DNA of 64,000 nt, from NCBI RefSeq assembly GCF_947500605.1, contig NZ_CANMSJ010000001.1, forward strand, positions 434,001-498,000, read 5' to 3'. The notes under the pieces are model-generated. The model made no database searches. It was given only the letters and a program-made list of their open reading frames with translations, and was not told the DNA's origin. Of this stretch, positions 1 to 64,000 are shown one piece after another; within the stretch, counting starts at the first letter, position 1; each line of letters begins with the position of its first letter. The stretch is from an uncultured Lacinutrix sp. (GTDB lineage Bacteria > Bacteroidota > Bacteroidia > Flavobacteriales > Flavobacteriaceae). Made by a program: the position numbers and the translations under genes.

Positions 1-2
1 CA

Positions 3-218
3 AAAGAAAAAGTTGAAGATGAATTTATTTATAAATTAAGAAAAGATTCTTTGGTGTGGGCTTTTATAATTAACTACATAGTATTACTTATAGCTACGTT
101 ATTTATTTTCGATTTAACCTTTTTTAATGTTTTAGTCTTTAACATGTTTACACCATTAATCATTTTTGTTTTCCGTTTTAACTTTATAAAACTTAAATCG
201 AATAGCGATGAAGAATAA
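3..218 (+). CDS. C-terminal end of a small integral membrane protein (partial)
   Basis: An open frame enters from the left edge and ends at a TAA at 216-218. The visible 71 residues hold a charged start (EKVEDEFIYKLRKDS), then two hydrophobic helices rich in I, L, F and V with a short turn (FDLTFFN) between them, and an acidic tail (KSNSDEE). It overlaps the start of the next gene, an XRE-type regulator, by 11 bases, so the two are translationally linked. Two-gene units of a small multi-TM protein followed by a 65-70 residue HTH protein are common in bacteria. The membrane protein itself is not recognised beyond that. Confidence 0.7.
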   Translation, partial: KEKVEDEFIYKLRKDSLVWAFIINYIVLLIATLFIFDLTFFNVLVFNMFTPLIIFVFRFNFIKLKSNSDEE

Positions 219-408
219 TATTAAAGTACAACGTGCTATTCATGATTTAACACAAGCTGCTTTAGCCGATGAGATTGGTGTAAGCAGACAGACTATTAAT
301 GCAATGGAAAAAAACAAATACGTACCATCTACGGTACTTGCATTAAAACTCTCAAAGCTTTTTAATATTCCTGTAGAAGAATTATTCATCCTTGAAGGAA
401 ACGAATAA
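208..408 (+). CDS. XRE/Cro-CI family HTH transcriptional regulator (66 aa)
   Basis: This is a minimal single-domain DNA-binding protein. Residues 4-60 form a five-helix HTH_3 fold: IKVQRAIHDLTQAALADEIG, then the recognition helix VSRQTINAMEKNKYVPS, then LALKLSKLFNIPVEELF. The pattern is that of the YozG-like short regulators, with no dimerisation or sensor domain. It overlaps the 3' end of a membrane protein gene by 11 bases and is followed by a strong hairpin terminator, so it closes an operon that starts outside the window. It probably regulates that operon. The target is unknown. Confidence 0.85.
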   Translation: MKNNIKVQRAIHDLTQAALADEIGVSRQTINAMEKNKYVPSTVLALKLSKLFNIPVEELFILEGNE

Positions 409-413
409 AATGC

Positions 414-445
414 AAAAAGCGCAATCCATAAGATTGCGCTTTTTT
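414..445. terminator. bidirectional intrinsic terminator
   Basis: The stem GCGCAATC/GATTGCGC has a CATAA loop and is flanked by A5 on the left and T6 on the right. It lies between the stop of the HTH gene (+) and the stop of the convergent DUF2911 gene (-), so it can serve both. Confidence 0.85.
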
Positions 446-487
446 AATTATTAAATTCTAATAATAAAGAGATTTAAGTCGTTTAGA

Positions 488-1336
488 CTACATTTTCTCC
501 CATGCTTTAATAGAATCTTTATTCATTTTTACATAATCAGCATTTCCAGCTTTCTCAGCAGCTGCTAAAGATGCTTTTGCTGCTTTTATAGCTGTTTTAG
601 TGTTTCCTGCTTTTGCATGGATTAAAGACTGCTGGCGTAACATCCAAAATTTAGGATCGTCTTTAGACATTTCAATTGCTTTATCAATCCAAGTAACAGC
701 TTGCTTAATATCGCCACCAGACTCTAAGTTATAACGTGCAGCACCATAGTAATCAGATACTCCAGGTCCGTTCATTACTTTAGAGATGCTAGCATCCATT
801 TTCTTAGCAGTAGGAACTTCTATTTTAACACCAACAAATGTGCTTTCCCAAAGGATACCTAACATTGCAGAATCGTTAGTTAAATCATCGAAAAGGATTG
901 TAAAAGTTTCCATTTTCATTGGCATCTCCATAACATCTACAGTTACTTTGGCAGCAACTAAGCTCTCATCCCATTTTGCTGGTGTTCCCCAGTTATCTGT
1001 ATTTGCATAAAAAACAACATCCCAAGACTTTTCATTTGGAGTTGTAAAAATAGCGTAAGATCCTGCTTTTACTTCTGTTCCTCCAATAGTAACATTGTCA
1101 CTAAAAGTAATCATAGAATTTTGATTTGCACCTGTTCTCCATAATTTACCGTAAGGTACTAAGTCTCCAAATATAGTACGACCTCTCATTCCTGGTCTAG
1201 AATATTCTAAAGTAAAATCTGTTAAACCTACCTTCTGCTCTACTTTTGCAGATGGACTTGGTTGTGGTGTTTCAATTTGCGCATTTACAGTAAAAGATGC
1301 TGTAAAAACCAATGCAATCATTAGTAATTTTTTCAT
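488..1336 (-). CDS. secreted DUF2911 domain protein with C-terminal helical (TPR-like) repeat
   Basis: The 282-residue product has a signal peptide (MKKLLMIALVFTASFTVNAQ, cleavage near residue 19-20). DUF2911 follows at about residues 25-175, recognisable from LEYSRPGMRGRTIFGDLVPYG, WRTGANQN and GSYAIFTTP. Residues 190-282 are helical with a TPR-like spacing (AARYNLESGGDIKQAVTWIDKAIE, then A/K-rich helices). DUF2911 proteins are common, uncharacterised envelope proteins of Bacteroidota. The gene is monocistronic, convergent with the upstream HTH unit and divergent from the TetR-like gene, with 219 bases of shared upstream region. Confidence 0.85.
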   Translation of the reverse strand: MKKLLMIALVFTASFTVNAQIETPQPSPSAKVEQKVGLTDFTLEYSRPGMRGRTIFGDLVPYGKLWRTGANQNSMITFSDNVTIGGTEVKAGSYAIFTTPNEKSWDVVFYANTDNWGTPAKWDESLVAAKVTVDVMEMPMKMETFTILFDDLTNDSAMLGILWESTFVGVKIEVPTAKKMDASISKVMNGPGVSDYYGAARYNLESGGDIKQAVTWIDKAIEMSKDDPKFWMLRQQSLIHAKAGNTKTAIKAAKASLAAAEKAGNADYVKMNKDSIKAWEKM

Positions 1337-1484
1337 AATATTTTTTTGATTAGAGTTATTTTAAAAAGTAAAATTACGAATTAAGAGTTGCTTAATTTGT
1401 TAAGAAAACCTTAAAGTAAACATAATTAAATTGAAGTGAAACCTACTTTTCTAACACCTTTTGGAATGGGATTTCACAATCTCT

Positions 1485-1537
1485 CGTTAATTTTTGTTTA
1501 ACAATTACTAAAAAGAGTTAAACATTTAGTATCTTTA
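1485..1537 (+). promoter_or_regulatory. promoter with inverted-repeat operator of photolyase operon 1
   Basis: A perfect inverted repeat, GTTTAAC (1496-1502) and GTTAAAC (1517-1523), has a 14-base spacer, so the half-sites start 21 bases apart. Six bases after the right arm lies the -7-like element TATCTTTA (1530-1537). The ATG of the TetR-like gene is at 1556. CGTTAAT precedes the left arm (1485-1491). The same arrangement recurs at 10130-10181 before the second operon. The repeat covers the -33 region, a position suited to a repressor. That the TetR-like product binds it is an inference. Confidence 0.6.
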
Positions 1538-1555
1538 TACTATCAAATACTAAAT

Positions 1556-2215
1556 ATGATGGCAAAAAAGAAAAATATTACTCAAGATCATATCATTTCA
1601 TTTTACATGGATTATGTTTTAGAACATGATCAACAACCAAAATCGGTTTACAGTTTTGCAAAGCATAATAACTTTGAAGAATCTAAGTTTTACGAGCACT
1701 TTGGTTCTTTTGAAGCAGTTGAAAAACATGTATTTAAAGCGTTTCATGATAATACAATAGCAGCTTTGCATAATAGTGAAGATTACGAAAATTTTGAGCC
1801 AAGAAACAAGCTATTAAGCTACTACTTTACTTTTTTCGAAAACTTAACAGCTAATAGAAGTTATGTAGTTTATGCTTTACATAAACATAAAAATAGTTTA
1901 AAATCTTTTAAAGCTTTAGCTGAATTAAAATCAAGCTACACACATTATATTCTAGATTTAGGAATAGAATTAATAGATGTTAAGGAAGAGCGTTTAGATA
2001 AAATTCAAAACCGTGGTCTTACAGAATCGGCTTGGTTACAATTATTGCTGACCATGAAATTTTGGATGGACGATACCTCTCCTAGTTTCGAAAAAACAGA
2101 TGTTTTTATAGAGAAATCTGTTAACACCAGTTTCGATGTCCTAAATATTGCGCCTTTAAAAAGCTTAATAGACTTTGGGAAATTTATTTTCAAAGAGAAA
2201 ATAAACATGAACTAA
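1556..2215 (+). CDS. TetR/AcrR-like transcriptional regulator, first gene of the photolyase operon
   Basis: The 219-residue protein has an N-terminal helix-turn-helix at about residues 8-60: ITQDHIISFYMDYVLEHD, then YSFAKHNNFEESKFYEHFG, then FEAVEKHVF, the TetR-type order with an aromatic recognition helix. The remainder is all-alpha, as expected of a TetR ligand/dimer domain, but diverges from well-known groups. Two adjacent ATGs (1556, 1559) could start it. It is followed 18 bases later by an ABC1-type kinase gene. It lies immediately downstream of the GTTTAAC inverted repeat, which suggests autoregulation and control of the whole light/UV cluster (inference). Confidence 0.75.
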   Translation: MMAKKKNITQDHIISFYMDYVLEHDQQPKSVYSFAKHNNFEESKFYEHFGSFEAVEKHVFKAFHDNTIAALHNSEDYENFEPRNKLLSYYFTFFENLTANRSYVVYALHKHKNSLKSFKALAELKSSYTHYILDLGIELIDVKEERLDKIQNRGLTESAWLQLLLTMKFWMDDTSPSFEKTDVFIEKSVNTSFDVLNIAPLKSLIDFGKFIFKEKINMN

Positions 2216-2233
2216 TTTAATAAACACAAACTA

Positions 2234-3544
2234 TTGAAAACAATAGACAAAATACCGACATCTAAAATTCAGCGTGCTTCAAAGCTTGTACAAACAGGTG
2301 CAAAAGTTGGTGTTAACTATCTTAAATATTATGGAGATAAATTAACTAAAACTGAAGAAGAAGCCAAGTCTCGATTAAACGAGAATAATGCTGAAGATAT
2401 TTACGACGGATTAAAAAAACTTAAAGGAAGTGCATTAAAAGTGGCACAAATGCTAAGTATGGAAAAGAGTATTTTACCACAAGCTTATGTGGAAAAATTT
2501 TCTCTTGCGCAATTTTCTGTACCGCCACTTTCTGCGCCTTTAGTAATTAAAACATTTAAAAAATACTTTGGCAAATTGCCTAACGAAATCTACGACACCT
2601 TTAATTCAACGTCTGTTAATGCTGCCAGTATTGGTCAAGTGCATTTAGCAGAAAAAGATGGGAAGAAACTTGCTGTGAAAATTCAATATCCAGGTGTCGC
2701 AGATAGTATTTCTAGTGATTTAGCGATGGTTAAACCTATTGCTATACAAATGTTTAATATTAAAGGAAAAGATAGCGACAAGTATTTTAAGGAAGTAGAA
2801 AACAAATTGATTGAAGAAACCAATTACATACTTGAAATAGCACAAAGTAAAGAGATTGTTGCCGCTTGCAAACACATTCCTAATCTTAAATTTCCAGAGT
2901 ATTATGAAGACTTATCTTCTGAAAGAATAATAACTATGGACTGGATGAACGGTGAGCATTTAAGCGAGTTTACTGCACACAACACCAATCAAGAAAAGGC
3001 TAACAAAATAGGTCAAGCACTTTGGGATTTTTATATGTTTCAAATGCACGAATTAAAAAAAGTACATGCCGATCCGCATCCTGGTAATTTCTTAATTTCA
3101 GAAAAAGGAGAATTAATTGCTTTAGATTTTGGTTGTATGAAAACCATTCCAGAAGAATTCTACGTGCCTTATTTTGAATTAGCACAGAGAGAAAGTATTG
3201 ATAATGCTGAAATTTTCAATACTAAAATGTACCAATTAGAGATTTTACGTGAAGATGATTCGCCTGAAGAATTAGAGTTTTTTAGAAGCTTATTTCACGA
3301 AATGCTAAGTCTCTTTACACAACCGTTACAAAGTGAAACGTTCGATTTTTCGGACCCTGAATTCTTTGGTAAAATAACAGAGTTAGGTCAGAAATACAGT
3401 AAAAGCGCCGAGCTACGTAAAATGAATGGTAATAGAGGTTCTAAACATTTCATCTATATAAACCGTACGTTCTTTGGGTTGTATAATTTAATGTTCGATT
3501 TAAAAGCTCAAGACATTAAAATCAATAATTATAAAACATTATAA
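2234..3544 (+). CDS. ABC1/AarF/UbiB-family atypical protein kinase-like protein
   Basis: The 436-residue protein carries the family marks in order: a KxGQ-type helix (KVAQ, residues 69-72), an Ala-rich nucleotide loop variant (NAASIGQVHLA, 129-139), the VAIK-type lysine (K149 in LAVKIQYPGV), the catalytic-loop analogue HADPHPGN (278-285) and DFG (298-300). UbiB-family members are ATPases tied to quinone/isoprenoid lipid metabolism. This genus makes menaquinone, so a ubiquinone role is not expected. The start is TTG (2234); no ATG precedes the KxGQ helix. It sits in the photolyase operon, abutting the flavin reductase gene (stop 3544, next start 3545). Confidence 0.85.
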   Translation: MKTIDKIPTSKIQRASKLVQTGAKVGVNYLKYYGDKLTKTEEEAKSRLNENNAEDIYDGLKKLKGSALKVAQMLSMEKSILPQAYVEKFSLAQFSVPPLSAPLVIKTFKKYFGKLPNEIYDTFNSTSVNAASIGQVHLAEKDGKKLAVKIQYPGVADSISSDLAMVKPIAIQMFNIKGKDSDKYFKEVENKLIEETNYILEIAQSKEIVAACKHIPNLKFPEYYEDLSSERIITMDWMNGEHLSEFTAHNTNQEKANKIGQALWDFYMFQMHELKKVHADPHPGNFLISEKGELIALDFGCMKTIPEEFYVPYFELAQRESIDNAEIFNTKMYQLEILREDDSPEELEFFRSLFHEMLSLFTQPLQSETFDFSDPEFFGKITELGQKYSKSAELRKMNGNRGSKHFIYINRTFFGLYNLMFDLKAQDIKINNYKTL

Positions 3545-4159
3545 ATGCCATATTTTAGTTTAGAGGACATTAATAATTTACAGCATCTCTATAAAATAAA
3601 CCTTATTAATAGTTGCTCTGGTTTTAAATCTGCCAACTTAATTGGCACAAAATCTATGGAAGGTATTGAAAATGTTGCTATATTTAGTTCTGTAACTCAT
3701 GTTGGTTCTAATCCTCCAATTTTAAGCTTCTTTTGTAGACCAACAACGGTTACTAGAGATACTTATAAAAATATAAAAGAGACTGGTGTTTATACAATAA
3801 ACCATGTACATGAATCTAATTTTAAAGAGGCGCATCATACTTCGGCTAAATACGATTCAGATATTTCAGAGTTCGATAAAACAAATCTAATTTCAGAATA
3901 TAAAGAAAACTGCTTTGCTCCTTTTGTAAAGCACTCACCTATCCAAATGGAGATGAAGTTTGTTGGAGAATATAATATTAAAGAAAACGGAACCATTTTA
4001 GTTTTAGGAGAAATACAAGGTCTTTATATAAATGAAGATATAGTGGCTGATGATGGCTTTATAAACCTATCTGAAGCGAAAGTTACTGCAATTAATGGAT
4101 TAGATGGTTATGCTTTTCCTAAGTTAAAAGAAAGATTAGATTACCAAAGACCTAAATAA
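3545..4159 (+). CDS. flavin reductase family (FMN-binding split barrel) protein
   Basis: The 204-residue protein matches the flavin reductase-like split-barrel family: FKSANLIGTKSMEGIENVAIFSS, then VTHVGSNPPILSFFCRPTTVTRDTYKNIKETGVYTINHV. The conserved N-x-A-x-F-S and R-D-T-x-x-N-I positions are visible. Members bind FMN/FAD and reduce or exchange flavin using NAD(P)H. In this operon a role in supplying or protecting the flavin chromophore of the photolyases is plausible but not shown. It starts at the base after the preceding stop, so coupling is tight. Confidence 0.8.
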   Translation: MPYFSLEDINNLQHLYKINLINSCSGFKSANLIGTKSMEGIENVAIFSSVTHVGSNPPILSFFCRPTTVTRDTYKNIKETGVYTINHVHESNFKEAHHTSAKYDSDISEFDKTNLISEYKENCFAPFVKHSPIQMEMKFVGEYNIKENGTILVLGEIQGLYINEDIVADDGFINLSEAKVTAINGLDGYAFPKLKERLDYQRPK

Positions 4160-4225
4160 ATCTTTAGAATTGAAGAGCACATAATTAATCATAATTAAGT
4201 GATTACAGATAATTGAAATACAACC

Positions 4226-5650
4226 ATGAAAATATTAGTTACAGGTGCAACAGGTTATATAGGTAAACGTATTATTCCTTTACTTATAGAGCAAGGTCAT
4301 ACTGTAATTTGTGCTGTAAGAGGAAAACTACGTAGCGAAAAACGTTATAGTGAAGAAGATAATGTACAAGTAATTGAAGTCGATTTTTTAAACGAAGACA
4401 CTTTAGAAAACATACCTAAAGATATAGATGCAGCATATTACCTAATACATTCTATGTCTAACTCTATTTCTCGTTTTCAACAAATGGAAAATGACTGTGC
4501 AATAAACTTTAAAACTGTTATAGAAAAAACAGATTGCAAACAGGTTATCTATTTAAGTGGTATAACTAATGACACTAAACTATCCAAGCATTTACTTTCT
4601 CGCAAAAATGTAGAAAACATACTAAACTCTTCTAAATATGCTTTAACCGTTTTTAAAGCCGGTATTATAGTTGGTTCTGGAAGTAGTTCTTTCGAAATTA
4701 TAAGAGATTTAGTAGAAAAACTACCTGTAATGGTAGCTCCTAAATGGTTAAATACAAAAACACAACCTATTGCAATAAGAGATGTCCTTACTTTTTTAAC
4801 TCGCAGTTTAGGAGATAAAAGGTTATATAATACATCTTATGATATTTTTGGACCAGAAATTCTAACTTATAAAGAGCTTTTACTAAGGTTTGCTAAGTCT
4901 CGAAATTTGAAAAGATATATCCTCACTTTTCCAATAATGACACCTCAGTTATCTAGTTATTGGCTTTATTTTGTTACATCTACTTCATACAAATTGGCTA
5001 GAACTTTAGTAAATAGTATGGGTGTTGAAATTATTGGTAAAAGTAGTGATATCAATACTCTATTAGATATTAATCCAATGACTTATGAAGAAGCATTACA
5101 ATTTGCTTTTGTAAGAATTAAGCAAAACAGTATTGTTTCAAGCTGGAAAGATTCTTTTGCCAGTAGTAGAGAAAAAAAACGTATTTCTACAAAATATATT
5201 AATGTCCCAAAATACGGCTGTTTTAAAGATGTTAAAGAACTTAAAGTTTTAGATGAAGACAGAACATTCGCTAAAATATGTGCTATAGGAGGTGAAAATG
5301 GCTGGTATTATGGAACAACTTTATGGAGAATTCGTGGATTTTTAGACAAAATGGTTGGAGGTATTGGTCTTCGTAGAGGTCGTACTAATAAAGACACTAT
5401 TAAAACTGGAGATGCATTAGATTTTTGGCGTGTACTTTTAGCAGATGAGGAAAACAAACGACTATTACTTTTTGCTGAAATGAAACTCCCGGGAGAAGCT
5501 TGGTTAGAATTTAGAGTAGCAAAAGGTAAAGTTTACCAACGTGCTGTTTTTAGACCAAAAGGATTAGCAGGAAGGCTCTATTGGTACAGCGTTTTACCAT
5601 TTCATGGTTTAATATTTAATGGCATGATAAAGAAACTTGCAAATGCCTAA
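4226..5650 (+). CDS. NAD(P)-binding SDR with C-terminal DUF2867 domain
   Basis: The 474-residue fusion begins with an atypical SDR Rossmann domain ([20 protein letters not shown], residues 1-20; VIYLSGI near 112; extended to about 300). A C-terminal DUF2867 domain follows (about 320-470: [60 protein letters not shown]). This two-domain architecture is widespread in bacteria and often lies next to photolyase and cryptochrome genes. Its substrate is unknown. It overlaps the DUF2256 gene by 8 bases. A 66-base gap precedes it, the largest in operon 1. Confidence 0.85.
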
Positions 5651-5795
5651 AGGTATTAAAAAACAAAATTTACCATCTAAAATATGTTCCACTTGTAACC
5701 TCCCATTCTCATGGCGTAAAAAGTGGGAAAAGGAATGGGAGAATGTAAAATATTGTAGTAAAAAATGCAGCAAAAACAAAGTAAAACAAGTCTAG
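5643..5795 (+). CDS. DUF2256 small zinc-ribbon-like protein
   Basis: The 50-residue product has the DUF2256 pattern: [20 protein letters not shown] then [12 protein letters not shown]. Two CxxC/CxxxC pairs (C15, C18, C38, C42) can bind one zinc ion, and the WRKKW motif is the family hallmark. It overlaps the SDR-DUF2867 gene by 8 bases and the CRY-DASH-like gene by 31 bases in a different frame. The triple overlap shows it is translated in this operon. DUF2256 genes are repeatedly found beside cryptochrome/photolyase genes, and the molecular role is unknown. Confidence 0.85.
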
Positions 5796-7078
5796 TTTGG
5801 TTTAGAAATGATCTAAGAATTAACGATAATAGTTCTCTTTTAAATGCTATTAGAAATAGTGAAACTGTTATTGCTGTCTATTGTTTTGATCCACGACATT
5901 TTGAGAAGGATAAATTTGGATTTAAAAAAGCACAAAAATTTAGAGCAAAATTTCTAATTGAAACTATTTCAGATTTAAAACTACAATTATCCAATCTTGG
6001 GATTCCTCTTTATGTTTTTAACGATTATCCTGAAAATTGCATTGCTAATTTAGAAGCGCAATACAAGTTTGATGCCTTATACCTTCAAAAAGAGTGGACA
6101 GAAGAAGAGTACAATGTTTATAAGCTTGTTACAGCTATTTGGGATGACACCTTTACAGTTCATCAAGACTACAATCAGTTTTTATACCATCCTGAAGATT
6201 TAAAATTCGATATTAAAAATTTACCTAACGTATTTACCGATTTTAGAAAACACGTTGAAAAACAAAGCATAATTCGAACTATAAATGAAATCACTAATAT
6301 TAAAAACAAGAATAATTCTATAAAAAATACTACTTCTGTTCCTTCTTTAAAAGATTTAGGTTTTGAAGATTTCACTAATCATCCTAATTCAGCTTTTCCA
6401 TTAAAAGGCGGAGAAACCGAAGCTTTAAAACATTTAAATAATTATTTTTTTGAAAGTAAAAAACTAGGCTTTTATAAAAAAACAAGAAATGGTTTAATAG
6501 GAAAAGATTTTAGCTCGAAATTCTCACCTTGGTTGGCTAATGGCAGTTTAAGTGCAAAAACTATCTATTATAGAGTAAAAGAATTTGAGGCTATTCATTT
6601 TAAAAACCAATCTACCTATTGGTTAATATTCGAACTAATATGGCGAGATTACTTCAAATACGTATCACTAAAACATGGCAATAAAATCTTTAAAATTGAA
6701 GGCCTTTTAAATAAAGATTACCAATGGCACACTTTTGAAAAAGATATTCAAAAATGGATTAATGGAAAAACTAACGAACCTTTTGTAAATGCAAATATGA
6801 TAGAATTGCAAAAAACAGGTTGGATGAGTAATCGCGGCAGACAAAATGTTGCAAGCTATTTTGCTAAAACTCTAAAACTAGATTGGCGCATTGGTGCCGC
6901 TTATTTTGAATCTATGCTTATAGATTACGATGTGCATAGCAATTATGGAAATTGGCTCTATGTTTCTGGTGTTGGCAACGATCCTAGAGATAGAATATTT
7001 AATGTTAAACTTCAAGCAGAGCGATATGATAGTTCTGGAAAGTTTCAACGTTTATGGTTACAGGATACACTATTTTAA
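5765..7078 (+). CDS. cryptochrome DASH-like / photolyase family protein
   Basis: The 437-residue flavoprotein has an N-terminal photolyase alpha/beta domain ([46 protein letters not shown], typical of CRY-DASH) and a C-terminal FAD domain. The FAD domain shows [34 protein letters not shown], the [10 protein letters not shown] block and [12 protein letters not shown], then [20 protein letters not shown] proteins bind FAD and MTHF, repair CPDs mainly in single-stranded DNA and may signal light. It overlaps DUF2256 by 31 bases and is followed 9 bases later by the Fe-S photolyase gene. DASH assignment is from motifs, not phylogeny. Confidence 0.85.
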
Positions 7079-7087
7079 AAATACAAT

Positions 7088-8620
7088 TTGAAAACATTAA
7101 GACTAATATTAGGTGATCAACTTAACAGCAAACATTCTTGGTTTAATGGAGACCAAAGCAATTATGTATACTGTTTTTTTGAAATGCGCCAAGAAACAGA
7201 CTATGTAAAACATCACCTTCAAAAAGTAATTGGATTTTTTGCTGCAATGCGAGAATTTTCAAAAGAATTACAAGCCAATGGCTGTGACGTGGTTTACTAC
7301 AATTTAGATACTAAAGAGAACACTCAAAATCTTTCAGATAATCTTAATCAATTAGTTAAAGCACTTGATATAGAAAATTTTGAATATCAAGAACCCGATG
7401 AGTATAGGCTAGACCAACAACTTGTAACGTTTTGCAAAACACTTTCTATTAAATCTAAAGTATATTCTACCGAGCATTTCTATACCAAAAGACAAGATTT
7501 GACTGCTTTTTTTAAAGATAAAAAACAGTGGATCATGGAAAGTTTTTATAGAGACATGCGAAAAAAACATGATGTCTTGATGGTTGCCGGACAACCAGAA
7601 GGTGGCAAATGGAATTACGATAAAAGCAATAGAAATAAATGGAAAGAAAAAGAAAGTATTCCTGAGTTTAAGGCTTTTAAAAATGATGTTTCAGAAATTC
7701 TATCAGTAATAAAATCTGAAAAAATTGAAACTATTGGTCATTTTAATTCAAAGTATTTCGAATACCCAATCAATAGAAAACAAGCACTCGAACAGTTAAA
7801 ATATTTTTGCGAGCATTTATTAATTCATTTTGGAGATTATCAAGATGCTATGCATACAGAACAAGTATACCTCTTCCACTCTCGCCTATCTTTTGCGATG
7901 AATTGCAAAATAATTTCGCCAAAAGCAATTGTAAAAACTGTGTTAAATTACTGGAGAAAACATGGAGATGATATTAATATTTCTCAAGTAGAAGGTTTTA
8001 TAAGGCAAATTATTGGTTGGCGAGAATATATGCGTGGTATGTATTGGGCTTTAATGCCAGAGTATAAAACGCTTAATTATTTAGAAAATACAAGTACATT
8101 ACCAGACTTCTTTTGGACAGGAGATACAAAAATGAATTGCCTAAAAAGTGCAATAACTAATTCTTTAGATAATGGATACGCACACCATATTCAAAGATTA
8201 ATGATTACAGGAAATTATGCACTATTAACACAAATTAATCCGGATGAAGTTGATGCGTGGTATTTAGGTATTTATGTAGATGCTGTGGAATGGGTACAGT
8301 TACCAAACACAAGAGGCATGAGCCAGTTTGCCGATGGTGGAAAAATAGCAACGAAGCCTTATGTTTCTAGTGGAAGTTATATTAATAAAATGAGCAACTA
8401 TTGTGATGATTGCTATTACAATAAGAAAGAGAAAATTGGAGAACGTGCCTGCCCTTTTAATAGTTTGTATTGGAATTTTTTAGACGATAAACGCGAAAAG
8501 CTAAACACTAATTTTAGAATGAAAATGATGTATAGTTTATTAAACAAAATGAATCCTGAAGATTTACATAACATTAAACTAAGAGCTAGTGATATTATTA
8601 AAAATCCAGATAATTATTAA
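7088..8620 (+). CDS. Fe-S bacterial cryptochrome/(6-4) photolyase (PhrB/CryB type)
   Basis: The 510-residue protein begins with the FeS-BCP signature [16 protein letters not shown] and has the C-terminal cysteine set C351, C439, C442, C455. The C-x2-C-x12-C spacing and the isolated upstream Cys match the [4Fe-4S] ligands of Agrobacterium PhrB. Other family blocks are visible: [15 protein letters not shown] and [15 protein letters not shown]. Characterised members repair (6-4) photoproducts using FAD, a ribolumazine antenna and the cluster. The start codon is TTG at 7088. The last base of the stop (8620) is the first base of the next ATG, so translation is coupled. Confidence 0.9.
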
Positions 8621-10110
8621 TGCTTAAAAAACAAGAACTGCAAATAGTATGGTTTAAAAGAGATCTTCGGTTAAAAGATAACGAAGCTATTGAACGTGCT
8701 ATAAAATCTGGTAAACGTGTGCTTCTACTCTATGTATTCGAAAGGTTTTTACTTGAAGATAAACACTATAGTAAACGCCATTGGGACTTTGTTAAACAAT
8801 CACTTGAGGATTTAAATCAATCTTTAAAAAAATTCGATTCTCAGGTTTTAGTAGTTAACGATTCTATTGAATCTACAATAGATAAAATACAGAAACACTA
8901 CACTATTAAGCACATCTATTCGCATCAAGAAACTGGGATTTTATCTACTTTTAAGCGTGATCTTCAATTTGCCTCCTTTTGTAAAAAAGAACATATTAAT
9001 TGGATAGAAAATGAAAATAACGCTATCATTAGAGGTATTAGTAATAGAGATACTTGGTTTGAGGATTGGAACGATTTTATGAATTTGCCGTATCATATAT
9101 TTCATCCAAAAGAAGAACAATTACTTAAAATACCAGAAATAAAAATACTTTCAAAAGATTTTAATATTACAAATTTAAAGACTTCAGAAAACAGAAATTT
9201 TCAAAAAGGCGGTACAGGAACAGGAATAAAATACATGAAATCCTTTTTCTTAGAACGCTATTCTAATTACATGTTTCATATTAGTAAACCACTAGAAGCG
9301 CGAACAGGCTGTAGTCGTTTATCGCCTTACATTGCTTGGGGAAATTTATCTATTAGGCAAGTTATAAATATAGCTGCAGAAGTAAGAGAGAACGGTAAAC
9401 ACAAACGACATATTAATGCTTTTATGTCACGATTGAGATGGCAAGGTCATTTTATTCAGAAATTTGAAATGGAGCATTTAATGGAATTTAATAGTGTAAA
9501 TAAAGGATATCATGCACTTATTAAACCAGAAAACCTAGATTACCAAAAAGCTTGGAAAACAGGACAAACAGGCTATCCATTAGTAGATGCTTGCATGCGA
9601 TGTTTAAACGAAACAGGTTATCTAAATTTTAGAATGCGAGCAATGGTTGTTTCTTTTTTTACTCATAATTTATGGCAACCTTGGCAAGCTATGAGCGAGC
9701 ATTTGGCTGCTCAGTTTTTAGATTTCGAACCAGGAATACACTATCCGCAAATACAAATGCAAGCAGGAGAAACTGGTATAAACATGTTGCGTATTTATAA
9801 CCCTATCAAAAATAGTATAGAACACGATCCTAAAGGAGAATTTATAAAAAAATGGGTTCCAGAATTAGCAATGTTAGAGGCGCCTTATATTCATGAGCCA
9901 CAAACGTTGTCTTATTTCGATCAACAATTAACAGGTTTCGAACTTGGTAGAGATTATCCTTTTCCTATCGTAAATGAGAAAACATCAAGAAAAAGAGCAA
10001 GTACTATCCTATGGAATTTGAAAGATAATGCTTTAGTTAAAAAAGAAGCAAAACGTATATTAAAGCGCCATACCGTTAACAATAGACAGCAAATGGTTAA
10101 TGGTAATTAG
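8620..10110 (+). CDS. cryptochrome/photolyase family protein, divergent subgroup
   Basis: The 496-residue protein has the N-terminal photolyase domain ([43 protein letters not shown]) and the FAD domain ([42 protein letters not shown]). In the flavin pocket the usual S-N-x-G-N-W stretch is replaced by [13 protein letters not shown], so the conserved Asn near flavin N5 is not in its normal context. Repair activity cannot be assumed; a sensory or altered-substrate role is possible. It is coupled to the upstream Fe-S photolyase through an ATG/TAA overlap (TAATG) and ends operon 1. Confidence 0.8.
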
Positions 10111-10129
10111 TTGTTTAAGTATAATGTTT

Positions 10130-10181
10130 CGTTAATATTGTTTAACTTTTTAGATTAAACCTTAAACATTTTGTAACTTTG
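10130..10181 (+). promoter_or_regulatory. promoter with the shared inverted-repeat operator of photolyase operon 2
   Basis: GTTTAAC (10140-10146), 14 bases, then CTTAAAC (10161-10167), then six bases and the -7 element TAACTTTG (10174-10181). Spacer, distance to -7 and the preceding CGTTAAT (10130-10136) copy the promoter at 1485-1537. The right arm differs from the perfect repeat at one base, and an extra TTAAAC (10155-10160) lies in the spacer. The start codon of the next gene is at 10210. Confidence 0.6.
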
Positions 10182-10209
10182 TAATAGAGCTATACACATT
10201 GCTTTATAT

Positions 10210-10635
10210 ATGGTATTAAATACTACACACACAAATAAGGAAAATAAAGAGTTACTAAACGCATTGGTTGGTAAAGCTTATAGTTTTTTAGAAAGTTTAA
10301 AACTAAAAGGAGTTGGGTCTAAACGTATGGTTATAGATAATGTTAGTCCTAATTTAGAACACTTATTAAATACTGTTTCAGATATAAACTACACCAATAT
10401 AGAGTTAAGACCTAAAGGTATTTTAATTCACATTACAAAAGGACTACAAAATTTCACTTGGGCAATACCATATTACCAGTTGGTAATATACAAAGCAGAT
10501 GGCTCTAGTATTCATGCACAGGGACGGTTTATTCACTTTAAAAATAATAAAATGCTTAAAGAGAATAAATTATTTTTTGATAAACTTTTAAATGAAAAAA
10601 TAAAATTTGATGAACAATATAATTTCCAAACCTAA
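10210..10635 (+). CDS. conserved hypothetical protein, first gene of photolyase operon 2
   Basis: The 141-residue soluble protein is not recognised. It has an amphipathic N-terminal half (ELLNALVGKAYSFLESLKLKGVGSKRMVIDN) followed by a beta-rich part (NIELRPKGILIHIT; FTWAIPYYQLVIYKADGSSIHAQGRFIHF). There is no signal peptide, TM segment or cysteine pair. Its 3' end overlaps the start of the DUF2805 gene by 26 bases, and it lies directly behind the shared operator. It should therefore be co-regulated with the light/UV genes. No function is proposed. Confidence 0.75.
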   Translation: MVLNTTHTNKENKELLNALVGKAYSFLESLKLKGVGSKRMVIDNVSPNLEHLLNTVSDINYTNIELRPKGILIHITKGLQNFTWAIPYYQLVIYKADGSSIHAQGRFIHFKNNKMLKENKLFFDKLLNEKIKFDEQYNFQT

Positions 10636-10915
10636 TAGCCCTGAAAACTTTACTATCGAAGACATTGATCGTATTATCGAAATGGCTTGGGAAGATAGAA
10701 CACCTTTTGATGCCATAACATTTCAGTTTGGTATAAAGGAACAAGAAGTTATTGAACTCATGAGAAAAGAAATGAAAGCGAGTAGTTTTAGAATGTGGCG
10801 CGCTAGAGTTCAAGGCAGAAAAACCAAGCATTCTAAAAATAGAAACTTTGAAGATGGACGTTTTAAATGTTCTAGACAAAAACAGATTACACATAATAAA
10901 ATAAGTAATAGATAA
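10610..10915 (+). CDS. DUF2805 / TIGR03643 family small protein
   Basis: The 101-residue product matches DUF2805: FTIEDIDRIIEMAWEDRTPFDAITFQFGIKEQEVIELMRKEMKASSFRMWRARVQGRKTKH (shown here in pieces by key residues F-T-x-E-D, I-x-M-A-W-x-D-R-T-P-F, Q-F-G-x-x-E-x-E-V, S-S-F-x-x-W-R-x-R-V). An HTH-like helical fold with a very basic C-terminus suggests nucleic-acid contact (inference). I chose ATG at 10610 over the in-frame TTG at 10607. It overlaps the upstream gene by 26 bases. DUF2805 genes often accompany photolyase genes. The role is unknown. Confidence 0.8.
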   Translation: MNNIISKPNSPENFTIEDIDRIIEMAWEDRTPFDAITFQFGIKEQEVIELMRKEMKASSFRMWRARVQGRKTKHSKNRNFEDGRFKCSRQKQITHNKISNR

Positions 10916-10971
10916 CCTTAGCATAGATTATCTTTTAATAGCAACATTTGTTCAATAAATCAATATTTAAA

Positions 10972-11655
10972 ATGAAAAACATAGTAATAATAGGCGGAAG
11001 TAAAGGTATTGGTAATGCAATAGTAAACAGCTTAATTAAAAGCAATAAAGTCTATAATATTAGTAGAACTGAGCCAGAAATAAAGCACGAAAATTTAACA
11101 CATTACTCATGTAACGTTTTAGAAGACGATTTACCACAAATAGAAAACATAGACACGTTAATCTATTGTCCTGGAAGTATAAATTTAAAACCAATTTCTA
11201 GATTATCTTTAAACGATTTTAGAGAGGATTTCGAGATTAATGTAATTGGTGCTGTAAAATCGATACAACATTATTTACCTCAATTAAAAAAAGGGAATAC
11301 ACCTTCCATCCTACTCTTTAGTACTGTTGCATCAAAACTAGGGATGCCTTTTCATGCAAGTGTTGCTGCTGCAAAATCTGCTATAGAAGGTTTAACAAAA
11401 TCTTTAGGAGCAGAATTAGCACCTACTATTCGTGTTAATGCAATTGCACCAACAGTTACGGATACAACGTTAGCTTCAAAACTATTACGTAACGAAAAAA
11501 TGATTGAAAACATTAAAGAGCGTCATCCATTAAAGAAATTTTTAAACCCAGAAGAAGTAGCAAATATGGCTGAGTTTTTAACTTCAGAAAAAGCAGCTTC
11601 AATTTCTGGTCAGATATTCGAAATGGATTGTGGAATTGTTAGTTTTAAAATTTAA
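10972..11655 (+). CDS. short-chain dehydrogenase/reductase (classical SDR)
   Basis: The product is a 227-residue single-domain SDR: N-terminal cofactor motif MKNIVIIGGSKGIGNA, structural LIYCPGS (an NNAG-like position), then a catalytic Ser followed by a region where the usual YxxxK is not obvious (STVASKLGMPFHASVAAAKSAIEGLTKSLGAEL). The canonical Tyr of Y-x-A-S-K-A is replaced by H (FHASVAAAKS), which could impair classical catalysis. An in-frame TTG at 10948 would add eight residues, but the ATG at 10972 places the Rossmann strand at the usual position. It is 3 bases upstream of the glutathione peroxidase gene. Confidence 0.8.
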   Translation: MKNIVIIGGSKGIGNAIVNSLIKSNKVYNISRTEPEIKHENLTHYSCNVLEDDLPQIENIDTLIYCPGSINLKPISRLSLNDFREDFEINVIGAVKSIQHYLPQLKKGNTPSILLFSTVASKLGMPFHASVAAAKSAIEGLTKSLGAELAPTIRVNAIAPTVTDTTLASKLLRNEKMIENIKERHPLKKFLNPEEVANMAEFLTSEKAASISGQIFEMDCGIVSFKI

Positions 11656-11658
11656 AAA

Positions 11659-12195
11659 ATGAATCCATTTAAAGCATTCGTAAAAACGCTATTTTCAAAA
11701 GAAACTATAGATGTAAATAAGCTAGAATCTATTTACAACATAAAAATTAATAGCTTAAGCGGTAAACCTATTGTGCTCTCAACTTTTAAAGGTAAACACC
11801 TTTTGTTTGTTAATGTAGCCTCAAAATGTGGTTTTACTCCTCAATATAAAGACTTGCAAAAATTGAGCGATAATTATAAAGATAAATTAGTAATTATTGG
11901 TGTGCCTTGCAATCAATTTGGTTCACAAGAACCTGGAAATGCAAACGATATTGAAACTTTTTGCGAAGTCAATTATGGTGTTACATTTTTAATGTCAGAA
12001 AAAACTGACGTTAAAGGTTCTAATAAGCATCCATTATACAAATGGTTAACACAAAAGAGTAAAAATGGAATTTCTAATTCTACTGTAAAATGGAATTTTC
12101 AAAAATATTTAGTAAATTCTGAAGGCAAATTAATAAATTATTATTTTTCTTCAACATCGCCAACAAGTAATAAAATATCGAAACACTTAAACTAA
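11659..12195 (+). CDS. glutathione peroxidase family thiol peroxidase
   Basis: The 178-residue protein is a cysteine-type GPx. The peroxidatic Cys is C57 in NVASKCGFTPQY, the Gln is Q86 in GVPCNQFGSQEPG, a candidate resolving Cys is C102 in IETFCEVNYGVTF, and the WNF block (KWNFQKYLV) completes the site. Such bacterial GPx proteins usually take electrons from thioredoxin and remove lipid or H2O2 peroxides. An N-terminal extension of about 25 residues precedes the fold; it is not a clear signal peptide. In this operon it fits protection against photo-oxidative damage. Confidence 0.85.
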   Translation: MNPFKAFVKTLFSKETIDVNKLESIYNIKINSLSGKPIVLSTFKGKHLLFVNVASKCGFTPQYKDLQKLSDNYKDKLVIIGVPCNQFGSQEPGNANDIETFCEVNYGVTFLMSEKTDVKGSNKHPLYKWLTQKSKNGISNSTVKWNFQKYLVNSEGKLINYYFSSTSPTSNKISKHLN

Positions 12196-12200
12196 ACAAT

Positions 12201-12368
12201 ATGTTCGGATTATTTAAAAAAACAACTGAAGCAGAAAAACTTCAAAAGGAATATAAAAAATTATTGAAAGAATCTTTTGATCTTTCTAAATCAAACCGAA
12301 GTGCTAGTGATGCTAAACTTGCAGAAGCTGAGGCTATACAAGATAAAATAATGGCTTTAAAAAACTAA
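12201..12368 (+). CDS. Lacal_2735 family small protein
   Basis: A 55-residue product starts at the ATG at 12201, five bases after the GPx stop, and ends 2 bases before the TspO start. It begins MFGLFKKTTEAEKLQKEY and continues as one charged amphipathic helix with an S-x-x-N-R-x-x-S-D-x-x-x-A-E-A-E core, ending IQDKIMALKN. This is the pattern of the Lacal_2735 family, small proteins of Flavobacteriaceae of unknown function. No cysteine or TM segment is present. A helical, possibly coiled-coil peptide is all that can be said. Confidence 0.8.
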   Translation: MFGLFKKTTEAEKLQKEYKKLLKESFDLSKSNRSASDAKLAEAEAIQDKIMALKN

Positions 12369-12370
12369 AT

Positions 12371-12832
12371 ATGAAAATTGTAAAATATATTATTTTCTTT
12401 TTAATCATAAATTTTGGAAGTCTAGCTTTAGGAAGTTGGTTAATGGAAAACGGACCAATGACTCCTTGGTATCAATCCTTAAATCAAGCACCATGGACAC
12501 CTCCAGGATGGTTTTTTGGTGTTGCTTGGACATTAATTATGGTTTGCTTTTCTATTTACTTGGCTTACTTGTTTTTAAAATCCGATAGTAAAAAATTAAG
12601 ATTAGCATTTGCTTTACAAGTCTTTTTAAATGTAATATGGAACTATGTGTTTTTTAATCAGCACTTTGTATCATTAGGTTTAGTCGTTATTTCTACGCTT
12701 ACTGTAGTCATTTTTACTTTTTTCTTTAGCAATTTTAAAACTGTACAAAACAAGAGTTATTTGCTTTTGCCTTATATGGTTTGGTTATTAATTGCAACCT
12801 CATTAAACGCTTATATAGTACTATATAATTAG
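12371..12832 (+). CDS. TspO/MBR family tryptophan-rich membrane protein
   Basis: The 153-residue integral membrane protein has five TM helices and the TspO signatures: NGPMTPWYQSLNQAPWTPPGWFFGVAWT (W-Y-x-x-L-x-x-P-x-W-x-P-P), VIWNYVFFNQH and YMVWLLIATSLNAYI. TspO proteins bind porphyrins and related tetrapyrroles, can degrade protoporphyrin IX in light, and act in oxygen- or light-linked regulation in some bacteria. Its place between GPx, Lacal_2735 and photolyase genes supports a photo-oxidative stress role. Confidence 0.9.
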   Translation: MKIVKYIIFFLIINFGSLALGSWLMENGPMTPWYQSLNQAPWTPPGWFFGVAWTLIMVCFSIYLAYLFLKSDSKKLRLAFALQVFLNVIWNYVFFNQHFVSLGLVVISTLTVVIFTFFFSNFKTVQNKSYLLLPYMVWLLIATSLNAYIVLYN

Positions 12833-12839
12833 GATTATT

Positions 12840-12866
12840 TTTTCGCTTTCGCGGAAATAAAAAAAC
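12840..12866. repeat. imperfect hairpin with CGCTTTCGCG core between tspO-like and SRPBCC genes
   Basis: TTTCGC and GCGGAAA can pair (one bulged base) around a short loop, flanked by T6 on the left and A6 on the right. It resembles short CGCTTTCGCG palindromes that are scattered in flavobacterial genomes. It could attenuate or process the operon transcript. Strength is modest. Confidence 0.4.
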
Positions 12867-12876
12867 AAACTTTAAA

Positions 12877-13338
12877 ATGAAAATATATACATTCCATAGA
12901 AAGCAAAACTTGCCAATCACCAAAGCACAAGCCTGGGAATTTTTGTCTAGTCCTAAAAATTTAAAAACAATTACTCCAGATTACATGGGATTCGATATCT
13001 TGTCTGGAGCCGATAGACCAATGTATGCTGGACAAATAATTCAATATATTGTTACACCTGTTTTGGGTATTAAAACAAAATGGGTTACAGAAATTACTCA
13101 TGTTGTAGACGGTGAATATTTTGTAGACGAACAACGTTTTGGCCCATACGCTTTATGGCATCATAAACACTTTATTAAGGAAATTGATGGAGGTGTTGAA
13201 ATGGAAGATATTATAGATTACAAAGTTCCTATGGGTATTTTAGGGCAAATGGTTAATCCAATTTTAGTAAGACCAAAATTGGAAGAGATTTTTAAATATC
13301 GTACAGAAAAGTTAGAAGAATTATTTGGAAAATATTAA
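12877..13338 (+). CDS. SRPBCC family protein (START/Bet v1-like fold)
   Basis: The 153-residue protein has the polyketide-cyclase/CoxG-like pattern: FHRKQNLPITKAQAWEFLSSPKNLKTITPDYMGFDI at the N-terminus, VTEITHVVDGEYFVDEQRFGPYALWHHKHFI in the middle and a long C-terminal helix ending YRTEKLEELF. The fold gives a hydrophobic ligand cavity; the ligand is unknown. SRPBCC proteins of this type are commonly placed directly upstream of photolyase genes, as here, where the photolyase starts 2 bases after its stop. Confidence 0.85.
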   Translation: MKIYTFHRKQNLPITKAQAWEFLSSPKNLKTITPDYMGFDILSGADRPMYAGQIIQYIVTPVLGIKTKWVTEITHVVDGEYFVDEQRFGPYALWHHKHFIKEIDGGVEMEDIIDYKVPMGILGQMVNPILVRPKLEEIFKYRTEKLEELFGKY

Positions 13339-13340
13339 AG

Positions 13341-14645
13341 ATGAAACAACCCATAAATATATTTTGGTTTAGAAGAGATTTACGTTTAGAAGATAATCAT
13401 GGTTTTTACGAAGCACTAAAAGCAGGTAAACCAGTATTACCAATCTTTATTTTCGACGAAACCATATTAAGCAAACTACCAAAGGACGATGCCCGCGTTA
13501 CCTTTATACACGAGAGTTTACAAGTAATGCAAGACACTTTAAAAAAGGAATACAACTCGAGTATTGCTATTTACAATGGCACTCCAGAAGAAACTTTTAC
13601 TGCGCTAATTAAAGACTATTCTATAGAAACAGTTTATACAAATAGAGATTACGAACCTTATGCATTATCGAGAGATAAAAATATTGAGTCCTTTTTAAAA
13701 ACTCAAGCTATTAGTTTCAATACCTATAAAGATCAAGTTATTTTTGAACGCAACGAGATTGTAAAAAAAGATGGTACACCCTATAGAGTTTACACGCCAT
13801 TTTCTCGTGTATGGATGAATGAATATAAAAGAAATGGAATACACTTTTTTCCTTCGGAAGAACTACTCAATAATACAGTTCAAGATATAGTATTACCAAA
13901 TCTAAGTCTAAAAGATATTGGTTTTCAAGAAGCAAATGTAAAAGTAGAACACTATACAGTAACACCTACTTTAATAGCAGATTATGAAGCAACGCGAAAC
14001 TTTCCAGCACAGGACAACACCTCTAAATTAGGTCCACATCTTCGTTTTGGTACTGTTAGTGTTCGTAAAATGGTAAATGAAGCTTCAAAACAAAAAAATA
14101 TTACTTTTTTAAAAGAGTTAATTTGGCGTGAGTTTTTTATGCAAATATTATGGCATTTTCCACACACAGCTAAAGATAGTTTTAAACCAAAATACGATCG
14201 TATAGAATGGCGTAATAATGAAGTTGAATTTAAAGCATGGTGCGAAGGCCAAACTGGTTATCCGTTAGTAGATGCAGGAATGCGACAATTAAACGCAACG
14301 GGCTTTATGCATAATCGTGTACGTATGCTTGTTGGGAGTTTTTTATGCAAACATTTACTAATAGATTGGCGTTTAGGTGAAGCCTATTTTGCTTTAAAAT
14401 TGCACGATTACGATATGTCTAGTAACATTGGTAATTGGCAATGGGTTGCAGGTTCTGGTGTAGATGCTGCTCCGTATTTTAGAATTTTTAATCCTACAAC
14501 ACAAATAGAAAAGTTTGATAAAAAACACGTCTATATAAAAAAATGGGTTCCAGAATATCAAGAACTTACATATGCGACTCCAATTGTAGATCACAAAGAA
14601 GCTAGAGAACGTTGCTTGAGAGTTTATAAAGAGGCTGTCTCGTAA
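13341..14645 (+). CDS. phrB: class I CPD deoxyribodipyrimidine photolyase
   Basis: The 434-residue enzyme has INIFWFRRDLRLEDNHGFYEA in the antenna domain and a canonical FAD domain: [75 protein letters not shown] and GVDAAPYFRIFNP. The Asn and Trp positions needed for flavin tuning and electron transfer are intact, unlike in the divergent paralog at 8620. It repairs cyclobutane pyrimidine dimers under blue light. It is the last gene of operon 2. Of the four paralogs in the locus this is the most confidently functional CPD photolyase. Confidence 0.9.
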   Translation: MKQPINIFWFRRDLRLEDNHGFYEALKAGKPVLPIFIFDETILSKLPKDDARVTFIHESLQVMQDTLKKEYNSSIAIYNGTPEETFTALIKDYSIETVYTNRDYEPYALSRDKNIESFLKTQAISFNTYKDQVIFERNEIVKKDGTPYRVYTPFSRVWMNEYKRNGIHFFPSEELLNNTVQDIVLPNLSLKDIGFQEANVKVEHYTVTPTLIADYEATRNFPAQDNTSKLGPHLRFGTVSVRKMVNEASKQKNITFLKELIWREFFMQILWHFPHTAKDSFKPKYDRIEWRNNEVEFKAWCEGQTGYPLVDAGMRQLNATGFMHNRVRMLVGSFLCKHLLIDWRLGEAYFALKLHDYDMSSNIGNWQWVAGSGVDAAPYFRIFNPTTQIEKFDKKHVYIKKWVPEYQELTYATPIVDHKEARERCLRVYKEAVS

Positions 14646-14673
14646 ATCTATAAAGCATATCATATTTTTTTAC

Positions 14674-14681
14674 TAACTTTA
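14674..14681 (+). promoter_or_regulatory. candidate -7 element for the SnoaL-like gene
   Basis: TAACTTTA fits the Bacteroidota TAnnTTTG consensus except for the last base and lies 27 bases before the ATG at 14708. No GTTTAAC-type repeat is present here. Confidence 0.4.
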
Positions 14682-14707
14682 TAATTCAACTTATAAACAT
14701 AAAAAAA

Positions 14708-15070
14708 ATGAATACTAAAGAGGTAGCCGCTAAATGGAAACAAATGTGCGAAGAAGGTAAAAACTTAGAATGTGTAAACGAACTCTATGCCGAAAATGTA
14801 ATAAGTAGAGAAATGCCTGGAATGCCAGGAGAAATTATTTCGGGTAAAGAAAACGTTTGGAATAAAAGTAAAGAATGGTTAGAAAGTGTTGAGGAATTTC
14901 ATGCAAGTGAAATAGGAGAACCACTTGTAGCAGGAAACTTTTTTACAGCAAAAATGGGTTTCGACTGTACTTTTAAAGAAAAAGGTAGACATAAAATGGA
15001 AGAAGTTTGTGTATATGAAGTAAAAGATGGAAAGATAGCAAGTGAGCAATATTTTTATAGTATTGAATAA
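14708..15070 (+). CDS. SnoaL-like / NTF2-like small protein
   Basis: The 120-residue protein has the cystatin-like alpha+beta pattern of SnoaL-like proteins: helix NTKEVAAKWKQMCEEGKNLECVNELYAENVISRE, then the beta strands GEIISGKENVW, FTAKMGFDCTFK and KMEEVCVYEVKDGKIASEQYFY. This fold is used by isomerases, hydrolases and binding proteins, and no catalytic set identifies which. It appears to be monocistronic, with its own -7 element and a strong terminator. Confidence 0.75.
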   Translation: MNTKEVAAKWKQMCEEGKNLECVNELYAENVISREMPGMPGEIISGKENVWNKSKEWLESVEEFHASEIGEPLVAGNFFTAKMGFDCTFKEKGRHKMEEVCVYEVKDGKIASEQYFYSIE

Positions 15071-15091
15071 TACTTTCTTATTATATAATAT

Positions 15092-15123
15092 AAAAACCTG
15101 AAGTTTGAGCTTCAGGTTTTTTT
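15092..15123. terminator. bidirectional intrinsic terminator
   Basis: AAAAACCTGAAG and CTTCAGGTTTTT form a 12-bp stem with a TTTGAG loop, followed by T residues on both strands. It separates the SnoaL-like gene (+) from the convergent vWA gene (-). Confidence 0.85.
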
Positions 15124-15143
15124 ATGTTAACTACTTATGTAGT

Positions 15144-17330
15144 TTATTTATTTAGAGAAGAAATAAGTCTTATAAACTCTGCTCTATAACCTAGTTTATC
15201 TTCTCCTCTCCCATTTTCTGCTAAAGCTTTAACATCTTTAATTGTTGTGTTATTGTAATAACTAGACGCTCTTAATTGCATACCAAATAATGCAACAGCA
15301 GAAGCGAATTTTAAATCTTCAGAAGGTGTTATTACTTCATCTTTTTGAACATGTATCATCTCTATACTCTTTGTTCCATCTGGTTTCTTGTATCTAAATT
15401 TAACGGTTAGTAATTCATCTGAAAAATCTTTAGTAACATCAGTTTTTGTATATTTCAAATCTGCGACATCTTTTAAATATTCACTTTTTACACCAACAGG
15501 TATAACTTCATAAAGAGCAGTAACCGTGTGACCACTTCCTAATTCACCTGCATCTTTTGTATCGTCTATAAAATCTTCATCTTCTAAAAGTCTATTCTCA
15601 TAACCTATTAATCTATAGGCTTGTACCTTTTTAGGATTAAATTCTACTTGAATTTTCACGTCTTTGGCTATTGTATAAAGCGTTCCTCCAAACTCTTTCC
15701 CAAATACTTTCTGTGCCTCTTGCATAGTATCTATGTAAGCATGATTTCCGTTTCCTTTGTCTGCTAATGTTTCTAGCTTAGAATCTTGATAATTGTCATA
15801 TCCAAAACCTAAAACTGATAAAAACACTCCAGATTTACGTTTATCTTCAATAAGTTTCTTCATGCTTTTATCACTAGACTCACCAACATTAAAATCGCCA
15901 TCTGTAGCGAGTATTACTCTATTATTTCCGTTCTTTTTAAAATGTTTTTCAGCTAATTTATAAGCTAAATTTATTCCCGCACCACCTGCTGTGGATCCTC
16001 CAGATTGTAAATTGTCTAGTGCGTTTAAAATGGTTTCCTTATTATTACCTGATGTAGGTTCTAAAACAACTCCTGCAGCTCCCGCATAAACTACAATAGA
16101 TACTTTGTCTTGCTCCCTAAGTTGGTTTACTAATAATTTAAATGCGCCTTTTAAAAGTGGTAATTTATTTTGTGCACTCATAGACCCAGAAACATCTATT
16201 AAAAAAGTAAGATTAGATGCTGGCAGCTCTTCATTATTATAAGTTTTGCCTTGTAGTCCTATTTTTACTATTTGTGTTTGTGTATTCCATGGTGTAATAG
16301 CCAATTCTGTATTAATCGAAAAAGGATGTTTACCAGTAGGTTGTGGATAATTATAATCAAAATAATTCACCATCTCTTCTATCTTAACAGCATCTGGATA
16401 CACAGTTTGACCATTATTAATCATACGCCTTATATTGCTATATGAGGCTCTGTCTACATCTATAGAGAAGGTTGATAATGGTGATACTTTAGTAACTTCA
16501 AAATTATTTTCTGCAATTTCTACGTATACATCATTTGGTTCTGAATTAATAAGATTGTTGGTGTTAGTTTTTTTTATTACAGCTTCAACCTCTTTAGGTA
16601 ATTTGTAATTCCCTTTTTTTGTTTGAATAACAATAACACCATTAACACCTTTGGAACCATAAAGAGCAGAGCCATTTTCTCCTTTAATTATATTTACAGT
16701 CTTTATACTTTTTGAGTTTAGTTTATTAAGCTCTCTTGATGTTGTAATTTGCCCATCTACAACTACTAATGCTTGAATACCACTAGTAATTGAACGATTA
16801 CCTCTTAGTATAATTTTAGTTCTATTATTAGTGATTTTATTATTTATATTTAAACCAGAAACCTTTCCAGATAAACCATTAACAACACTGGAATTATTTG
16901 GTTTTTTAATTCTTTTAGTAGTAACATTAGTAGCGCTTCTAGTTTTTTCTCTAGATAATTCTTCTGCTTTGACAACTTGATATACAGTAGATATTTCTTT
17001 CTTCTTTCGTTCTACACCCAAAGCAGTAATAACAACCTCTTCAAGAGTATTCTCCTCCATTGTAAAACTTATGTTGTTTTCTGTCCCTACTATTTTTTTT
17101 ACGATATTTCCGACATAAGAAAACACCAGTATATCTCCCACTTGTGCCATAATAGCATAGTTTCCATCAAAATCTGTAATTGTGCCTTGTTTGTCTCCTT
17201 TTACAATAACATTTACGCCAGGTAATGGCAAGCTGTCTCCATCTGTTATTGTTCCTGTTATTTCTTTTTGTTGCGCATGTATTTGCAAGGATGCAAATAA
17301 TACAATAATTAAGTGTAGTACGTTTTTCAT
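15144..17330 (-). CDS. vWA domain protein with CarboxypepD_reg and TonB-plug domains
   Basis: The 728-residue envelope protein has a signal peptide (to HAQ, residue 20), a CarboxypepD_reg-like domain (22-95: ITGTITDGDSLPLPGVNVIVKG) and a TonB-plug-like domain (about 140-240: LRGNRSITSGIQALVVVDG, SALYGSKGVNGVIVIQTKKG) with no beta-barrel. A YfbK-type von Willebrand region follows: N-terminal part 260-340, a VWA domain with MIDAS DVSGS at 379-383, and a DUF3520-like C-terminus. The first half is the N-terminus of a SusC/TonB receptor, the second a metal-dependent adhesion module. A LytTR-like direct repeat lies upstream. Confidence 0.85.
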   Translation of the reverse strand: MKNVLHLIIVLFASLQIHAQQKEITGTITDGDSLPLPGVNVIVKGDKQGTITDFDGNYAIMAQVGDILVFSYVGNIVKKIVGTENNISFTMEENTLEEVVITALGVERKKKEISTVYQVVKAEELSREKTRSATNVTTKRIKKPNNSSVVNGLSGKVSGLNINNKITNNRTKIILRGNRSITSGIQALVVVDGQITTSRELNKLNSKSIKTVNIIKGENGSALYGSKGVNGVIVIQTKKGNYKLPKEVEAVIKKTNTNNLINSEPNDVYVEIAENNFEVTKVSPLSTFSIDVDRASYSNIRRMINNGQTVYPDAVKIEEMVNYFDYNYPQPTGKHPFSINTELAITPWNTQTQIVKIGLQGKTYNNEELPASNLTFLIDVSGSMSAQNKLPLLKGAFKLLVNQLREQDKVSIVVYAGAAGVVLEPTSGNNKETILNALDNLQSGGSTAGGAGINLAYKLAEKHFKKNGNNRVILATDGDFNVGESSDKSMKKLIEDKRKSGVFLSVLGFGYDNYQDSKLETLADKGNGNHAYIDTMQEAQKVFGKEFGGTLYTIAKDVKIQVEFNPKKVQAYRLIGYENRLLEDEDFIDDTKDAGELGSGHTVTALYEVIPVGVKSEYLKDVADLKYTKTDVTKDFSDELLTVKFRYKKPDGTKSIEMIHVQKDEVITPSEDLKFASAVALFGMQLRASSYYNNTTIKDVKALAENGRGEDKLGYRAEFIRLISSLNK

Positions 17331-17390
17331 GGTCTTTGGTTTTAATGTTTAGCGTAAAACTATAACCAAAGCCTATGTTATAAAATCAAG

Positions 17391-17422
17391 AATGAGTGAA
17401 CAGGTGTTTTTAATGAGTGAAC
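17391..17422 (-). promoter_or_regulatory. LytTR-like direct repeat upstream of the vWA gene
   Basis: AATGAGTGAAC occurs exactly at 17391-17401 and 17412-17422, start to start 21 bases (on the - strand, GTTCACTCATT twice). Long direct repeats two helical turns apart upstream of a promoter are typical of LytTR-type response regulator sites. They lie about 60-90 bases upstream of the vWA start at 17330. The cognate regulator is not in the window. Confidence 0.5.
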
Positions 17423-17428
17423 GTTACT

Positions 17429-18484
17429 TTATAATAATTGTAATGTTTTATTACGCTGAATTTTACCAGAACTAGTCTCAATAAATTCTGATATAAAGTA
17501 AATATGTTTAGGCTTCGAAAATGAATCTATTTCTTGAAAAACAATATCGTCTATTTGTATTTCTGCACCTTCAATAAGTAAAATTACGCACTCTCCGAAA
17601 ACCTCGTCTTTCTCTGATGCTATAAAAAAACGTCTATCGATTTTACCGCTTAATTTATTTTCTACCTGTTCTGGAAATACTTTAACACCTCCAGAATTAA
17701 TTACATTGTCTGCTCTACCAATCCATTCAAATTCGGTGTTAGAATGAAGCTTAACAATGTCGTTAGTAATTATTGTGTTTTCTGATACGTTTGGAGCATT
17801 TACAACCAAGCAATCTCTTTCGTCTTTAGTTATTTTTACTTCTGGCAATATTTTAAATGTATCACTGTTTATCTCTTGATTATTTAATTGTTTAACAGCA
17901 ATGTGTGATACTGTTTCTGTCATACCATAAGTTTCAAACACAGCTGTATTAATACTTTGAAACCGCTCCTTTAATGCTTTAGATACTTTTGCTCCTCCAA
18001 CAATTACATTATCTATATTGTTTAATTTTGTTATACTTTTTTCTATTTGCAACGGTACCATTGCCGTAAAGTGATAATGCTTATCTAAATCTATATTTAA
18101 GTTCGATTTTGGTTCAATGCTATCTATTTCTAAACCCAATACAAGTGCACGAACCAACATCATTTTTCCTGCTATATAATGTGATGGCAAACATAAAAGC
18201 GCTTTGTTACTTGGTTGTAAATTAAAGTATGTTCCTGTAGCAATGGCACTATTTACCATCGCTTGTTTTTTCATTTTTATAATTTTTGGTACACCAGTAG
18301 AACCTGAAGTCTTTAACTCTATTATTTGAGAACTATCACACCATTCCTTTAAAAAAACACCTATATCTTTAATATAAGGCTCTTTGCTAGCTGATAATTT
18401 TTGTGCAAGTATTGCTAATGTCTTAAAACTATAATACTCTCCATTGTACTTAAAACACTCATTAACTATGTCGAAACTTGGCAT
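17429..18484 (-). CDS. menE: o-succinylbenzoate-CoA ligase (MenE), short AMP-binding enzyme
   Basis: The 351-residue AMP-forming ligase has the A3 P-loop KTSGSTGVPKIIKMKK, the YGMTETVSHIA motif, the hinge WIGRADNVINSGGVKVFPEQ and the C-terminal catalytic lysine region SSGKIQRNKT. It activates o-succinylbenzoate to its CoA thioester, the step before MenB. It is shorter than typical MenE proteins (about 450-490 aa), as is common in Bacteroidota. It lies three bases downstream of the CPBP gene and in the same transcript as menC, which makes the assignment secure. Confidence 0.9.
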   Translation of the reverse strand: MPSFDIVNECFKYNGEYYSFKTLAILAQKLSASKEPYIKDIGVFLKEWCDSSQIIELKTSGSTGVPKIIKMKKQAMVNSAIATGTYFNLQPSNKALLCLPSHYIAGKMMLVRALVLGLEIDSIEPKSNLNIDLDKHYHFTAMVPLQIEKSITKLNNIDNVIVGGAKVSKALKERFQSINTAVFETYGMTETVSHIAVKQLNNQEINSDTFKILPEVKITKDERDCLVVNAPNVSENTIITNDIVKLHSNTEFEWIGRADNVINSGGVKVFPEQVENKLSGKIDRRFFIASEKDEVFGECVILLIEGAEIQIDDIVFQEIDSFSKPKHIYFISEFIETSSGKIQRNKTLQLL

Positions 18485-18487
18485 GTG

Positions 18488-19444
18488 CTAATCTATTATT
18501 TTGTAGTTCTCTTTTGGTGGCTCTACAACTTTTCCTGTAAGTTTTTCTTTCCAATTAGTCCATTTATAAACACGACTAAAAATAAATAATAGTATTGGGA
18601 AAATAATAAAAACCGGAAGTATTAAATTAGCAAAACCAGCTTCTGGCTCGGCAGTATCTTTAAAAATAGAATGTGTTTGTAAAGCTGTCCAATTTGCAGT
18701 AACTAATAAAGCTGTAAAAAGATTGTTGGCTGCATGAAAACCTAAAGCCAACTCCATACCTTCATCCATTAATGTTATAATACCAAGAAATAAGCCTGTT
18801 CCTATATAATAAACCATAATCGAGTAACCCAACTTATCTACTTCTGGATTTGCAATATGTAACAAGCCAAAAATAAGAGATGTTATAATTAATGGTACCC
18901 ATTTATTTTTCGCAACAACACCTATGCCTTGCATTAAATAACCTCTAAACAAATACTCTTCGAAACTTGTTTGAAAAGGAATTAAAATAATAGCAATTAC
19001 TGCCAATATAAGAAATCTATTAAGTTCAAAATTATCTAAATAACTCTCTGGTGATAAAAAATAATCTAAAAGTGTCATTCCAGAAGATATTATTCCCCAA
19101 AAGAAAAAAGCAAACCAAATTCGTTTCCAATCAATCTTTTTTCTAGCTGTTGTTAAGCTTCTAATGCTTTGCTTGTGCAATAGTTTTACAATTATCAATA
19201 AAAATATTAAACCACCAGCAAATGGCAGTAAAACAAAAACAAGGTTAATATTAGAATCGAATAAAGACATTAAATAATTAACATCGTCAAGCCTTGTTAA
19301 ATCAACAGTCCCTTCCATCCTTTTCATAAAAATACCTACAAAATGTGGTATGGAAAAAACGCCTACGCCAATAAAAGCGACAATAAGTCCAATTACGTAT
19401 CTCCACCAATCGTGTAAATTTTTAAATGTTTGAGCTATATACAT
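18488..19444 (-). CDS. CPBP family intramembrane metalloprotease
   Basis: The 318-residue membrane protein has about eight TM helices and the CPBP (CAAX protease and bacteriocin-processing, ABI) motifs: EEYLFRG (E-E-x-x-x-R) in TSFEEYLFRGYLMQG, FGLLH (F-x-x-x-H) in SLIFGLLHIANP and a later AANN. These residues form the metalloprotease site. The substrate is unknown. Its position between menC and menE is likely an operon passenger or a linked membrane function; no catalytic link to menaquinone is known to me. Confidence 0.85.
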   Translation of the reverse strand: MYIAQTFKNLHDWWRYVIGLIVAFIGVGVFSIPHFVGIFMKRMEGTVDLTRLDDVNYLMSLFDSNINLVFVLLPFAGGLIFLLIIVKLLHKQSIRSLTTARKKIDWKRIWFAFFFWGIISSGMTLLDYFLSPESYLDNFELNRFLILAVIAIILIPFQTSFEEYLFRGYLMQGIGVVAKNKWVPLIITSLIFGLLHIANPEVDKLGYSIMVYYIGTGLFLGIITLMDEGMELALGFHAANNLFTALLVTANWTALQTHSIFKDTAEPEAGFANLILPVFIIFPILLFIFSRVYKWTNWKEKLTGKVVEPPKENYKIID

Positions 19445-19447
19445 ATT

Positions 19448-20485
19448 CTATAAATTAAAATTCCAATTTCTGTTATTGTTGTTGTACTGCAATGTACCAT
19501 TTTTCACTTCTAAATGCGATTGAATGTTATTAGTAAACAAGCCTCCCGTGCCTAAACCTTGTGGCATATTATTCTGTTTTAAATAAGTGTATTGTGCAAT
19601 AGCACTAAGTCCAACATTACTTTCTAATGCACTTGTAATCCACCAACCAATATTTTGTTTTTCAGCTAAAGTAATCCATTCGTCTGTACCATTAAAACCG
19701 CCAATAAAACTAGGTTTTAATATAATATATTGTGGTTTTATTGTCTGCAATAATTCTATTTTATTTTCAGTAGAAAACACACCTATTAACTCCTCGTCTA
19801 AAGCAATTGGTAAAGGTGTTTGCTCACACAATTTAGCCATTTCCTTAAATTGATTTGCCTTTATTGGTTGCTCTATAGAATGGATACTAAAATCGCTTAA
19901 TTGCTTCAGTTTTTCTAATGCATTATCAGGACTAAATGCGCCATTAGCATCTACACGTAGTTCTATATCGCTTTCGCTGAAATGCCTTCTAATACCTTTT
20001 AATAAGTTTAATTCTGTATTAAAATCTATTGCTCCTATTTTTAATTTAATGCATTTAAAACCAGCTTCAATTTTATCTTGAATTTGCTGTTTCATAAATG
20101 CTTCAGTTCCCATCCAAATTAATCCATTAATAGAAATTGAATCTTCATTTTTGGTGAATTTTGATGGAAATAATTCAAAATCATCAGTAGCTTCAAAAGA
20201 CATAAAAGCCATTTCTAAACCTATTTGGATACTAGGGAATTCAATGTTTTTTTCTAATAGAAAAACCAAACCTTTATCTATATTCTCACAAGTATATTTA
20301 AGTTGTGCTTCGTAATCTGGTCTATCATCTACAGATAAACCTCTAAGAATACCACATTCTCCAATACCTTGTTTTTCTTCCGAAGATAAAATTATAAACC
20401 ACGTTTCTTTAGTTTTTAAAACACCTCGCGATGTACCACTTGGTTGTTTAAAATTAAGGATGTGTTTTTTGTAAATTGCTTTCAT
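19448..20485 (-). CDS. menC: o-succinylbenzoate synthase (MenC)
   Basis: The 345-residue enolase-superfamily enzyme shows the KxK general base (KCIKLKIG), metal ligands D (LRVDANGAF), E (SIEQPI) and D/E (ALDEELIG), and the C-terminal Lys site (YIILKPSFIGG). It dehydrates SHCHC to o-succinylbenzoate. I start it at the ATG at 20485 (MKAIYKKHIL); the longer frame uses TTG at 20497 and adds four residues. It is divergent from the sterol-desaturase-family gene, 59 bases away. Confidence 0.9.
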   Translation of the reverse strand: MKAIYKKHILNFKQPSGTSRGVLKTKETWFIILSSEEKQGIGECGILRGLSVDDRPDYEAQLKYTCENIDKGLVFLLEKNIEFPSIQIGLEMAFMSFEATDDFELFPSKFTKNEDSISINGLIWMGTEAFMKQQIQDKIEAGFKCIKLKIGAIDFNTELNLLKGIRRHFSESDIELRVDANGAFSPDNALEKLKQLSDFSIHSIEQPIKANQFKEMAKLCEQTPLPIALDEELIGVFSTENKIELLQTIKPQYIILKPSFIGGFNGTDEWITLAEKQNIGWWITSALESNVGLSAIAQYTYLKQNNMPQGLGTGGLFTNNIQSHLEVKNGTLQYNNNNRNWNFNL

Positions 20486-20544
20486 AAGTCTTATCAAAAA
20501 TACTCAAAAATAATTGTAACTTGTGTGTAATTATCCCATAACTA

Positions 20545-21438
20545 ATGAGCACTTTTCCAAATATAATTTTATTTGCTATTCCTTTTTTTGTAATCTCTAT
20601 TGCTTTAGAAATTTATGTTATTATTAAACAGTTTAAAAAGTATGATTATAAAGATGCTATAACTTCAATTTCTATGGGAATTGGCAATGTTTTACTCACC
20701 TTTTTTAGTAAGGCCATCGTACTCTTTTGCTTTTTATACATTTATAATAACTTTAGACTGTTTACTATCCCAATAACTTGGTGGAGTTTTATATTATTAC
20801 TCTTTGCAGACGATTTTTGCTATTATTGGTTTCATAGAATATCTCACGAGTGTAGATTGTTTTGGGCTTCGCACGTGGTGCATCATTCTTCTCAAAAATA
20901 CAATTTAAGTACCGCTTTAAGGCAAACGTGGTCTGGTGGATTTTATACTTTTATTTTTTGGATAATACTACCACTTTTAGGGTTTCATCCTGGAATGATA
21001 CTTTTACAAATGTCTGTTAGTTTAATTTATCAATTTTGGATACACACAGAAACAATAAACAAACTACCTAAATGGTTTGAAGCTATATTTAACACACCTT
21101 CGCATCATCGTGTCCACCATGGGAGTAACCCTATTTATCTCGATAGAAACCATGCTGGAATTTTTATTATTTGGGATCGATTGTTTGGTACTTTTCAAGC
21201 CGAGCTAGATACCGAAAAAGTTAAATATGGATTAACAGCCAATATAAATACTCACAACCCAATTAAAATAGCATTTCACGAATGGGTAGCCATGTTAAAA
21301 GATGTGTCTATGGAAAAAGTATCTTTTATTAACCGATTAAAATATCTTGTAAAACCTCCAGGTTGGAGACATGATGGTAGTGGAGTTAATTCTAACGACC
21401 TTAAAAACGAATGGCTTGATAAGGAAGCATTAAAATAA
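20545..21438 (+). CDS. sterol desaturase / fatty acid hydroxylase superfamily membrane protein
   Basis: The 297-residue protein has TM segments at both ends and the eight-histidine di-iron motifs: HRISH (H-x3-H), HVVHH (H-x2-H-H), and HHRVHH plus NHAG downstream. It belongs to the fatty acid hydroxylase superfamily; the substrate is unknown. It is the only + strand gene inside the menaquinone block. It starts divergently from menC, and its last 9 bases overlap the end of menA tail to tail. This suggests an insertion between menA and menC. Confidence 0.9.
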   Translation: MSTFPNIILFAIPFFVISIALEIYVIIKQFKKYDYKDAITSISMGIGNVLLTFFSKAIVLFCFLYIYNNFRLFTIPITWWSFILLLFADDFCYYWFHRISHECRLFWASHVVHHSSQKYNLSTALRQTWSGGFYTFIFWIILPLLGFHPGMILLQMSVSLIYQFWIHTETINKLPKWFEAIFNTPSHHRVHHGSNPIYLDRNHAGIFIIWDRLFGTFQAELDTEKVKYGLTANINTHNPIKIAFHEWVAMLKDVSMEKVSFINRLKYLVKPPGWRHDGSGVNSNDLKNEWLDKEALK

Positions 21439-22332
21439 GTGACCAACACCTAAAAGCACTGCCAATAGTACTGTTGATAGTGCTAGTTTTTTTAATTCAG
21501 GATCAAAATCTTTTAAGTTTGTTATTGCATTAACACGTTTTAAGTGTAATATTAAAGGTATATACGCTATAAAAAATATTAAATTAAAAGGAGACACATA
21601 ATATAAAACTCCAAAAATAAACGATGCGGCCATTGCTCCAATAACTAAAAAATTATGGTATTTTTTCGCCTTTACTTTACCTAATTTTACTGCAGTTGTT
21701 ATTTTATTACTTTGAAGGTCACTTTCTATATCTCGCATATTGTTTAGGTTTAAAACACCTGCACTAAGTAAACCAAGAGCTATAGCTGGCAAAATAGTAA
21801 CGTGATCTAATTCTTTAGCAAAGAGCACGTAACAGCCTATAACACTTACTATTCCAAAAAATAAAAACACATAAACATCGCCTAAACCTCTATAACCATA
21901 AGCTTTGTTTCCCATTGTATATTTTATGGCAGATCTTACAGCAAATGCTGCAATACCAAAAAACAAAAGCGCTAGTAATAAATGTTTAGAACCAAAAGCT
22001 GAATAAATTAAACCAACAGTTAGCACTATACAAATTAGAATATTTAATCTTATAGCATGAAACATTTCATCAGGTGAAATATTGCCACTTTGTATGGCAC
22101 GTTCTGGTCCTATTCTATCGTCGTTATCCGTGCCTTTTTCGGCATCACCATAATCGTTTGCTAGATTAGATAGTACTTGGTAACTAATAGTTGCTGCAAT
22201 GGCTAATAAGAATATTTGCCAACTAAAAACACCATTATATTCCGCAAGGCAACCAGCAACTATAATTCCTGAAATTGAAAGCGGTAATGTTCTTAGTCTA
22301 ATTGCAGATAACCAAATAGAAATATTTTTCAT
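21430..22332 (-). CDS. menA: 1,4-dihydroxy-2-naphthoate polyprenyltransferase (MenA)
   Basis: The 300-residue UbiA-superfamily membrane enzyme has about eight TM helices and the two Asp-rich motifs: NLANDYGDAEKGTDNDDR (N-D-x-x-D region) and NNMRDIESDLQSNK (D-x-x-x-D). It prenylates DHNA to demethylmenaquinone. Its start is ten bases after the menB stop, in one transcript with menB. Its 3' end overlaps the convergent sterol-desaturase-family gene by 9 bases. Confidence 0.92.
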   Translation of the reverse strand: MKNISIWLSAIRLRTLPLSISGIIVAGCLAEYNGVFSWQIFLLAIAATISYQVLSNLANDYGDAEKGTDNDDRIGPERAIQSGNISPDEMFHAIRLNILICIVLTVGLIYSAFGSKHLLLALLFFGIAAFAVRSAIKYTMGNKAYGYRGLGDVYVFLFFGIVSVIGCYVLFAKELDHVTILPAIALGLLSAGVLNLNNMRDIESDLQSNKITTAVKLGKVKAKKYHNFLVIGAMAASFIFGVLYYVSPFNLIFFIAYIPLILHLKRVNAITNLKDFDPELKKLALSTVLLAVLLGVGHLF

Positions 22333-22341
22333 TAATTTATT

Positions 22342-23181
22342 TTATGGAATCCACTGCTTTGGGAAGTTAGGTTTTCTTTTCTCTAAAAAGGCATCTCTTC
22401 CTTCTTTAGCTTCATCCGTCATATAAGCCAAACGTGTTGCTTCTCCAGCAAATACTTGCTGTCCAACCATACCATCATCTGTTAAATTCATTGCAAATTT
22501 AAGCATCTTAATAGATGTAGGAGATTTTTCTAATATTTCTTGTGCCCATTGGTAAGCTGTAGATTCTAACTCGTCGTGAGGAATTACGGCATTTACCATA
22601 CCCATTTCAAAAGCCTCTTGAGCAGAATAATTACGTCCTAAAAAGAAAATTTCTCTAGCTTTTTTCTGACCAACCATTTTTGCAAGATATGCAGATCCAT
22701 AACCACCATCAAAACTAGTAACATCGGCATCTGTTTGTTTAAAAATAGCGTGTTCTTTACTCGCTAAAGTTAAATCGCAAACTACATGTAAGCTATGTCC
22801 TCCTCCTACTGCCCAACCTGGAACAACTGCAATTACAGCTTTAGGCATAAAGCGAATTAAACGCTGGACTTCTAATATATTTAATCTGTGGTAACCATCT
22901 TCTCCTACATAACCTTTATGTCCTCTGGCTTTTTGATCTCCACCCGAACAGAAAGAATACACACCATCTTTGGTCGATGGACCTTCTGCCGATAGTAATA
23001 CTACTCCAATGTTAATATCTTCTTGCGCATCGTAAAATGCATCGTAAAGTTCTTTTGTTGTTTTTGGTCGAAACGCATTTCTAACGTTTGGTCTATTAAA
23101 GGCTATTCTTGCAACACCACCACTTTTATTATAGGTAATATCTTCATAATCTTTAACCTTAACCCATTTTATCTCGCTCAT
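22342..23181 (-). CDS. menB: 1,4-dihydroxy-2-naphthoyl-CoA synthase (MenB)
   Basis: The 279-residue crotonase-family enzyme has the MenB signature SFCSGGDQKARG, the oxyanion-hole region VVPGWAVGGGHSLHVVCDLTLAS and the catalytic region TDADVTSFDGGYGSAYLA. It performs the Dieckmann-type ring closure of OSB-CoA to DHNA-CoA. The DQ in the SGGDQ block and SFDGGYGS are specific to MenB rather than to general enoyl-CoA hydratases. It heads a menB-menA unit. Confidence 0.95.
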   Translation of the reverse strand: MSEIKWVKVKDYEDITYNKSGGVARIAFNRPNVRNAFRPKTTKELYDAFYDAQEDINIGVVLLSAEGPSTKDGVYSFCSGGDQKARGHKGYVGEDGYHRLNILEVQRLIRFMPKAVIAVVPGWAVGGGHSLHVVCDLTLASKEHAIFKQTDADVTSFDGGYGSAYLAKMVGQKKAREIFFLGRNYSAQEAFEMGMVNAVIPHDELESTAYQWAQEILEKSPTSIKMLKFAMNLTDDGMVGQQVFAGEATRLAYMTDEAKEGRDAFLEKRKPNFPKQWIP

Positions 23182-23475
23182 ATTATTTCTTAATTTTTCA
23201 GATTTTAAAAATACATAATTTCGGTTATTGTAGTCCTGATTTTTTCAATTATTCTTTAATAAACTACTCGTTTTTATCTATTAATGCAATTAAAGCTATG
23301 TCTGTTAATGAGTTACAATTATATTGTTTTGTAAGTAAAAACTTATAGATAAATGTTTTTAATCGTTCAAAAACACCTTTTGTCGTAAAACGATTTATTA
23401 ATAATTGAAAAAATGCTAATAAGTGAGTTCGCAATACCTTTACAGTGTTATTAATCCAGACATAAACCCTTGTAA

Positions 23476-23901
23476 ATGAGAACAATTAACTCTCCGCTTT
23501 ATCAAAAAGTACTAGAAACACACCATTTAACCATTGGTAATTTTTACTTTTTAGAGAACTTCTTGATCGCCGAAATAAATGAAGGCATTCATCTAGACTC
23601 AACAAATACCAGAACACTTTTAAAAATTGTAAACTCCTTTTTTAAAAATCGTAATTTTGGACATATTATAAATAGAATAAATAAATATTCAGTTTCTCCA
23701 TTAGATTATGCTAGTTATTGTAAAAAACTAGATAATGTAGTTTCGTTTAGTTCTATTATTTATGACAATCATTTTGATAAAATGAATGTTAAAATAGAGA
23801 ACCATTTTTTACACAAACCATTTCATATTGCAAAGAACATTGAAGAATCTTTTTTGTGGTCTGAAAAAGCAATTAAAAAAACACTTGCCATTAGCGCATA
23901 A
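23476..23901 (+). CDS. conserved hypothetical protein of 141 residues
   Basis: A soluble protein, divergent from menB, with no signal peptide. It has an N-terminal strand-helix stretch (YQKVLETHHLTIGNFYFLENFLIAEINEGIHLDS), a central helix (LLKIVNSFFKNRNFGHIINRINKYSVSPLDYASYC) and a C-terminal FHIAKNIEESFLWSEKA helix. The length and alternating pattern resemble an uncharacterised, STAS/SpoIIAA-like family of flavobacteria, but I cannot assign a function. It is followed by a hairpin terminator. The 290-base region upstream (23186-23475) holds no other gene I can support. Confidence 0.65.
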   Translation: MRTINSPLYQKVLETHHLTIGNFYFLENFLIAEINEGIHLDSTNTRTLLKIVNSFFKNRNFGHIINRINKYSVSPLDYASYCKKLDNVVSFSSIIYDNHFDKMNVKIENHFLHKPFHIAKNIEESFLWSEKAIKKTLAISA

Positions 23902-24004
23902 AGATTATTACAAAATATAATCATCTATATATTAAAAACTTAAACACACTTTTTTAAACAATTAATTTAATAGCTAATATAATTCCCTTTATCTACCATT
24001 AACA

Positions 24005-24035
24005 AAAAAGCTACTATAAATATAGTAGCTTTTTA
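24005..24035. terminator. bidirectional intrinsic terminator
   Basis: AAAAAGCTACTATA and TATAGTAGCTTTTT form a near-perfect stem around AA, with A and T tracts at the ends. It lies between the 141-residue hypothetical (+) and the CvfB-like gene (-). Confidence 0.8.
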
Positions 24036-24063
24036 ATTTTATTATAAAAGTAAAATTGTAAAA

Positions 24064-24894
24064 TTAAACTAAACGAATACCATCTTTTTCGATAGTAATT
24101 TGTTTCTGCTTGTAAAGTGCTCCAATTGCTTTTTTAAAGTTTTTCTTACTCATTTCTAAAGTTTCTTTAATAGCTTCTGGCGAAGATTTATCGTACAATG
24201 GTAAATATCCAGAATTATCTTCAAGAATATCTAAAATCTTTTTAGCATTAGGCTCTATGTTTCTAAAACCTACTTGACCTAAAGCAATATCTAACTTATT
24301 ACCTGGTCTAATTTTTTTAACGATGCCTTTTAAGCGATCTCCAATACTTAATTCTTGAAAAATACTATCCTTGTAAATTAAGCCCATATGTTGCTTATTT
24401 ACAATAACATTCATTCCAAAATCACTTGGATGCGATACTATTAGCTCTACTTCCTCAAACTCGGCAACCGTTAGCTCTTCATTATCTAAAAATCTATTGG
24501 TTTTACTTGTTGCAACTAGTCTTTCGCTTTTTTCATCTAAATAGCAATGTACTAAGTACCAACCTCCTTTTTTCATTGGGAACGCTTGCTCTTTAAACGG
24601 GCAAAATAATTCTTTTACCATTCCCCAATCAAGGAAAGCACCATAATCGTTTACTGCATTACAGCGTAAAACGGCAAAATCACCTCTTGTAATATGTGGC
24701 TCGTCTGTAACTGCAACTAAACGCTCATCATTATCTAAATAGATAAAAACTTCTACATCATCACCTACCTTAAAAACATCTTCAACGTAACGGTTAGGTA
24801 ATAAAACCTCATTACCATCTGCATCTGACAAGAACATACCTGGCTCGGTTTCTCTTATTATTTCTAAAGTATTGTATTCTCCTATATTTATCAT
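24064..24894 (-). CDS. CvfB-family S1-like RNA-binding protein
   Basis: The 276-residue protein consists of S1/OB-like domains: NTLEIIRETEPGMFLSDADGNEVLLPNRYV at the N-terminus, DYGAFLDWGMVKELFCPFKEQ in the second, DFGMNVIVNKQHMGLIYKDS and GIVKKIRPGNKLDIALG in the third. A C-terminal winged-helix-like end (FKKAIGALYKQKQITIEKDGIRLV) completes the CvfB architecture. CvfB of Gram-positives binds RNA and affects virulence gene expression; the role in Bacteroidota is unknown. It sits between DUF2853 and the menB unit but has separate flanking terminators. Confidence 0.85.
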   Translation of the reverse strand: MINIGEYNTLEIIRETEPGMFLSDADGNEVLLPNRYVEDVFKVGDDVEVFIYLDNDERLVAVTDEPHITRGDFAVLRCNAVNDYGAFLDWGMVKELFCPFKEQAFPMKKGGWYLVHCYLDEKSERLVATSKTNRFLDNEELTVAEFEEVELIVSHPSDFGMNVIVNKQHMGLIYKDSIFQELSIGDRLKGIVKKIRPGNKLDIALGQVGFRNIEPNAKKILDILEDNSGYLPLYDKSSPEAIKETLEMSKKNFKKAIGALYKQKQITIEKDGIRLV

Positions 24895-24983
24895 GCTGCA
24901 AAAATACTAATATTAAAATTCAAAAATGATGTTTTTTTTTATTTTGAAAGCAATTTTAAACTCTTCAAAAAAAAACATAAAAA

Positions 24984-25013
24984 AAAGCATTGTAACCTAA
25001 ATTACAATGCTTT
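24984..25013 (-). terminator. intrinsic terminator of the DUF2853 gene
   Basis: AAAGCATTGTAA pairs with TTACAATGCTTT around CCTAAA. On the - strand the stem is followed by T6 (24981-24986), so it ends the DUF2853 transcript. Confidence 0.8.
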
Positions 25014-25036
25014 ATATATGTGTTTAAAATGGTATT

Positions 25037-25378
25037 CTATTTGTAAACAGATTCTTTCTTAAAGTGTCTTGCTAATAAATAATAAACAACTGCTCTGTAC
25101 TTGTTTCTATTAGACTTACCATATTTCTCCATTACTGAAGCAATAGCTTTTTCCAACTCTGCACTATCCTCTAAACCTAATTTTTTAATTAAAAAATTAT
25201 TTTTAACTGTAGCTAATTCTTTATCATCTGAACCAGAAACCGTTGCAGCATCTTTATTATAAATAGATGGTCCGCAACCTATTGTTACTTTAGTTAAAAA
25301 ATCCATATCTGGAGTTTCACCTATTTTGTCTTTTAAATCAGCAGCATACTTTGCGATTAGATCATCTCTTTTACTCAT
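25037..25378 (-). CDS. DUF2853 family protein
   Basis: The 113-residue protein matches DUF2853: KRDDLIAKYAADLKDKIGE, then CGPSIYNKDAATVSGSDDKELATVKNNFLIKKLGL and a C-terminal KYGKSNRNKYRAVVYYLLARHF. It is an all-helical small soluble protein found in diverse bacteria, of unknown function. A -7-like TATATTTA (25409-25416, - strand) precedes it, so it is a single-gene unit inserted between the menD and CvfB-like genes. Confidence 0.85.
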   Translation of the reverse strand: MSKRDDLIAKYAADLKDKIGETPDMDFLTKVTIGCGPSIYNKDAATVSGSDDKELATVKNNFLIKKLGLEDSAELEKAIASVMEKYGKSNRNKYRAVVYYLLARHFKKESVYK

Positions 25379-25496
25379 AATTATAGTTTTAAGTGGTTTA
25401 ATTCTCCTTAAATATACAATTTTTTTGAACCAATAAAATGACTGATTTAATAAATTATAGCTATAATATCGATAAACGGAAAAAACTACCGACTAA

Positions 25497-27215
25497 TTAC
25501 TTAATATATGTAAAATACTTTAATAGCGTCTCATCGTTCAATTCGCTTGGAGTAAATATTTCAAGTAACTTAGGCTTAGCTTCTTCAATATAAAAATTTT
25601 CTAAAACTGAATCTAATTCAAGTGCATTAGAAGCCGTTTTATATTCAAAATCATACATACTACATAGCTGTTTTGCCGTTAGATTATGTTTAGTTTCAAA
25701 GTAAGTATCATAATTTAAGGTGTTTTTATGTCCAGGTAAAATCCTGAAAATCCCTCCTCCTGCATTATTAACAACAATTACTCTAAAATTATTGGGTATA
25801 TAATTATTCCAAAACGCATTGCTATCGTACAAGAAACTTAAATCTCCTGTAATAAATGTGGTTTGTAATTTAGAAGCTGTTGCTGCACCTATAGCTGTAC
25901 TTGTACTACCATCTATACCGCTAGTTCCTCTATTACAAAAAACTTCTATAGATGTTTTTAAATCGAAAAGTTGTGTGTATCTTATTGTAGAGCTATTTCC
26001 GACTTGTAATTGCGAATGACTAGGTATTGCATTTAATAAAATTTCAAAAGCCTTAAAATCGCTAAAAGGAATGGTTTTTAAATACGCTTCGTGTTTTTCT
26101 CTTCTGCTTTTAAAAGCAGTAAGCCAAAAACTATTGTATTCACTTTGCATAGTACTTGTTTGTGGTAAAAATTGAGAAAAGAATGCATTAACAGGCATTT
26201 TAAATACTTTATTTAAAGCAAAGAAAGTATCATTTGCATCTTGCTCTCCAATATGCCAATGCTGTTTTAATTTACAATCTCTTAAGAACTTTTTAATTTT
26301 TTTAGAAACAACAAGTCCTCCAAAAGTTAAAAGTATTTCTGGTTTTAGCAGCTCTAGTTCCTCTGTATTTAAAGCAGCGATTAATTTATCTATTCCAGGA
26401 ATAAAACGTTCGTTATGGATATTAGAAGTTGTTTCGGTAAGTACTAAAACACTTTCATCTTGAGCTAAAATATCTAAATATTGCTGTTCTACACTATTTG
26501 GCTGGTTTACACCTACTAACACCAATTTACGCTTGGCAGTATTCCAAAGCTTTAAAAAGACACTTAAATCTTCTTTTTCAATGTTTTTTTCCGCAAGCGG
26601 AATCACCTCTGGATTTACAACTAACTCCTCTACAATATCATATAAAGGTTCATTAAACGGAATATTAATATGTACAGGTCCTTTTTCTAAAACCGATACG
26701 TTAATTGCCTTATTTATTTCTTCTTCATTAAAATATTGTACACTCTTTTGTAAATCTAAATACTTCGCTTTTTCACTTGCTTCAAGTTTGTTTTCTTCAT
26801 CTAAATCCTGTTTTAAATTAGCAGAATACAAAATGTGATTTTTATAAACATTCTCTTGGTTTATAGTTTGTCCATCACCAATACCAACTAAATGTTTTGG
26901 TCTGTCTGCACTTAAAACCACTAATGGAATATTACTATAATAAGCCTCTGCAACAGCAGGATAATAATTTAAAAGCGCACTACCAGAAGTACAAACAACA
27001 GCCACCGGCTCTTGAATTTGTTGTGCAATTCCCATAGCAAAAAATGCAGCACAACGCTCGTCTACAATACTATAACATTTAAAAAAGGGATCGTGTGTAA
27101 AACCTATTGTTAAAGGTGCATTTCTACTACCTGGAGATAATACAATATGTTGTATATTCTTAGCTTTACAAAGCTGAACAACGGTTTGAGCGAGTGGTAT
27201 TTTTGGGTGCTTCAT
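25497..27215 (-). CDS. menD: SEPHCHC synthase (MenD), ThDP-dependent
   Basis: The 572-residue thiamine-diphosphate enzyme starts PLAQTVVQLCKAKNIQHIVLSPGSRNAPLTIGF, the MenD N-terminus, with the catalytic Glu region (SIVDERCAAFFAMGIAQ). The C-terminal ThDP/Mg domain shows NRGTSGIDGSTSTAIGAA, then GDLSFLYDSNAFWNN and VVNNAGGGIFRIL. It adds 2-oxoglutarate to isochorismate. It follows menF by 39 bases on the same strand. Confidence 0.95.
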   Translation of the reverse strand: MKHPKIPLAQTVVQLCKAKNIQHIVLSPGSRNAPLTIGFTHDPFFKCYSIVDERCAAFFAMGIAQQIQEPVAVVCTSGSALLNYYPAVAEAYYSNIPLVVLSADRPKHLVGIGDGQTINQENVYKNHILYSANLKQDLDEENKLEASEKAKYLDLQKSVQYFNEEEINKAINVSVLEKGPVHINIPFNEPLYDIVEELVVNPEVIPLAEKNIEKEDLSVFLKLWNTAKRKLVLVGVNQPNSVEQQYLDILAQDESVLVLTETTSNIHNERFIPGIDKLIAALNTEELELLKPEILLTFGGLVVSKKIKKFLRDCKLKQHWHIGEQDANDTFFALNKVFKMPVNAFFSQFLPQTSTMQSEYNSFWLTAFKSRREKHEAYLKTIPFSDFKAFEILLNAIPSHSQLQVGNSSTIRYTQLFDLKTSIEVFCNRGTSGIDGSTSTAIGAATASKLQTTFITGDLSFLYDSNAFWNNYIPNNFRVIVVNNAGGGIFRILPGHKNTLNYDTYFETKHNLTAKQLCSMYDFEYKTASNALELDSVLENFYIEEAKPKLLEIFTPSELNDETLLKYFTYIK

Positions 27216-27254
27216 CTGTGGTGTAAAAATACAAAATCACAATTTTATTCCGAA

Positions 27255-28385
27255 TTAAAACAACACCTTTTTCATGGTTTGTGTTTTATTCACCGTTTCT
27301 TGCCATTCATTTTCTGAAATCGAGTCTTTTGTAATACCGCCACCAACGTAAATAATAGCTTTCACATCTGTTAATTGCATACAACGCAAGTTTACAAATA
27401 AATTAGAAACTGTTTTTACAGCGCTATACGCATTATTCTCTACGTTTCTACGGTTGGTATTTCGCGTTGTTTTTTCTTTAATATTTAGTTCGCCCAAATA
27501 ACCTGTGTAAAACTCACGATTATAATTTTCGTTGTTTAAAATAAATTCCTTCGCAGTTGCTTTTGGTAAGCCACAAACTGCAGGCGTTGGATGTAAAACA
27601 GTTACAACCGCTTTTAAGTTTGAAGTTAATAGACCAGAAACTCTCGTTTTTAAATGCAGTAAATTACCTGCTTTAATAGTTTCTACTTTGGCTACATTTA
27701 AATTACTTACCGAAGCTTCTAAACTTTCAACAAGAAAATTGGTAACCAATTGCTGTTCTTCGGTTTCTTTGGCTTCCCATTTTGGGTTGGCATCTCCTTT
27801 ATATTCTTGAGTGCCGGCCAAAGCCATTGTTGTAAACCTGTTTCCGGTAACGCTTAATAATGTTTCTGGTGTTGCACCAAGCCACAGCCCTATTTTTGGG
27901 TGGTACCAGCAATACACAAATGCTGTTTTGTATTGCGATAATAAGCGTTTAAAAAGTTGGATAGGATTATTTTCTAAAAGCACAACTTCTTCTTTTCGAG
28001 AAATTATTACTTTCTTAAAAGTGTTCTCTTCTATGATTTTTATAGCTTTTGAAACTAAATCTATATGAAACGTTTTGGCGTTATTTAAATCAGTTTCACT
28101 TTCGTTTGACTTCAATTTATCTTCTGCTTCTAAATTGTCTTCAGTAACACTAAAACTTGTTTCTAAACTATCGGATTGCTCGACAGGAATTAATACCGTT
28201 TGCTTGTCTGAATCGAAAGGAGAAAACACGAATCCGCTTTCGGTTAAATTTTCAGAAGTATACACTATATCATTTTCTTGAAACACTCCTTTTACAACCG
28301 AAGTATTAGGTTTAGAATACAATACAAATGGTAAAGCATCGTCAAAATGATTTTGGGTACTCTCGAAAAAATCTGATGATTGCAT
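27255..28385 (-). CDS. menF: isochorismate synthase (MenF/EntC family)
   Basis: The 376-residue chorismate-binding enzyme has the family core: KVIISRKEEV, then FVYCWYHPKIGLWLGATPETLL, MALAGTQEYKG, LHLKTRVSG, LHPTPAVCGLPKATA and REFYTGYLGELN, ending in IYVGGGITKDS. The LHPTPAVCG-P block and the GA-PE-L motif are those of isochorismate synthases rather than anthranilate or ADC synthases. The N-terminal 110 residues are variable. It is four bases downstream of the hotdog thioesterase gene and just upstream of menD. Confidence 0.92.
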   Translation of the reverse strand: MQSSDFFESTQNHFDDALPFVLYSKPNTSVVKGVFQENDIVYTSENLTESGFVFSPFDSDKQTVLIPVEQSDSLETSFSVTEDNLEAEDKLKSNESETDLNNAKTFHIDLVSKAIKIIEENTFKKVIISRKEEVVLLENNPIQLFKRLLSQYKTAFVYCWYHPKIGLWLGATPETLLSVTGNRFTTMALAGTQEYKGDANPKWEAKETEEQQLVTNFLVESLEASVSNLNVAKVETIKAGNLLHLKTRVSGLLTSNLKAVVTVLHPTPAVCGLPKATAKEFILNNENYNREFYTGYLGELNIKEKTTRNTNRRNVENNAYSAVKTVSNLFVNLRCMQLTDVKAIIYVGGGITKDSISENEWQETVNKTQTMKKVLF

Positions 28386-28388
28386 TTA

Positions 28389-28814
28389 TTACTTCTTTTT
28401 TGGTAACGAGATTGTAGACAATCTACAAATAGAAACTAAATTATCGGCTTCGTCTGTTACTCTAATATCTAATAATTGTGTAGTTCTACCTTTATGTAAA
28501 AAAGTCGCTTTTGCATAAACAAAACCGTCTTTTACGCTTTTTAAATGGTTAGCAGTAATTTCTAAACCACGTACAAACATATTCTCTGTGTCTGTAAATA
28601 TATGCGAAGCAAAACTACCTACACTTTCTGCTAAAGCAGCTGTTGCACCGCCATGTAATACGCCATCTGGTTGGTGTACTCTTGGTGTTACTGGCATTCT
28701 GGCTACTAGAAAATCTTCACCAAAATCTACCATTTCAATGTTTAAAGTTTCCATTAAAGTATCTTTACTAGAAGCGTTTGCTTTTGCTAGCATTTCTGTT
28801 TTAGAAATATTCAT
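28389..28814 (-). CDS. PaaI-type hotdog thioesterase, candidate DHNA-CoA thioesterase
   Basis: The 141-residue single hotdog domain shows the PaaI/YbgC-type motif VHQPDGVLHGGATAALAESVGSFAS, with the G-G-A-x-x-x-x-x-E-S catalytic helix, and a later KGRTTQLLDIRVTDE. Being the first gene of a unit with menF and menD, it is a good candidate for the DHNA-CoA hydrolysis step (MenI). That is inferred from context; the sequence alone only supports an acyl- or aryl-CoA thioesterase. Confidence 0.8.
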   Translation of the reverse strand: MNISKTEMLAKANASSKDTLMETLNIEMVDFGEDFLVARMPVTPRVHQPDGVLHGGATAALAESVGSFASHIFTDTENMFVRGLEITANHLKSVKDGFVYAKATFLHKGRTTQLLDIRVTDEADNLVSICRLSTISLPKKK

Positions 28815-28861
28815 CTATTTACTGTATTTTTATAACTTCAAAAATACGAAACATAGCAAGA

Positions 28862-29494
28862 ATGCAATCTACCCAAAAGGAAATATTTTACACTACCAAC
28901 AAACCTTATTCTACTTTAAACACTTTAACCAATAAAACCAAGAATGTATGGTTTGTATGCCATGGTTTGGGCTATTTAAGTAAATATTTTATCCGATATT
29001 TTAAAGGCTTAAATGCCGAAGAAAATTATATTATCTCTCCTCAAGCGCCTAGTTTGTATTATCAAGATGGTTTTAAACATGTTGGTGCCTGCTGGTTAAC
29101 TAAAGAAAATACGCAAGCCGAAACCCAAAACATTATCAATTATTTTGATTCTATTTTAGCCGAAGAACAAATCCCTAAAGACAAAAACCTTATTGTTTTA
29201 GGTTATTCTCAAGGTGTTAGCGTAGCAACACGTTATATTAAAAACAGACAATTAAAATGCTCTCAACTTATATTACATTCTGGAGGTTTACCAAAAGAAT
29301 TAATAGCCGAAGATTTTAAGCTTTTAAAAGCTAAAGTCTCTTTGGTTTACGGTACTGAAGATGAGTATCTAGATGCTAAACGTATTGCTTACGAAACTGA
29401 ACGCGCACAAGAATTATTTGGAAAGGATGTACATATTATTCCTTTTGAAGGTAAACATGTAGTTAATGTAGATATTATTAATGGATTGGTATGA
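28862..29494 (+). CDS. alpha/beta hydrolase (carboxylesterase/phospholipase type)
   Basis: The 210-residue serine hydrolase has NVWFVCHGLGYLSKYFIRYF (HG oxyanion loop), the nucleophile elbow GYSQG (LIVLGYSQGVSVATRYI), an Asp region (VYGTEDEYLDA) and the catalytic His (FEGKHVVNVD). It matches small cytosolic carboxylesterases. It is divergent from the menF thioesterase (47-base gap). Substrate unknown. Confidence 0.85.
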   Translation: MQSTQKEIFYTTNKPYSTLNTLTNKTKNVWFVCHGLGYLSKYFIRYFKGLNAEENYIISPQAPSLYYQDGFKHVGACWLTKENTQAETQNIINYFDSILAEEQIPKDKNLIVLGYSQGVSVATRYIKNRQLKCSQLILHSGGLPKELIAEDFKLLKAKVSLVYGTEDEYLDAKRIAYETERAQELFGKDVHIIPFEGKHVVNVDIINGLV

Positions 29495-29622
29495 TGATTT
29501 TTTTTGATTTAGCTAGAGTGATTGTTAAAGCTGCTGTATATGTTTAGTCGTGTGATTTAAACAATTAATTACATATGATGTTCGCATTAGAAGTTATTTT
29601 TTCATTTCAATATTAGGATGAT

Positions 29623-30000
29623 TTAGTCTTTATTTCTTGCAAAATGCCCTTCTTTTTTTAGCATTAAATAAGTCCAAGCTCCACCTAAAAAGTCTATTAC
29701 AGAGATTATTATTATTCTCGCAGGTACTAACTCTAATATCACAAATGCAGTAAAGAAAACAATTACCGTAAATCGAATAAAAGCAGTTGTTTTCAATATT
29801 AAAATAAGCTCATATTTGGCACCTATGAAATAGTAAACAGCTGTTGCCATTAATAAAATCCCTTCAAATCTAATCCAAACTTCATTAGTAGGTTCTATAC
29901 CAAATAAATTAAGTAATAAGTTAGGTACAAATAATAGCATTAATCCAATAAGTACCAAATAAATACCATAAATGAAAACACTTTTTGCGGATTGACTCAT
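29623..30000 (-). CDS. four-TM hypothetical membrane protein
   Basis: The 125-residue protein has four hydrophobic helices at about residues 7-30, 43-63, 70-92 and 95-115, with a short polar tail KKEGHFARNKD. No enzyme motif is visible. Small four-TM proteins of this kind are common and unassigned in flavobacteria. One copy of the 51-bp direct repeat lies 50 bases upstream (30050-30100). Confidence 0.7.
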   Translation of the reverse strand: MSQSAKSVFIYGIYLVLIGLMLLFVPNLLLNLFGIEPTNEVWIRFEGILLMATAVYYFIGAKYELILILKTTAFIRFTVIVFFTAFVILELVPARIIIISVIDFLGGAWTYLMLKKEGHFARNKD

Positions 30001-30049
30001 TTTTTATTCATTTTTTTTAATTCATTATTACCCATGTTTCTTTGCTATA

Positions 30050-30100
30050 AATCGTTTCAATGTTTTATATCATACGTTAAACGAAGTTCGACTATTTTTT
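30050..30100. repeat. 51-bp direct repeat, copy A
   Basis: It is 47 of 51 bases identical to 31482-31532, in the same orientation. The core is ATGTTTTATATCATACGTT followed by AAACGAAGTT. It lies upstream of the four-TM gene (-). It contains GTTAAAC, which fits the attC-type GTTRRRY core only as a short motif. No other clear copy was found in the window. Confidence 0.75.
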
Positions 30101-30225
30101 TAGATAGCCAAGAGTAAAAGATCCCTATTAGCTACTACTCCACTTTTTTGCATTTCCTTTACATTTCATTGACACATTTAACAATGAATCCATTTTACAT
30201 TCGCAGAAATATTAAATATAATATC

Positions 30226-30855
30226 ATGAAAAACATCAAAAATCTTGCGTTGTCATTAATTGTATTAACAATTATAATTGTTGCTAGTGGTTTTACTATA
30301 AGTCCATCAGTTTTTAAAAACAATGAAACTGTTATTATGGTTGAAAACAAACAAAAGCAAACTCTTAATTTGTTTGTTACACACGGACATTGTAGCACAC
30401 CGTTTACTGGTGTTATAGACAATTTAAAAGTAAATGCTCCTATTAGAAGCGACTTAGGGAATCCTTTAGAGGATATAAAAATCTCTTTTGAAGTAAATCC
30501 TAATTCGTTTAGCGTTTGTGCAGGAGACGACTTAACAGCAAAAATTAAAACACCTGGTTTATTTATTGGTAAGAATGATGAGAAAATAATTTTTAAAACT
30601 ACCGAAATCTACACTATGGGAATCGATTGGTACCAAGTTAATGGTAAAATGTCTATAAAAGGAATAGAGAAAGATGTAACGCTATTTGCCACAGGTATTA
30701 AAAAACCAAAAGAAACAAAAACTCGTTTACTTGTTTTAGAAGGACAAATAAATCTATTTGATTGGGGAATTGACTATGATAAGATTGTAAACGGAAAAAC
30801 AGAGATCAATCCTACTAAATGGATGTATATTAATATGAAGATTGAAATGTCTTGA
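30226..30855 (+). CDS. YceI-like secreted protein
   Basis: The product is 209 residues when started at the ATG at 30226, which puts a hydrophobic signal segment (MKNIKNLALSLIVLTIIIVA) at the N-terminus. The in-frame TTG at 30148 would add 26 residues before it. The mature part has YceI-like features: a GVIDNLKV strand, a DLTAKIKTPG strand, MSIKGIEKDVTLFATG and LEGQINLFDWGIDYDKI. YceI proteins are lipocalin-like and bind isoprenoids. The length fits. Family assignment is moderate. It lies alone between the two 51-bp repeats with a convergent gene. Confidence 0.65.
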   Translation: MKNIKNLALSLIVLTIIIVASGFTISPSVFKNNETVIMVENKQKQTLNLFVTHGHCSTPFTGVIDNLKVNAPIRSDLGNPLEDIKISFEVNPNSFSVCAGDDLTAKIKTPGLFIGKNDEKIIFKTTEIYTMGIDWYQVNGKMSIKGIEKDVTLFATGIKKPKETKTRLLVLEGQINLFDWGIDYDKIVNGKTEINPTKWMYINMKIEMS

Positions 30856-30963
30856 TTTGATGGTGTTAAATTTAATTATAGGTTTTTACGAGAATATAAA
30901 TCAGCCAGCATTACGGCTAAAACAAGCTCCTGCATTAATTATTGCCATTATTAGTTGTAGTTT

Positions 30964-31449
30964 CTATTGCTTCATCCAATCCCACATAAAATCGCCGTAA
31001 ACATTTGATATGTCTTTCTCTGTTAAATCATTCCAAGTTCTGTGTATCAAACCTCTTTCTTGATCAATAATTTTATTTCCAGCTATCCAAATTCCGTCAT
31101 GTTTAGAATTTGGAGCATTTTCTAATTTATATTTATCTAAAAAATAAATATTTAAGTGCAAATAATCTTTAAAATCAGACTTTTCAATTGTTATGTATTT
31201 ATCAATTACGCTTGTTGGTCTATATTTATAATTTATATCAGGTGTTAAATTTTTAATAGGTGTGATATCATTATTAATTATCATTTTCATTTGAGTTTCT
31301 CTATCTAACTCAGGAAATCCAATTTTTTCATGTGCTTGATTAATTAGCGATAAAGCTTTTTTATATCTATTATCCTCGATTTTATTTTTTACGATTGAAA
31401 ATAATATCAAGCCGACAATTATTGTAATTATAATAATTATTGTGTTCAT
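30964..31449 (-). CDS. single-TM hypothetical protein of 161 residues
   Basis: An N-terminal TM segment (residues 2-22, rich in I) is followed by a charged soluble domain with YKKALSLINQAHEKIGFPE, KYRPTSVIDKYITIEK, DGIWIAGNKI and YGDFMWDWMKQ at the end. No family is recognised. Repeat copy B lies 33 bases upstream of the start (31482-31532), at a spacing similar to copy A and the gene at 29623. Confidence 0.65.
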   Translation of the reverse strand: MNTIIIIITIIVGLILFSIVKNKIEDNRYKKALSLINQAHEKIGFPELDRETQMKMIINNDITPIKNLTPDINYKYRPTSVIDKYITIEKSDFKDYLHLNIYFLDKYKLENAPNSKHDGIWIAGNKIIDQERGLIHRTWNDLTEKDISNVYGDFMWDWMKQ

Positions 31450-31481
31450 GATTAATTATATCTAATATTTCACCAATACAA

Positions 31482-31532
31482 AATCGTTTTAATGTTTTAT
31501 ATCAGACGTTAAACGAAGTTAAACTATTTTTT
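31482..31532. repeat. 51-bp direct repeat, copy B
   Basis: It has four mismatches to copy A (30050-30100) over 51 bases. Both lie just upstream of a - strand membrane-protein gene. The 1.43-kb segment between them contains the YceI-like and the 161-residue genes. Confidence 0.75.
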
Positions 31533-31574
31533 CAGCAAGACAAGTATTCAGTATTAGTACTTTTTATATTACAA

Positions 31575-32252
31575 TCAAGTTCTTTTTAATTTCCCTTTTT
31601 CTATCTCTCCTTTATTATTTGCTTTTAAAAACTCACCTGTTTCAACATTTAAAGAGGTTAACCACATACCTCCGTGTGCAAAAGTATCAATACAAATGGT
31701 GTGTTTAAAATCTGCTATTTCTCCATTTTTCCGAGAAGTATGCCCACAAATCACCGTTTTTGTTGGGTTATAAATTAAAGGTGTTTCAAATTTCTTCCAA
31801 AATAAATGATGCTCATTCTGTTGTTCTAAACGTTTGTTTTTTTCAAGTCCTGCATGAACAAAAATAAAATCTCCAATTTCAAAATAAGGTAAACAGGAAT
31901 CTATAAAGTCCCAATGCGTTTTATCTATCTTATCACTCCAATTTTTGTTATCACTAATAGCATATGATTTTAAGGTCGTTGCTCCTCCATAATATTGTAA
32001 CCACTCTACAAATATATCGGGTGAAGATTTAGCAGTTGTCATCATTATCTCATGATTACCGCGAATAAATTTAAAATCGAAAACCTTACTTTTTTCTATT
32101 AACCAATCTATAACAGCTTTACTATCCGTTCCTTTATCAACGTAATCTCCAAGAAAAATTACTTTATCATCCTTCTTAATTAAACCCTGATTAAAAATAG
32201 TCTTTAACGCGTTTATACTGCCATGTATATCTCCAATTGCATAAATCGCCAT
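31575..32252 (-). CDS. PPP-type metallophosphoesterase
   Basis: The 225-residue protein has the metallophosphatase motifs in order: GDIHGS (7-12), GDYVDKGTDS near 35, RGNHE near 63, HAG (IFVHAGLEKNKR) and GHTSR (VICGHTSRKNG). This is the layout of bacterial PrpA/B-like or Ap4A-type serine/threonine phosphatases. The target is unknown. It ends 42 bases past repeat copy B. Confidence 0.88.
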   Translation of the reverse strand: MAIYAIGDIHGSINALKTIFNQGLIKKDDKVIFLGDYVDKGTDSKAVIDWLIEKSKVFDFKFIRGNHEIMMTTAKSSPDIFVEWLQYYGGATTLKSYAISDNKNWSDKIDKTHWDFIDSCLPYFEIGDFIFVHAGLEKNKRLEQQNEHHLFWKKFETPLIYNPTKTVICGHTSRKNGEIADFKHTICIDTFAHGGMWLTSLNVETGEFLKANNKGEIEKGKLKRT

Positions 32253-32351
32253 AATGAGTTAGTTTTTGATGTTTTATAAGTATTTAGTCTATAAAACGTG
32301 TGGATTTGTATTAGAAGTTTTCTCCTATAAAAATTAGATATATGAGCTATT

Positions 32352-32756
32352 CTAATAACTTACTTTCGATTTATTCTTCAGCTTATTTTCTATAATAGGA
32401 TATAGATTATACGTTGGATAAATTTCGGTTTTAAAAGCCTTCCATGCGGTTCTTTCTATGGCTAAATTTACTGCTGATAATTTTGAAGCAGGAAGTTCTA
32501 AAATAACCATTTGGCCAATTCCCATAACCACAAACCAGTTAACTACTGCAACACCTTCTGGCAGGAAGTTTTCATAAAAACCTTGATCGGTTCTTATTTT
32601 TTCAATCTCATTTAAATTCATGCTTTGATCATGTTTAAGAAAGATTGTTAGCAATAATTTGTCACTAGCTTTTTCCGAACTTGGTGTTGTTTCAATCGCT
32701 TGTGAGTAACCTATAAATTGTAATAGAAATAGCCCTAGTAATAATACTTTTTTCAT
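32352..32756 (-). CDS. secreted hypothetical protein, possibly dimeric alpha/beta barrel
   Basis: The 134-residue product has a signal peptide (MKKVLLLGLFLLQFIGYSQA). The mature part has strand-helix-strand elements: KLLLTIFLKHDQSMNLNEIEKIR, AVVNWFVVMGIGQMVILELPA, KLSAVNLAIERTAWKAFKTEIYPTYNLYP. The YciI/muconolactone-isomerase-like spacing hints at a ferredoxin-like fold; this is only a structural guess. It is 40 bases downstream of the Crp/Fnr regulator stop. Confidence 0.65.
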   Translation of the reverse strand: MKKVLLLGLFLLQFIGYSQAIETTPSSEKASDKLLLTIFLKHDQSMNLNEIEKIRTDQGFYENFLPEGVAVVNWFVVMGIGQMVILELPASKLSAVNLAIERTAWKAFKTEIYPTYNLYPIIENKLKNKSKVSY

Positions 32757-32796
32757 GTTTTATCCTTTTAGATTTATTGTGTGTTTTATTTTGCTA

Positions 32797-33372
32797 TTAA
32801 AGCTTAGATTTTATTCTACTTAAAGTTTCTTGAGAAATATTAATATAAGAAGCAACTATTTTGTTTGGCAGGCGCCTAACAATATTCGGGTTTATTTTAA
32901 ATAACTGCTTATACCTTTCGGATGCATCGAGAGTAGTAAATGATATTAATCTTTTAGAACTATTAACGTAGGCTTTTTCTAAATAGATGTTATAAAAATC
33001 TTTCCATTTGGGAATCGTTTTTATGAGGGTTCTAAAATCGTCGTGAGTAATATATAGCAACTCACTCTTTTCTATAACTTGAATGTTTTCTTGTGCAGGC
33101 TCGTTAGTTATAAAGCTAACAAGTTCTGTAGCAAACTGATTTTCGAATGCTATATAGCGTGTAATATCCTTGCCTTCTTCGTCTATATAAAAAATTCTTA
33201 GACAACCTTTTTTAACGAAATAACTAACCTGACTGTTTTTTCCATTTGAAAGTAAAATTTCATTTTTACTTTTTTTAATGGGTTTAAAATAAGATAACAC
33301 GACTTTTAAGTCTTTATCTTCAATATCAATATTCTTTTTTATGAAATTTGTGAGTTCAATATAATGTTCCAT
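32797..33372 (-). CDS. Crp/Fnr family transcriptional regulator
   Basis: The 191-residue protein has a cNMP-binding beta-roll (VVLSYFKPIKKSKNEILLSNGKNSQVSYFVKKGCLRIFYIDEEGKDITRYIAFENQF) and a C-terminal HTH (LPNKIVASYINISQETLSRIKSKL). There is no Fe-S cysteine cluster typical of Fnr. It is translated immediately after ribB (adjacent stop and start). A TTGAC-N4-GTCAA palindrome upstream of ribB could be its own site (inference). Confidence 0.85.
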   Translation of the reverse strand: MEHYIELTNFIKKNIDIEDKDLKVVLSYFKPIKKSKNEILLSNGKNSQVSYFVKKGCLRIFYIDEEGKDITRYIAFENQFATELVSFITNEPAQENIQVIEKSELLYITHDDFRTLIKTIPKWKDFYNIYLEKAYVNSSKRLISFTTLDASERYKQLFKINPNIVRRLPNKIVASYINISQETLSRIKSKL

Positions 33373-34035
33373 TTATTTATAGTCTCTTACAAATTTACGG
33401 TAATGAATAATATCTTGTATTGATAGCACCATTAAATTATGCTCTTCTGCAAATTCTAAAATAGTGTCCATTTTAGCCATTGTACCGTCGTCGTTCATTA
33501 ATTCGCAGAGTACAGCTTCTGGTTTTAAGCCTGCTAGTTTCATTAAATCTACGCTTCCTTCTGTATGTCCATCTCTTTCAAGTACACCATTATTTTTAGC
33601 TCTTAAAGGAAATATATGGCCTGGTTTTGCTAAGTCGCTGCTTACAGCATTTTCGTTGCTAGCTACTTGTATTGTTTTTAATCTATCTTTTGCAGAAACT
33701 CCAGTAGTTACTCCGTTTTTTGCTTCTATAGAAATAGTAAAAGGTGTTTGAAAACTACTCGTGTTTTCCTTTACCATATATGGCAAATTAAGTAAATCTG
33801 CTTTTTCATTGGTTAAACAAAGACAAACAATACCACTACATTTTCTAATCATGAGTGCCATGTTACTATTAGTCATATTATGCGCAGAGAAAATTAAATC
33901 ACCTTCGTTTTCCCTGTTTTCATCGTCCATTAAAATAACGCCCTTTCCATTTTGAAGGTAGTTTAATGCTTTTTCTACACGCTCTTTGCTATCGTTACCA
34001 AATAGTGTTAATGTATTTAATTCTGTAAGTACCAT
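33373..34035 (-). CDS. ribB: 3,4-dihydroxy-2-butanone 4-phosphate synthase (RibB)
   Basis: The 220-residue enzyme has the RibB motifs [24 protein letters not shown] and [34 protein letters not shown]. It makes the four-carbon unit of riboflavin from ribulose 5-phosphate. It is a stand-alone RibB, not fused to GTP cyclohydrolase II. No FMN riboswitch is present upstream. It forms a two-gene operon with a Crp/Fnr regulator. Confidence 0.9.
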
Positions 34036-34093
34036 TTTTAGTTTTTATTGTTATTAAAAAAAACAAAACTAATGGTCTCTGAAATCAACATAC

Positions 34094-34107
34094 TTGACGT
34101 AGGTCAA
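34094..34107 (-). promoter_or_regulatory. FNR/CRP-like palindrome upstream of ribB
   Basis: TTGAC-N4-GTCAA is a perfect inverted repeat about 59 bases upstream of the ribB ATG (34035). It fits the Crp/Fnr superfamily pattern TTGAY-N4-RTCAA. A regulator of that superfamily is encoded in the same operon. Confidence 0.5.
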
Positions 34108-34166
34108 TAAATTTGATGTTTTTAAACTTTATAATCGTATTAATTAAAAACTAAATGCTTATTAAT

Positions 34167-34682
34167 TTAATATTCCAATACACCACTATTTATATAAACT
34201 TCTTTTTCTAAAGCTAATAAATGAGATAACTTTCCTTCTTTATTTTTTAAAGGAAATACTTCAATTTCACAGAAATACATTTCTCCATTTTTTTTATAAT
34301 TTATTATGGTTTCTTTAAACTGAAATTGATTTTTAATGTTTTCTCTTATTCTATTTAAGGTTTCTTTTGAAGTCTTTTCACCTTGTAAAAATTTTGGAGA
34401 TTTACCTTTAGTAAAATTCACAGGATAGCCCGTCATTTCCTTAAAACCAACATTAACCCATTCTATTTCTTGATTACTGTTAGTTAAAACTATAGCATCG
34501 AAATTTACTTTATTTAATTGCTCTTCAATATTAAAAGACCAATTGTATTTTTCTTGAAATTCTTTTAATGCAGCTATATCTGAGTTCTTTTTAAAATCCT
34601 CGGCTTGCTTTTGAAGAAACATAGAATAGATATCCCAGCATTTTAATGGTCCACGAAGTGTTGTTTTTAACATTGGTTTCAT
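34167..34682 (-). CDS. PAS (LOV-like) domain protein lacking the photoactive cysteine
   Basis: The 171-residue protein has a PAS domain at about residues 55-165: IVLTNSNQEIEWVNVGFKEMTGYP, then GKSPKFLQG (93-101), then IRENIKNQFQFKETIINYKKNGEMYFCEIEVFPLKNKEG. In LOV photoreceptors the site is G-R-N-C-R-F-L-Q. Here it is G-K-S-P-K-F-L-Q, so FLQG is kept but the adduct Cys is Pro. It may sense redox or ligand, or bind flavin without an adduct. It follows a cobalamin riboswitch-like leader on the same strand. Confidence 0.8.
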   Translation of the reverse strand: MKPMLKTTLRGPLKCWDIYSMFLQKQAEDFKKNSDIAALKEFQEKYNWSFNIEEQLNKVNFDAIVLTNSNQEIEWVNVGFKEMTGYPVNFTKGKSPKFLQGEKTSKETLNRIRENIKNQFQFKETIINYKKNGEMYFCEIEVFPLKNKEGKLSHLLALEKEVYINSGVLEY

Positions 34683-34742
34683 TTTTAACTGCTTTTTAAA
34701 TGAAACACTAATAGTGAAGAATAACTATATTCTTAAAAACTA

Positions 34743-34769
34743 TTAACTGGCTTCAAATCGCGAAAGCAT
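34743..34769 (-). other. 8-codon leader ORF in the riboswitch 3' region
   Basis: ATG at 34769 on the - strand reads MLSRFEAS and stops at 34743-34745. It lies between the aptamer and the PAS gene. A hairpin GCTT-N10-AAGC (34750-34767) has TCGCGA in its loop. Either could be part of the expression platform. Weak and speculative. Confidence 0.25.
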
Positions 34770-34781
34770 TATTATTAATTA

Positions 34782-34887
34782 GTAAAGGCAAGTAATCTGG
34801 CTTATAATAATTTGTATTATTAATTACAGTTGCGCGACAGCTTGTGATTTTAACACAATTCCTTTTAACGTTTAAACGACCTTTTAC
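34782..34887 (-). ncRNA. cobalamin riboswitch-like element upstream of the PAS/LOV-like gene
   Basis: On the - strand: GTAAAAGG (P1 5' arm, 34880-34887) then a GTTTAAAC hairpin, AAAAGGAATTGTG, TTAAAATCACAAGCTG, TCGCGCAACTGTAA (34824-34866), and the B12 box AAGCCAGATTACTTGCC (34787-34803), with CCTTTAC (34782-34788) closing P1. These match the consensus core (G-G-A-A..G-C-A-A-C-T-G-T) and the rAGYCAG-N5-kGCC B12 box. The P6 extension is very short, as in class II (cobalamin-II) aptamers. The next gene downstream on this strand is the PAS protein, 100 bases away. Confidence 0.75.
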
Positions 34888-34891
34888 AATA

Positions 34892-34922
34892 CAAGGATAA
34901 TACTTAATAAATGAACTTACAA
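34892..34922 (-). promoter_or_regulatory. candidate promoter of the riboswitch-PAS unit
   Basis: On the - strand a TTG at 34920-34922 and TATCCTTG at 34892-34899, with a 20-base spacer, resemble the Bacteroidota -33/-7 pair. They precede the riboswitch and follow a terminator, so they define a separate transcription unit. Confidence 0.4.
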
Positions 34923-34943
34923 TGTCTTGATATTATTTAACAA

Positions 34944-34972
34944 AAAAGCCCTTGAAAATTTCAAGGGCTTTT
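34944..34972. terminator. intrinsic terminator downstream of the 35029 gene
   Basis: AAAAGCCCTTGAAA and TTTCAAGGGCTTTT form a 14-bp stem with a minimal loop. It is followed by T on the - strand (A-tract 34942-34947). It ends the nitronate monooxygenase-like operon before the riboswitch unit. Confidence 0.85.
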
Positions 34973-35028
34973 ACTTAATGCTTTTTAATACGCTTTCATC
35001 TTTCTTTTAAAAAGAAATTGTACTGCTA

Positions 35029-35469
35029 TTACTGCCATAAAACCGAAGTATCACTAGGCGAATAATAGTATTCAAACTCAATTATTTCTCCAGAATCTAA
35101 AGTGTCTCGACCTATTAAATAATAGGTTTTATCTACATGAATACTATAATACATTTTAGCCTTGTAAAATGTAATTTTATCTCCTGGTTGGTATATTTTT
35201 ACAGATTTTACATCCTCACTATTAAAATGAGACGCTTCGCCTACTACTAATGAATAGTGTTTAAACCTTAAATTAGTTTTATTCCATCGAATAGTACTCG
35301 CCTCTTTTAGTGCTTGAGGTTTATTTAAAAACATAGAATATGGAAGCTGCTTTGATACATCTTTTTTAGACTCGTATAAAACCGAAAAAATAATTAGAGC
35401 TAAAAAAAGAAATACTAATAAGCCCATGCCTATTAGTATTTTTATAATCGTTTTTCTTGTTATAGCCAT
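35029..35469 (-). CDS. single-TM hypothetical protein of 146 residues
   Basis: An N-terminal TM (MAITRKTIIKILIGMGLLVFLFLALIIFSVLY) is followed by a periplasmic beta-rich domain: KASTIRW-type strands, HYSLVVGEASHFNSEDVKSVKIYQPGD, FYKAKMYYSIHVDKTYYLIGRDTLDSGEIIEFEYYY. No family is recognised. Its ATG overlaps the stop of the nitronate monooxygenase-like gene (TAATG), so translation is coupled. Confidence 0.7.
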   Translation of the reverse strand: MAITRKTIIKILIGMGLLVFLFLALIIFSVLYESKKDVSKQLPYSMFLNKPQALKEASTIRWNKTNLRFKHYSLVVGEASHFNSEDVKSVKIYQPGDKITFYKAKMYYSIHVDKTYYLIGRDTLDSGEIIEFEYYYSPSDTSVLWQ

Positions 35470-36416
35470 TAGCTCACCAACTTATCTATAATCGCTTTTA
35501 TTGGCAGTATTGCTTTAGTATGCTCAATACTTGGTCCTGCTACCCAAACAGTTTTGTAAGTGGCTGTTTTTGCTGCATTTTCTGTAGCTTTCATTCCTAT
35601 TGAAAAACGAATCATTTTAACCCATTTTTTTAAGCTCTTGTTTTTATTTAAAACAGATTCTAACCAAGATTCTTTAGTACCAATTTTTTGGACATAAGGT
35701 GTGTTAATTACTGTACACGGTGTACCAGAAATACGCTGTGTCATTATAATATCTTTTGCACCGTAATCTACACAAGCTTGCTTATACTCGTCTGTTACTC
35801 CTGCTTCTATAGATGCAATAAACGGACTTCCAACACTAACACCTTCTGCTCCATAGTTTATCATCTTATCAATATCTGCTTTACAACCAACACCTCCTGC
35901 TGAGATTACTGGAATACTTAAAGCTTTACTTAATTGGTTTGTTAGTTCTTCTGGAGACAGATTACCTCTGTGGCCTCCAGCTTCATTATTTACTGCAATA
36001 GCTGCATCTGCTCCTAATTGTTCTACTTTTTGAGCAAAACGTAAATCGGTAACATCGCAAAATACTTTTATACCGGCTTTATGTGCTTGCCTAATCGTTT
36101 CTTCTGGGCTTCCTAAAGATGTAATTATAAAATCGCATCCTTCTTCGCAAATAACCTCTAACTGACCTTTGTATTTAAGGTTCGATTTATTTACTATTAA
36201 ATTAAATCCAAACGAACCGCCTTCTACTTTATTAGCTTTAAGCTCTTTTAAAACAGCTCTTAACTCATCTAGTGTTCTATAATTAAGTGCTGGAATACAT
36301 CCTGCTATTCCTCCTTTCATGGCTTCAGTTACCATGGCAACATTAGAGACCAAAAACATTGGTGCTTGAATTATTGGATACTTTATATTTAAAAGTTGAG
36401 TTAATTTAGTTTGCAT
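35469..36416 (-). CDS. nitronate monooxygenase-like NAD(P)H-dependent flavin oxidoreductase
   Basis: The 315-residue TIM-barrel flavoenzyme begins with YPIIQAPMFLVSNVAMVTEAMKGG and has FGFNLIV, CDVTDLRFAQKVEQLGADAAIAVNNEAGGHRG and AEGVSVGSPFIAS, the FMN phosphate loop. It belongs to the 2-nitropropane dioxygenase family (NMO/NQR). The substrate could be nitronate or a quinone; it is not decided by sequence. It is coupled to the single-TM gene downstream. Confidence 0.85.
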   Translation of the reverse strand: MQTKLTQLLNIKYPIIQAPMFLVSNVAMVTEAMKGGIAGCIPALNYRTLDELRAVLKELKANKVEGGSFGFNLIVNKSNLKYKGQLEVICEEGCDFIITSLGSPEETIRQAHKAGIKVFCDVTDLRFAQKVEQLGADAAIAVNNEAGGHRGNLSPEELTNQLSKALSIPVISAGGVGCKADIDKMINYGAEGVSVGSPFIASIEAGVTDEYKQACVDYGAKDIIMTQRISGTPCTVINTPYVQKIGTKESWLESVLNKNKSLKKWVKMIRFSIGMKATENAAKTATYKTVWVAGPSIEHTKAILPIKAIIDKLVS

Positions 36417-36492
36417 GATTTTTTATTTATTTAAACAAATATAATCAATAATTTATTATGCATGCATAATTCTTTTTTAATATGAAGCATAA

Positions 36493-36524
36493 AAAAACGC
36501 AACCAAATTAATGGTTGCGTTTTT
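36493..36524. terminator. intrinsic terminator between NMO-like and dnaK genes
   Basis: AAAAACGCAACCA pairs with TGGTTGCGTTTTT around AATTAA, with A and T tracts at the ends. On the - strand it ends the dnaK transcript before the flavin oxidoreductase gene. Confidence 0.8.
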
Positions 36525-36533
36525 AATATTTAT

Positions 36534-36560
36534 GGATTCCGCATCAAGTACGGAATGACA
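36534..36560. repeat. flavobacterial intergenic repeat at the dnaK 3' end
   Basis: GGATTCCGCATCAAGTACGGAATGACA forms a hairpin (ATTCCG/CGGAAT). Near-identical short repeats of this kind (GGATTCCGCATCAAGTGCGG...) are dispersed in many flavobacterial genomes. It lies six bases from the dnaK stop codon. Confidence 0.55.
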
Positions 36561-36566
36561 AAAAGA

Positions 36567-38471
36567 TTATTTAACTTCTTCGAAGTCTACATCTTCTACA
36601 TTGTCACTTTCTGCTTGAGCTGGTTCTCCTGCTCCTGCATCTGGTCCAGCTGCTCCACCTTGAGCATCTGCTTGTGCTTTGTACATTTCTTCGCTAGCTA
36701 CTTTCCAAACTTCGTTAAGTTTATCTAAAGCTGGCTCAATAACTGCTACATCTCTAGTTTCGTAAGCTACTTTTAATTCAGCTAAAGCTTCTTCAATTGG
36801 TGCTTTTTTATCGTCAGATATTTTATCACCAAATTCTTTTAATTGATTTTCTGTTTGGAAAATCATAGAATCTGCTTCGTTTAATTTCTTAGCATTTTCT
36901 GCTGCTTTTGCATCTGCTTCTGCATTTGCTTCAGCATCAGCTCTCATTGCTTTAATTTCTTCTTCAGTTAAACCAGAAGACGCTTCGATACGGATATCTT
37001 GAGTCTTGTTAGTTGCTTTATCTGTAGCAGAAACTTTAATGATTCCATTTGCATCGATATCGAAAGTTACTTCAATTTGAGGAACTCCTCTTTGTGCTGG
37101 TGGAATATCACTTAAGTGAAAACGTCCAATTGTTTTGTTATCTGCAGCCATAGCTCTTTCACCTTGTAATACATGGATTTCCACTGAAGGTTGGTTATCT
37201 GCTGCTGTAGAGAATACTTGAGATTTTTTAGTAGGAATCGTTGTATTTGCTTCAATAAGTTTCGTCATTACGTTACCCATTGTTTCGATACCTAATGATA
37301 AAGGTGTTACATCTAAAAGTAATACATCTTTAACATCTCCAGATAAAACTCCACCTTGAATTGCTGCTCCTAAAGAAACAACTTCATCAGGGTTTACGCC
37401 TTTAGAAGGTGTTTTTCCAAAGAACTTTTCTACTGCTTGTTGTACTGCTGGGATACGTGTAGATCCACCAACTAAAATTACTTCGTCGATATCACTTTTA
37501 GATAATCCTGCTGCTTTTAAAGCTGTTGCACAAGGCTCTATTGTTCTTTTTACTAAATCGTCAATTAACTGCTCGAATTTAGAACGTGTTAAAGTACGTA
37601 CTAAGTGTTTTGGTCCAGATGCAGTAGCTGTAATGTAAGGTAAGTTAATTTCTGTTTGCTCTGAAGCAGATAACTCAATCTTAGCTTTTTCTGCAGCTTC
37701 TTTTAAACGTTGTAAAGACATTGGGTCTTTACGTAAGTCCATAGACTCTTCAGCGTTAAATTCATCAGCTAACCAATCAATAAGTTTTTGATCTACGTCA
37801 TCACCACCTAAGTGTGTATCACCATCTGTAGATAAAACTTCAAATACACCATCTCCTAATTCTAAGATAGATACATCATGCGTTCCACCACCAAAATCGA
37901 AAACAACGATTTTTTGATCAACTCCTTTTTTGTCCATACCATAAGCTAAAGCTGCTGCTGTTGGCTCGTTGATAATACGACGTACTTTTAATCCTGCAAT
38001 TTCACCAGCTTCTTTAGTTGCTTGACGTTGTGCATCGTTAAAATATGCTGGTACAGTAATTACTGCCTCAGATACTGAAGCTCCTAAGTAATCTTCAGCT
38101 GTTTTTTTCATTTTCTGTAATACCATTGCAGATAATTCTTGTGGCGTATATAAACGACCATCAATATCAACACGTGGTGTGTCATTATCTCCTTTTACTA
38201 CTTTGTATGGTACACGTTCTGCTTCTTTTTTAGACTCAGTGTACTTGTTACCCATAAAACGTTTAACCGAATAAACTGTTTTTGTTGGGTTAGTTACTGC
38301 TTGTCTTTTTGCTGGATCTCCAACTTTAATTTCTCCTCCTTCTACAAAGGCAATTACAGATGGTGTTGTTCTTTTACCTTCTGCATTAGGGATAACTACT
38401 GGCTCGTTACCTTCCATTACAGAAACGCAAGAGTTGGTAGTTCCTAAATCGATTCCAATAATCTTACTCAT
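36567..38471 (-). CDS. dnaK: Hsp70 chaperone DnaK
   Basis: The 634-residue chaperone is complete: nucleotide-binding domain ([53 protein letters not shown]), the linker [17 protein letters not shown] and a substrate-binding domain, ending in an acidic tail EDVDFEEVK. It refolds and holds client proteins with DnaJ and GrpE. Neither dnaJ nor grpE is adjacent. A 13-bp palindrome lies upstream (38569-38581). Confidence 0.97.
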
Positions 38472-38568
38472 ATCTTTATTTGTTTTATGTTTTCCGCTTA
38501 ATGCGAAATAAATTATATTAATTATTTACGATTGCATAAAGACAATGATTATGCCATTAGAAAAAATG

Positions 38569-38581
38569 TGACATGATGTCA
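38569..38581. promoter_or_regulatory. 13-bp palindrome TGACATGATGTCA in the dnaK/lipoprotein divergent region
   Basis: TGACAT-G-ATGTCA is a perfect palindrome, 98 bases upstream of the dnaK ATG and 81 bases upstream of the lipoprotein ATG. It does not fit CIRCE. It could be a dimeric-regulator site acting on either gene. Function unknown. Confidence 0.4.
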
Positions 38582-38661
38582 TATCTTATTATTTATAAAT
38601 TATATCTATTTGGCGCTACTTTGGTATTAGTTTTGATATATTTATTAAAAAATTAAATATT

Positions 38662-39147
38662 ATGAAACGTATATTATCGGTAATTACTGTAATCACTTTA
38701 TTATTAACGTCTTGCGAAGGTCCAGAAGGACCTAGAGGTTTCGATGGTGCCATTATAGCTTCTTCAGCTTTTGAAATTGAATTAGACCTTAACCAAACTA
38801 ACAATTATGAATACTTTGAAGCTTATGGTTTCCAAGTGTTACCAACAGACGTTACGTTAGTCTATATATTATGGGAAACAGTTAACGGACAAGATGTTTG
38901 GAGACTTATGCCACAAACGGTTCAGTTTGATGACGGTGATTTGGTTTATAATTATGACTTTACACAAACCGATGTTAGATTTTTTCTAGACGGCACAACA
39001 GATTTTTCTCTTTTAGATAGTTCATACACACAAAACCAAGTATTTAGAGTTGTGGTTGTACCTGCAGATAATGTTGGAAAAACTTCTAACACTAATTTAG
39101 AGGCAGTTATGACACAATATAATATTAAAGCATTTACTAAACGTTAA
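38662..39147 (+). CDS. lipoprotein with short collagen-like G-x-y run
   Basis: The 161-residue product has a lipoprotein signal (MKRILSVITVITLLLTSC, lipidated Cys18), immediately followed by GPEGPRGFDG, a short Gly-x-y run. The mature domain is beta-rich and unrecognised (VTLVYILWETVNGQDVWRLMPQTVQFDDGDLVYNYDFT; FRVVVVPADNVG). A Cys plus Gly-x-y start recurs in lipoproteins of Bacteroidota. It is divergent from dnaK. Confidence 0.75.
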   Translation: MKRILSVITVITLLLTSCEGPEGPRGFDGAIIASSAFEIELDLNQTNNYEYFEAYGFQVLPTDVTLVYILWETVNGQDVWRLMPQTVQFDDGDLVYNYDFTQTDVRFFLDGTTDFSLLDSSYTQNQVFRVVVVPADNVGKTSNTNLEAVMTQYNIKAFTKR

Positions 39148-39175
39148 AATAGTAGTCATTATAAAATAAATGCAG

Positions 39176-39210
39176 ACAGCTTTGATGTTAATAATCAAAG
39201 CTGTTTTTTT
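39176..39210 (+). terminator. intrinsic terminator of the lipoprotein gene
   Basis: ACAGCTTTGAT pairs with ATCAAAGCTGT around GTTAATA, followed by T7. Confidence 0.85.
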
Positions 39211-39234
39211 ATGTTTTAAACATAAACAATAAAC

Positions 39235-39242
39235 TATATTTG
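39235..39242 (+). promoter_or_regulatory. -7 element of sdaA
   Basis: TATATTTG is an exact TAnnTTTG match, 24 bases before the sdaA ATG. A -33 element is not clear. Confidence 0.45.
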
Positions 39243-39266
39243 TGTTACTAAAACGATATAGTAATT

Positions 39267-40691
39267 ATGGAATGTATTTCAGTTTTCGATATGCTAAAAA
39301 TTGGTGTTGGGCCATCGAGTTCCCACACTTTAGGACCTTGGCGTGCTGCCGAACGTTGGTTACAAGAATTAAAAGATGATAATGTCTTTAATACTGTTAC
39401 CAGAATTCAAGTAGACTTATATGGTTCTTTATCTTTAACAGGAATAGGGCATGCTACCGATTTAGCTGTTATGCTAGGTTTAAGCGGTAGTGATCCAGAA
39501 TATATACCTACCGAAACTATAGATATTATTATAGCTTCGATTACAAATACTGAAAAACTTGTTTTAGGTAACGAAAAGATTATTGACTTTGATATGCAAT
39601 CTGAGATTGTATTCAACAAAGTGTTTCTCCCTTTTCATTCTAACGCCATTACTTTTACTGCCTTTAGTATGAATACCGAAATACATCAATCTACCTTCTA
39701 CTCTATTGGTGGTGGATTTGTTATAAAAGAAGAACGTACCGTAGATGCCGAAAACCAAGAACTTAAAAGTGAATTTCCTTTTCCTGTAGATAAAGCAACA
39801 GAATTATTAGCTTTTTGTAAGAGTGAAAATAAAACCATTTCTGAAATTGTTTTAGAAAACGAACGCTCCCTTAGAGACGATAAAACTATAGATCACGAAT
39901 TGCAACGTATTTGGCAGACTATGCTAGATTGTATGTTTACAGGCTGCCATACCGAAGGTACTTTACCGGGAGGACTAAATGTAAGACGTCGTGCTTACGA
40001 TATGCATAAAAACTTAAATATTGAAATGCCTTATGTTACTTCTCAAGATTGGTTGCAATCTATAAGACAAAGTGAGGTTAAATTTAGGCAAATATTAAAA
40101 TGGGTAAGTTGCTTTGCATTATCTGTAAACGAAGTAAACGCATCGCTAGGTCGTGTGGTTACTGCTCCTACTAATGGTAGTGCTGGCGTTATTCCTGCGG
40201 TTTTAATGTACTATATGGTAATAGAAAACCATGAAGCAGATTTTAAACACATCAAACAATTTTTATTAGTTGCAGGAGAAATAGGAAGTATATTTAAAAA
40301 AGGTGCCACTATCTCTGCCGCTATGGGTGGTTGTCAGGCCGAAATTGGTGTAAGTTCTGCAATGGCAGCTGCTGCTTTAACAGAATTACTTGGTGGTTCT
40401 CCAGAACAAGTTATGATTGCCGCAGAAATCGCTATGGAACACCACTTAGGTTTAACCTGTGATCCTATTGGCGGATTAGTGCAAATTCCTTGTATAGAAC
40501 GTAATGCAATGGGAGCTATTAAAGCCATTAATGCAGCAGAATTAGCCTTAGATACAGATCCTAAAAATGCAAAAGTACCATTAGACAAAGTTGTTGAGAC
40601 TATGTGGGAAACAGCTAAGGATATGAACAACAAGTATAAAGAAACTAGCGAAGGAGGTTTGGCAGTACGCGTTAACATGGCAGACTGTTAG
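39267..40691 (+). CDS. sdaA: L-serine ammonia-lyase (single-chain, iron-sulfur)
   Basis: The 474-residue enzyme has the beta domain at the N-terminus ([24 protein letters not shown]) and the alpha domain with the [4Fe-4S] ligands: [11 protein letters not shown] region, [21 protein letters not shown] and [22 protein letters not shown]. It deaminates L-serine to pyruvate. The two domains are fused in one chain, as in E. coli SdaA. It stands alone. Confidence 0.95.
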
Positions 40692-40820
40692 AGTCTAACT
40701 CATCCTAAAATAGAATGAATAGCGATACACAATTAAATAGATCTAATCGAATTAATCATAAGATAGAACTATTGAGTAAGTAAATTTAGTATTTTTACAG
40801 TCTATCTTAATTTAAAATAA

Positions 40821-41639
40821 ATGTCAGTAGCAAAAAAAGAATATAAAAGAGTAACGGTAAAATCATTAGTCGATATGAAAAAGCGAGGAGAGAAAATTTC
40901 CATGCTTACTGCATACGATTATACTATGGCAAAAATTGTTGATGGAGCCGGAATAGATGTTATTTTGGTTGGTGATTCTGCTAGTAATGTCATGGCTGGA
41001 CACGAAACAACATTACCTATTACTTTAGATCAAATGATTTATCATGCTTCTTCTGTTATTCGTGCTATTGATCGCTCTTTAGTAGTTGTAGATTTACCTT
41101 TTGGAAGTTACCAAAGTGACCCAAAAGAAGCTTTACGTTCTGCCATTAGAATTATGAAAGAATCTGGCGGACACGCCGTTAAAATGGAAGGTGGTAAAGA
41201 AGTAAAAGACTCTATCAAACGTATTTTACATGCTGGAATTCCTGTTATGGGACATTTAGGTTTAACACCACAATCTATCTATAAATTTGGTACTTACACT
41301 GTTCGTGCTAAAGAAGAAGAAGAAGCGATACAACTTAAAGAAGATGCTTTAATGCTTGAAAAAGCAGGTTGTTTTGCAATTGTTTTAGAAAAAATACCTG
41401 CTAAATTAGCACAAGAAGTTGCCGAGAGCGTCTCTATTCCTGTAATTGGAATTGGTGCTGGCAACGGTGTCGATGGACAAGTTTTAGTAACACATGACAT
41501 GATTGGTATGACACATGAATTCAATCCGCGTTTTTTAAGACGTTACATGAATTTATATGAAGAAATGACCAACGCATTCACACAATATGGTGAAGATGTA
41601 AAAAGTGGTGATTTTCCTAATGATGAGGAGCAGTATTAA
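40821..41639 (+). CDS. panB: 3-methyl-2-oxobutanoate hydroxymethyltransferase (PanB)
   Basis: The 272-residue (beta/alpha)8 enzyme shows [37 protein letters not shown] (metal and substrate site), [15 protein letters not shown] and [23 protein letters not shown]. It makes ketopantoate in pantothenate/CoA synthesis. No other pan gene is next to it in the window. Confidence 0.95.
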
Positions 41640-41772
41640 ATAATGTTCAGTTTCTAGTATTCAGTATTTACTCATCTCTGAATAGTTCTGTGTAAACTCA
41701 GAGAATCTTTGTACGATTTTTGATAAATCCTTTAGATTCTCTAATTTTAATTTATTCTTTTAAAACAAATTA

Positions 41773-42468
41773 GTGGCAAAAATCATTTCTACAAAAGACA
41801 ACCTTCAGGTTATTTACGAAGACAATCACATTATTGTAGTTAATAAACGTGCTGGTGATATTGTACAAGGCGATAAAACTGGAGATAAACCTTTAAGCGA
41901 TGTTGTAAAGGAATATATTGCTGAGAAATACAATAAGCCTGGAAACGTATATTTAGGAACAGTACATAGGCTTGATAGACCAACTACTGGCTTGGTTATA
42001 TTTGCTAAAACCAGTAAAGCTTTACCTCGATTAAATAAATTATTTGTTTCAAAAGATATTTCTAAAACCTATTGGGCTTTAGTAAAAAATAAGCCTGAAA
42101 AAGATAGTGATACACTTATTAATTGGCTTATAAAGAATCCTAAAAACAATAAATCTAGAGCACATATTAACGAGGTTCCAGATAGCAAAAAAGCTATTCT
42201 TCATTATAAAACAATTAAGACTTTAGATAATTATTTCTTATTAGAAGTAAATTTAGAAACCGGCCGTCATCACCAAATACGAGTACAGCTATCTACTATT
42301 GGCTCTCCAATAAAAGGTGATTTAAAATATGGTTTCGATCGTAGTAATAAAGATGCCAGTATTAGTCTTCATGCAAGAAACATACAGTTTACACATCCTG
42401 TTTCTAAAGAAAAATTAAACATAACTGCTCCTCTACCTAAAGATCCAATTTGGAATGCTTGCTTATAG
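41773..42468 (+). CDS. RluA-family pseudouridine synthase
   Basis: The 231-residue protein uses a GTG start at 41773. It has the family motif HRLDRPTTGLVIFAKT with the catalytic Asp (residue about 66), then LNKLFVSKDISKTYWALV and the RNA-binding GRHHQIRVQLS. There is no N-terminal S4 domain, so it is a short RluA/RluC-like enzyme, and its target uridine is not predictable. The next gene, an aldehyde dehydrogenase, begins 72 bases downstream. Confidence 0.88.
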   Translation: MAKIISTKDNLQVIYEDNHIIVVNKRAGDIVQGDKTGDKPLSDVVKEYIAEKYNKPGNVYLGTVHRLDRPTTGLVIFAKTSKALPRLNKLFVSKDISKTYWALVKNKPEKDSDTLINWLIKNPKNNKSRAHINEVPDSKKAILHYKTIKTLDNYFLLEVNLETGRHHQIRVQLSTIGSPIKGDLKYGFDRSNKDASISLHARNIQFTHPVSKEKLNITAPLPKDPIWNACL

Positions 42469-42540
42469 TTAAAAGTTTAAGATTTTGTTACAATAGCTTT
42501 CCGTTTTAAAAGCGTAACTTACTTTTTTAATTAACTATTT

Positions 42541-43911
42541 ATGATCCCTAAATTATTACAATCTCAAAAAGAATATTTTAAAACTGGAGAAACAAAATCT
42601 ATTGCTTTTAGAAAACAAGCTTTAAAAAGACTTAAAACGGAGCTTATAAAACGTGAAAACGATATCATTGAAGCTTTAGCTAAAGACTTTAAAAAGCCCG
42701 CATTCGAGTCTGTTTTAACAGAAACGGTAGTTGTCCTTTCAGATTTAGATTTAATGATTAAAAACATCTCTAAATGGTCTAAACCTAAGCGAGTACTACC
42801 TGCTTTAATGAACTTTCCGTCTACAGACAAATTGTATTCTGAGCCTTATGGACAAACACTAATCATTGCACCTTGGAATTATCCTTATCAATTAGCAATT
42901 GCTCCAATGGTAGCTGCTATTGCTGCAGGAAATACGGTTGTATTAAAACCGAGTGAACTTACTCCAAATACTTCAACGTTATTAAACACAATTATTAAAA
43001 CTGTTTTTAAACCAGAACATGTTTGTGTTGTTGAAGGTGGTGTAGATGTATCTACTACTCTACTTGCACAACGTTGGGATTATATTTTCTTTACAGGAAG
43101 TGTAAATGTTGGTAAAATTGTTGCTAAAGCTGCAGCTGAAAATCTAACACCAATAACATTAGAATTAGGTGGTAAAAATCCATGTATTATAGACGAAACA
43201 GCAAATATAAAACTAACTGCCAAACGTATTGTTTGGGGTAAATTTTTAAATGCAGGACAAACCTGTATTGCTCCAGATTATATATTAATTGCCCAAAATA
43301 AAAAAGAAGCTTTTTATAAAGCTATGAGGGCTGAAATTGAAAAAGCTTATACTAACAATCCTAAAGCATCAGAAGATTTTTGTCGTATTGTAAACCAAAA
43401 GAATTTTGAGCGTTTAAATGGAATGCTTACAAACGAGAACTGCATTATAGGTGGACAAACAGATGCCAAAACATTATACATCTCTCCTACTCTTATAGAT
43501 GAACCAAGTTTAGACAGTGAAGTCATGAAAGATGAAATATTCGGTCCAATACTTCCTGTTATTTCTTATAAAAATGAAGCAGAAATTGAAACCATAATTT
43601 CTAAATACGAAAAACCATTGTCGCTTTATGTGTTTAGCACAAATTCAGCGAAAGCTAAAAAAGTAATTGAAAAATTCTCTTTTGGTGGTGGCTGTATTAA
43701 CGATACTGTTGTTCATTTTGCTAACCATAGATTACCATTTGGCGGTACTGGTAATAGTGGTATTGGTGCTTACCATGGTAAATTATCTTTCGATACTTTT
43801 TCTCACCAAAAAGCAGTTGTTAAAAAAGGAAACTGGTTAGATTTACCGGTACGTTATGCTCCTTATACAGGAAAGTTAAAAAAGGTCAAGAAGATTTTGA
43901 AATGGTTATAA
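42541..43911 (+). CDS. aldehyde dehydrogenase (ALDH3-like)
   Basis: The 456-residue ALDH has the ALDH3-type short N-terminus and the family core: IIAPWNYPYQLAIAPMVAAIAAGNTVVLKPSE, FFTGSVNVGKIVAKAAAE, the general base E in LELGGKNPCIID and the catalytic Cys in FLNAGQTCIAPDYILI. The C-terminus LPFGGTGNSGIGAYHG is typical. It oxidises aliphatic or aromatic aldehydes with NAD(P); the substrate is unknown. It is convergent with the histidine kinase gene. Confidence 0.92.
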   Translation: MIPKLLQSQKEYFKTGETKSIAFRKQALKRLKTELIKRENDIIEALAKDFKKPAFESVLTETVVVLSDLDLMIKNISKWSKPKRVLPALMNFPSTDKLYSEPYGQTLIIAPWNYPYQLAIAPMVAAIAAGNTVVLKPSELTPNTSTLLNTIIKTVFKPEHVCVVEGGVDVSTTLLAQRWDYIFFTGSVNVGKIVAKAAAENLTPITLELGGKNPCIIDETANIKLTAKRIVWGKFLNAGQTCIAPDYILIAQNKKEAFYKAMRAEIEKAYTNNPKASEDFCRIVNQKNFERLNGMLTNENCIIGGQTDAKTLYISPTLIDEPSLDSEVMKDEIFGPILPVISYKNEAEIETIISKYEKPLSLYVFSTNSAKAKKVIEKFSFGGGCINDTVVHFANHRLPFGGTGNSGIGAYHGKLSFDTFSHQKAVVKKGNWLDLPVRYAPYTGKLKKVKKILKWL

Positions 43912-43924
43912 TCAAGGAAATATA

Positions 43925-44758
43925 TTATTTCTTTTCATGATTATAAGGATACTTTATTTCTAATACAACACCTTCACCAACCTTAGAACTTAGATTATAC
44001 TCTGTATTAATCAGTTCTGCACGGCTTTTCATGTTAAGTAATCCTGATCCTTTTTCTACAGTATCCATATCGAAACCTTTTCCGTCGTCACTTGCTACTA
44101 TTACAAGCTTATCTTCTAAATAATTTAATTTTACTAATAAATTTTTAGCTTGAGAATATTTTACCGTGTTAGAAAAGAATTCTTGAAGTATTCTAAAAAT
44201 AATAATTTCATGCTTTGTATTTTTAAAAGGTACAATCTCTCCCTTGACATGCAATTCTGCAGTAGCAAATCTTAATTTTTTAAGTCTATTTAATTCATTT
44301 TCAATAGACTGTTCAAATCCAATATTTAAAACAACTTCATTATTTAAAGAACGAGATAACATTCTCACTTCTTTTAAACTCTCTTTTACAGTACTTGCAG
44401 CTTCGGTAAAGTTCTCTTTTACATCATCACTAACTTGTGTTTTTAGTATGTTCATTTGCATACTTGCAGCAGCTAGTAATTGACCCACATTATCGTGTAG
44501 TTCCCAACCAATATTTTTTAAAGTTTGTTCTTGTATTTCGGTTTGTGCATTACTTAATTCTTCCTCAAAAGCTTGCTGTTGCTTAATTTTATCAATCAGT
44601 AATTTGTTTTTCCTTTTCTGAAAAACAATAAAAAACAAAATAACCAAAGCGGTTACTATTACTAAAACACCAATCATATAGATTAATAAATAGCGTTCTG
44701 CGGAAGTGGATTTTTTCACCTCTTGAAATATAGAGGATAGCATTAGTAAATTATACAT
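43925..44758 (-). CDS. histidine kinase of the HisKA_3/NarL type, without sensor domain
   Basis: Starting at ATG 44758 (overlapping the previous stop by 8 bases) gives 277 residues. One TM helix (about residues 22-48) is followed by a short coiled coil, the HisKA_3 box with phospho-acceptor His (NIGWELHDNVGQLLAAASMQMNIL) and an HATPase_c domain (ILQEFFSNTVKYSQAKNLL; SDDGKGFDM; GSGLLNMKSRAELI). It has no input domain of its own. The overlap with the 7-TM gene suggests that protein supplies the signal (inference). No response regulator gene is adjacent. An upstream TTG-type start at 44830 would duplicate part of the 7-TM gene and is rejected. Confidence 0.85.
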   Translation of the reverse strand: MYNLLMLSSIFQEVKKSTSAERYLLIYMIGVLVIVTALVILFFIVFQKRKNKLLIDKIKQQQAFEEELSNAQTEIQEQTLKNIGWELHDNVGQLLAAASMQMNILKTQVSDDVKENFTEAASTVKESLKEVRMLSRSLNNEVVLNIGFEQSIENELNRLKKLRFATAELHVKGEIVPFKNTKHEIIIFRILQEFFSNTVKYSQAKNLLVKLNYLEDKLVIVASDDGKGFDMDTVEKGSGLLNMKSRAELINTEYNLSSKVGEGVVLEIKYPYNHEKK

Positions 44759-45458
44759 AATGAGGTTGTGGTTTAGAAATGATAAGGCCAATAGCAAAAC
44801 AAGAATACATAAAGATATTGGCAAAAACAAAAATGCGTCTTTTTAAATAGACAAAATCGAAGTCTACAACGGTATTATATGCTTCAAAAAATAAAATTGG
44901 AGTAACTATAAGCCACCATATTAAGATTGCGCTTAAAGCATAAAAACTATATGTTTTTAAAGCATTTGAAATAGTTTCAGAATTAATTAATTCTATAAAG
45001 TAGACTGAACACCCAATTAATAAAGTAAATGCTCCCGTAAATTGATAATAAGAATCATGCGCTTTAAAAAACACATTTGGATAAATATAAAAATGACTTA
45101 GCATGAGCACAAAATATACGCCACCTAAAACAAGAATAAATCTTCTATTAATATTATTACGTAATACACTATATATGTAATATAGTATTAATAATACTGT
45201 GCCAAATATCCAAAACAAGTTATACCAAGACATACTATTAAAGCCTATACTTCTAAGGTATGTGGTTAGCTTAAAATTATTATCATAAAAAAAAGTAGCT
45301 CCTGTAAAATCTATTAGTACAATGTAAATTAAAAATAGAATAAAAAATGTAGTTGTTGTGCCTTTGTATTTTTTTAAACATAAGAGTCCTGTGAGCATTG
45401 CTAAAAACTCAAAAAAATAGCTTATAAAATTAAAATTCTTTGTTATAAATTCTAGCAC
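44751..45458 (-). CDS. 7-TM protein A of the triplicated module
   Basis: The 235-residue integral membrane protein has seven predicted helices and no long soluble domain. It is a paralog of the proteins at 46186 and 47521: all three share the first-helix block GLLCLKKYKGT, a V/I-D/W-F helix after a Y-x-x-x-F/N, a W-W-L-I/V-x-T helix near residue 190 and the tail IFVFANIFMYSCFAIGLIISKP. Its 3' end overlaps the histidine kinase start by 8 bases. It is a candidate receptor for that kinase. It is 152 bases downstream of the broken small-protein copy. Confidence 0.8.
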   Translation of the reverse strand: MLEFITKNFNFISYFFEFLAMLTGLLCLKKYKGTTTTFFILFLIYIVLIDFTGATFFYDNNFKLTTYLRSIGFNSMSWYNLFWIFGTVLLILYYIYSVLRNNINRRFILVLGGVYFVLMLSHFYIYPNVFFKAHDSYYQFTGAFTLLIGCSVYFIELINSETISNALKTYSFYALSAILIWWLIVTPILFFEAYNTVVDFDFVYLKRRIFVFANIFMYSCFAIGLIISKPQPHYV

Positions 45459-45610
45459 TAAGTTGTAGGATTAATAGCATTACAAAAATACGCTTTAATT
45501 TTACAACTCGATCTTTTAAGGTTTAGATAAAATTAAATTTACTCAAAATTTAAGGTATAAAAAAAGCAGCTATAAATATTACAACTGCTCATTCTTAATG
45601 TTTGTATAAA

Positions 45611-46118
45611 TCAATCTGGATAACCTTGTCCTGGTGGCATACCATCATGACCTCTATTAAGTCCATCAGCACCTGGAATATCACCACTTCCATAACTATC
45701 TGGTCTTAAAAATTCTCCATTTTTGTTAGTAAAACTATCTCCTGTTGGCACCATAAAAATTGTAGAGTTTCCTGCATTTTCGCTTCCATCATTTTCAGGA
45801 TAAGCTGCATAATACACACGAACACCATCCATTTCGTAACCTAATTCTGTTGCTTGATTTTCTGCATAGTCTAAATAATTACGCATGTCTTCTAATGACC
45901 ACCAACCAGATCTATTGTCTGGTTAAGTCCTTGACTTATTCATTTCAAATGCTCTTGATTTTGTCCATTCATCATTTAAGACTTTGGCTCTCTCGAGAGA
46001 AATTACACCAGATGGCGCAATAATTTCCTTTTTTGTAGAGGTTTCGGTTTCTACTGATTCATCTTTGGTACAAGCAAACACAGTGATACTAATAGACTAA
46101 ATAATTTAGTTTTTTCAT
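45611..46118 (-). pseudogene. degraded small-protein copy A of the triplicated module
   Basis: Translating from the ATG at 46118 gives MKKLNYLVY then a stop at once. A shift of one base opens a frame reading ISITVFACTKDESVETETS (lipoprotein-like Cys), IAPSGVISLERAKVLNDEWTKSRAFEMNKSRT, then TAA, then PDNRSGWWSLEDMRNYL. The rest is an intact ORF (91 codons) ending GHDGMPPGQGYPD. Thus it carries a 5' frameshift and an internal nonsense codon relative to the copies at 46893 and 48232, which read VDNRSSWYSIEDI and PDNRSSWYSLDDM there. Either a real pseudogene or, less likely, two sequencing errors. Confidence 0.7.
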
Positions 46119-46185
46119 ATTTATTAATAGTTTAAGTTAATTATAAATGTAGTATTCTAAAACGAAGAATCAAAACTTTATGTTT

Positions 46186-46887
46186 TTATTTTTCTGGTTT
46201 TGATACTATTAAGCCTATCGTAAATACTAGATACATAAAAAAATTAGCGAATAAGTAAATTTGCCATTCTAAAAATATAAAATTCCAATCACTACCTCTA
46301 GTGTATAAATCAAAAAATGAAATTGGAGTTGTAATTATCCACCAGACAAATATTGCACTAGCTATATAAAAATAAATAGTACTATAAAATTTAAGTATTG
46401 TATTGCTTTGTAGTAATTCTAAATAGTAAAGTACCGAACTAAGTATCATAACTAAAGCTCCGATAATTTGTAATAAAGAGAAGTATTGGTAAAAAAACTT
46501 TTGATAATTTACTAATAAATAAACCGTAGCAAAAAAAACAAATAAATAAGTGGCTATTTTCAAAACTTTTACATGAAGCTTTACAGTAAGTATTCTTTGA
46601 AAAAAAATTGAAAATAATACAATTGCACCAATATCAAAAAAAATAGTGAAATACCAATAATTATTTCTAAATACTGAGTTATATATGGAGTTTAAAAAAT
46701 CAAAAGTATCATAATAATGAGCGTAGCTTCCTAAAAATTGGACAAGAAATAAGTAAAAAATTATTTTAATAAAAAAAGTAACAGGTGTTGCTTTATATTT
46801 CTTATAAAAAATAAGTCCTGCAACAACTGCTACTAATTGAATACCATAAATGATAAACATATAGTATTTTATTAAAAAATTTTCCAA
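46186..46887 (-). CDS. 7-TM protein B of the triplicated module
   Basis: The 233-residue protein has seven TM helices, with the family markers VVAGLIFYKKYKATPVTFF, a Y-Y-D-T-F-D-F block shared with copy C, WWIITTPISFFDLY and IYLFANFFMYLVFTIGLIVSKPEK. It follows the small protein at 46893 by 5 bases, so the two are coupled. No enzyme motif is present. Confidence 0.8.
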   Translation of the reverse strand: MENFLIKYYMFIIYGIQLVAVVAGLIFYKKYKATPVTFFIKIIFYLFLVQFLGSYAHYYDTFDFLNSIYNSVFRNNYWYFTIFFDIGAIVLFSIFFQRILTVKLHVKVLKIATYLFVFFATVYLLVNYQKFFYQYFSLLQIIGALVMILSSVLYYLELLQSNTILKFYSTIYFYIASAIFVWWIITTPISFFDLYTRGSDWNFIFLEWQIYLFANFFMYLVFTIGLIVSKPEK

Positions 46888-46892
46888 TAGAT

Positions 46893-47369
46893 TTAATTTG
46901 GATATCCTTGTCCTGGAGGCATTCCTCCTCCTGCTCTATCCAAACCTTTAGCTAAAGGATCGTCATTATTTGGATCGTTTTCTCCAGGTTTATAATCTGG
47001 GTTTGGTACCGTTGGCACCATGAAAATGGTTGTTTTACCACCTTTACCTAAACTATCATCAACACCTAAATAAAACCTAATACCTGTAATATTATTATTC
47101 TCACCTTCAACTATAGATAAGTAGCTTTTAATATCTTCTATAGAATACCAAGAAGAGCGATTATCTACACCTCCAAAAGCAACAGAATCATTAACATGTT
47201 TTCTGTAGTCTGTCCAATTATCGTTTAAAGCTTTTGCTTCTGTTGTTGATATTAATCCTCTTGGAGGATCTTGTGTTGGTAAAGCTCCAACATTGTTTTT
47301 GCAGCAATAGAAGTACATAATTAGTATTCCTATTAGTAGGCCTAATACAAGCCCAATTAAGATTTTCAT
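46893..47369 (-). CDS. small protein B of the triplicated module (N-terminal TM)
   Basis: The 158-residue protein has an N-terminal TM (MKILIGLVLGLLIGILIMYF then CC) and a soluble domain shared with copies A and C: GLISTTEAKALNDNWTDYR, VDNRSSWYSIEDIKSYL, NNITGIRFYLGVDD, TTIFMVPT and the tail DRAGGGMPPGQGYPN. No known domain is recognised. It is an uncharacterised family. The partner 7-TM protein B is encoded 5 bases downstream. Confidence 0.75.
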   Translation of the reverse strand: MKILIGLVLGLLIGILIMYFYCCKNNVGALPTQDPPRGLISTTEAKALNDNWTDYRKHVNDSVAFGGVDNRSSWYSIEDIKSYLSIVEGENNNITGIRFYLGVDDSLGKGGKTTIFMVPTVPNPDYKPGENDPNNDDPLAKGLDRAGGGMPPGQGYPN

Positions 47370-47424
47370 TTTTTTTAGTTTAAAAGTTAGTCATAAATGC
47401 AATAAAGGTTTTATTACAAATTAA

Positions 47425-47455
47425 TTAGTATTTATATTAAAAAAATAAATACTAA
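47425..47455. repeat. AT-rich perfect hairpin between modules C and B
   Basis: TTAGTATTTAT and ATAAATACTAA form an 11-bp stem around a 9-base A-rich loop. It lies 66 bases after the 7-TM C stop. It may be an attenuator or terminator, but lacks a G/C stem. Confidence 0.35.
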
Positions 47456-47520
47456 AGTTTACATCATAGATATAATTTTAAAATTAATAGCGATTTAAAA
47501 GTAATAAAAAAAAATGACTA

Positions 47521-48225
47521 CTACTTCTTTTCTGGTTGCGAAACTATTAATCCTATGGAAAAAATTGAATACATAAAAATATTTGAGAAAATGTAAATAC
47601 TTCTTTTTAATAAAACGAAGTTTTTATCTTCTAAAACATAATACTTTTCAAAAAACACTAACGCTGTCATAACAAGCCACCATAAAAAAATAGTAGCACT
47701 TATATAAAAATATAATGATGTTGAAAAGTATAGAATTTTATCTCCTTTAAGAATCTCAATAAAATGAAGTGATGCACAGCATAATATAACTATTGCTTGC
47801 AATACATACAAAATAGTATATGCTGATTTAAAGAGAGCGTCTACATTATAAAAAATTAAACCTAGCGCAAAAATAAAATAGGCTAATGCTATATATTTTA
47901 TTATAGATTTAAAAATCTGATTTTGTAAAATCTTTTGATACAAAATAGCGAAAAAAGAGACAGCAATTATATCAAAAAATACAGTAAACCACCAATTATT
48001 CCCTCTAAAAACACTGTTTTTTATTGGCTCCAAAAAGTCGAAAGTATTATAATATTTAGGGAACATTCCTAAAACATCAATCAAAAAGAGATAAAGCAAT
48101 AACCATATAAAAAAAATGGCAGCAGTACCTTTATACTTTTTTAAACAAAAAAGCCCAGTAATTGCAGCCAAACCTTCTACACTATGAGTAATTAAACTAT
48201 TATAATAAACTAAAAACTCTAACAT
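47521..48225 (-). CDS. 7-TM protein C of the triplicated module
   Basis: The 234-residue protein has seven TM helices with GLFCLKKYKGTAAIFFIW, YYNTFDFLEPIKNSVFRGNNWWF (shared with B), IFLWWLVMTALVFFEKYY and IYIFSNIFMYSIFSIGLIVSQPEKK. The pattern of conserved aromatic and charged positions within helices is the same as in copies A and B. It is coupled to small protein C by a 6-base gap. Confidence 0.8.
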   Translation of the reverse strand: MLEFLVYYNSLITHSVEGLAAITGLFCLKKYKGTAAIFFIWLLLYLFLIDVLGMFPKYYNTFDFLEPIKNSVFRGNNWWFTVFFDIIAVSFFAILYQKILQNQIFKSIIKYIALAYFIFALGLIFYNVDALFKSAYTILYVLQAIVILCCASLHFIEILKGDKILYFSTSLYFYISATIFLWWLVMTALVFFEKYYVLEDKNFVLLKRSIYIFSNIFMYSIFSIGLIVSQPEKK

Positions 48226-48231
48226 GAAATT

Positions 48232-48594
48232 TTATTGAGGGTATCCATTCTGTACTGGATCTCCTTGTTCTCCTCTATCCATTCCTTTTGCATTAGGAAT
48301 ATCTTTATTATTTCCTTTACCATCAGCTTCTGTTGGTACCATAAAAATAGTTGTTAAGCCTTTAGGATCTTTTTGGGTAGTTTCAGTACCTAAATAAAAA
48401 CGAACTCCGTTTACATTTTTATTTTCTTCTTTAATTAGATTTAAGAAATCTTGCATGTCGTCCAGCGAATACCAAGACGAGCGATTATCTGGTTTACCAG
48501 CAGCTGTGTTGTTTTCTCTAGATCTTAGTTTTGTCCAATTGTCGCTTAAATCTTGAGCTTCACCAGCTGTAATAATTCCTTTAGGTATAGACAT
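48232..48594 (-). CDS. small protein C of the triplicated module (no signal)
   Basis: The 120-residue protein begins MSIPKGIITAGEAQDLSDNWTKLR with no TM or signal. The same domain follows: KPDNRSSWYSLDDMQDFL, KNVNGVRFYLGTET, LTTIFMVPTEADG and the tail GEQGDPVQNGYPQ. Compared with B it is cytosolic, and compared with A it lacks the lipoprotein Cys. The three copies therefore differ in membrane attachment but share the domain. It heads the cluster. Confidence 0.75.
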   Translation of the reverse strand: MSIPKGIITAGEAQDLSDNWTKLRSRENNTAAGKPDNRSSWYSLDDMQDFLNLIKEENKNVNGVRFYLGTETTQKDPKGLTTIFMVPTEADGKGNNKDIPNAKGMDRGEQGDPVQNGYPQ

Positions 48595-48754
48595 AGTTTT
48601 GTTTCGTTAATTAATAGCGTTTAAATTAATAAAAGATGTGAATATATAAATATTTAACAGTTTTTGCTTAATTATTTTTATATTCTATCACTTTTAGTCC
48701 GAAACAATACTGTTATTTTATCATTATACAATTTTACCTCTATTTTATTTACTA

Positions 48755-50293
48755 CTAACCCAACCAACCTTCTCTATCTAAACTTCTATATTGAATGGCT
48801 TCACTTAAATGACTACCATTAATATCTTGTGCGCCTTCTAAATCTGCAATAGTTCTCGATACTTTTAAAATTCTATCGTAAGCTCTTGCAGAAAGATTTA
48901 AACGTTCCATAGCCGTTTTTAATAATGTTTTTGAAGCATCGTCTAATTTACAATGTGTACGAATTTGTTTTACATGCATTTGTGCATTGTAATGTACTGT
49001 TTCAGATTCCTTAAATCGTTCTGTCTGTCTTTCACGGGCTTCTGTAACTCGTTTTCTTATATCTATTGATGGTTCTGCTTTTCTATCGTCTGATAATTTA
49101 TCGAAAGGCACAGGAGTAACTTCTATATGAATGTCAATTCTATCTAACAATGGTCCAGATATTTTACTTAGATAGCGTTGCATTTCTGCAGGACTTGAAG
49201 TTACTGGAGAATCTGGATCGTTAAAATAACCACTCGGACTAGGATTCATACTTGCAACCAACATAAAAGATGAAGGATAAGTAACTGTAAATTTTGCTCT
49301 AGAAATAGTGACTTCTCTGTCTTCTAAAGGCTGTCGCATTACCTCTAAAACTTCTCGCTTAAATTCGGGCAATTCATCTAAAAACAAAACACCGTTATGG
49401 CATAAAGATATTTCTCCTGGTTGCGGATAACTGCCGCCGCCTACGAGTGCAACGTTTGAAATTGTGTGATGTGGACTCCTAAACGGACGCTGAGCCATTA
49501 ATCCTGAATTTGCTTTTACACGACCAACAACCGAATGTATTTTTGTAGTTTCTAACGCTTCTTTTAACGACATTGGCGGTAAAATACTTGGCAAACGTTT
49601 GGCTAACATTGTTTTTCCTGCTCCAGGAGGACCAACTAAAATAATATTATGACCTCCAGCCGCTGCAATCTCCATGCAACGTTTAATTCCTTCTTGTCCT
49701 TTTACATCGGCAAAATCGAAATCGGGATAATCTAAATTCTTATAAAATTCTTCTCTTGTGTTTATTATGGTTTGCTCTATAGCTTCACCTTTATTGAAAA
49801 AATTAATGACTTGCTTAATGTTTTCTATACCATAAACCTTTAAATCACTAACTATTGCTGCTTCTTTTGCATTTTGGATAGGCAATATAAATCCTTTAAA
49901 ACCTTCTTCTTGTGCTTTTATCGCTATTGGCAAAGCACCTTTAATAGGTTGTAAACTGCCGTCTAAGGAAAGCTCTCCCATTATTATATAATCTTCTAAA
50001 TCATCAGCTTGAATTTGCTTAGATGCTGCTAAAATACCTACTGCTAAAGTTAAATCGTAGGCAGAACCTTCTTTGCGTAAATCGGCAGGCGCCATGTTAA
50101 TAGTTATTTTTTTGCCAGGAATCTTGTATCCATTATTTTGTAATGCAGCTGCAATTCTATAGTTACTTTCTTTAATGGCATTGTCTGGAAGTCCTACGAG
50201 GTGATATCCTATTCCGGAATTAACGTTAACCTCTACAGTTATTGTAGAAGCTTCGACTCCAAAGACAGCACTGGCAAATACTTTTTTAAGCAT
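48755..50293 (-). CDS. YifB/ComM-family Mg-chelatase-like AAA+ ATPase
   Basis: The 512-residue protein has the N-terminal ChlI/Lon-like domain (VFASAVFGVEASTITVEVNVNSGIGYHLVGLPDNAIKES), the Walker A motif ILVGPPGAGKTMLAKRLPSILPPM, Walker B LCHNGVLFLDELPEFKREVLEVMRQPLEDREV and the C-terminal helical sensor domain (LNLSARAYDRILKVSRTIADLEG). ComM proteins are helicases used in natural transformation in some bacteria. A role in uptake here is not shown. Confidence 0.9.
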   Translation of the reverse strand: MLKKVFASAVFGVEASTITVEVNVNSGIGYHLVGLPDNAIKESNYRIAAALQNNGYKIPGKKITINMAPADLRKEGSAYDLTLAVGILAASKQIQADDLEDYIIMGELSLDGSLQPIKGALPIAIKAQEEGFKGFILPIQNAKEAAIVSDLKVYGIENIKQVINFFNKGEAIEQTIINTREEFYKNLDYPDFDFADVKGQEGIKRCMEIAAAGGHNIILVGPPGAGKTMLAKRLPSILPPMSLKEALETTKIHSVVGRVKANSGLMAQRPFRSPHHTISNVALVGGGSYPQPGEISLCHNGVLFLDELPEFKREVLEVMRQPLEDREVTISRAKFTVTYPSSFMLVASMNPSPSGYFNDPDSPVTSSPAEMQRYLSKISGPLLDRIDIHIEVTPVPFDKLSDDRKAEPSIDIRKRVTEARERQTERFKESETVHYNAQMHVKQIRTHCKLDDASKTLLKTAMERLNLSARAYDRILKVSRTIADLEGAQDINGSHLSEAIQYRSLDREGWLG

Positions 50294-50382
50294 AAATGGT
50301 TGGTTTAGAAACTAAATGTAGGAAAATTACATGATTAATAATCTTTAAAACCAATAAAATTGAACACTAACTACTTAAATAT

Positions 50383-51342
50383 CTATAATTTACTTATAAA
50401 CTCTATCATTCTTTTTTCAGAATAATAAATATTTTCAGAATCGTAGAAACCAACATGTCCTCCATATTTTGGCATTTCTAAATACAAATGCTTATTCTGT
50501 TTAGCAGATTCTATTGGATAGCATTCTTTAGATAAAAAAGAATCATTTTGTGCATTTATTAATAGCGTTGGTATTTTAATTCCTTTTAAAAACTGAAGAC
50601 TACTCGACTTTTCGTAATAATCGTAAGCATCAATAAAATGATGTGCTTTAGAGGTGTAAAAATCATCAAAATCTTTTAATGTTTTAATCTCTATTAAGTC
50701 TTTATTTTTTATATTCTGCGGAAATAATTGTTGCTTTTCCTTTAGTTTATCTCTTAAGTTTTTTAAAAACTTTTTAGAGTACAATACATTTTCAGCAGAC
50801 ATTAATCTCTCTAACGAGCCTCTTAAAAATACAGGAACTGAAACCGTTACTGCTCCTTTTACTTGTTTTGGAACTTGATTATTCTCTCCTAAATATTTTA
50901 AAATAACATTACCGCCAAGGCTAAAACCTTTTAGGTAAATAGTATCATAATGAAAATGCTCTGTTATGTATTTTAAAACCGAAGCTAAATCGTCTGTTTT
51001 ACCAGAATGATACGATTGAAAACTCTTATTAACTTCCCCACTACAACCTCTAAAGTTAACGCAAACCACATCTATATTATTTTGGTTTGCCACTTTAGCA
51101 GAACCTAGCATATAATGACGTTGCGCATTGCCTTCTAAACCATGTAAAACAATTAGTAATTGGTTTGTTTGCTGGGTTGTATAACTCCAATCTAAATCTA
51201 AAAAATCGTTATCTGGTAACGTTAAACGCTCACGCTTTTGGGTAACACCTTCAACTTTTCTTAATAGTCCAGAGTAAATGGTAGACAAATGTCCATTTCT
51301 AAATATAAATTTAGGCTTGTATGTTGTGGTTAGGATTGGCAT
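50383..51342 (-). CDS. alpha/beta hydrolase of the YheT/UPF0017 type
   Basis: The 319-residue hydrolase has LLIVLHGLEGNAQRHYMLGSAKVANQNNIDVVCVNFRGCSGEVN, the nucleophile elbow GFSLGGN, the Asp region NAQNDSFL and the His region KYGGHVGFYDS. These are the features of the YheT family (long-chain carboxylesterase-like). It is a single gene 89 bases from yifB. Confidence 0.85.
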   Translation of the reverse strand: MPILTTTYKPKFIFRNGHLSTIYSGLLRKVEGVTQKRERLTLPDNDFLDLDWSYTTQQTNQLLIVLHGLEGNAQRHYMLGSAKVANQNNIDVVCVNFRGCSGEVNKSFQSYHSGKTDDLASVLKYITEHFHYDTIYLKGFSLGGNVILKYLGENNQVPKQVKGAVTVSVPVFLRGSLERLMSAENVLYSKKFLKNLRDKLKEKQQLFPQNIKNKDLIEIKTLKDFDDFYTSKAHHFIDAYDYYEKSSSLQFLKGIKIPTLLINAQNDSFLSKECYPIESAKQNKHLYLEMPKYGGHVGFYDSENIYYSEKRMIEFISKL

Positions 51343-51405
51343 TTAGTTTGCTGTTTTAAAAGGGCTTTTAATATTGAAATGTAAGCACAAAGATAAGTAA
51401 CAAAA

Positions 51406-51435
51406 AAACCTTTCAGTTTTAAAACTGAAAGGTTT
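51406..51435 (-). terminator. intrinsic terminator of the T9SS repeat-protein gene
   Basis: AAACCTTTCAGTTTT pairs exactly with AAAACTGAAAGGTTT, followed on the - strand by T4 (complement of the A run 51402-51405). Confidence 0.85.
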
Positions 51436-51460
51436 AGATTTTAAATTATTAAAGTAAAAA

Positions 51461-54400
51461 TTACTTTTTTATAAACTTTAATGATTCTTGTTTATTTCCT
51501 GATTTTATCTCTAAAAAGTATAAGCCTTGAGATAGATTACTAACATCTAATTTAGCTTTTTTACTTTTTGAAGTTATTGTATTTAATAACCTTCCATTAA
51601 TATCGTAAACAGCAACAGATTCTATAACGATTTCTCCTTCTATATTTAATATGTTATTTACTGGATTAGGGAATATTGAAAAACTTGATGTTTCAAAATT
51701 CTTTACAGATAATGTATTAACTATTTCTGTGTTTACTGTGTTTGTAACAATTGCTGGATTAAAATCGAAGAAAATATCTGCAGTATTATTAAAAATGTCT
51801 CCAATAACAACATTTGTTTTGGGTTTTATTTTATAAGCTATAAAACCGTGAGAATTAGTTTCGTCGCTTGTACTATCTGGTAAATTAATATTATCAAATA
51901 TAAATTTAACCATACTACCATTTGTAATTTCTACTCTACCAGTATGGCTTAAACTTTCTAATTGCATGGTTGTCCAGTCTAGTTTACTATCTAAAATGTT
52001 TTCTACATTAACGTTTATAGCACTTGCTGTTCCTGTATTTTGAAAACGGATGATATAATGTAAATACTTATCTGCATCTGCTAATAATATTTCTTCACCT
52101 TCCAAAACTCTAATATCGTTTGGATCGTAAGAACCAATTACGGTTTGGTTAAGTGTGAAAACATTATCATCTGCTGTGTTATCTCCTGTAACAGGATTTA
52201 CTGTTGCTGTTGATACTAAAACATCATTAATATTTGTAGTTGGTGGTGCAAATACATTAAATTCTAAATCTATTGTTCTTGTTTCAAATGGATTTAAGTC
52301 TGTAAAATTAAAGGTTAAAGTGTTTGCTGTTTGTGAAACTATTGTTTCGCTTGCGTTTAAGAAATTTAACTTTGCATCATCAAACTCGAATGTTACATTT
52401 CCACTTAATTGTGTTGTGCCTACATTATTATATATTATTTGGTAAGTAGCATCAAAACCTGGTCTTGGTTCGTTTATAGATGGATAAACTGAAATGTTTA
52501 GGTCGTTTATTGAACCTATTGGTTCTATGCAAAAATCTATTGTATCAATATTATCTACACCAGCAAAATTTGACACTTGAGAAATAGGGCTAGATACATA
52601 ATAATTAGGCAAATTAGAAATAGTAGTTGTAAAATCTCCTTGGTCTACAAATAGTTGATAACTACCATTGTTTAAAGAAAATGTAGCTACATCTTGAGTA
52701 CCATTATTAGTGTTAATCATTATATTACTCAATGTGTTGTCTAATACACTACAGCCGTTTCCATCTAAGTCCACACGTATTTCACCATTAATTTCATTAA
52801 ATGAAATCCCTAAATTTTTGTACCAAACAATCTTTTCTGATGGTTCAGAAAACGAAAGATCTTTAGAAGAAAGCAAATCAATGTTGCCATCATTATTAAT
52901 ATCTGCTGCATGTAAAGAGGAAGCTCCATTAAATCCAGTTGTAGCAATAACCTGCTGAGAACCAAAAGTTCCTTGACCATCTGTGTTTTCGTACCAAACA
53001 AGACTATCATCGTCTAAGGTAATAGAAAATATATCCATATCACCATCGTTATCTATATCTGCTGCATAAGCTGATATAGCACCTTGCGCATTAGTTGTTA
53101 TAATTTGTTCAGCACTAAATGCACCTTGTCCATCTGTGTTTTCGTACCAAGCAATTTTATTATCGTTTTCCGAAGCAGAATACACATCCATATCTCCATC
53201 ATTATCAATATCTACAGCATAAGCAGTATCAGCATCTTGTGTTGTGATAATTTGTTTGGGGCCAAATGCACCTTGTCCATCTGTATTTTCGTACCAAACC
53301 ACCATATTATATAATACAGAAAGCACATCCATGTCTCCATCGTTATCAATATCTGTAGCGGAAATTACTAGAGGACTATCATTATTTGATATCGTTTGTT
53401 TAGGGCCAAATGTACCTTGTCCATCTGTATTTTCGTACCAAGATATAAGAGTTTCATCAAAAGAAGAGGTGACACCATCATCTATTGATCCCATAAGCAC
53501 ATCCATATCACCATCGTTATCTATATCTACGGCATAAACTAACATAGGATAGTAAAGCCCATTTGATATAATTTGTTCTGTACCAAAAGTGCCTTGCCCA
53601 TCTATATTTTCATACCAAGAAACATAACCATCCTCTCGAGCAGCAGAAAGTACATCTATATCTCCATCGTTATCCAAATCTGCGGCATAAACCGACGTAG
53701 TATCATCTGCATTATTATTTATTACTTGTAAATTTCCATAAGTTCCCTGCCCATCTGTGTTTTCATACCAAGCTACACTATTATTAAATATTGATGCTGA
53801 GAGCACATCCAAATCACCATCATTATCTATATCTGCAGTATAAATAGATGAAACGCCTGATAAAGTTGATTCACTTCCTAAAGTTTGTTGAGAAGAAAAA
53901 GTACCTTGACCATCTGTGTTTTTATACCACTTTAAATAACCAGGATTACTGTTTTGTCTAAAAATAACGGCTAAATCTATACCTTCTTCGTTATCTATTT
54001 CAACTGGAAAAACTCCACCAATAGAGTCTATACTTGAAATGATAATTTGTTCTGCTCCAAAAGTTCCTTGACCATCTGTGTTTTCGAACCATGATACATT
54101 ATAAGAATCATAAAAAAGCACATCCATATCACCATCACTATCTATATCTGTAAGATTAATTAAACTAGTACCAGATGAAACAGTTACAGATTGATGTAGT
54201 ACAAAAGCACCTTGCCCATCTGTATTTTCATACCATACAATCTCAGTGCTTTTTTGAGCAAATACATCTATATCTCCATCATTATCAATATCAAAAGTTC
54301 TAACATAAGAAGTTTGTCCTGTAGTTCCTGAAGCTATAATTTGTTGAGTACCAAAAGTACCTTGACCATCTGTGTTTTCAAACCAAACAACCTTACTATC

Positions 54401-55039
54401 GTTAGTGGAAGAAAAAAGAACATCTATATCACCATCGTTATCAATATCTGCTGTGTCAATAGTACTTATTAAGTTTATATTAGACGCTATAATTTGTTCA
54501 GAACCAAAAGCACCTTGTCCATCTATGTTTTCGTACCAAACTACTTCACCATCATTACTATAGCCTGCTGCAAGAATATCACTATCTCCATCGTTATCTA
54601 TATCTACAGCATAAACTAAACCAGCTTGATCTAGAGTTGCAATAATTTGTTGAGCACCAAAGGTACCTTGACCATCTGTGTTTTCGTACCAAGCAATCTT
54701 ATTGTCGTCTTTAGAAGCTGAAATCACATCCATATCTCCATCATTATCTATATCTGAAGCATAGATTGATTCAAATTTTTCTGCATTAACTGTTATGGTT
54801 TGATGAGAGCCAAAAGTACCTTGCCCATCTGTATTTCTGAACCAATATATTTTACCATAATAATCAGAAGAAATCAAATCCATGTTTCCATCGTTATCTA
54901 GATCTGCAGCATAAACAGCTACAGCTCCAGATGGATTTGAAGCATTATCATATACAATTTGTTCTTGAAACCCTATTTGCCCAAAAGCTGTGAAACAGCA
55001 TAGTATAAAAACGAAAATAAAACCTATTTTTTTGTTCAT
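51461..55039 (-). CDS. T9SS-secreted VCBS/FG-GAP repeat protein (1192 aa)
   Basis: A signal peptide (to AFGQ, about residue 20) is followed by about 13 tandem units of roughly 50-60 residues. Each unit holds a calcium-binding-like D-x-D-N-D-G-D-x-D loop and a W-Y-E-N-T-D-G-Q-G-T-F-G strand (FG-GAP/VCBS type). A beta-sandwich region follows (DUF11-like, GSYDPNDIRVLEGEE... at about 950-1080) and a T9SS type A sorting domain ends it: FSIFPNPVNNILNIEG to LKFIKK. It is secreted and probably surface-attached. The partner is unknown. The + strand ORFs in the repeat region are shadows. Confidence 0.9.
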   Translation of the reverse strand: MNKKIGFIFVFILCCFTAFGQIGFQEQIVYDNASNPSGAVAVYAADLDNDGNMDLISSDYYGKIYWFRNTDGQGTFGSHQTITVNAEKFESIYASDIDNDGDMDVISASKDDNKIAWYENTDGQGTFGAQQIIATLDQAGLVYAVDIDNDGDSDILAAGYSNDGEVVWYENIDGQGAFGSEQIIASNINLISTIDTADIDNDGDIDVLFSSTNDSKVVWFENTDGQGTFGTQQIIASGTTGQTSYVRTFDIDNDGDIDVFAQKSTEIVWYENTDGQGAFVLHQSVTVSSGTSLINLTDIDSDGDMDVLFYDSYNVSWFENTDGQGTFGAEQIIISSIDSIGGVFPVEIDNEEGIDLAVIFRQNSNPGYLKWYKNTDGQGTFSSQQTLGSESTLSGVSSIYTADIDNDGDLDVLSASIFNNSVAWYENTDGQGTYGNLQVINNNADDTTSVYAADLDNDGDIDVLSAAREDGYVSWYENIDGQGTFGTEQIISNGLYYPMLVYAVDIDNDGDMDVLMGSIDDGVTSSFDETLISWYENTDGQGTFGPKQTISNNDSPLVISATDIDNDGDMDVLSVLYNMVVWYENTDGQGAFGPKQIITTQDADTAYAVDIDNDGDMDVYSASENDNKIAWYENTDGQGAFSAEQIITTNAQGAISAYAADIDNDGDMDIFSITLDDDSLVWYENTDGQGTFGSQQVIATTGFNGASSLHAADINNDGNIDLLSSKDLSFSEPSEKIVWYKNLGISFNEINGEIRVDLDGNGCSVLDNTLSNIMINTNNGTQDVATFSLNNGSYQLFVDQGDFTTTISNLPNYYVSSPISQVSNFAGVDNIDTIDFCIEPIGSINDLNISVYPSINEPRPGFDATYQIIYNNVGTTQLSGNVTFEFDDAKLNFLNASETIVSQTANTLTFNFTDLNPFETRTIDLEFNVFAPPTTNINDVLVSTATVNPVTGDNTADDNVFTLNQTVIGSYDPNDIRVLEGEEILLADADKYLHYIIRFQNTGTASAINVNVENILDSKLDWTTMQLESLSHTGRVEITNGSMVKFIFDNINLPDSTSDETNSHGFIAYKIKPKTNVVIGDIFNNTADIFFDFNPAIVTNTVNTEIVNTLSVKNFETSSFSIFPNPVNNILNIEGEIVIESVAVYDINGRLLNTITSKSKKAKLDVSNLSQGLYFLEIKSGNKQESLKFIKK

Positions 55040-55073
55040 TGTTAATTCTTTATAATAATAAAGGTAATTATAT

Positions 55074-56696
55074 TTAAACTTCTAGACTAGTAAATTTAAA
55101 ACTTCCACCATCAAATAACCCTTTATCACTCAACTTCAAAGCAGGAATAACTAACAAAGCCATAAAAGATAATGACATGTAAGGAGCATTTAAAGTGCAG
55201 CCCATTTGTTTTGCCATTTTATCGAGCTCTGCATATTGTTTACCAATAGTTTCACCATTTTTATCACTCATAATTCCAGCAACTGGTAATGCTACTGTTT
55301 TTTCTTCGGAAGTATTAACGGCACAAATTCCACCTTCTGCTTCTATTATTGAATTAACCGCTTTAGAAATGGAAGCATCATCTACTCCAACTGCTATAAT
55401 ATTATGAGAATCATGACCAACTGAACTTGCAATTGCACCTTCTTTTAACCCAAAGTTTTTAATAAAAGCAATTGCTGGTTTTGCATTATTATACCTGTTT
55501 ACAACCGTCATTTTTAAAACATCGTTTTCCGTATTAGAAATTAAGTTTCCGTTTTCAATAAGACTATCTACAATGATTTCGTTTGTTACTAATTCGCCAT
55601 CCAAACATTCTATAACGCGAATTTTTTCAGCTGAAGATTCAAATCTAAAATCTGAAACGTCTTTCTTGTCACAATTAAAATTATTAAGGTTTTCGAACGC
55701 TACATCTTTAATATTTACTTTTCCGAAGTCGTAAACCAACTCACCGTTTATATAGGTTTGAAGTGTTTTAAAATCTTTTAAATCTTCAACTATAATACAA
55801 TCTGCAGCATCACCAATTTGTAAGGTTCCAACATCTAGATTGTAATGCTTTATTGGGTTAATACAAGCGGCTTGAAGCACTTTGTAAAGATCTATCTCTT
55901 TTGCTACTGCTCTAGCACAAACTTTGTTTATGTGTCCTAAAAGCAAATCGTCTGGATGTTTATCGTCACTACAAAACATCATGTTTTCAAAATGTTCTGG
56001 TAATAAATCTATTAAAGCTTCAAAGTTTTTGGCAGCACTTCCTTCTCTAATAATAACTTTCATGCCTTTTTGAAGCTTTTCTAAAGCCTCATCGTAAGTA
56101 AAACACTCGTGATCTGTAGAAATTCCTGCAGCAATGTATTTTGTAATATCTTCTCCTCTTAATCCTGGCGCATGACCATCTACTGGTTTATTATTATGTT
56201 TTGCCCAAGCTATTTTTTTAAGCACTTCTTCATCATCGAAAAGCACACCTGGATAATTCATCATTTCGGCAAGGTATTTAATATCCGGATTTGCCATTAA
56301 GGTTTTAATATCTTCTGAATCTATAACTGCTCCGGCAGATTCAAAACTAGTAGCAGGCACACAAGAAGGTGCGCCAAAATTGAATTTAAACGGTGTTTTT
56401 TTTCCGTTTTCAATCATGAACTCCACTCCTTTTACACCAAGTACATTTGCTATTTCGTGTGGATCGCTAACTGTTGAAACTGTACCATGTTTTACAGCCA
56501 GTTTTGCAAACTCACTAGGCACCAACATAGAGCTTTCAATATGAATATGTGCATCTATAAAACCAGGTAATATAAAATGATTTACGTTATGCTCTTTTTC
56601 TATAATAGAAACAATCTTTCCTTCCTTAATAGTTACTTCTCCTTTGTAGATACGCTTGTTTGGGATATCTACTATGTTACCTTGAATTGTTTTCAT
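55074..56696 (-). CDS. ade: adenine deaminase
   Basis: The 540-residue amidohydrolase has [17 protein letters not shown] (metal-binding HxH), [34 protein letters not shown] and the C-terminal [15 protein letters not shown] plus [23 protein letters not shown]. This is the two-domain adenine deaminase (Ade), converting adenine to hypoxanthine in purine salvage. Confidence 0.92.
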
Positions 56697-56712
56697 TCTA
56701 CTAATATTATTG

Positions 56713-56747
56713 TAAAAAAAAATCTTGCTACAGCAAGACCTTTTTTT
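56713..56747 (-). terminator. intrinsic terminator after the DsbD-like gene
   Basis: TCTTGCT and AGCAAGA form the stem around AC, followed on the - strand by T9. It lies between dsbD-like and ade. Confidence 0.8.
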
Positions 56748-56748
56748 A

Positions 56749-59118
56749 TTATTTAAAATTTTGAATTCCTGCTTTTAGCCAATTAAAATACTCATCTGCA
56801 TCTGGAGTAAAAGCAACAGGTTTTATTAAATTTTCTTCGTTGTGGTCCATTAACACATAATATGGTTGTGTATTCGACTTGTATTTAATGGTTTGAAACT
56901 CACTCCATTTCTGACCAATATATTTAAGTTGTTTGCCTTCTCTAAGCTTAGAGTCTACTATTTCATCCTTTTCAAGAGGTCTCTTATCGTCCACATAAAG
57001 AGAGATTAAAACGACATCATTTTTTAATGCGTTTAATATCTCAGGTTTGGGCCAAACGTTTTGTTCCATTTTTCGGCAGTTTACACATGCCCAACCTGTA
57101 AAATCAATCATTACTGGCTTATTCACTTTTTTAGCATAAGCTAAACCTAAATCGTAATCATTAAATGCTAAAATATCGTGTGGTGCTAATAAATGTGCAC
57201 CTTCTGGTAAATCTGAATGGTCTGCGCTTGCACTACCTCCTCCTTTAGAGTTACCAACTCCATAAGGAGATTCGCTATAATCTAAAGGTGGTGGAAACGC
57301 ACTAATTAAATTTAATGGCGCTCCCCAAAGTCCGGGAATCATATAAATTGTAAACGTTAAAACTATTAATCCTAGGCTTAACCTACCAACAGAAATATGT
57401 TTTAAAGGCGAATCGTGTGGTAATTGAATTTTACCAAAAAGATATAATGCTAATGTTCCAAAAATGGCAATCCAAATAGCAATAAATACTTCTCTTTCTA
57501 ATAAGTGCATTTGTAATACTAAATCTGCTTGCGATAAAAATTTAAAAGCTAATGCTAATTCTAAAAATCCTAAGACCACTTTTACTGTGTTTAACCAACC
57601 ACCAGATTTTGGTAACGAGTTTAACCAACCTGGAAAAGCAGCAAACAATGCAAATGGTAATGCAATTGCAGATGAGAATCCTAACATTCCTATAATTGGA
57701 GCTAAACCACCTTTAGAAGCAGCTTCTACTAAAAGCGTACCTACAATTGGTCCTGTACATGAAAAAGAAACAATAGCTAAAGCTAAAGCCATAAAGAAAA
57801 TACCAACCATACCACCTCTATTAGCTTGAGAATCTACTTTATTAGCCCAAGAATTTGGCAGCATAATTTCGAAAGCTCCTAAAAAGGAGAATGCAAAAAC
57901 AACTAAAAGAATAAAGAAAATAATATTAAACCAAACATTTGTTGCTAACGCATTTAAGGCATCGGCTCCAAAAATTCCTGTAACAGCAGTACCTAATAAT
58001 AGATAAATTACTATAATACATAATCCATAAATAATGGCATTTTTAATACCTGCTGCTTTAGATTTACTTTGTTTAGTAAAAAAGCTAACAGTCATTGGTA
58101 TCATTGGAAATACACAAGGTGTTAGTAATGCCGCAAAACCTGATAGGAAAGCAATAAAAAATATTCCCCATAAACCTTTAGATTCACTATCTGAAGAAGA
58201 GTCAATATCTAATACAACTTCATCATCTGATGCTGATTTTGGGGTAGCATCTGCTAAATTGGTTTTTAAGTCGAAATAAGTTGGAGCTAAGCATTTTTCA
58301 TCATCACACGCTTGAAAATAAGCTTCTGCTTCAATTGTTTTTAAATCTGTGTTTAATACTTTTATTTTCTGAGTAAAAACAGCCTCATTAGAAAAGTATT
58401 TAACATCCATATCGAAAGCTTTTTCAAACTTTTTAATACTCTTAGATTCTTTTAATCCTCCTATTAATTTAAAATCTTTATTATCGTTTTTTAAATTAAT
58501 CTCTGTAGGTATTGGTCCCATTGGGTCCTTATTATCCTGAGAATAAATGTGCCATTTATTATCTAAAACTGCTGTGTAAGCAATCTCATACTCATTATTT
58601 CCAAGCGAATAAATAGACGACGTCCATTTTACTGGATCTAAAATATTACTTTCTTTTTTATCGCTTTTAATCTGAAAATCGACGGTTTTACTTTCGAAAA
58701 TACATTTAGCATCATCACAAGCTTGGTAACTTACTTCCGCTTCAATAGATGTTAAATCTGGATTTAGTATTTTAATTTTCTGAGTAAATGTAGCCTCGTA
58801 ATCAAAATAAGTCAAGTCCATTTCGAAGACCTTATCAAATTTTGTAATGCTTGCACTTTCTGTAGCTTTACCTACTAATTCAAAATCTTTAGAGACTGCA
58901 TTTTCATCGTAAATAAACTCCGTTGGTATTGCACCTCCTTCTGGTAAGTTTTGAGAATATAAATGCCAATGATCTTCAATTTCAGCACTATAAATTAAAT
59001 TATATTCTGTGTCCGAGATTTTTTCAACCGTACCAATCCATTTTACAGGTTCTAATACTTGCGCAAAAATGGTTTGCATTGAAAATAATACGAATAATAA
59101 AGCTAAGATTTTCTTCAT
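56749..59118 (-). CDS. DsbD-type thiol:disulfide interchange protein with duplicated N-terminal domain
   Basis: The 789-residue protein has a signal peptide, then two nDsbD-like domains (about 22-155: [32 protein letters not shown], with QACDDAKC; and about 163-285: [40 protein letters not shown]). A CcdA-like membrane domain of about eight TM follows ([29 protein letters not shown]). A C-terminal thioredoxin domain with [17 protein letters not shown] (CxxC) ends it. It carries electrons from cytosolic thioredoxin to periplasmic partners. It overlaps tilS by 4 bases. Confidence 0.9.
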
Positions 59119-60431
59119 TCCTTCAAGGATATTTTTAATATTTTATTAGTGTTTTTTGTTACTTTAAAACGTTCGTCTGCTCTATAATTTAGCACACAAA
59201 CAATTTCATTATTAGAGCACAATAAAAGACATTTCTCTTTATCTAACAAAGATAGTTTTTCATCTTTAAAGTACTTGCTCAATTTCTTTTTGCCATTACC
59301 TCCTAAAGGATAGAAATAGTCGCCTTCCTTCCATTTTCTTACAGTTAGTGGGTAACTTAATTTTTCTATATCTACAAAAATTTCGTTTCTAGAGGCTTTT
59401 ACTATTGTATTTACTTCCTCGAAAAACAAAATTCCTTTTGGTATCGATTTGTTTTTATCTTCTTTAAGGATAGTAATTGAAACTGTTTTTTCGTTTGATG
59501 GTAATGGCGCTAATATTATATGCGACCTGTCTTTTATAAGTCTATGTGTTTCGGAAAAAATTTGCTTTCCACTCTGTGCAGTTAACAAATTTTGAATATC
59601 TCCAAAAGCAGTAAAACCAAATGGCTTAAACACTTCTACTAAGTATGCTTTTGGGTTTTTAAGCTTTATAAATTCTGAAATATCATAGGTGATTTCATCA
59701 TTATTAACAGCTATAATTGCTCTTTTTAAAACAGCGTTTACACTTTCTTCTACAATGCTTGAAGCATCGTTTAAATGCATTAAAGTAGCATCGAAATTTT
59801 GTAACAATTGTGAATTTGTTTCTTTTAACTTCGGAATAATTTCATGGCGCAATTTATTTCTTAAGTATTTAGTAGATGCGTTACTACTATCTTCTCGCCA
59901 TTCAATTTTATGTTGTTCGGCAAAATCTAGAATTGTTTCTCTAGAAAACTTTAATAATGGTCTTACAATGTTTCCATTAGTTTCAGGAATTCCAGTTAAG
60001 CCTTCTAAACCTGTTCCTCTTGTTAAATTAATTAGAAAAGTTTCTAAATTATCGTCGGCATGATGCGCCGTTAAAATATAATCGAAACCAAGCTGATTTG
60101 ACAATTCTTGAAACCAATTGTAACGTAATTCGCGAGCTGCCATTTGTATAGACAACTTGTTTTCTTGGGCGTAAATAGTAGTATCAAAATGTTGCGTAAA
60201 GAGTTCTACATCTAATTTTTCGGCTAAATTTAGAACAAATGCTTCATCTCCATTACTTTCTTCATCTCTTAAATTAAAATTGCAATGCGCAAGCGAGATA
60301 TCGAGTTTAGCTTCTTTACATAAATGTGTAAGAGTAACACTATCTAATCCTCCAGAAATGGTAATTAATAGTTTTTTTCCTTTTAGAAAATTAAGCCGAC
60401 TATTTATATGTTTTATAAAGATTTCTTGCAC
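59115..60431 (-). CDS. tilS: tRNA(Ile)-lysidine synthase (TilS)
   Basis: The 438-residue protein has the PP-loop ATPase motif [58 protein letters not shown] and the RP-x-x-x-R-x-x-I region ([18 protein letters not shown]). The C-terminal TilS domain is visible ([31 protein letters not shown]). It makes lysidine-34 in tRNA-Ile(CAU). It is coupled to the DsbD-like gene downstream. Confidence 0.93.
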
Positions 60432-60598
60432 TTTGTAAATGTACGTTTTTTGGCTATTTTTTGATATTAATTATGATGATTTTAATACTTGTAAGTTTTT
60501 ACACTAAGATTCGAGAAAATTCGCTAAGCATTACATAACGTTTATTAATACATTGATGTTTTATGATACAAATATGAGAAGCTACTATCTATTAAAAA

Positions 60599-61909
60599 CT
60601 AATTTTCTAAAACCGTTCGCATAGCTTTGGCTTTAACCAAACACTCTTCATATTCCATTATAGGATCGCTTTTTGCCGTAATTGCACCACCAACAGAATA
60701 AGAAACGTATTGGTTAGCTTCATTATAAAGAATACTCCTGATTACAACATTAAAATCGAAATCGCCATTTGGTGAAATATAACCAACACTTCCCGAATAC
60801 AAACCACGTTTGGTTTCTTCTAAATCTTCAATAATTTTCATTGCTGAAATTTTGGGAGCTCCTGTCATGCTTCCCATTGGAAACGTTGTTTTTATAATAT
60901 CTATAGGGCTTGTAGTGTCTTTAACTTCTGAAACTACTGTAGAAATCATTTGATGCACTTGGTCAAAACTGTATATTTTACAAAGTTCCTCTACCTTTAC
61001 ACTACCTTTTGTTGCAGTTTGCGAGAGATCGTTACGTACTAAATCCACAATCATTATATTTTCGCTACGCTCCTTTTCATCACTTACCAAGTCATTTTTT
61101 AAAATAGAATCCATAATATGATCTGGATCACGTTTGGCTGTTCCTTTTATGGGTTGCGAAATTACTTTTGTTCCTTCCTTTTTTATGTAACGTTCTGGCG
61201 AAGCCGAAAGCAAATAATTACGTCTTACTTTTAAAAAAGTTGCAAAAGGTGCGTTTGAAATGGTGTTAAGCTTATTATAAGTTTCTAAAGGATTTATAGT
61301 TGTGTTTTCGGCATAGAATTCTTGACAAAAATTAGCTTCGTAAATATCTCCTCTGTGTATATGTGAGAGTACTTTTGTTACTTTATTAAAGTATTCGTCT
61401 TTATGTATTTTTAATTTTATTTTTATTGGATTACTGTTGTTAGATTGCTCGACATCTAGATTATTGGATTGTTCGATATCTTTTAAATCAGATTCAAACT
61501 CATCATCAACAGCTTTTAAATATCTTGTTTCTAAAACATTTCCTTTAATTAAAAATATTTTTTTTGGCTGAAAGAAATACAAATCAGCAAACGCTAAACC
61601 ATCATCATTATTAGACTTTAATGTTTCGGTATCGTTCTTTAAATCGTAAGTGAGGTAACCAAAAATCCAATCTTTAGTAATGGTATAATATTCCTTTAGT
61701 TTATCGAATGCATTAAAATAATCGGTTTGTATTGCTGTAAAAGCATCTACTGCCAAAACAGCATCGTAACTAGAATACTTTCGATTTTCTTTAAATTCTT
61801 TCGAATTAGAATCTAACCAAACAACATCATCAAACTGTTGGGCCCAAGACAAAAGATTTTGCTTGAACTCCTCGGTATTAGTTATTTTATGTTTAGCTGT
61901 TGTTCTCAA
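60599..61909 (-). CDS. pabB: aminodeoxychorismate synthase component I (PabB) or related
   Basis: The 436-residue chorismate-binding enzyme has the shared motifs: IYEANFCQEFYAEN, APFATFLKVRRNYLLSASPERYIKKEG, SQPIKGTAKRD, RSENIMIVDLVRNDLSQTATKGSVKVEEL, MGSMTGAPKISAMKIIE and RGLYSGSVGYISPNGDFDFNVVIRSILYN. PIKGTAKR fits PabB. Anthranilate synthase TrpE is a possible alternative, but no trp gene is near. It supplies p-aminobenzoate for folate. Confidence 0.88.
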   Translation of the reverse strand: MRTTAKHKITNTEEFKQNLLSWAQQFDDVVWLDSNSKEFKENRKYSSYDAVLAVDAFTAIQTDYFNAFDKLKEYYTITKDWIFGYLTYDLKNDTETLKSNNDDGLAFADLYFFQPKKIFLIKGNVLETRYLKAVDDEFESDLKDIEQSNNLDVEQSNNSNPIKIKLKIHKDEYFNKVTKVLSHIHRGDIYEANFCQEFYAENTTINPLETYNKLNTISNAPFATFLKVRRNYLLSASPERYIKKEGTKVISQPIKGTAKRDPDHIMDSILKNDLVSDEKERSENIMIVDLVRNDLSQTATKGSVKVEELCKIYSFDQVHQMISTVVSEVKDTTSPIDIIKTTFPMGSMTGAPKISAMKIIEDLEETKRGLYSGSVGYISPNGDFDFNVVIRSILYNEANQYVSYSVGGAITAKSDPIMEYEECLVKAKAMRTVLEN

Positions 61910-61985
61910 TGTAAAAAATGTTGTGTAAAGTTAAGCAGAATTGCTAAAAAAACGAGTATTTTAGTCATTAGATTATATAAAAAAC

Positions 61986-62876
61986 ATGTTCGAATTATCT
62001 AATAGTATTTTAAAAATTAAGGTTAAACCCGTAGGTGCAGAACTTTGCGAAATAAGTTCTGTTAAAAATAATACACAGTTTATGTGGGATGCAAATCCTG
62101 ATGTTTGGGGAAGCTTTGCTCCTAATCTCTTTCCTATTATAGGAGCGCTAAAAGATGAAACTTATTTTTATAATGGAATAAAATACAGCATGCCAAAACA
62201 TGGTTTTGTTAGGCATAGCGAGGACATTAAACTTATTAAAGAAACGAAAAACAGCCTAAGTTTTAGCTTAACTTATAACGAAGATTTATTAAAAATATAT
62301 CCTTTTAAATTTGAATATATTATTACCTACACATTAAATAATAACACCTTAAACATAAACTATACTGTAAAAAATAAAGATAACAGAACCATCTATTTCT
62401 CTGTTGGTGGACATCCTGCTTTTAAGTGTCCTTTATATAATGATGAAAATTACACCGACTATAATTTAGTTTTTGAAACCGAAGAAACATCCAAAACACA
62501 TTTACTAAATATGCAAACCGGATTAGTTAAAAATGAAACAAAACCTGTTTTTAACACTAAAAATAGCATCCAATTAAAACCAGATCTGTTTAAAAATGAT
62601 GCACTTATTTTTAAAGATTTAAAATCTAGAAAAGTAGCTTTAGTAAACGATTTGCGTGGAGAAATACTTAATATCACTTTTAAAGGTTTTAATTACCTTG
62701 GTCTTTGGGCAAAACTTAACGCATCTTACGTTTGTATTGAACCTTGGTTAGGCATTGCAGATCAAGAAAATGCATCTCAAAACATAACAGAAAAAGAAGG
62801 TATTATTAAATTACCTGAAAATGAAACCTTTAGTGCAAACTATAGCATACAAATACATGAGCATCATTTAGGGTAA
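61986..62876 (+). CDS. aldose 1-epimerase-like protein (galactose mutarotase-like fold)
   Basis: The 296-residue protein has the beta-sandwich pattern of the YphB/Gal-mutarotase-like group: VKPVGAELCEISSVKNNTQFMWDANPDVWGSFAPNLFPIIG, MPKHGFVRHSE, FSVGGHPAFKCPLY (catalytic His) and NYLGLWAKLNASYVCIEPWLGIADQE. It likely interconverts anomers of a hexose or hexose phosphate. It is a single gene, divergent from pabB. Confidence 0.85.
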   Translation: MFELSNSILKIKVKPVGAELCEISSVKNNTQFMWDANPDVWGSFAPNLFPIIGALKDETYFYNGIKYSMPKHGFVRHSEDIKLIKETKNSLSFSLTYNEDLLKIYPFKFEYIITYTLNNNTLNINYTVKNKDNRTIYFSVGGHPAFKCPLYNDENYTDYNLVFETEETSKTHLLNMQTGLVKNETKPVFNTKNSIQLKPDLFKNDALIFKDLKSRKVALVNDLRGEILNITFKGFNYLGLWAKLNASYVCIEPWLGIADQENASQNITEKEGIIKLPENETFSANYSIQIHEHHLG

Positions 62877-62891
62877 ACAAAATATAAATAG

Positions 62892-62899
62892 TAATTTTG
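62892..62899 (+). promoter_or_regulatory. -7 element before the helicase gene
   Basis: TAATTTTG matches TAnnTTTG and lies 18 bases before the TTG start at 62918, so the leader is very short. Confidence 0.4.
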
Positions 62900-62917
62900 C
62901 GACTTAAATAACACGTT

Positions 62918-64000
62918 TTGACTTTTAGAGACTTAAACTTAAATACACCATTATATAACGCGCTTGACGATTTAGGCTTTACAACGCCTACTCCTATTCA
63001 AGCCGAAGCTTTTAGCGTTGTCGCCAGCGGTAAAGATATGGTTGGAATTGCACAAACAGGAACAGGAAAAACCTTTGGTTACATGCTTCCTGTACTTAAA
63101 AACTTACCATTTTCTAAACAAGAAAACCCAAGAGTATTGGTTTTAGTACCTACTCGAGAGCTTGTTGTACAAGTGGTAGATGAGATAGAAAAGCTAACCA
63201 AATACATAAACACTCGTGTTTTAGGTGTTTATGGTGGTACAAATATTAATACGCAAAAAAGAGCTATTGCTGAAGGTATTGATATTTTAGTTGCGACTCC
63301 TGGTCGTATGTATGATTTAGCTTTAAGTCATGTTTTAAATTTAAAATCTATTCAGAAATTAATTATCGATGAAGTCGATGTGATGTTAGATTTAGGTTTT
63401 AGACATCAATTAATTAATATTTTCGATCTTCTTCCAGAACGTCGTCAAAATATTATGTTTTCTGCAACCATGACTCATGATGTAGATGCATTAATTGTAG
63501 ATTTCTTTAAATCTCCAGAAAAAGTATCGATTGCAACTTCTGGAACACCATTAGAGAACATTAAGCAAACACGTTATATAGTTCCTAATTTTTACACAAA
63601 ATTAAATTTACTAAAGCATTTACTTCAAGACGCAGAAACTTATAACAAAGTATTGATTTTTGTTGCTTATAAAAAGATGGCAGATCGTCTTTTTGAAGCT
63701 TTAGCCGAAGAGTATAATGATGAGCTTTGTGTAATACACTCTAACAAAACACAAAACTACAGATTGCGTAGTATCGAGCAATTTCGCGAAGGAGATAATA
63801 GAATATTAGTCGCAACAGATGTTATGGCTCGTGGTTTGGATATTGATAATGTAACGCATGTTATAAATTTTGATACTCCAGATTTCCCTGAAAACTACAT
63901 GCATAGAATTGGTAGAACCGGTCGTGCTGAACGCGAAGGACAAGCACATGTTTTTACTACCGAAAAAGATTTGCATGCTATTGAGGATATCGAAGCATTA
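62918..64000 (+). CDS. DEAD-box family RNA helicase (DEVD variant), 5' part
   Basis: The frame opens with TTG at 62918 and runs to the window edge (361 codons). The start is MTFRDLNLNTPLYNALDDLGFTTPTPIQAEAF (Q motif). The helicase motifs follow: I AQTGTGKT, Ia PTRELV, GG, Ib TPGR, II LIIDEVDVML, III SAT, then VATDVMARGLDI (V) and HRIGRTGRA (VI). The classic DEAD is DEVD. This DEVD variant occurs in flavobacterial helicases. The C-terminus is missing. Confidence 0.9.
   Translation, partial: MTFRDLNLNTPLYNALDDLGFTTPTPIQAEAFSVVASGKDMVGIAQTGTGKTFGYMLPVLKNLPFSKQENPRVLVLVPTRELVVQVVDEIEKLTKYINTRVLGVYGGTNINTQKRAIAEGIDILVATPGRMYDLALSHVLNLKSIQKLIIDEVDVMLDLGFRHQLINIFDLLPERRQNIMFSATMTHDVDALIVDFFKSPEKVSIATSGTPLENIKQTRYIVPNFYTKLNLLKHLLQDAETYNKVLIFVAYKKMADRLFEALAEEYNDELCVIHSNKTQNYRLRSIEQFREGDNRILVATDVMARGLDIDNVTHVINFDTPDFPENYMHRIGRTGRAEREGQAHVFTTEKDLHAIEDIEAL

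Follow-up and report, generated by a model that had tools for sequence, protein, structure and literature searches.

Bacterial seven-transmembrane domains that share one protein with a kinase, a GGDEF or an EAL domain are known as 7TMR-DISM proteins (PF07695), and systems of the LiaFSR/VraTSR type combine a kinase that has little or no sensor domain with a LuxR-type regulator. An excerpt of one report describes LiaF as the accessory protein of LiaFSR and as a negative regulator (PMC3543457), and an excerpt of another describes BtsS as a LytS-type kinase with a pyruvate-binding seven-transmembrane domain and its N-terminus outside (PMC10653868). Here we analyze a locus in 64,000 nucleotides of DNA from an uncultured Lacinutrix sp. 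(the window), in which three pairs of a small protein (SMALL) and a seven-helix membrane protein (7TM) run into a HisKA_3 kinase, all on the minus strand. The original prediction, made from the letters of this DNA, had read three paralogous pairs on one strand followed by a kinase with one transmembrane (TM) helix, and all of the genes lie where it placed them:

48610..48618, minus strand: leader element GCTATTAAT, upstream of SMALL1
48232..48594, minus strand: SMALL1, 120 aa, a soluble form without signal or TM helix, with the tail ...GYPQ
47521..48225, minus strand: 7TM1, 234 aa, seven predicted TM helices
47483-47491 and 45470-45478: further copies of leader element GCTATTAAT
46893..47369, minus strand: SMALL2, 158 aa, a single N-terminal hydrophobic helix
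46186..46887, minus strand: 7TM2, 233 aa, TTG start
46121-46133: variant AAACTATTAATAA of the leader element
45611..46118, minus strand: SMALL3 pseudogene, lipoprotein-like, broken by an in-frame TAA at 45925-45923 and by a switch of reading frame within its signal segment
45475..47027, minus strand: block replaced in comparison with L. algicola, made up of the end of SMALL2, 7TM2 and the SMALL3 remnant
44751..45458, minus strand: 7TM3, 235 aa, GTG start, in a clade apart that consists mostly of kinase-proximal copies
43925..44758, minus strand: HisKA_3/HATPase_c kinase, 277 aa from the ATG at 44758, one TM helix, H, N and G boxes intact

The predicted helices of 7TM1 span residues 9-26, 36-53, 77-99, 103-126, 137-160, 171-195 and 201-228. 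SMALL1 lacks a signal, with an in-frame TAA 12 nt upstream of its ATG, and the lipoprotein character of SMALL3 is readable only across its two lesions. As called, the kinase open reading frame (ORF) has 301 aa through an upstream TTG; the ATG at 44758, which gives 277 aa, overlaps the 7TM3 stop. A sigma-70 scan returned fewer promoter-like sites than shuffled sequences did.

Identity to 7TM1 is 41% for 7TM2 and 36% for 7TM3; identity to SMALL1 is 48% for SMALL2 and 36% for what remains of SMALL3. The motifs proposed earlier as shared within each family held in part. WWxxxT and FxN(I/F)FMY occur in all three 7TM proteins; GLxCLKKYKGT is found in 7TM1 and 7TM3, and 7TM2 reads GLIFYKKYKAT. Likewise, DNRSSWYSxxD is present in SMALL1 and SMALL2, but SMALL3 departs from both proposed SMALL motifs, with DNRSGWWSLED and, in place of TTIFMVPT, STIFMVPT. 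The source genome (40 contigs) contains three SMALL matches (E 9.5e-80, 1.1e-27 and 3.8e-16, the following match being at 0.28) and three close 7TM proteins; with only these three clear SMALL and three close 7TM copies genome-wide, their clustering is not due to chance. The sole further copy found beyond those in the window is a distant 7TM paralog.

None of the SMALL or 7TM proteins of the window exceeds a Pfam or NCBIfam cut-off, in agreement with the expectation that these are not known families. When 58 7TM members were compared with Pfam at E 0.1, no family was matched by more than two of them; a scattered match of one 7TM to DUF6962 (E 3.8e-4), among the strongest, was taken as noise, and a search against PDB sequences gave no match. 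Taking the 58 7TM and 61 SMALL members together, no Pfam or NCBIfam family was matched by more than three. The scattered matches, of one to three members each and with E-values given without cut-offs in those tables, were dismissed as noise; among the strongest were those of one SMALL to a thiamine-binding lipoprotein model (E 6.4e-5) and of one SMALL to the Phr N-terminal model (E 0.0092). Searching PDB sequences with SMALL yielded noise alone. Its structure model is poor (pLDDT of 60.5), with a disordered C-terminal tail, and a fold search with this low-confidence model as the query gave no match at E 0.001.

We surveyed related loci in two sets, 62 regions picked mostly through a 7TM match and 20 regions picked through SMALL. 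A kinase lies beside 7TM in 59 of the 62 regions (the exceptions being L078, L137 and L149), and SMALL is present in 56, or in 58 with a later profile. All 20 SMALL-chosen regions have the order SMALL, 7TM, kinase and response regulator. This linkage supports the earlier suggestion of a signaling module that feeds a common kinase, and it establishes that the pairs adjoin kinases elsewhere too. Across 299 genomes of the host family, Flavobacteriaceae, SMALL occurs in 188 and 7TM in 195, and none carries SMALL without 7TM; the two genes are separated by a median of 9 nt (n=93). The window and the 59 kinase-bearing regions all encode 7TM and kinase as distinct genes. Thus, the SMALL, 7TM and kinase design is general and not peculiar to the window. 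Triplication, which had been read as part of the design, is not: regions hold one to four 7TM and zero to three SMALL copies, and 30 of the 62 have one of each. The alternative of a defense-like amplification gained no support, as none of seven proteins matched a PADLOC model at E 0.01 and a scan of four flanking genes showed ordinary ones; on the PADLOC result, we rejected an anti-phage defense system.

The window kinase scores above cut-off for both HisKA_3 (42.9 bits, cut-off 24) and HATPase_c (33.1 bits, cut-off 26.4). Of the 82 kinase ORFs linked to the module, which include a 58-aa fragment and six LytS-type proteins, 79 have a single hydrophobic helix, and every one of the 75 full-length HisKA_3 kinases retains the H, N and three G positions. 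Two kinase and regulator classes share the module, HisKA_3 with LuxR and LytS-type with LytTR, the latter assigned by Pfam for L083 and by similarity to L083 for L085, L087, L146, L225 and L232. As called, with starts taken as far upstream as possible, the kinase ORF overlaps that of 7TM in 73 of 81 cases, but a Met start no more than 20 nt from the 7TM stop is present in only 27 of the 81. A response regulator lies within 1.1 kb of a 7TM in 25 of the 62 regions chosen mostly by 7TM. None is beside the window kinase, and no cognate regulator was found for it. Of seven GerE matches in the source genome, two lie in long frames; of the five examined, two adjoin their own kinases, one is, by eye, without a receiver domain, and two look orphan within 1.5 kb.

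These results lead us to propose that SMALL and 7TM probably constitute the input receptor of an undescribed split-sensor two-component system. The case is made by gene linkage, co-occurrence, gene order, catalytic motifs, modeled helices and replacement of the sensor part. 7TM would act as a receptor in the inner membrane, with SMALL as a partner devoted to it, in most cases tethered at the periplasmic face of the membrane and possibly docking through its conserved C-terminal tail. The pair would sense a signal and relay it through helix contacts to the kinase, a putative recipient with one TM helix and no sensor domain of its own, which would then phosphorylate a NarL/LuxR (or LytTR) regulator; many lineages have the regulator gene within the operon, and the clade of the window presumably has it elsewhere in the genome. 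Tandem SMALL and 7TM copies may provide several inputs to one kinase. We infer the complex of SMALL, 7TM and kinase, the topology of SMALL, the direction of signaling and the ligand. The original prediction knew of no system of this design, and we found none in the titles and abstract openings of the open-license PMC papers that our searches listed. The analysis most likely gives a role alongside a kinase to two families that Pfam and NCBIfam models do not recognize.

SMALL proteins differ in their anchoring. Many are lipoprotein-like, and 30 of 103 are without an N-terminal hydrophobic stretch, a few of these being remnants or having wrong starts; SMALL is thus both exported and signal-less, and one mechanism does not explain both. 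The C-terminal tail is conserved as LNxGxxGxPPxxYP(x), on soluble forms as well. Within their final 30 residues, 93 of 103 SMALL proteins carry a loose version of this motif, compared with 129 of 528 other proteins and with 53 of 103 when the tails are shuffled, and PP occurs within the last 12 residues of 68 of 103 versus 7 of 528. The conservation of the SMALL tail exceeds that of the controls.

Comparison with L. algicola revealed a replacement within the sensor part. 7TM2 is 56% identical to its syntenic copy and its neighbors are 95-98% identical, with the flanks of the replaced block mostly at 93-100%. Fast change of one shared gene was rejected for 7TM2, as its silent four-fold sites differ too (13/25); the corresponding differences are 2/47 in SMALL1, 5/63 in 7TM1, 11/64 in SMALL2 and 4/74 in 7TM3. 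Those in ComM (54/195) and the kinase (13/95) indicate, however, that silent divergence is uneven across the locus. In two comparisons, window with L. algicola and L132 with L133, the kinase is conserved, but the SMALL/7TM part has been exchanged or has diverged strongly. The two cases come from unrelated lineages, and the regulator is conserved too where present. General hypervariability of 7TM was rejected: in 66 pairwise comparisons of 12 loci with a common CAAX-protease neighbor, some with several 7TM copies of which the best pair was used, the median best identity is 61% for 7TM and 65% for that neighboring membrane protein. Only the block replacements stand; 7TM is nearly as conserved as its neighbor, and fast change alone is therefore no proof of ligand recognition.

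The replacements bear on a reading in which SMALL is a brake, an anti-kinase-like accessory that holds 7TM and the kinase off, with 7TM sensing membrane or envelope stress. A one-TM kinase with an accessory membrane protein does recall LiaFSR, in which LiaF is called a negative regulator in the excerpted source (PMC3543457), and the source genome has a SMALL-less set of 7TM, kinase and LuxR regulator, indicating that a 7TM of the superfamily can stand without SMALL. We nevertheless consider the brake unlikely, because exchange of SMALL and 7TM beside a conserved kinase is easier to reconcile with specificity than with an unvarying stress signal and because none of the Pfam and NCBIfam matches listed is to the LiaF family or to another known accessory protein.

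The 7TM structure model is confident and has seven helices (pLDDT of 86.3, pTM of 0.82), and the charge pattern predicts an outside N-terminus and an inside C-terminus. Variability is higher in the outer half of 7TM (entropy of 2.67) than in the inner half (2.27, p 1.7e-5). Foldseek gave a best E of 0.09 and probabilities of up to 0.99, the 50 matches listed comprising 45 GPCRs, 2 LYCHOS and 3 rhodopsins, with microbial rhodopsins represented. With VIA-align, the best match was the GLP-1 receptor (Z of 13.1, rmsd of 4.1 over 213 residues, 6% identity), a Z of 13 being the level at which, as the tool warns, a match may mean no more than a shared helix arrangement, and all 50 matches listed were GPCRs or GPCR-like LYCHOS. 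The model is thus nearest to GPCRs, a resemblance that for helical bundles may reflect shared helix arrangement. No GPCR sequence family was among the Pfam matches of the 58 members, and, with microbial rhodopsins in mind, inspection by eye showed no Lys that is conserved within the core of the final helix.

In a further reading, the kinase would monitor the activity of 7TM as a transporter or lipid enzyme, and SMALL would bind the substrate. Binding proteins are lipoprotein-like, as are many SMALL proteins, and transporter-coupled kinases are known. Receptors are the best fold neighbors, however, and no family is matched by more than two of the 58 7TM members at E 0.1, and we consider this reading very improbable. 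The GPCR likeness suits instead a contact-dependent or pheromone-like scheme, in which the SMALL tail would be the ligand of a GPCR-like 7TM on the same or a neighboring cell and cassette exchange would create recognition types. The conserved tail, disordered in the model, the variable outer half of 7TM and the swapping of the sensor part with retention of the output part are all compatible with it, and an Rce1-like CAAX protease gene, which closely precedes the set on the same strand in 12 of the 62 regions, could encode a processing enzyme. The window operon and most other regions lack this protease, however, and its proximity may be no more than synteny; we noticed no exporter accompanying the gene set, soluble SMALL forms bear the same tail, and the tail is conserved rather than variable. 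We regard this scheme as quite unlikely. Distinctly doubtful, too, is its extension to stand-alone GPCR-like receptors of Bacteroidota, in which a histidine kinase would replace the G protein, a tethered SMALL ligand would activate through its tail, and cassettes would be duplicated and exchanged between strains around a fixed kinase and regulator for self/non-self or neighbor recognition.

The input receptor that we favor would add a split, duplicable design to two-component signaling. With the seven-helix receptor, its dedicated partner and the kinase each free-standing, receptor–kinase coupling could be studied piecewise, and the replacement pattern makes what these bacteria recognize directly testable. 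The design shares with 7TMR-DISM proteins a bacterial seven-helix receptor driving a kinase. In sequence comparisons, PF07695 matched 0 of 58 7TM members at E 0.1, the distant paralog in the source genome reached E 0.0073 (16.7 bits, below the cut-off of 29), hhalign gave a probability of 21% over 104 columns (0.3% and 0.7% for controls from a low-diversity membrane family), and HMM searches at E<0.01 found 1 of 27 and 0 of 59. Unlike 7TMR-DISM proteins, the window receptor and kinase are unfused products of separate genes, and SMALL stands where those proteins have a fused extracytoplasmic domain. With LiaFSR/VraTSR, the module has in common a near sensor-less kinase, an accessory membrane protein and a LuxR-type regulator; the window kinase scores 72.5 bits against the LiaS model, far under the cut-off of 450, and no LiaF-type or other known accessory family is among the Pfam and NCBIfam matches of SMALL and 7TM. 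It differs in its seven helices, in SMALL and in its tandem receptor copies. BtsS is similar in having seven helices, an outside N-terminus and coupling to a kinase, but it is one fused protein with a 5TMR-LYT domain and no separate SMALL, and none of the 58 7TM members matches the LytS-type domain. Finally, in contrast to GPCRs, the partner of 7TM is a histidine kinase.

Together, SMALL (an unnamed small protein) and 7TM (an unnamed seven-helix membrane protein) would most likely form the input half of a two-component system in which the histidine kinase lacks a sensor. The window carries three copies of each, arranged as follows.

SMALL/7TM array, flanks and leader elements in the window
48755-50293: Mg-chelatase-type ATPase, presumably ComM by name; flanking, ordinary gene
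48594 down to 43925, minus strand: SMALL1, 7TM1, SMALL2, 7TM2, broken SMALL3, 7TM3, histidine kinase
42541-43911: aldehyde dehydrogenase; flanking, convergent, ordinary gene
48610-48618, 47483-47491, 46121-46133, 45470-45478: putative leader element around GCTATTAAT, upstream of the SMALL genes and 7TM3

SMALL1 has no signal (12 nt ahead of its ATG there is a TAA in frame), SMALL2 has a single hydrophobic helix at its N-terminus, and SMALL3 is interrupted by a TAA in its reading frame at 45925-45923 and by a shift of frame within its signal segment. For the kinase, the most probable start is ATG 44758, which overlaps the 7TM3 stop; read from there, the protein has one TM helix. A gene outside the array (51461-55039) encodes an FG-GAP repeat protein of 1192 aa that carries DUF7619 and a type IX sorting domain (Por_Secre_tail). 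Searching the 3.5-Mb genome (40 contigs) revealed no close SMALL or 7TM beyond the window's three of each. A fourth, distant 7TM of 218 aa (C3:379725, E 1.5e-11) is followed by a kinase and a LuxR regulator of its own, and this set (L157 1480-3576) includes no SMALL.

The grouping of SMALL with 7TM is not chance, and it is general. We surveyed 62 regions (60 fetched regions, four related loci and the window, minus the repeats L063, L065 and L067), all of which contain 7TM. Most were chosen by 7TM match; SMALL matches account for 12 of the 60 fetched and 10 of the 62 kept. The linkage to kinases that the original prediction saw in the window recurs elsewhere, with a same-strand kinase within 1.1 kb in 59/62 regions; none was found in that range in L078, L137 and L149. 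SMALL lies within 1.1 kb of 7TM in 56/62 regions, or 58/62 by a later SMALL profile, which did not find it in L078, L144, L148 and L151. A response regulator is present within 1.1 kb in 25 regions and within 2.5 kb in 26. In a reverse test of 20 further regions taken from SMALL matches, mostly second loci of their genomes, the order SMALL, 7TM, kinase, regulator on one strand was seen by eye in all 20. SMALL and 7TM are separated by a median of 9 nt (n = 93). As called, the 7TM ORF overlaps the kinase ORF in 73/81 cases, with starts called as far upstream as possible, and in 27/81 a Met start can be found no more than 20 nt from the 7TM stop; we do not count this overlap among the supporting evidence.

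Co-occurrence across 299 genomes of the taxonomic family shows the same association, with the Fisher p-value purely nominal because the genomes are related to one another. SMALL was detected in 188 genomes, every one of which (188/188) also has 7TM; seven have 7TM alone and 104 have neither, although absences are approximate because only 9–11 candidates were scored per genome. A profile of the three window 7TM copies detected the family in 165 of these genomes and the broader profile A5 in 195, and in a phylum-wide set of 395 genomes the intermediate profile A3 found it in 34, including 14 from other taxonomic families.

The module is paired with two output classes: a HisKA_3 kinase with a LuxR regulator, and a LytS-type His_kinase with a LytTR regulator. 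Pfam gave the class of the kinases in the window and L083 and of the regulators in L083 and L086; all others were assigned by similarity, including the LytS-type L085, L087, L146, L225 and L232. One hydrophobic helix is found in 79/82 linked kinase ORFs (one ORF is a 58-aa fragment). The other three, from the window, its counterpart in L. algicola (the nearest named relative, with 95% protein identity over 7TM1) and L066, have a second hydrophobic stretch at residue 1, which in the window stems from an upstream TTG start; L066 begins alike. All 75 full-length HisKA_3 kinases (75/75) retain the H and N positions together with three G positions; at the first D of the G1 box, 44 have D and 27 have N. 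For the clade of the window, a regulator would have to be encoded elsewhere. Two LuxR-type regulators in the window's genome have no kinase within 1.5 kb (C4:35422 and C2:105322; regions L244 1474-2100 and L248 1063-1695) and are candidate partners of the window kinase.

A 7TM model built from a 14-sequence alignment has seven helices (pLDDT 86.3, pTM 0.82). Positive residues fall mostly in the helix 1–2 and 3–4 loops and the C-terminus, a placement that argues for an N-out/C-in topology. The best 50 Foldseek matches in the PDB comprise 45 GPCRs, two LYCHOS and three microbial rhodopsins (E 0.09-0.9, probability up to 0.99), and all 50 listed VIA-align rows are GPCRs or LYCHOS (Z up to 13.1, rmsd 4.1 over 213 residues). 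Because helical bundles may reach Z 13 without kinship, by the tool's own warning, and seven-helix structures in the PDB are mostly GPCRs, we call the modelled 7TM GPCR-like in fold, with actual kinship no more than possible. In its last helix, N215 and Y219 are conserved in 97/122 and 108/122 sequences; they are spaced as in the GPCR NPxxY motif, perhaps by coincidence. A hint of kinship with 7TMR-DISM comes from hhalign (21% over 104 columns; controls below 1%, with a low-diversity alignment); HMM searches gave 1/27 and 0/59, and the SMALL-less 7TM of L157 matches 7TMR-DISM weakly. Variability is higher in the outer half of 7TM than in its inner half, and the outer half diverges more in 17/25 pairwise, non-independent comparisons.

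The conserved core of SMALL centres on DNRSSWxSxxD and TTxFxVPT, and the protein ends in a tail, LNxGxxGxPPxxYP(x). A loose tail motif occurs within the last 30 residues of 93/103 SMALL proteins, beginning 11–16 residues from the C-terminus in 66 of these, compared with 129/528 other proteins of these loci and an average of 53/103 shuffled SMALL tails; PP occurs in the last 12 residues of 68/103 SMALL proteins versus 7/528 others. The SMALL model is weak, with two helices, two to three strands and a disordered tail, and its fold search returned no match. By a rough hydropathy rule, the N-terminus is TM or lipoprotein-like in 73/103 and without signal in 30/103, the latter including remnants and some wrong starts. 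Two loci (L236 4892-6000, L237 4178-5274) place one soluble and one exported SMALL before a single 7TM. Three tandem double-SMALL-like proteins of about 310–325 aa were also seen (two in L224 4035-6214; one in L226 5448-6419, divergent from the operon). In 12/62 regions SMALL is directly preceded, on its own strand, by an Rce1-like CAAX protease gene, identified by Pfam in L077 (8615-9247) and by alignment at the 11 other loci; it may encode a processing enzyme or else reflect synteny only. By eye, a counterpart in the window's genome lies ~8 kb beyond the window (L246 2320-2949). This neighbour counts in favour of an unlikely rival reading, a recognition system in which SMALL would be a ligand shown to a GPCR-like 7TM and exchanged cassettes would be recognition types. 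Within the proposed input half, SMALL could, as far as sequence goes, be a sensor, a ligand or a brake.

In a 51-sequence tree, 7TM3 falls within a separate nine-row clade (SH-aLRT 99) in which 8/9 rows stand last in their arrays; the terminal copies of other arrays (for example, L064 and L068) fall outside it. Compared with L. algicola, the window shows 95–99% identity in ComM, SMALL1, 7TM1, SMALL2, 7TM3 and the kinase but 56% in 7TM2, within a divergent 1.5-kb block (window ~47027 to 45475; L152 about 7200-8190) that has fairly sharp edges in a locus otherwise mostly 93–100% identical. Four-fold sites differ at 13/25 positions in 7TM2 compared with 5/63 in 7TM1 and 4/74 in 7TM3, although ComM (54/195) and the kinase (13/95) also differ at many such sites. 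The identity drop and this pattern suggest that the block was either exchanged or reflects retention of different ancestral-array members. In a second, unrelated case, the distant pair L132 (3897-5815)/L133, DNA identity is 47–83% over most of the first SMALL, the second SMALL and 7TM, and 79–92% over kinase and regulator (proteins 94% and 98% identical); towards the kinase the edge is sharp, and identity in the upstream neighbour also falls to 63% in places. Among 17 close pairs, 16 have a best 7TM identity lower than that of the kinase, a result that we weight less because of a CAAX-neighbour control (66 pairs of 12 loci; median best identity 7TM 61, CAAX 65, kinase 76, SMALL 49).

The leader element is taken as a conserved promoter or leader segment. 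GCTATTAAT precedes SMALL1, SMALL2 and 7TM3, with a variant before SMALL3, and has six matches in the window against 2.15 expected. Within 150 nt upstream, CTATTAAT precedes 15/91 SMALL genes with an upstream gap of at least 60 nt versus 5/295 other genes (p 8e-7, with kinship ignored, the motif chosen after its sighting in the window and window genes counted); 9/15 positions lie 22–27 nt before the start.

Titles and abstract starts in the open-access literature yielded no system combining a stand-alone 7TM, a dedicated SMALL, tandem copies and a replaceable sensor part. Both three-component systems and bacterial receptors with a fused 7TM are already known (PMC3543457, PMC6107284 and PMC10653868). 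Unlike those fused receptors, the 7TM described here stands alone with a dedicated SMALL.
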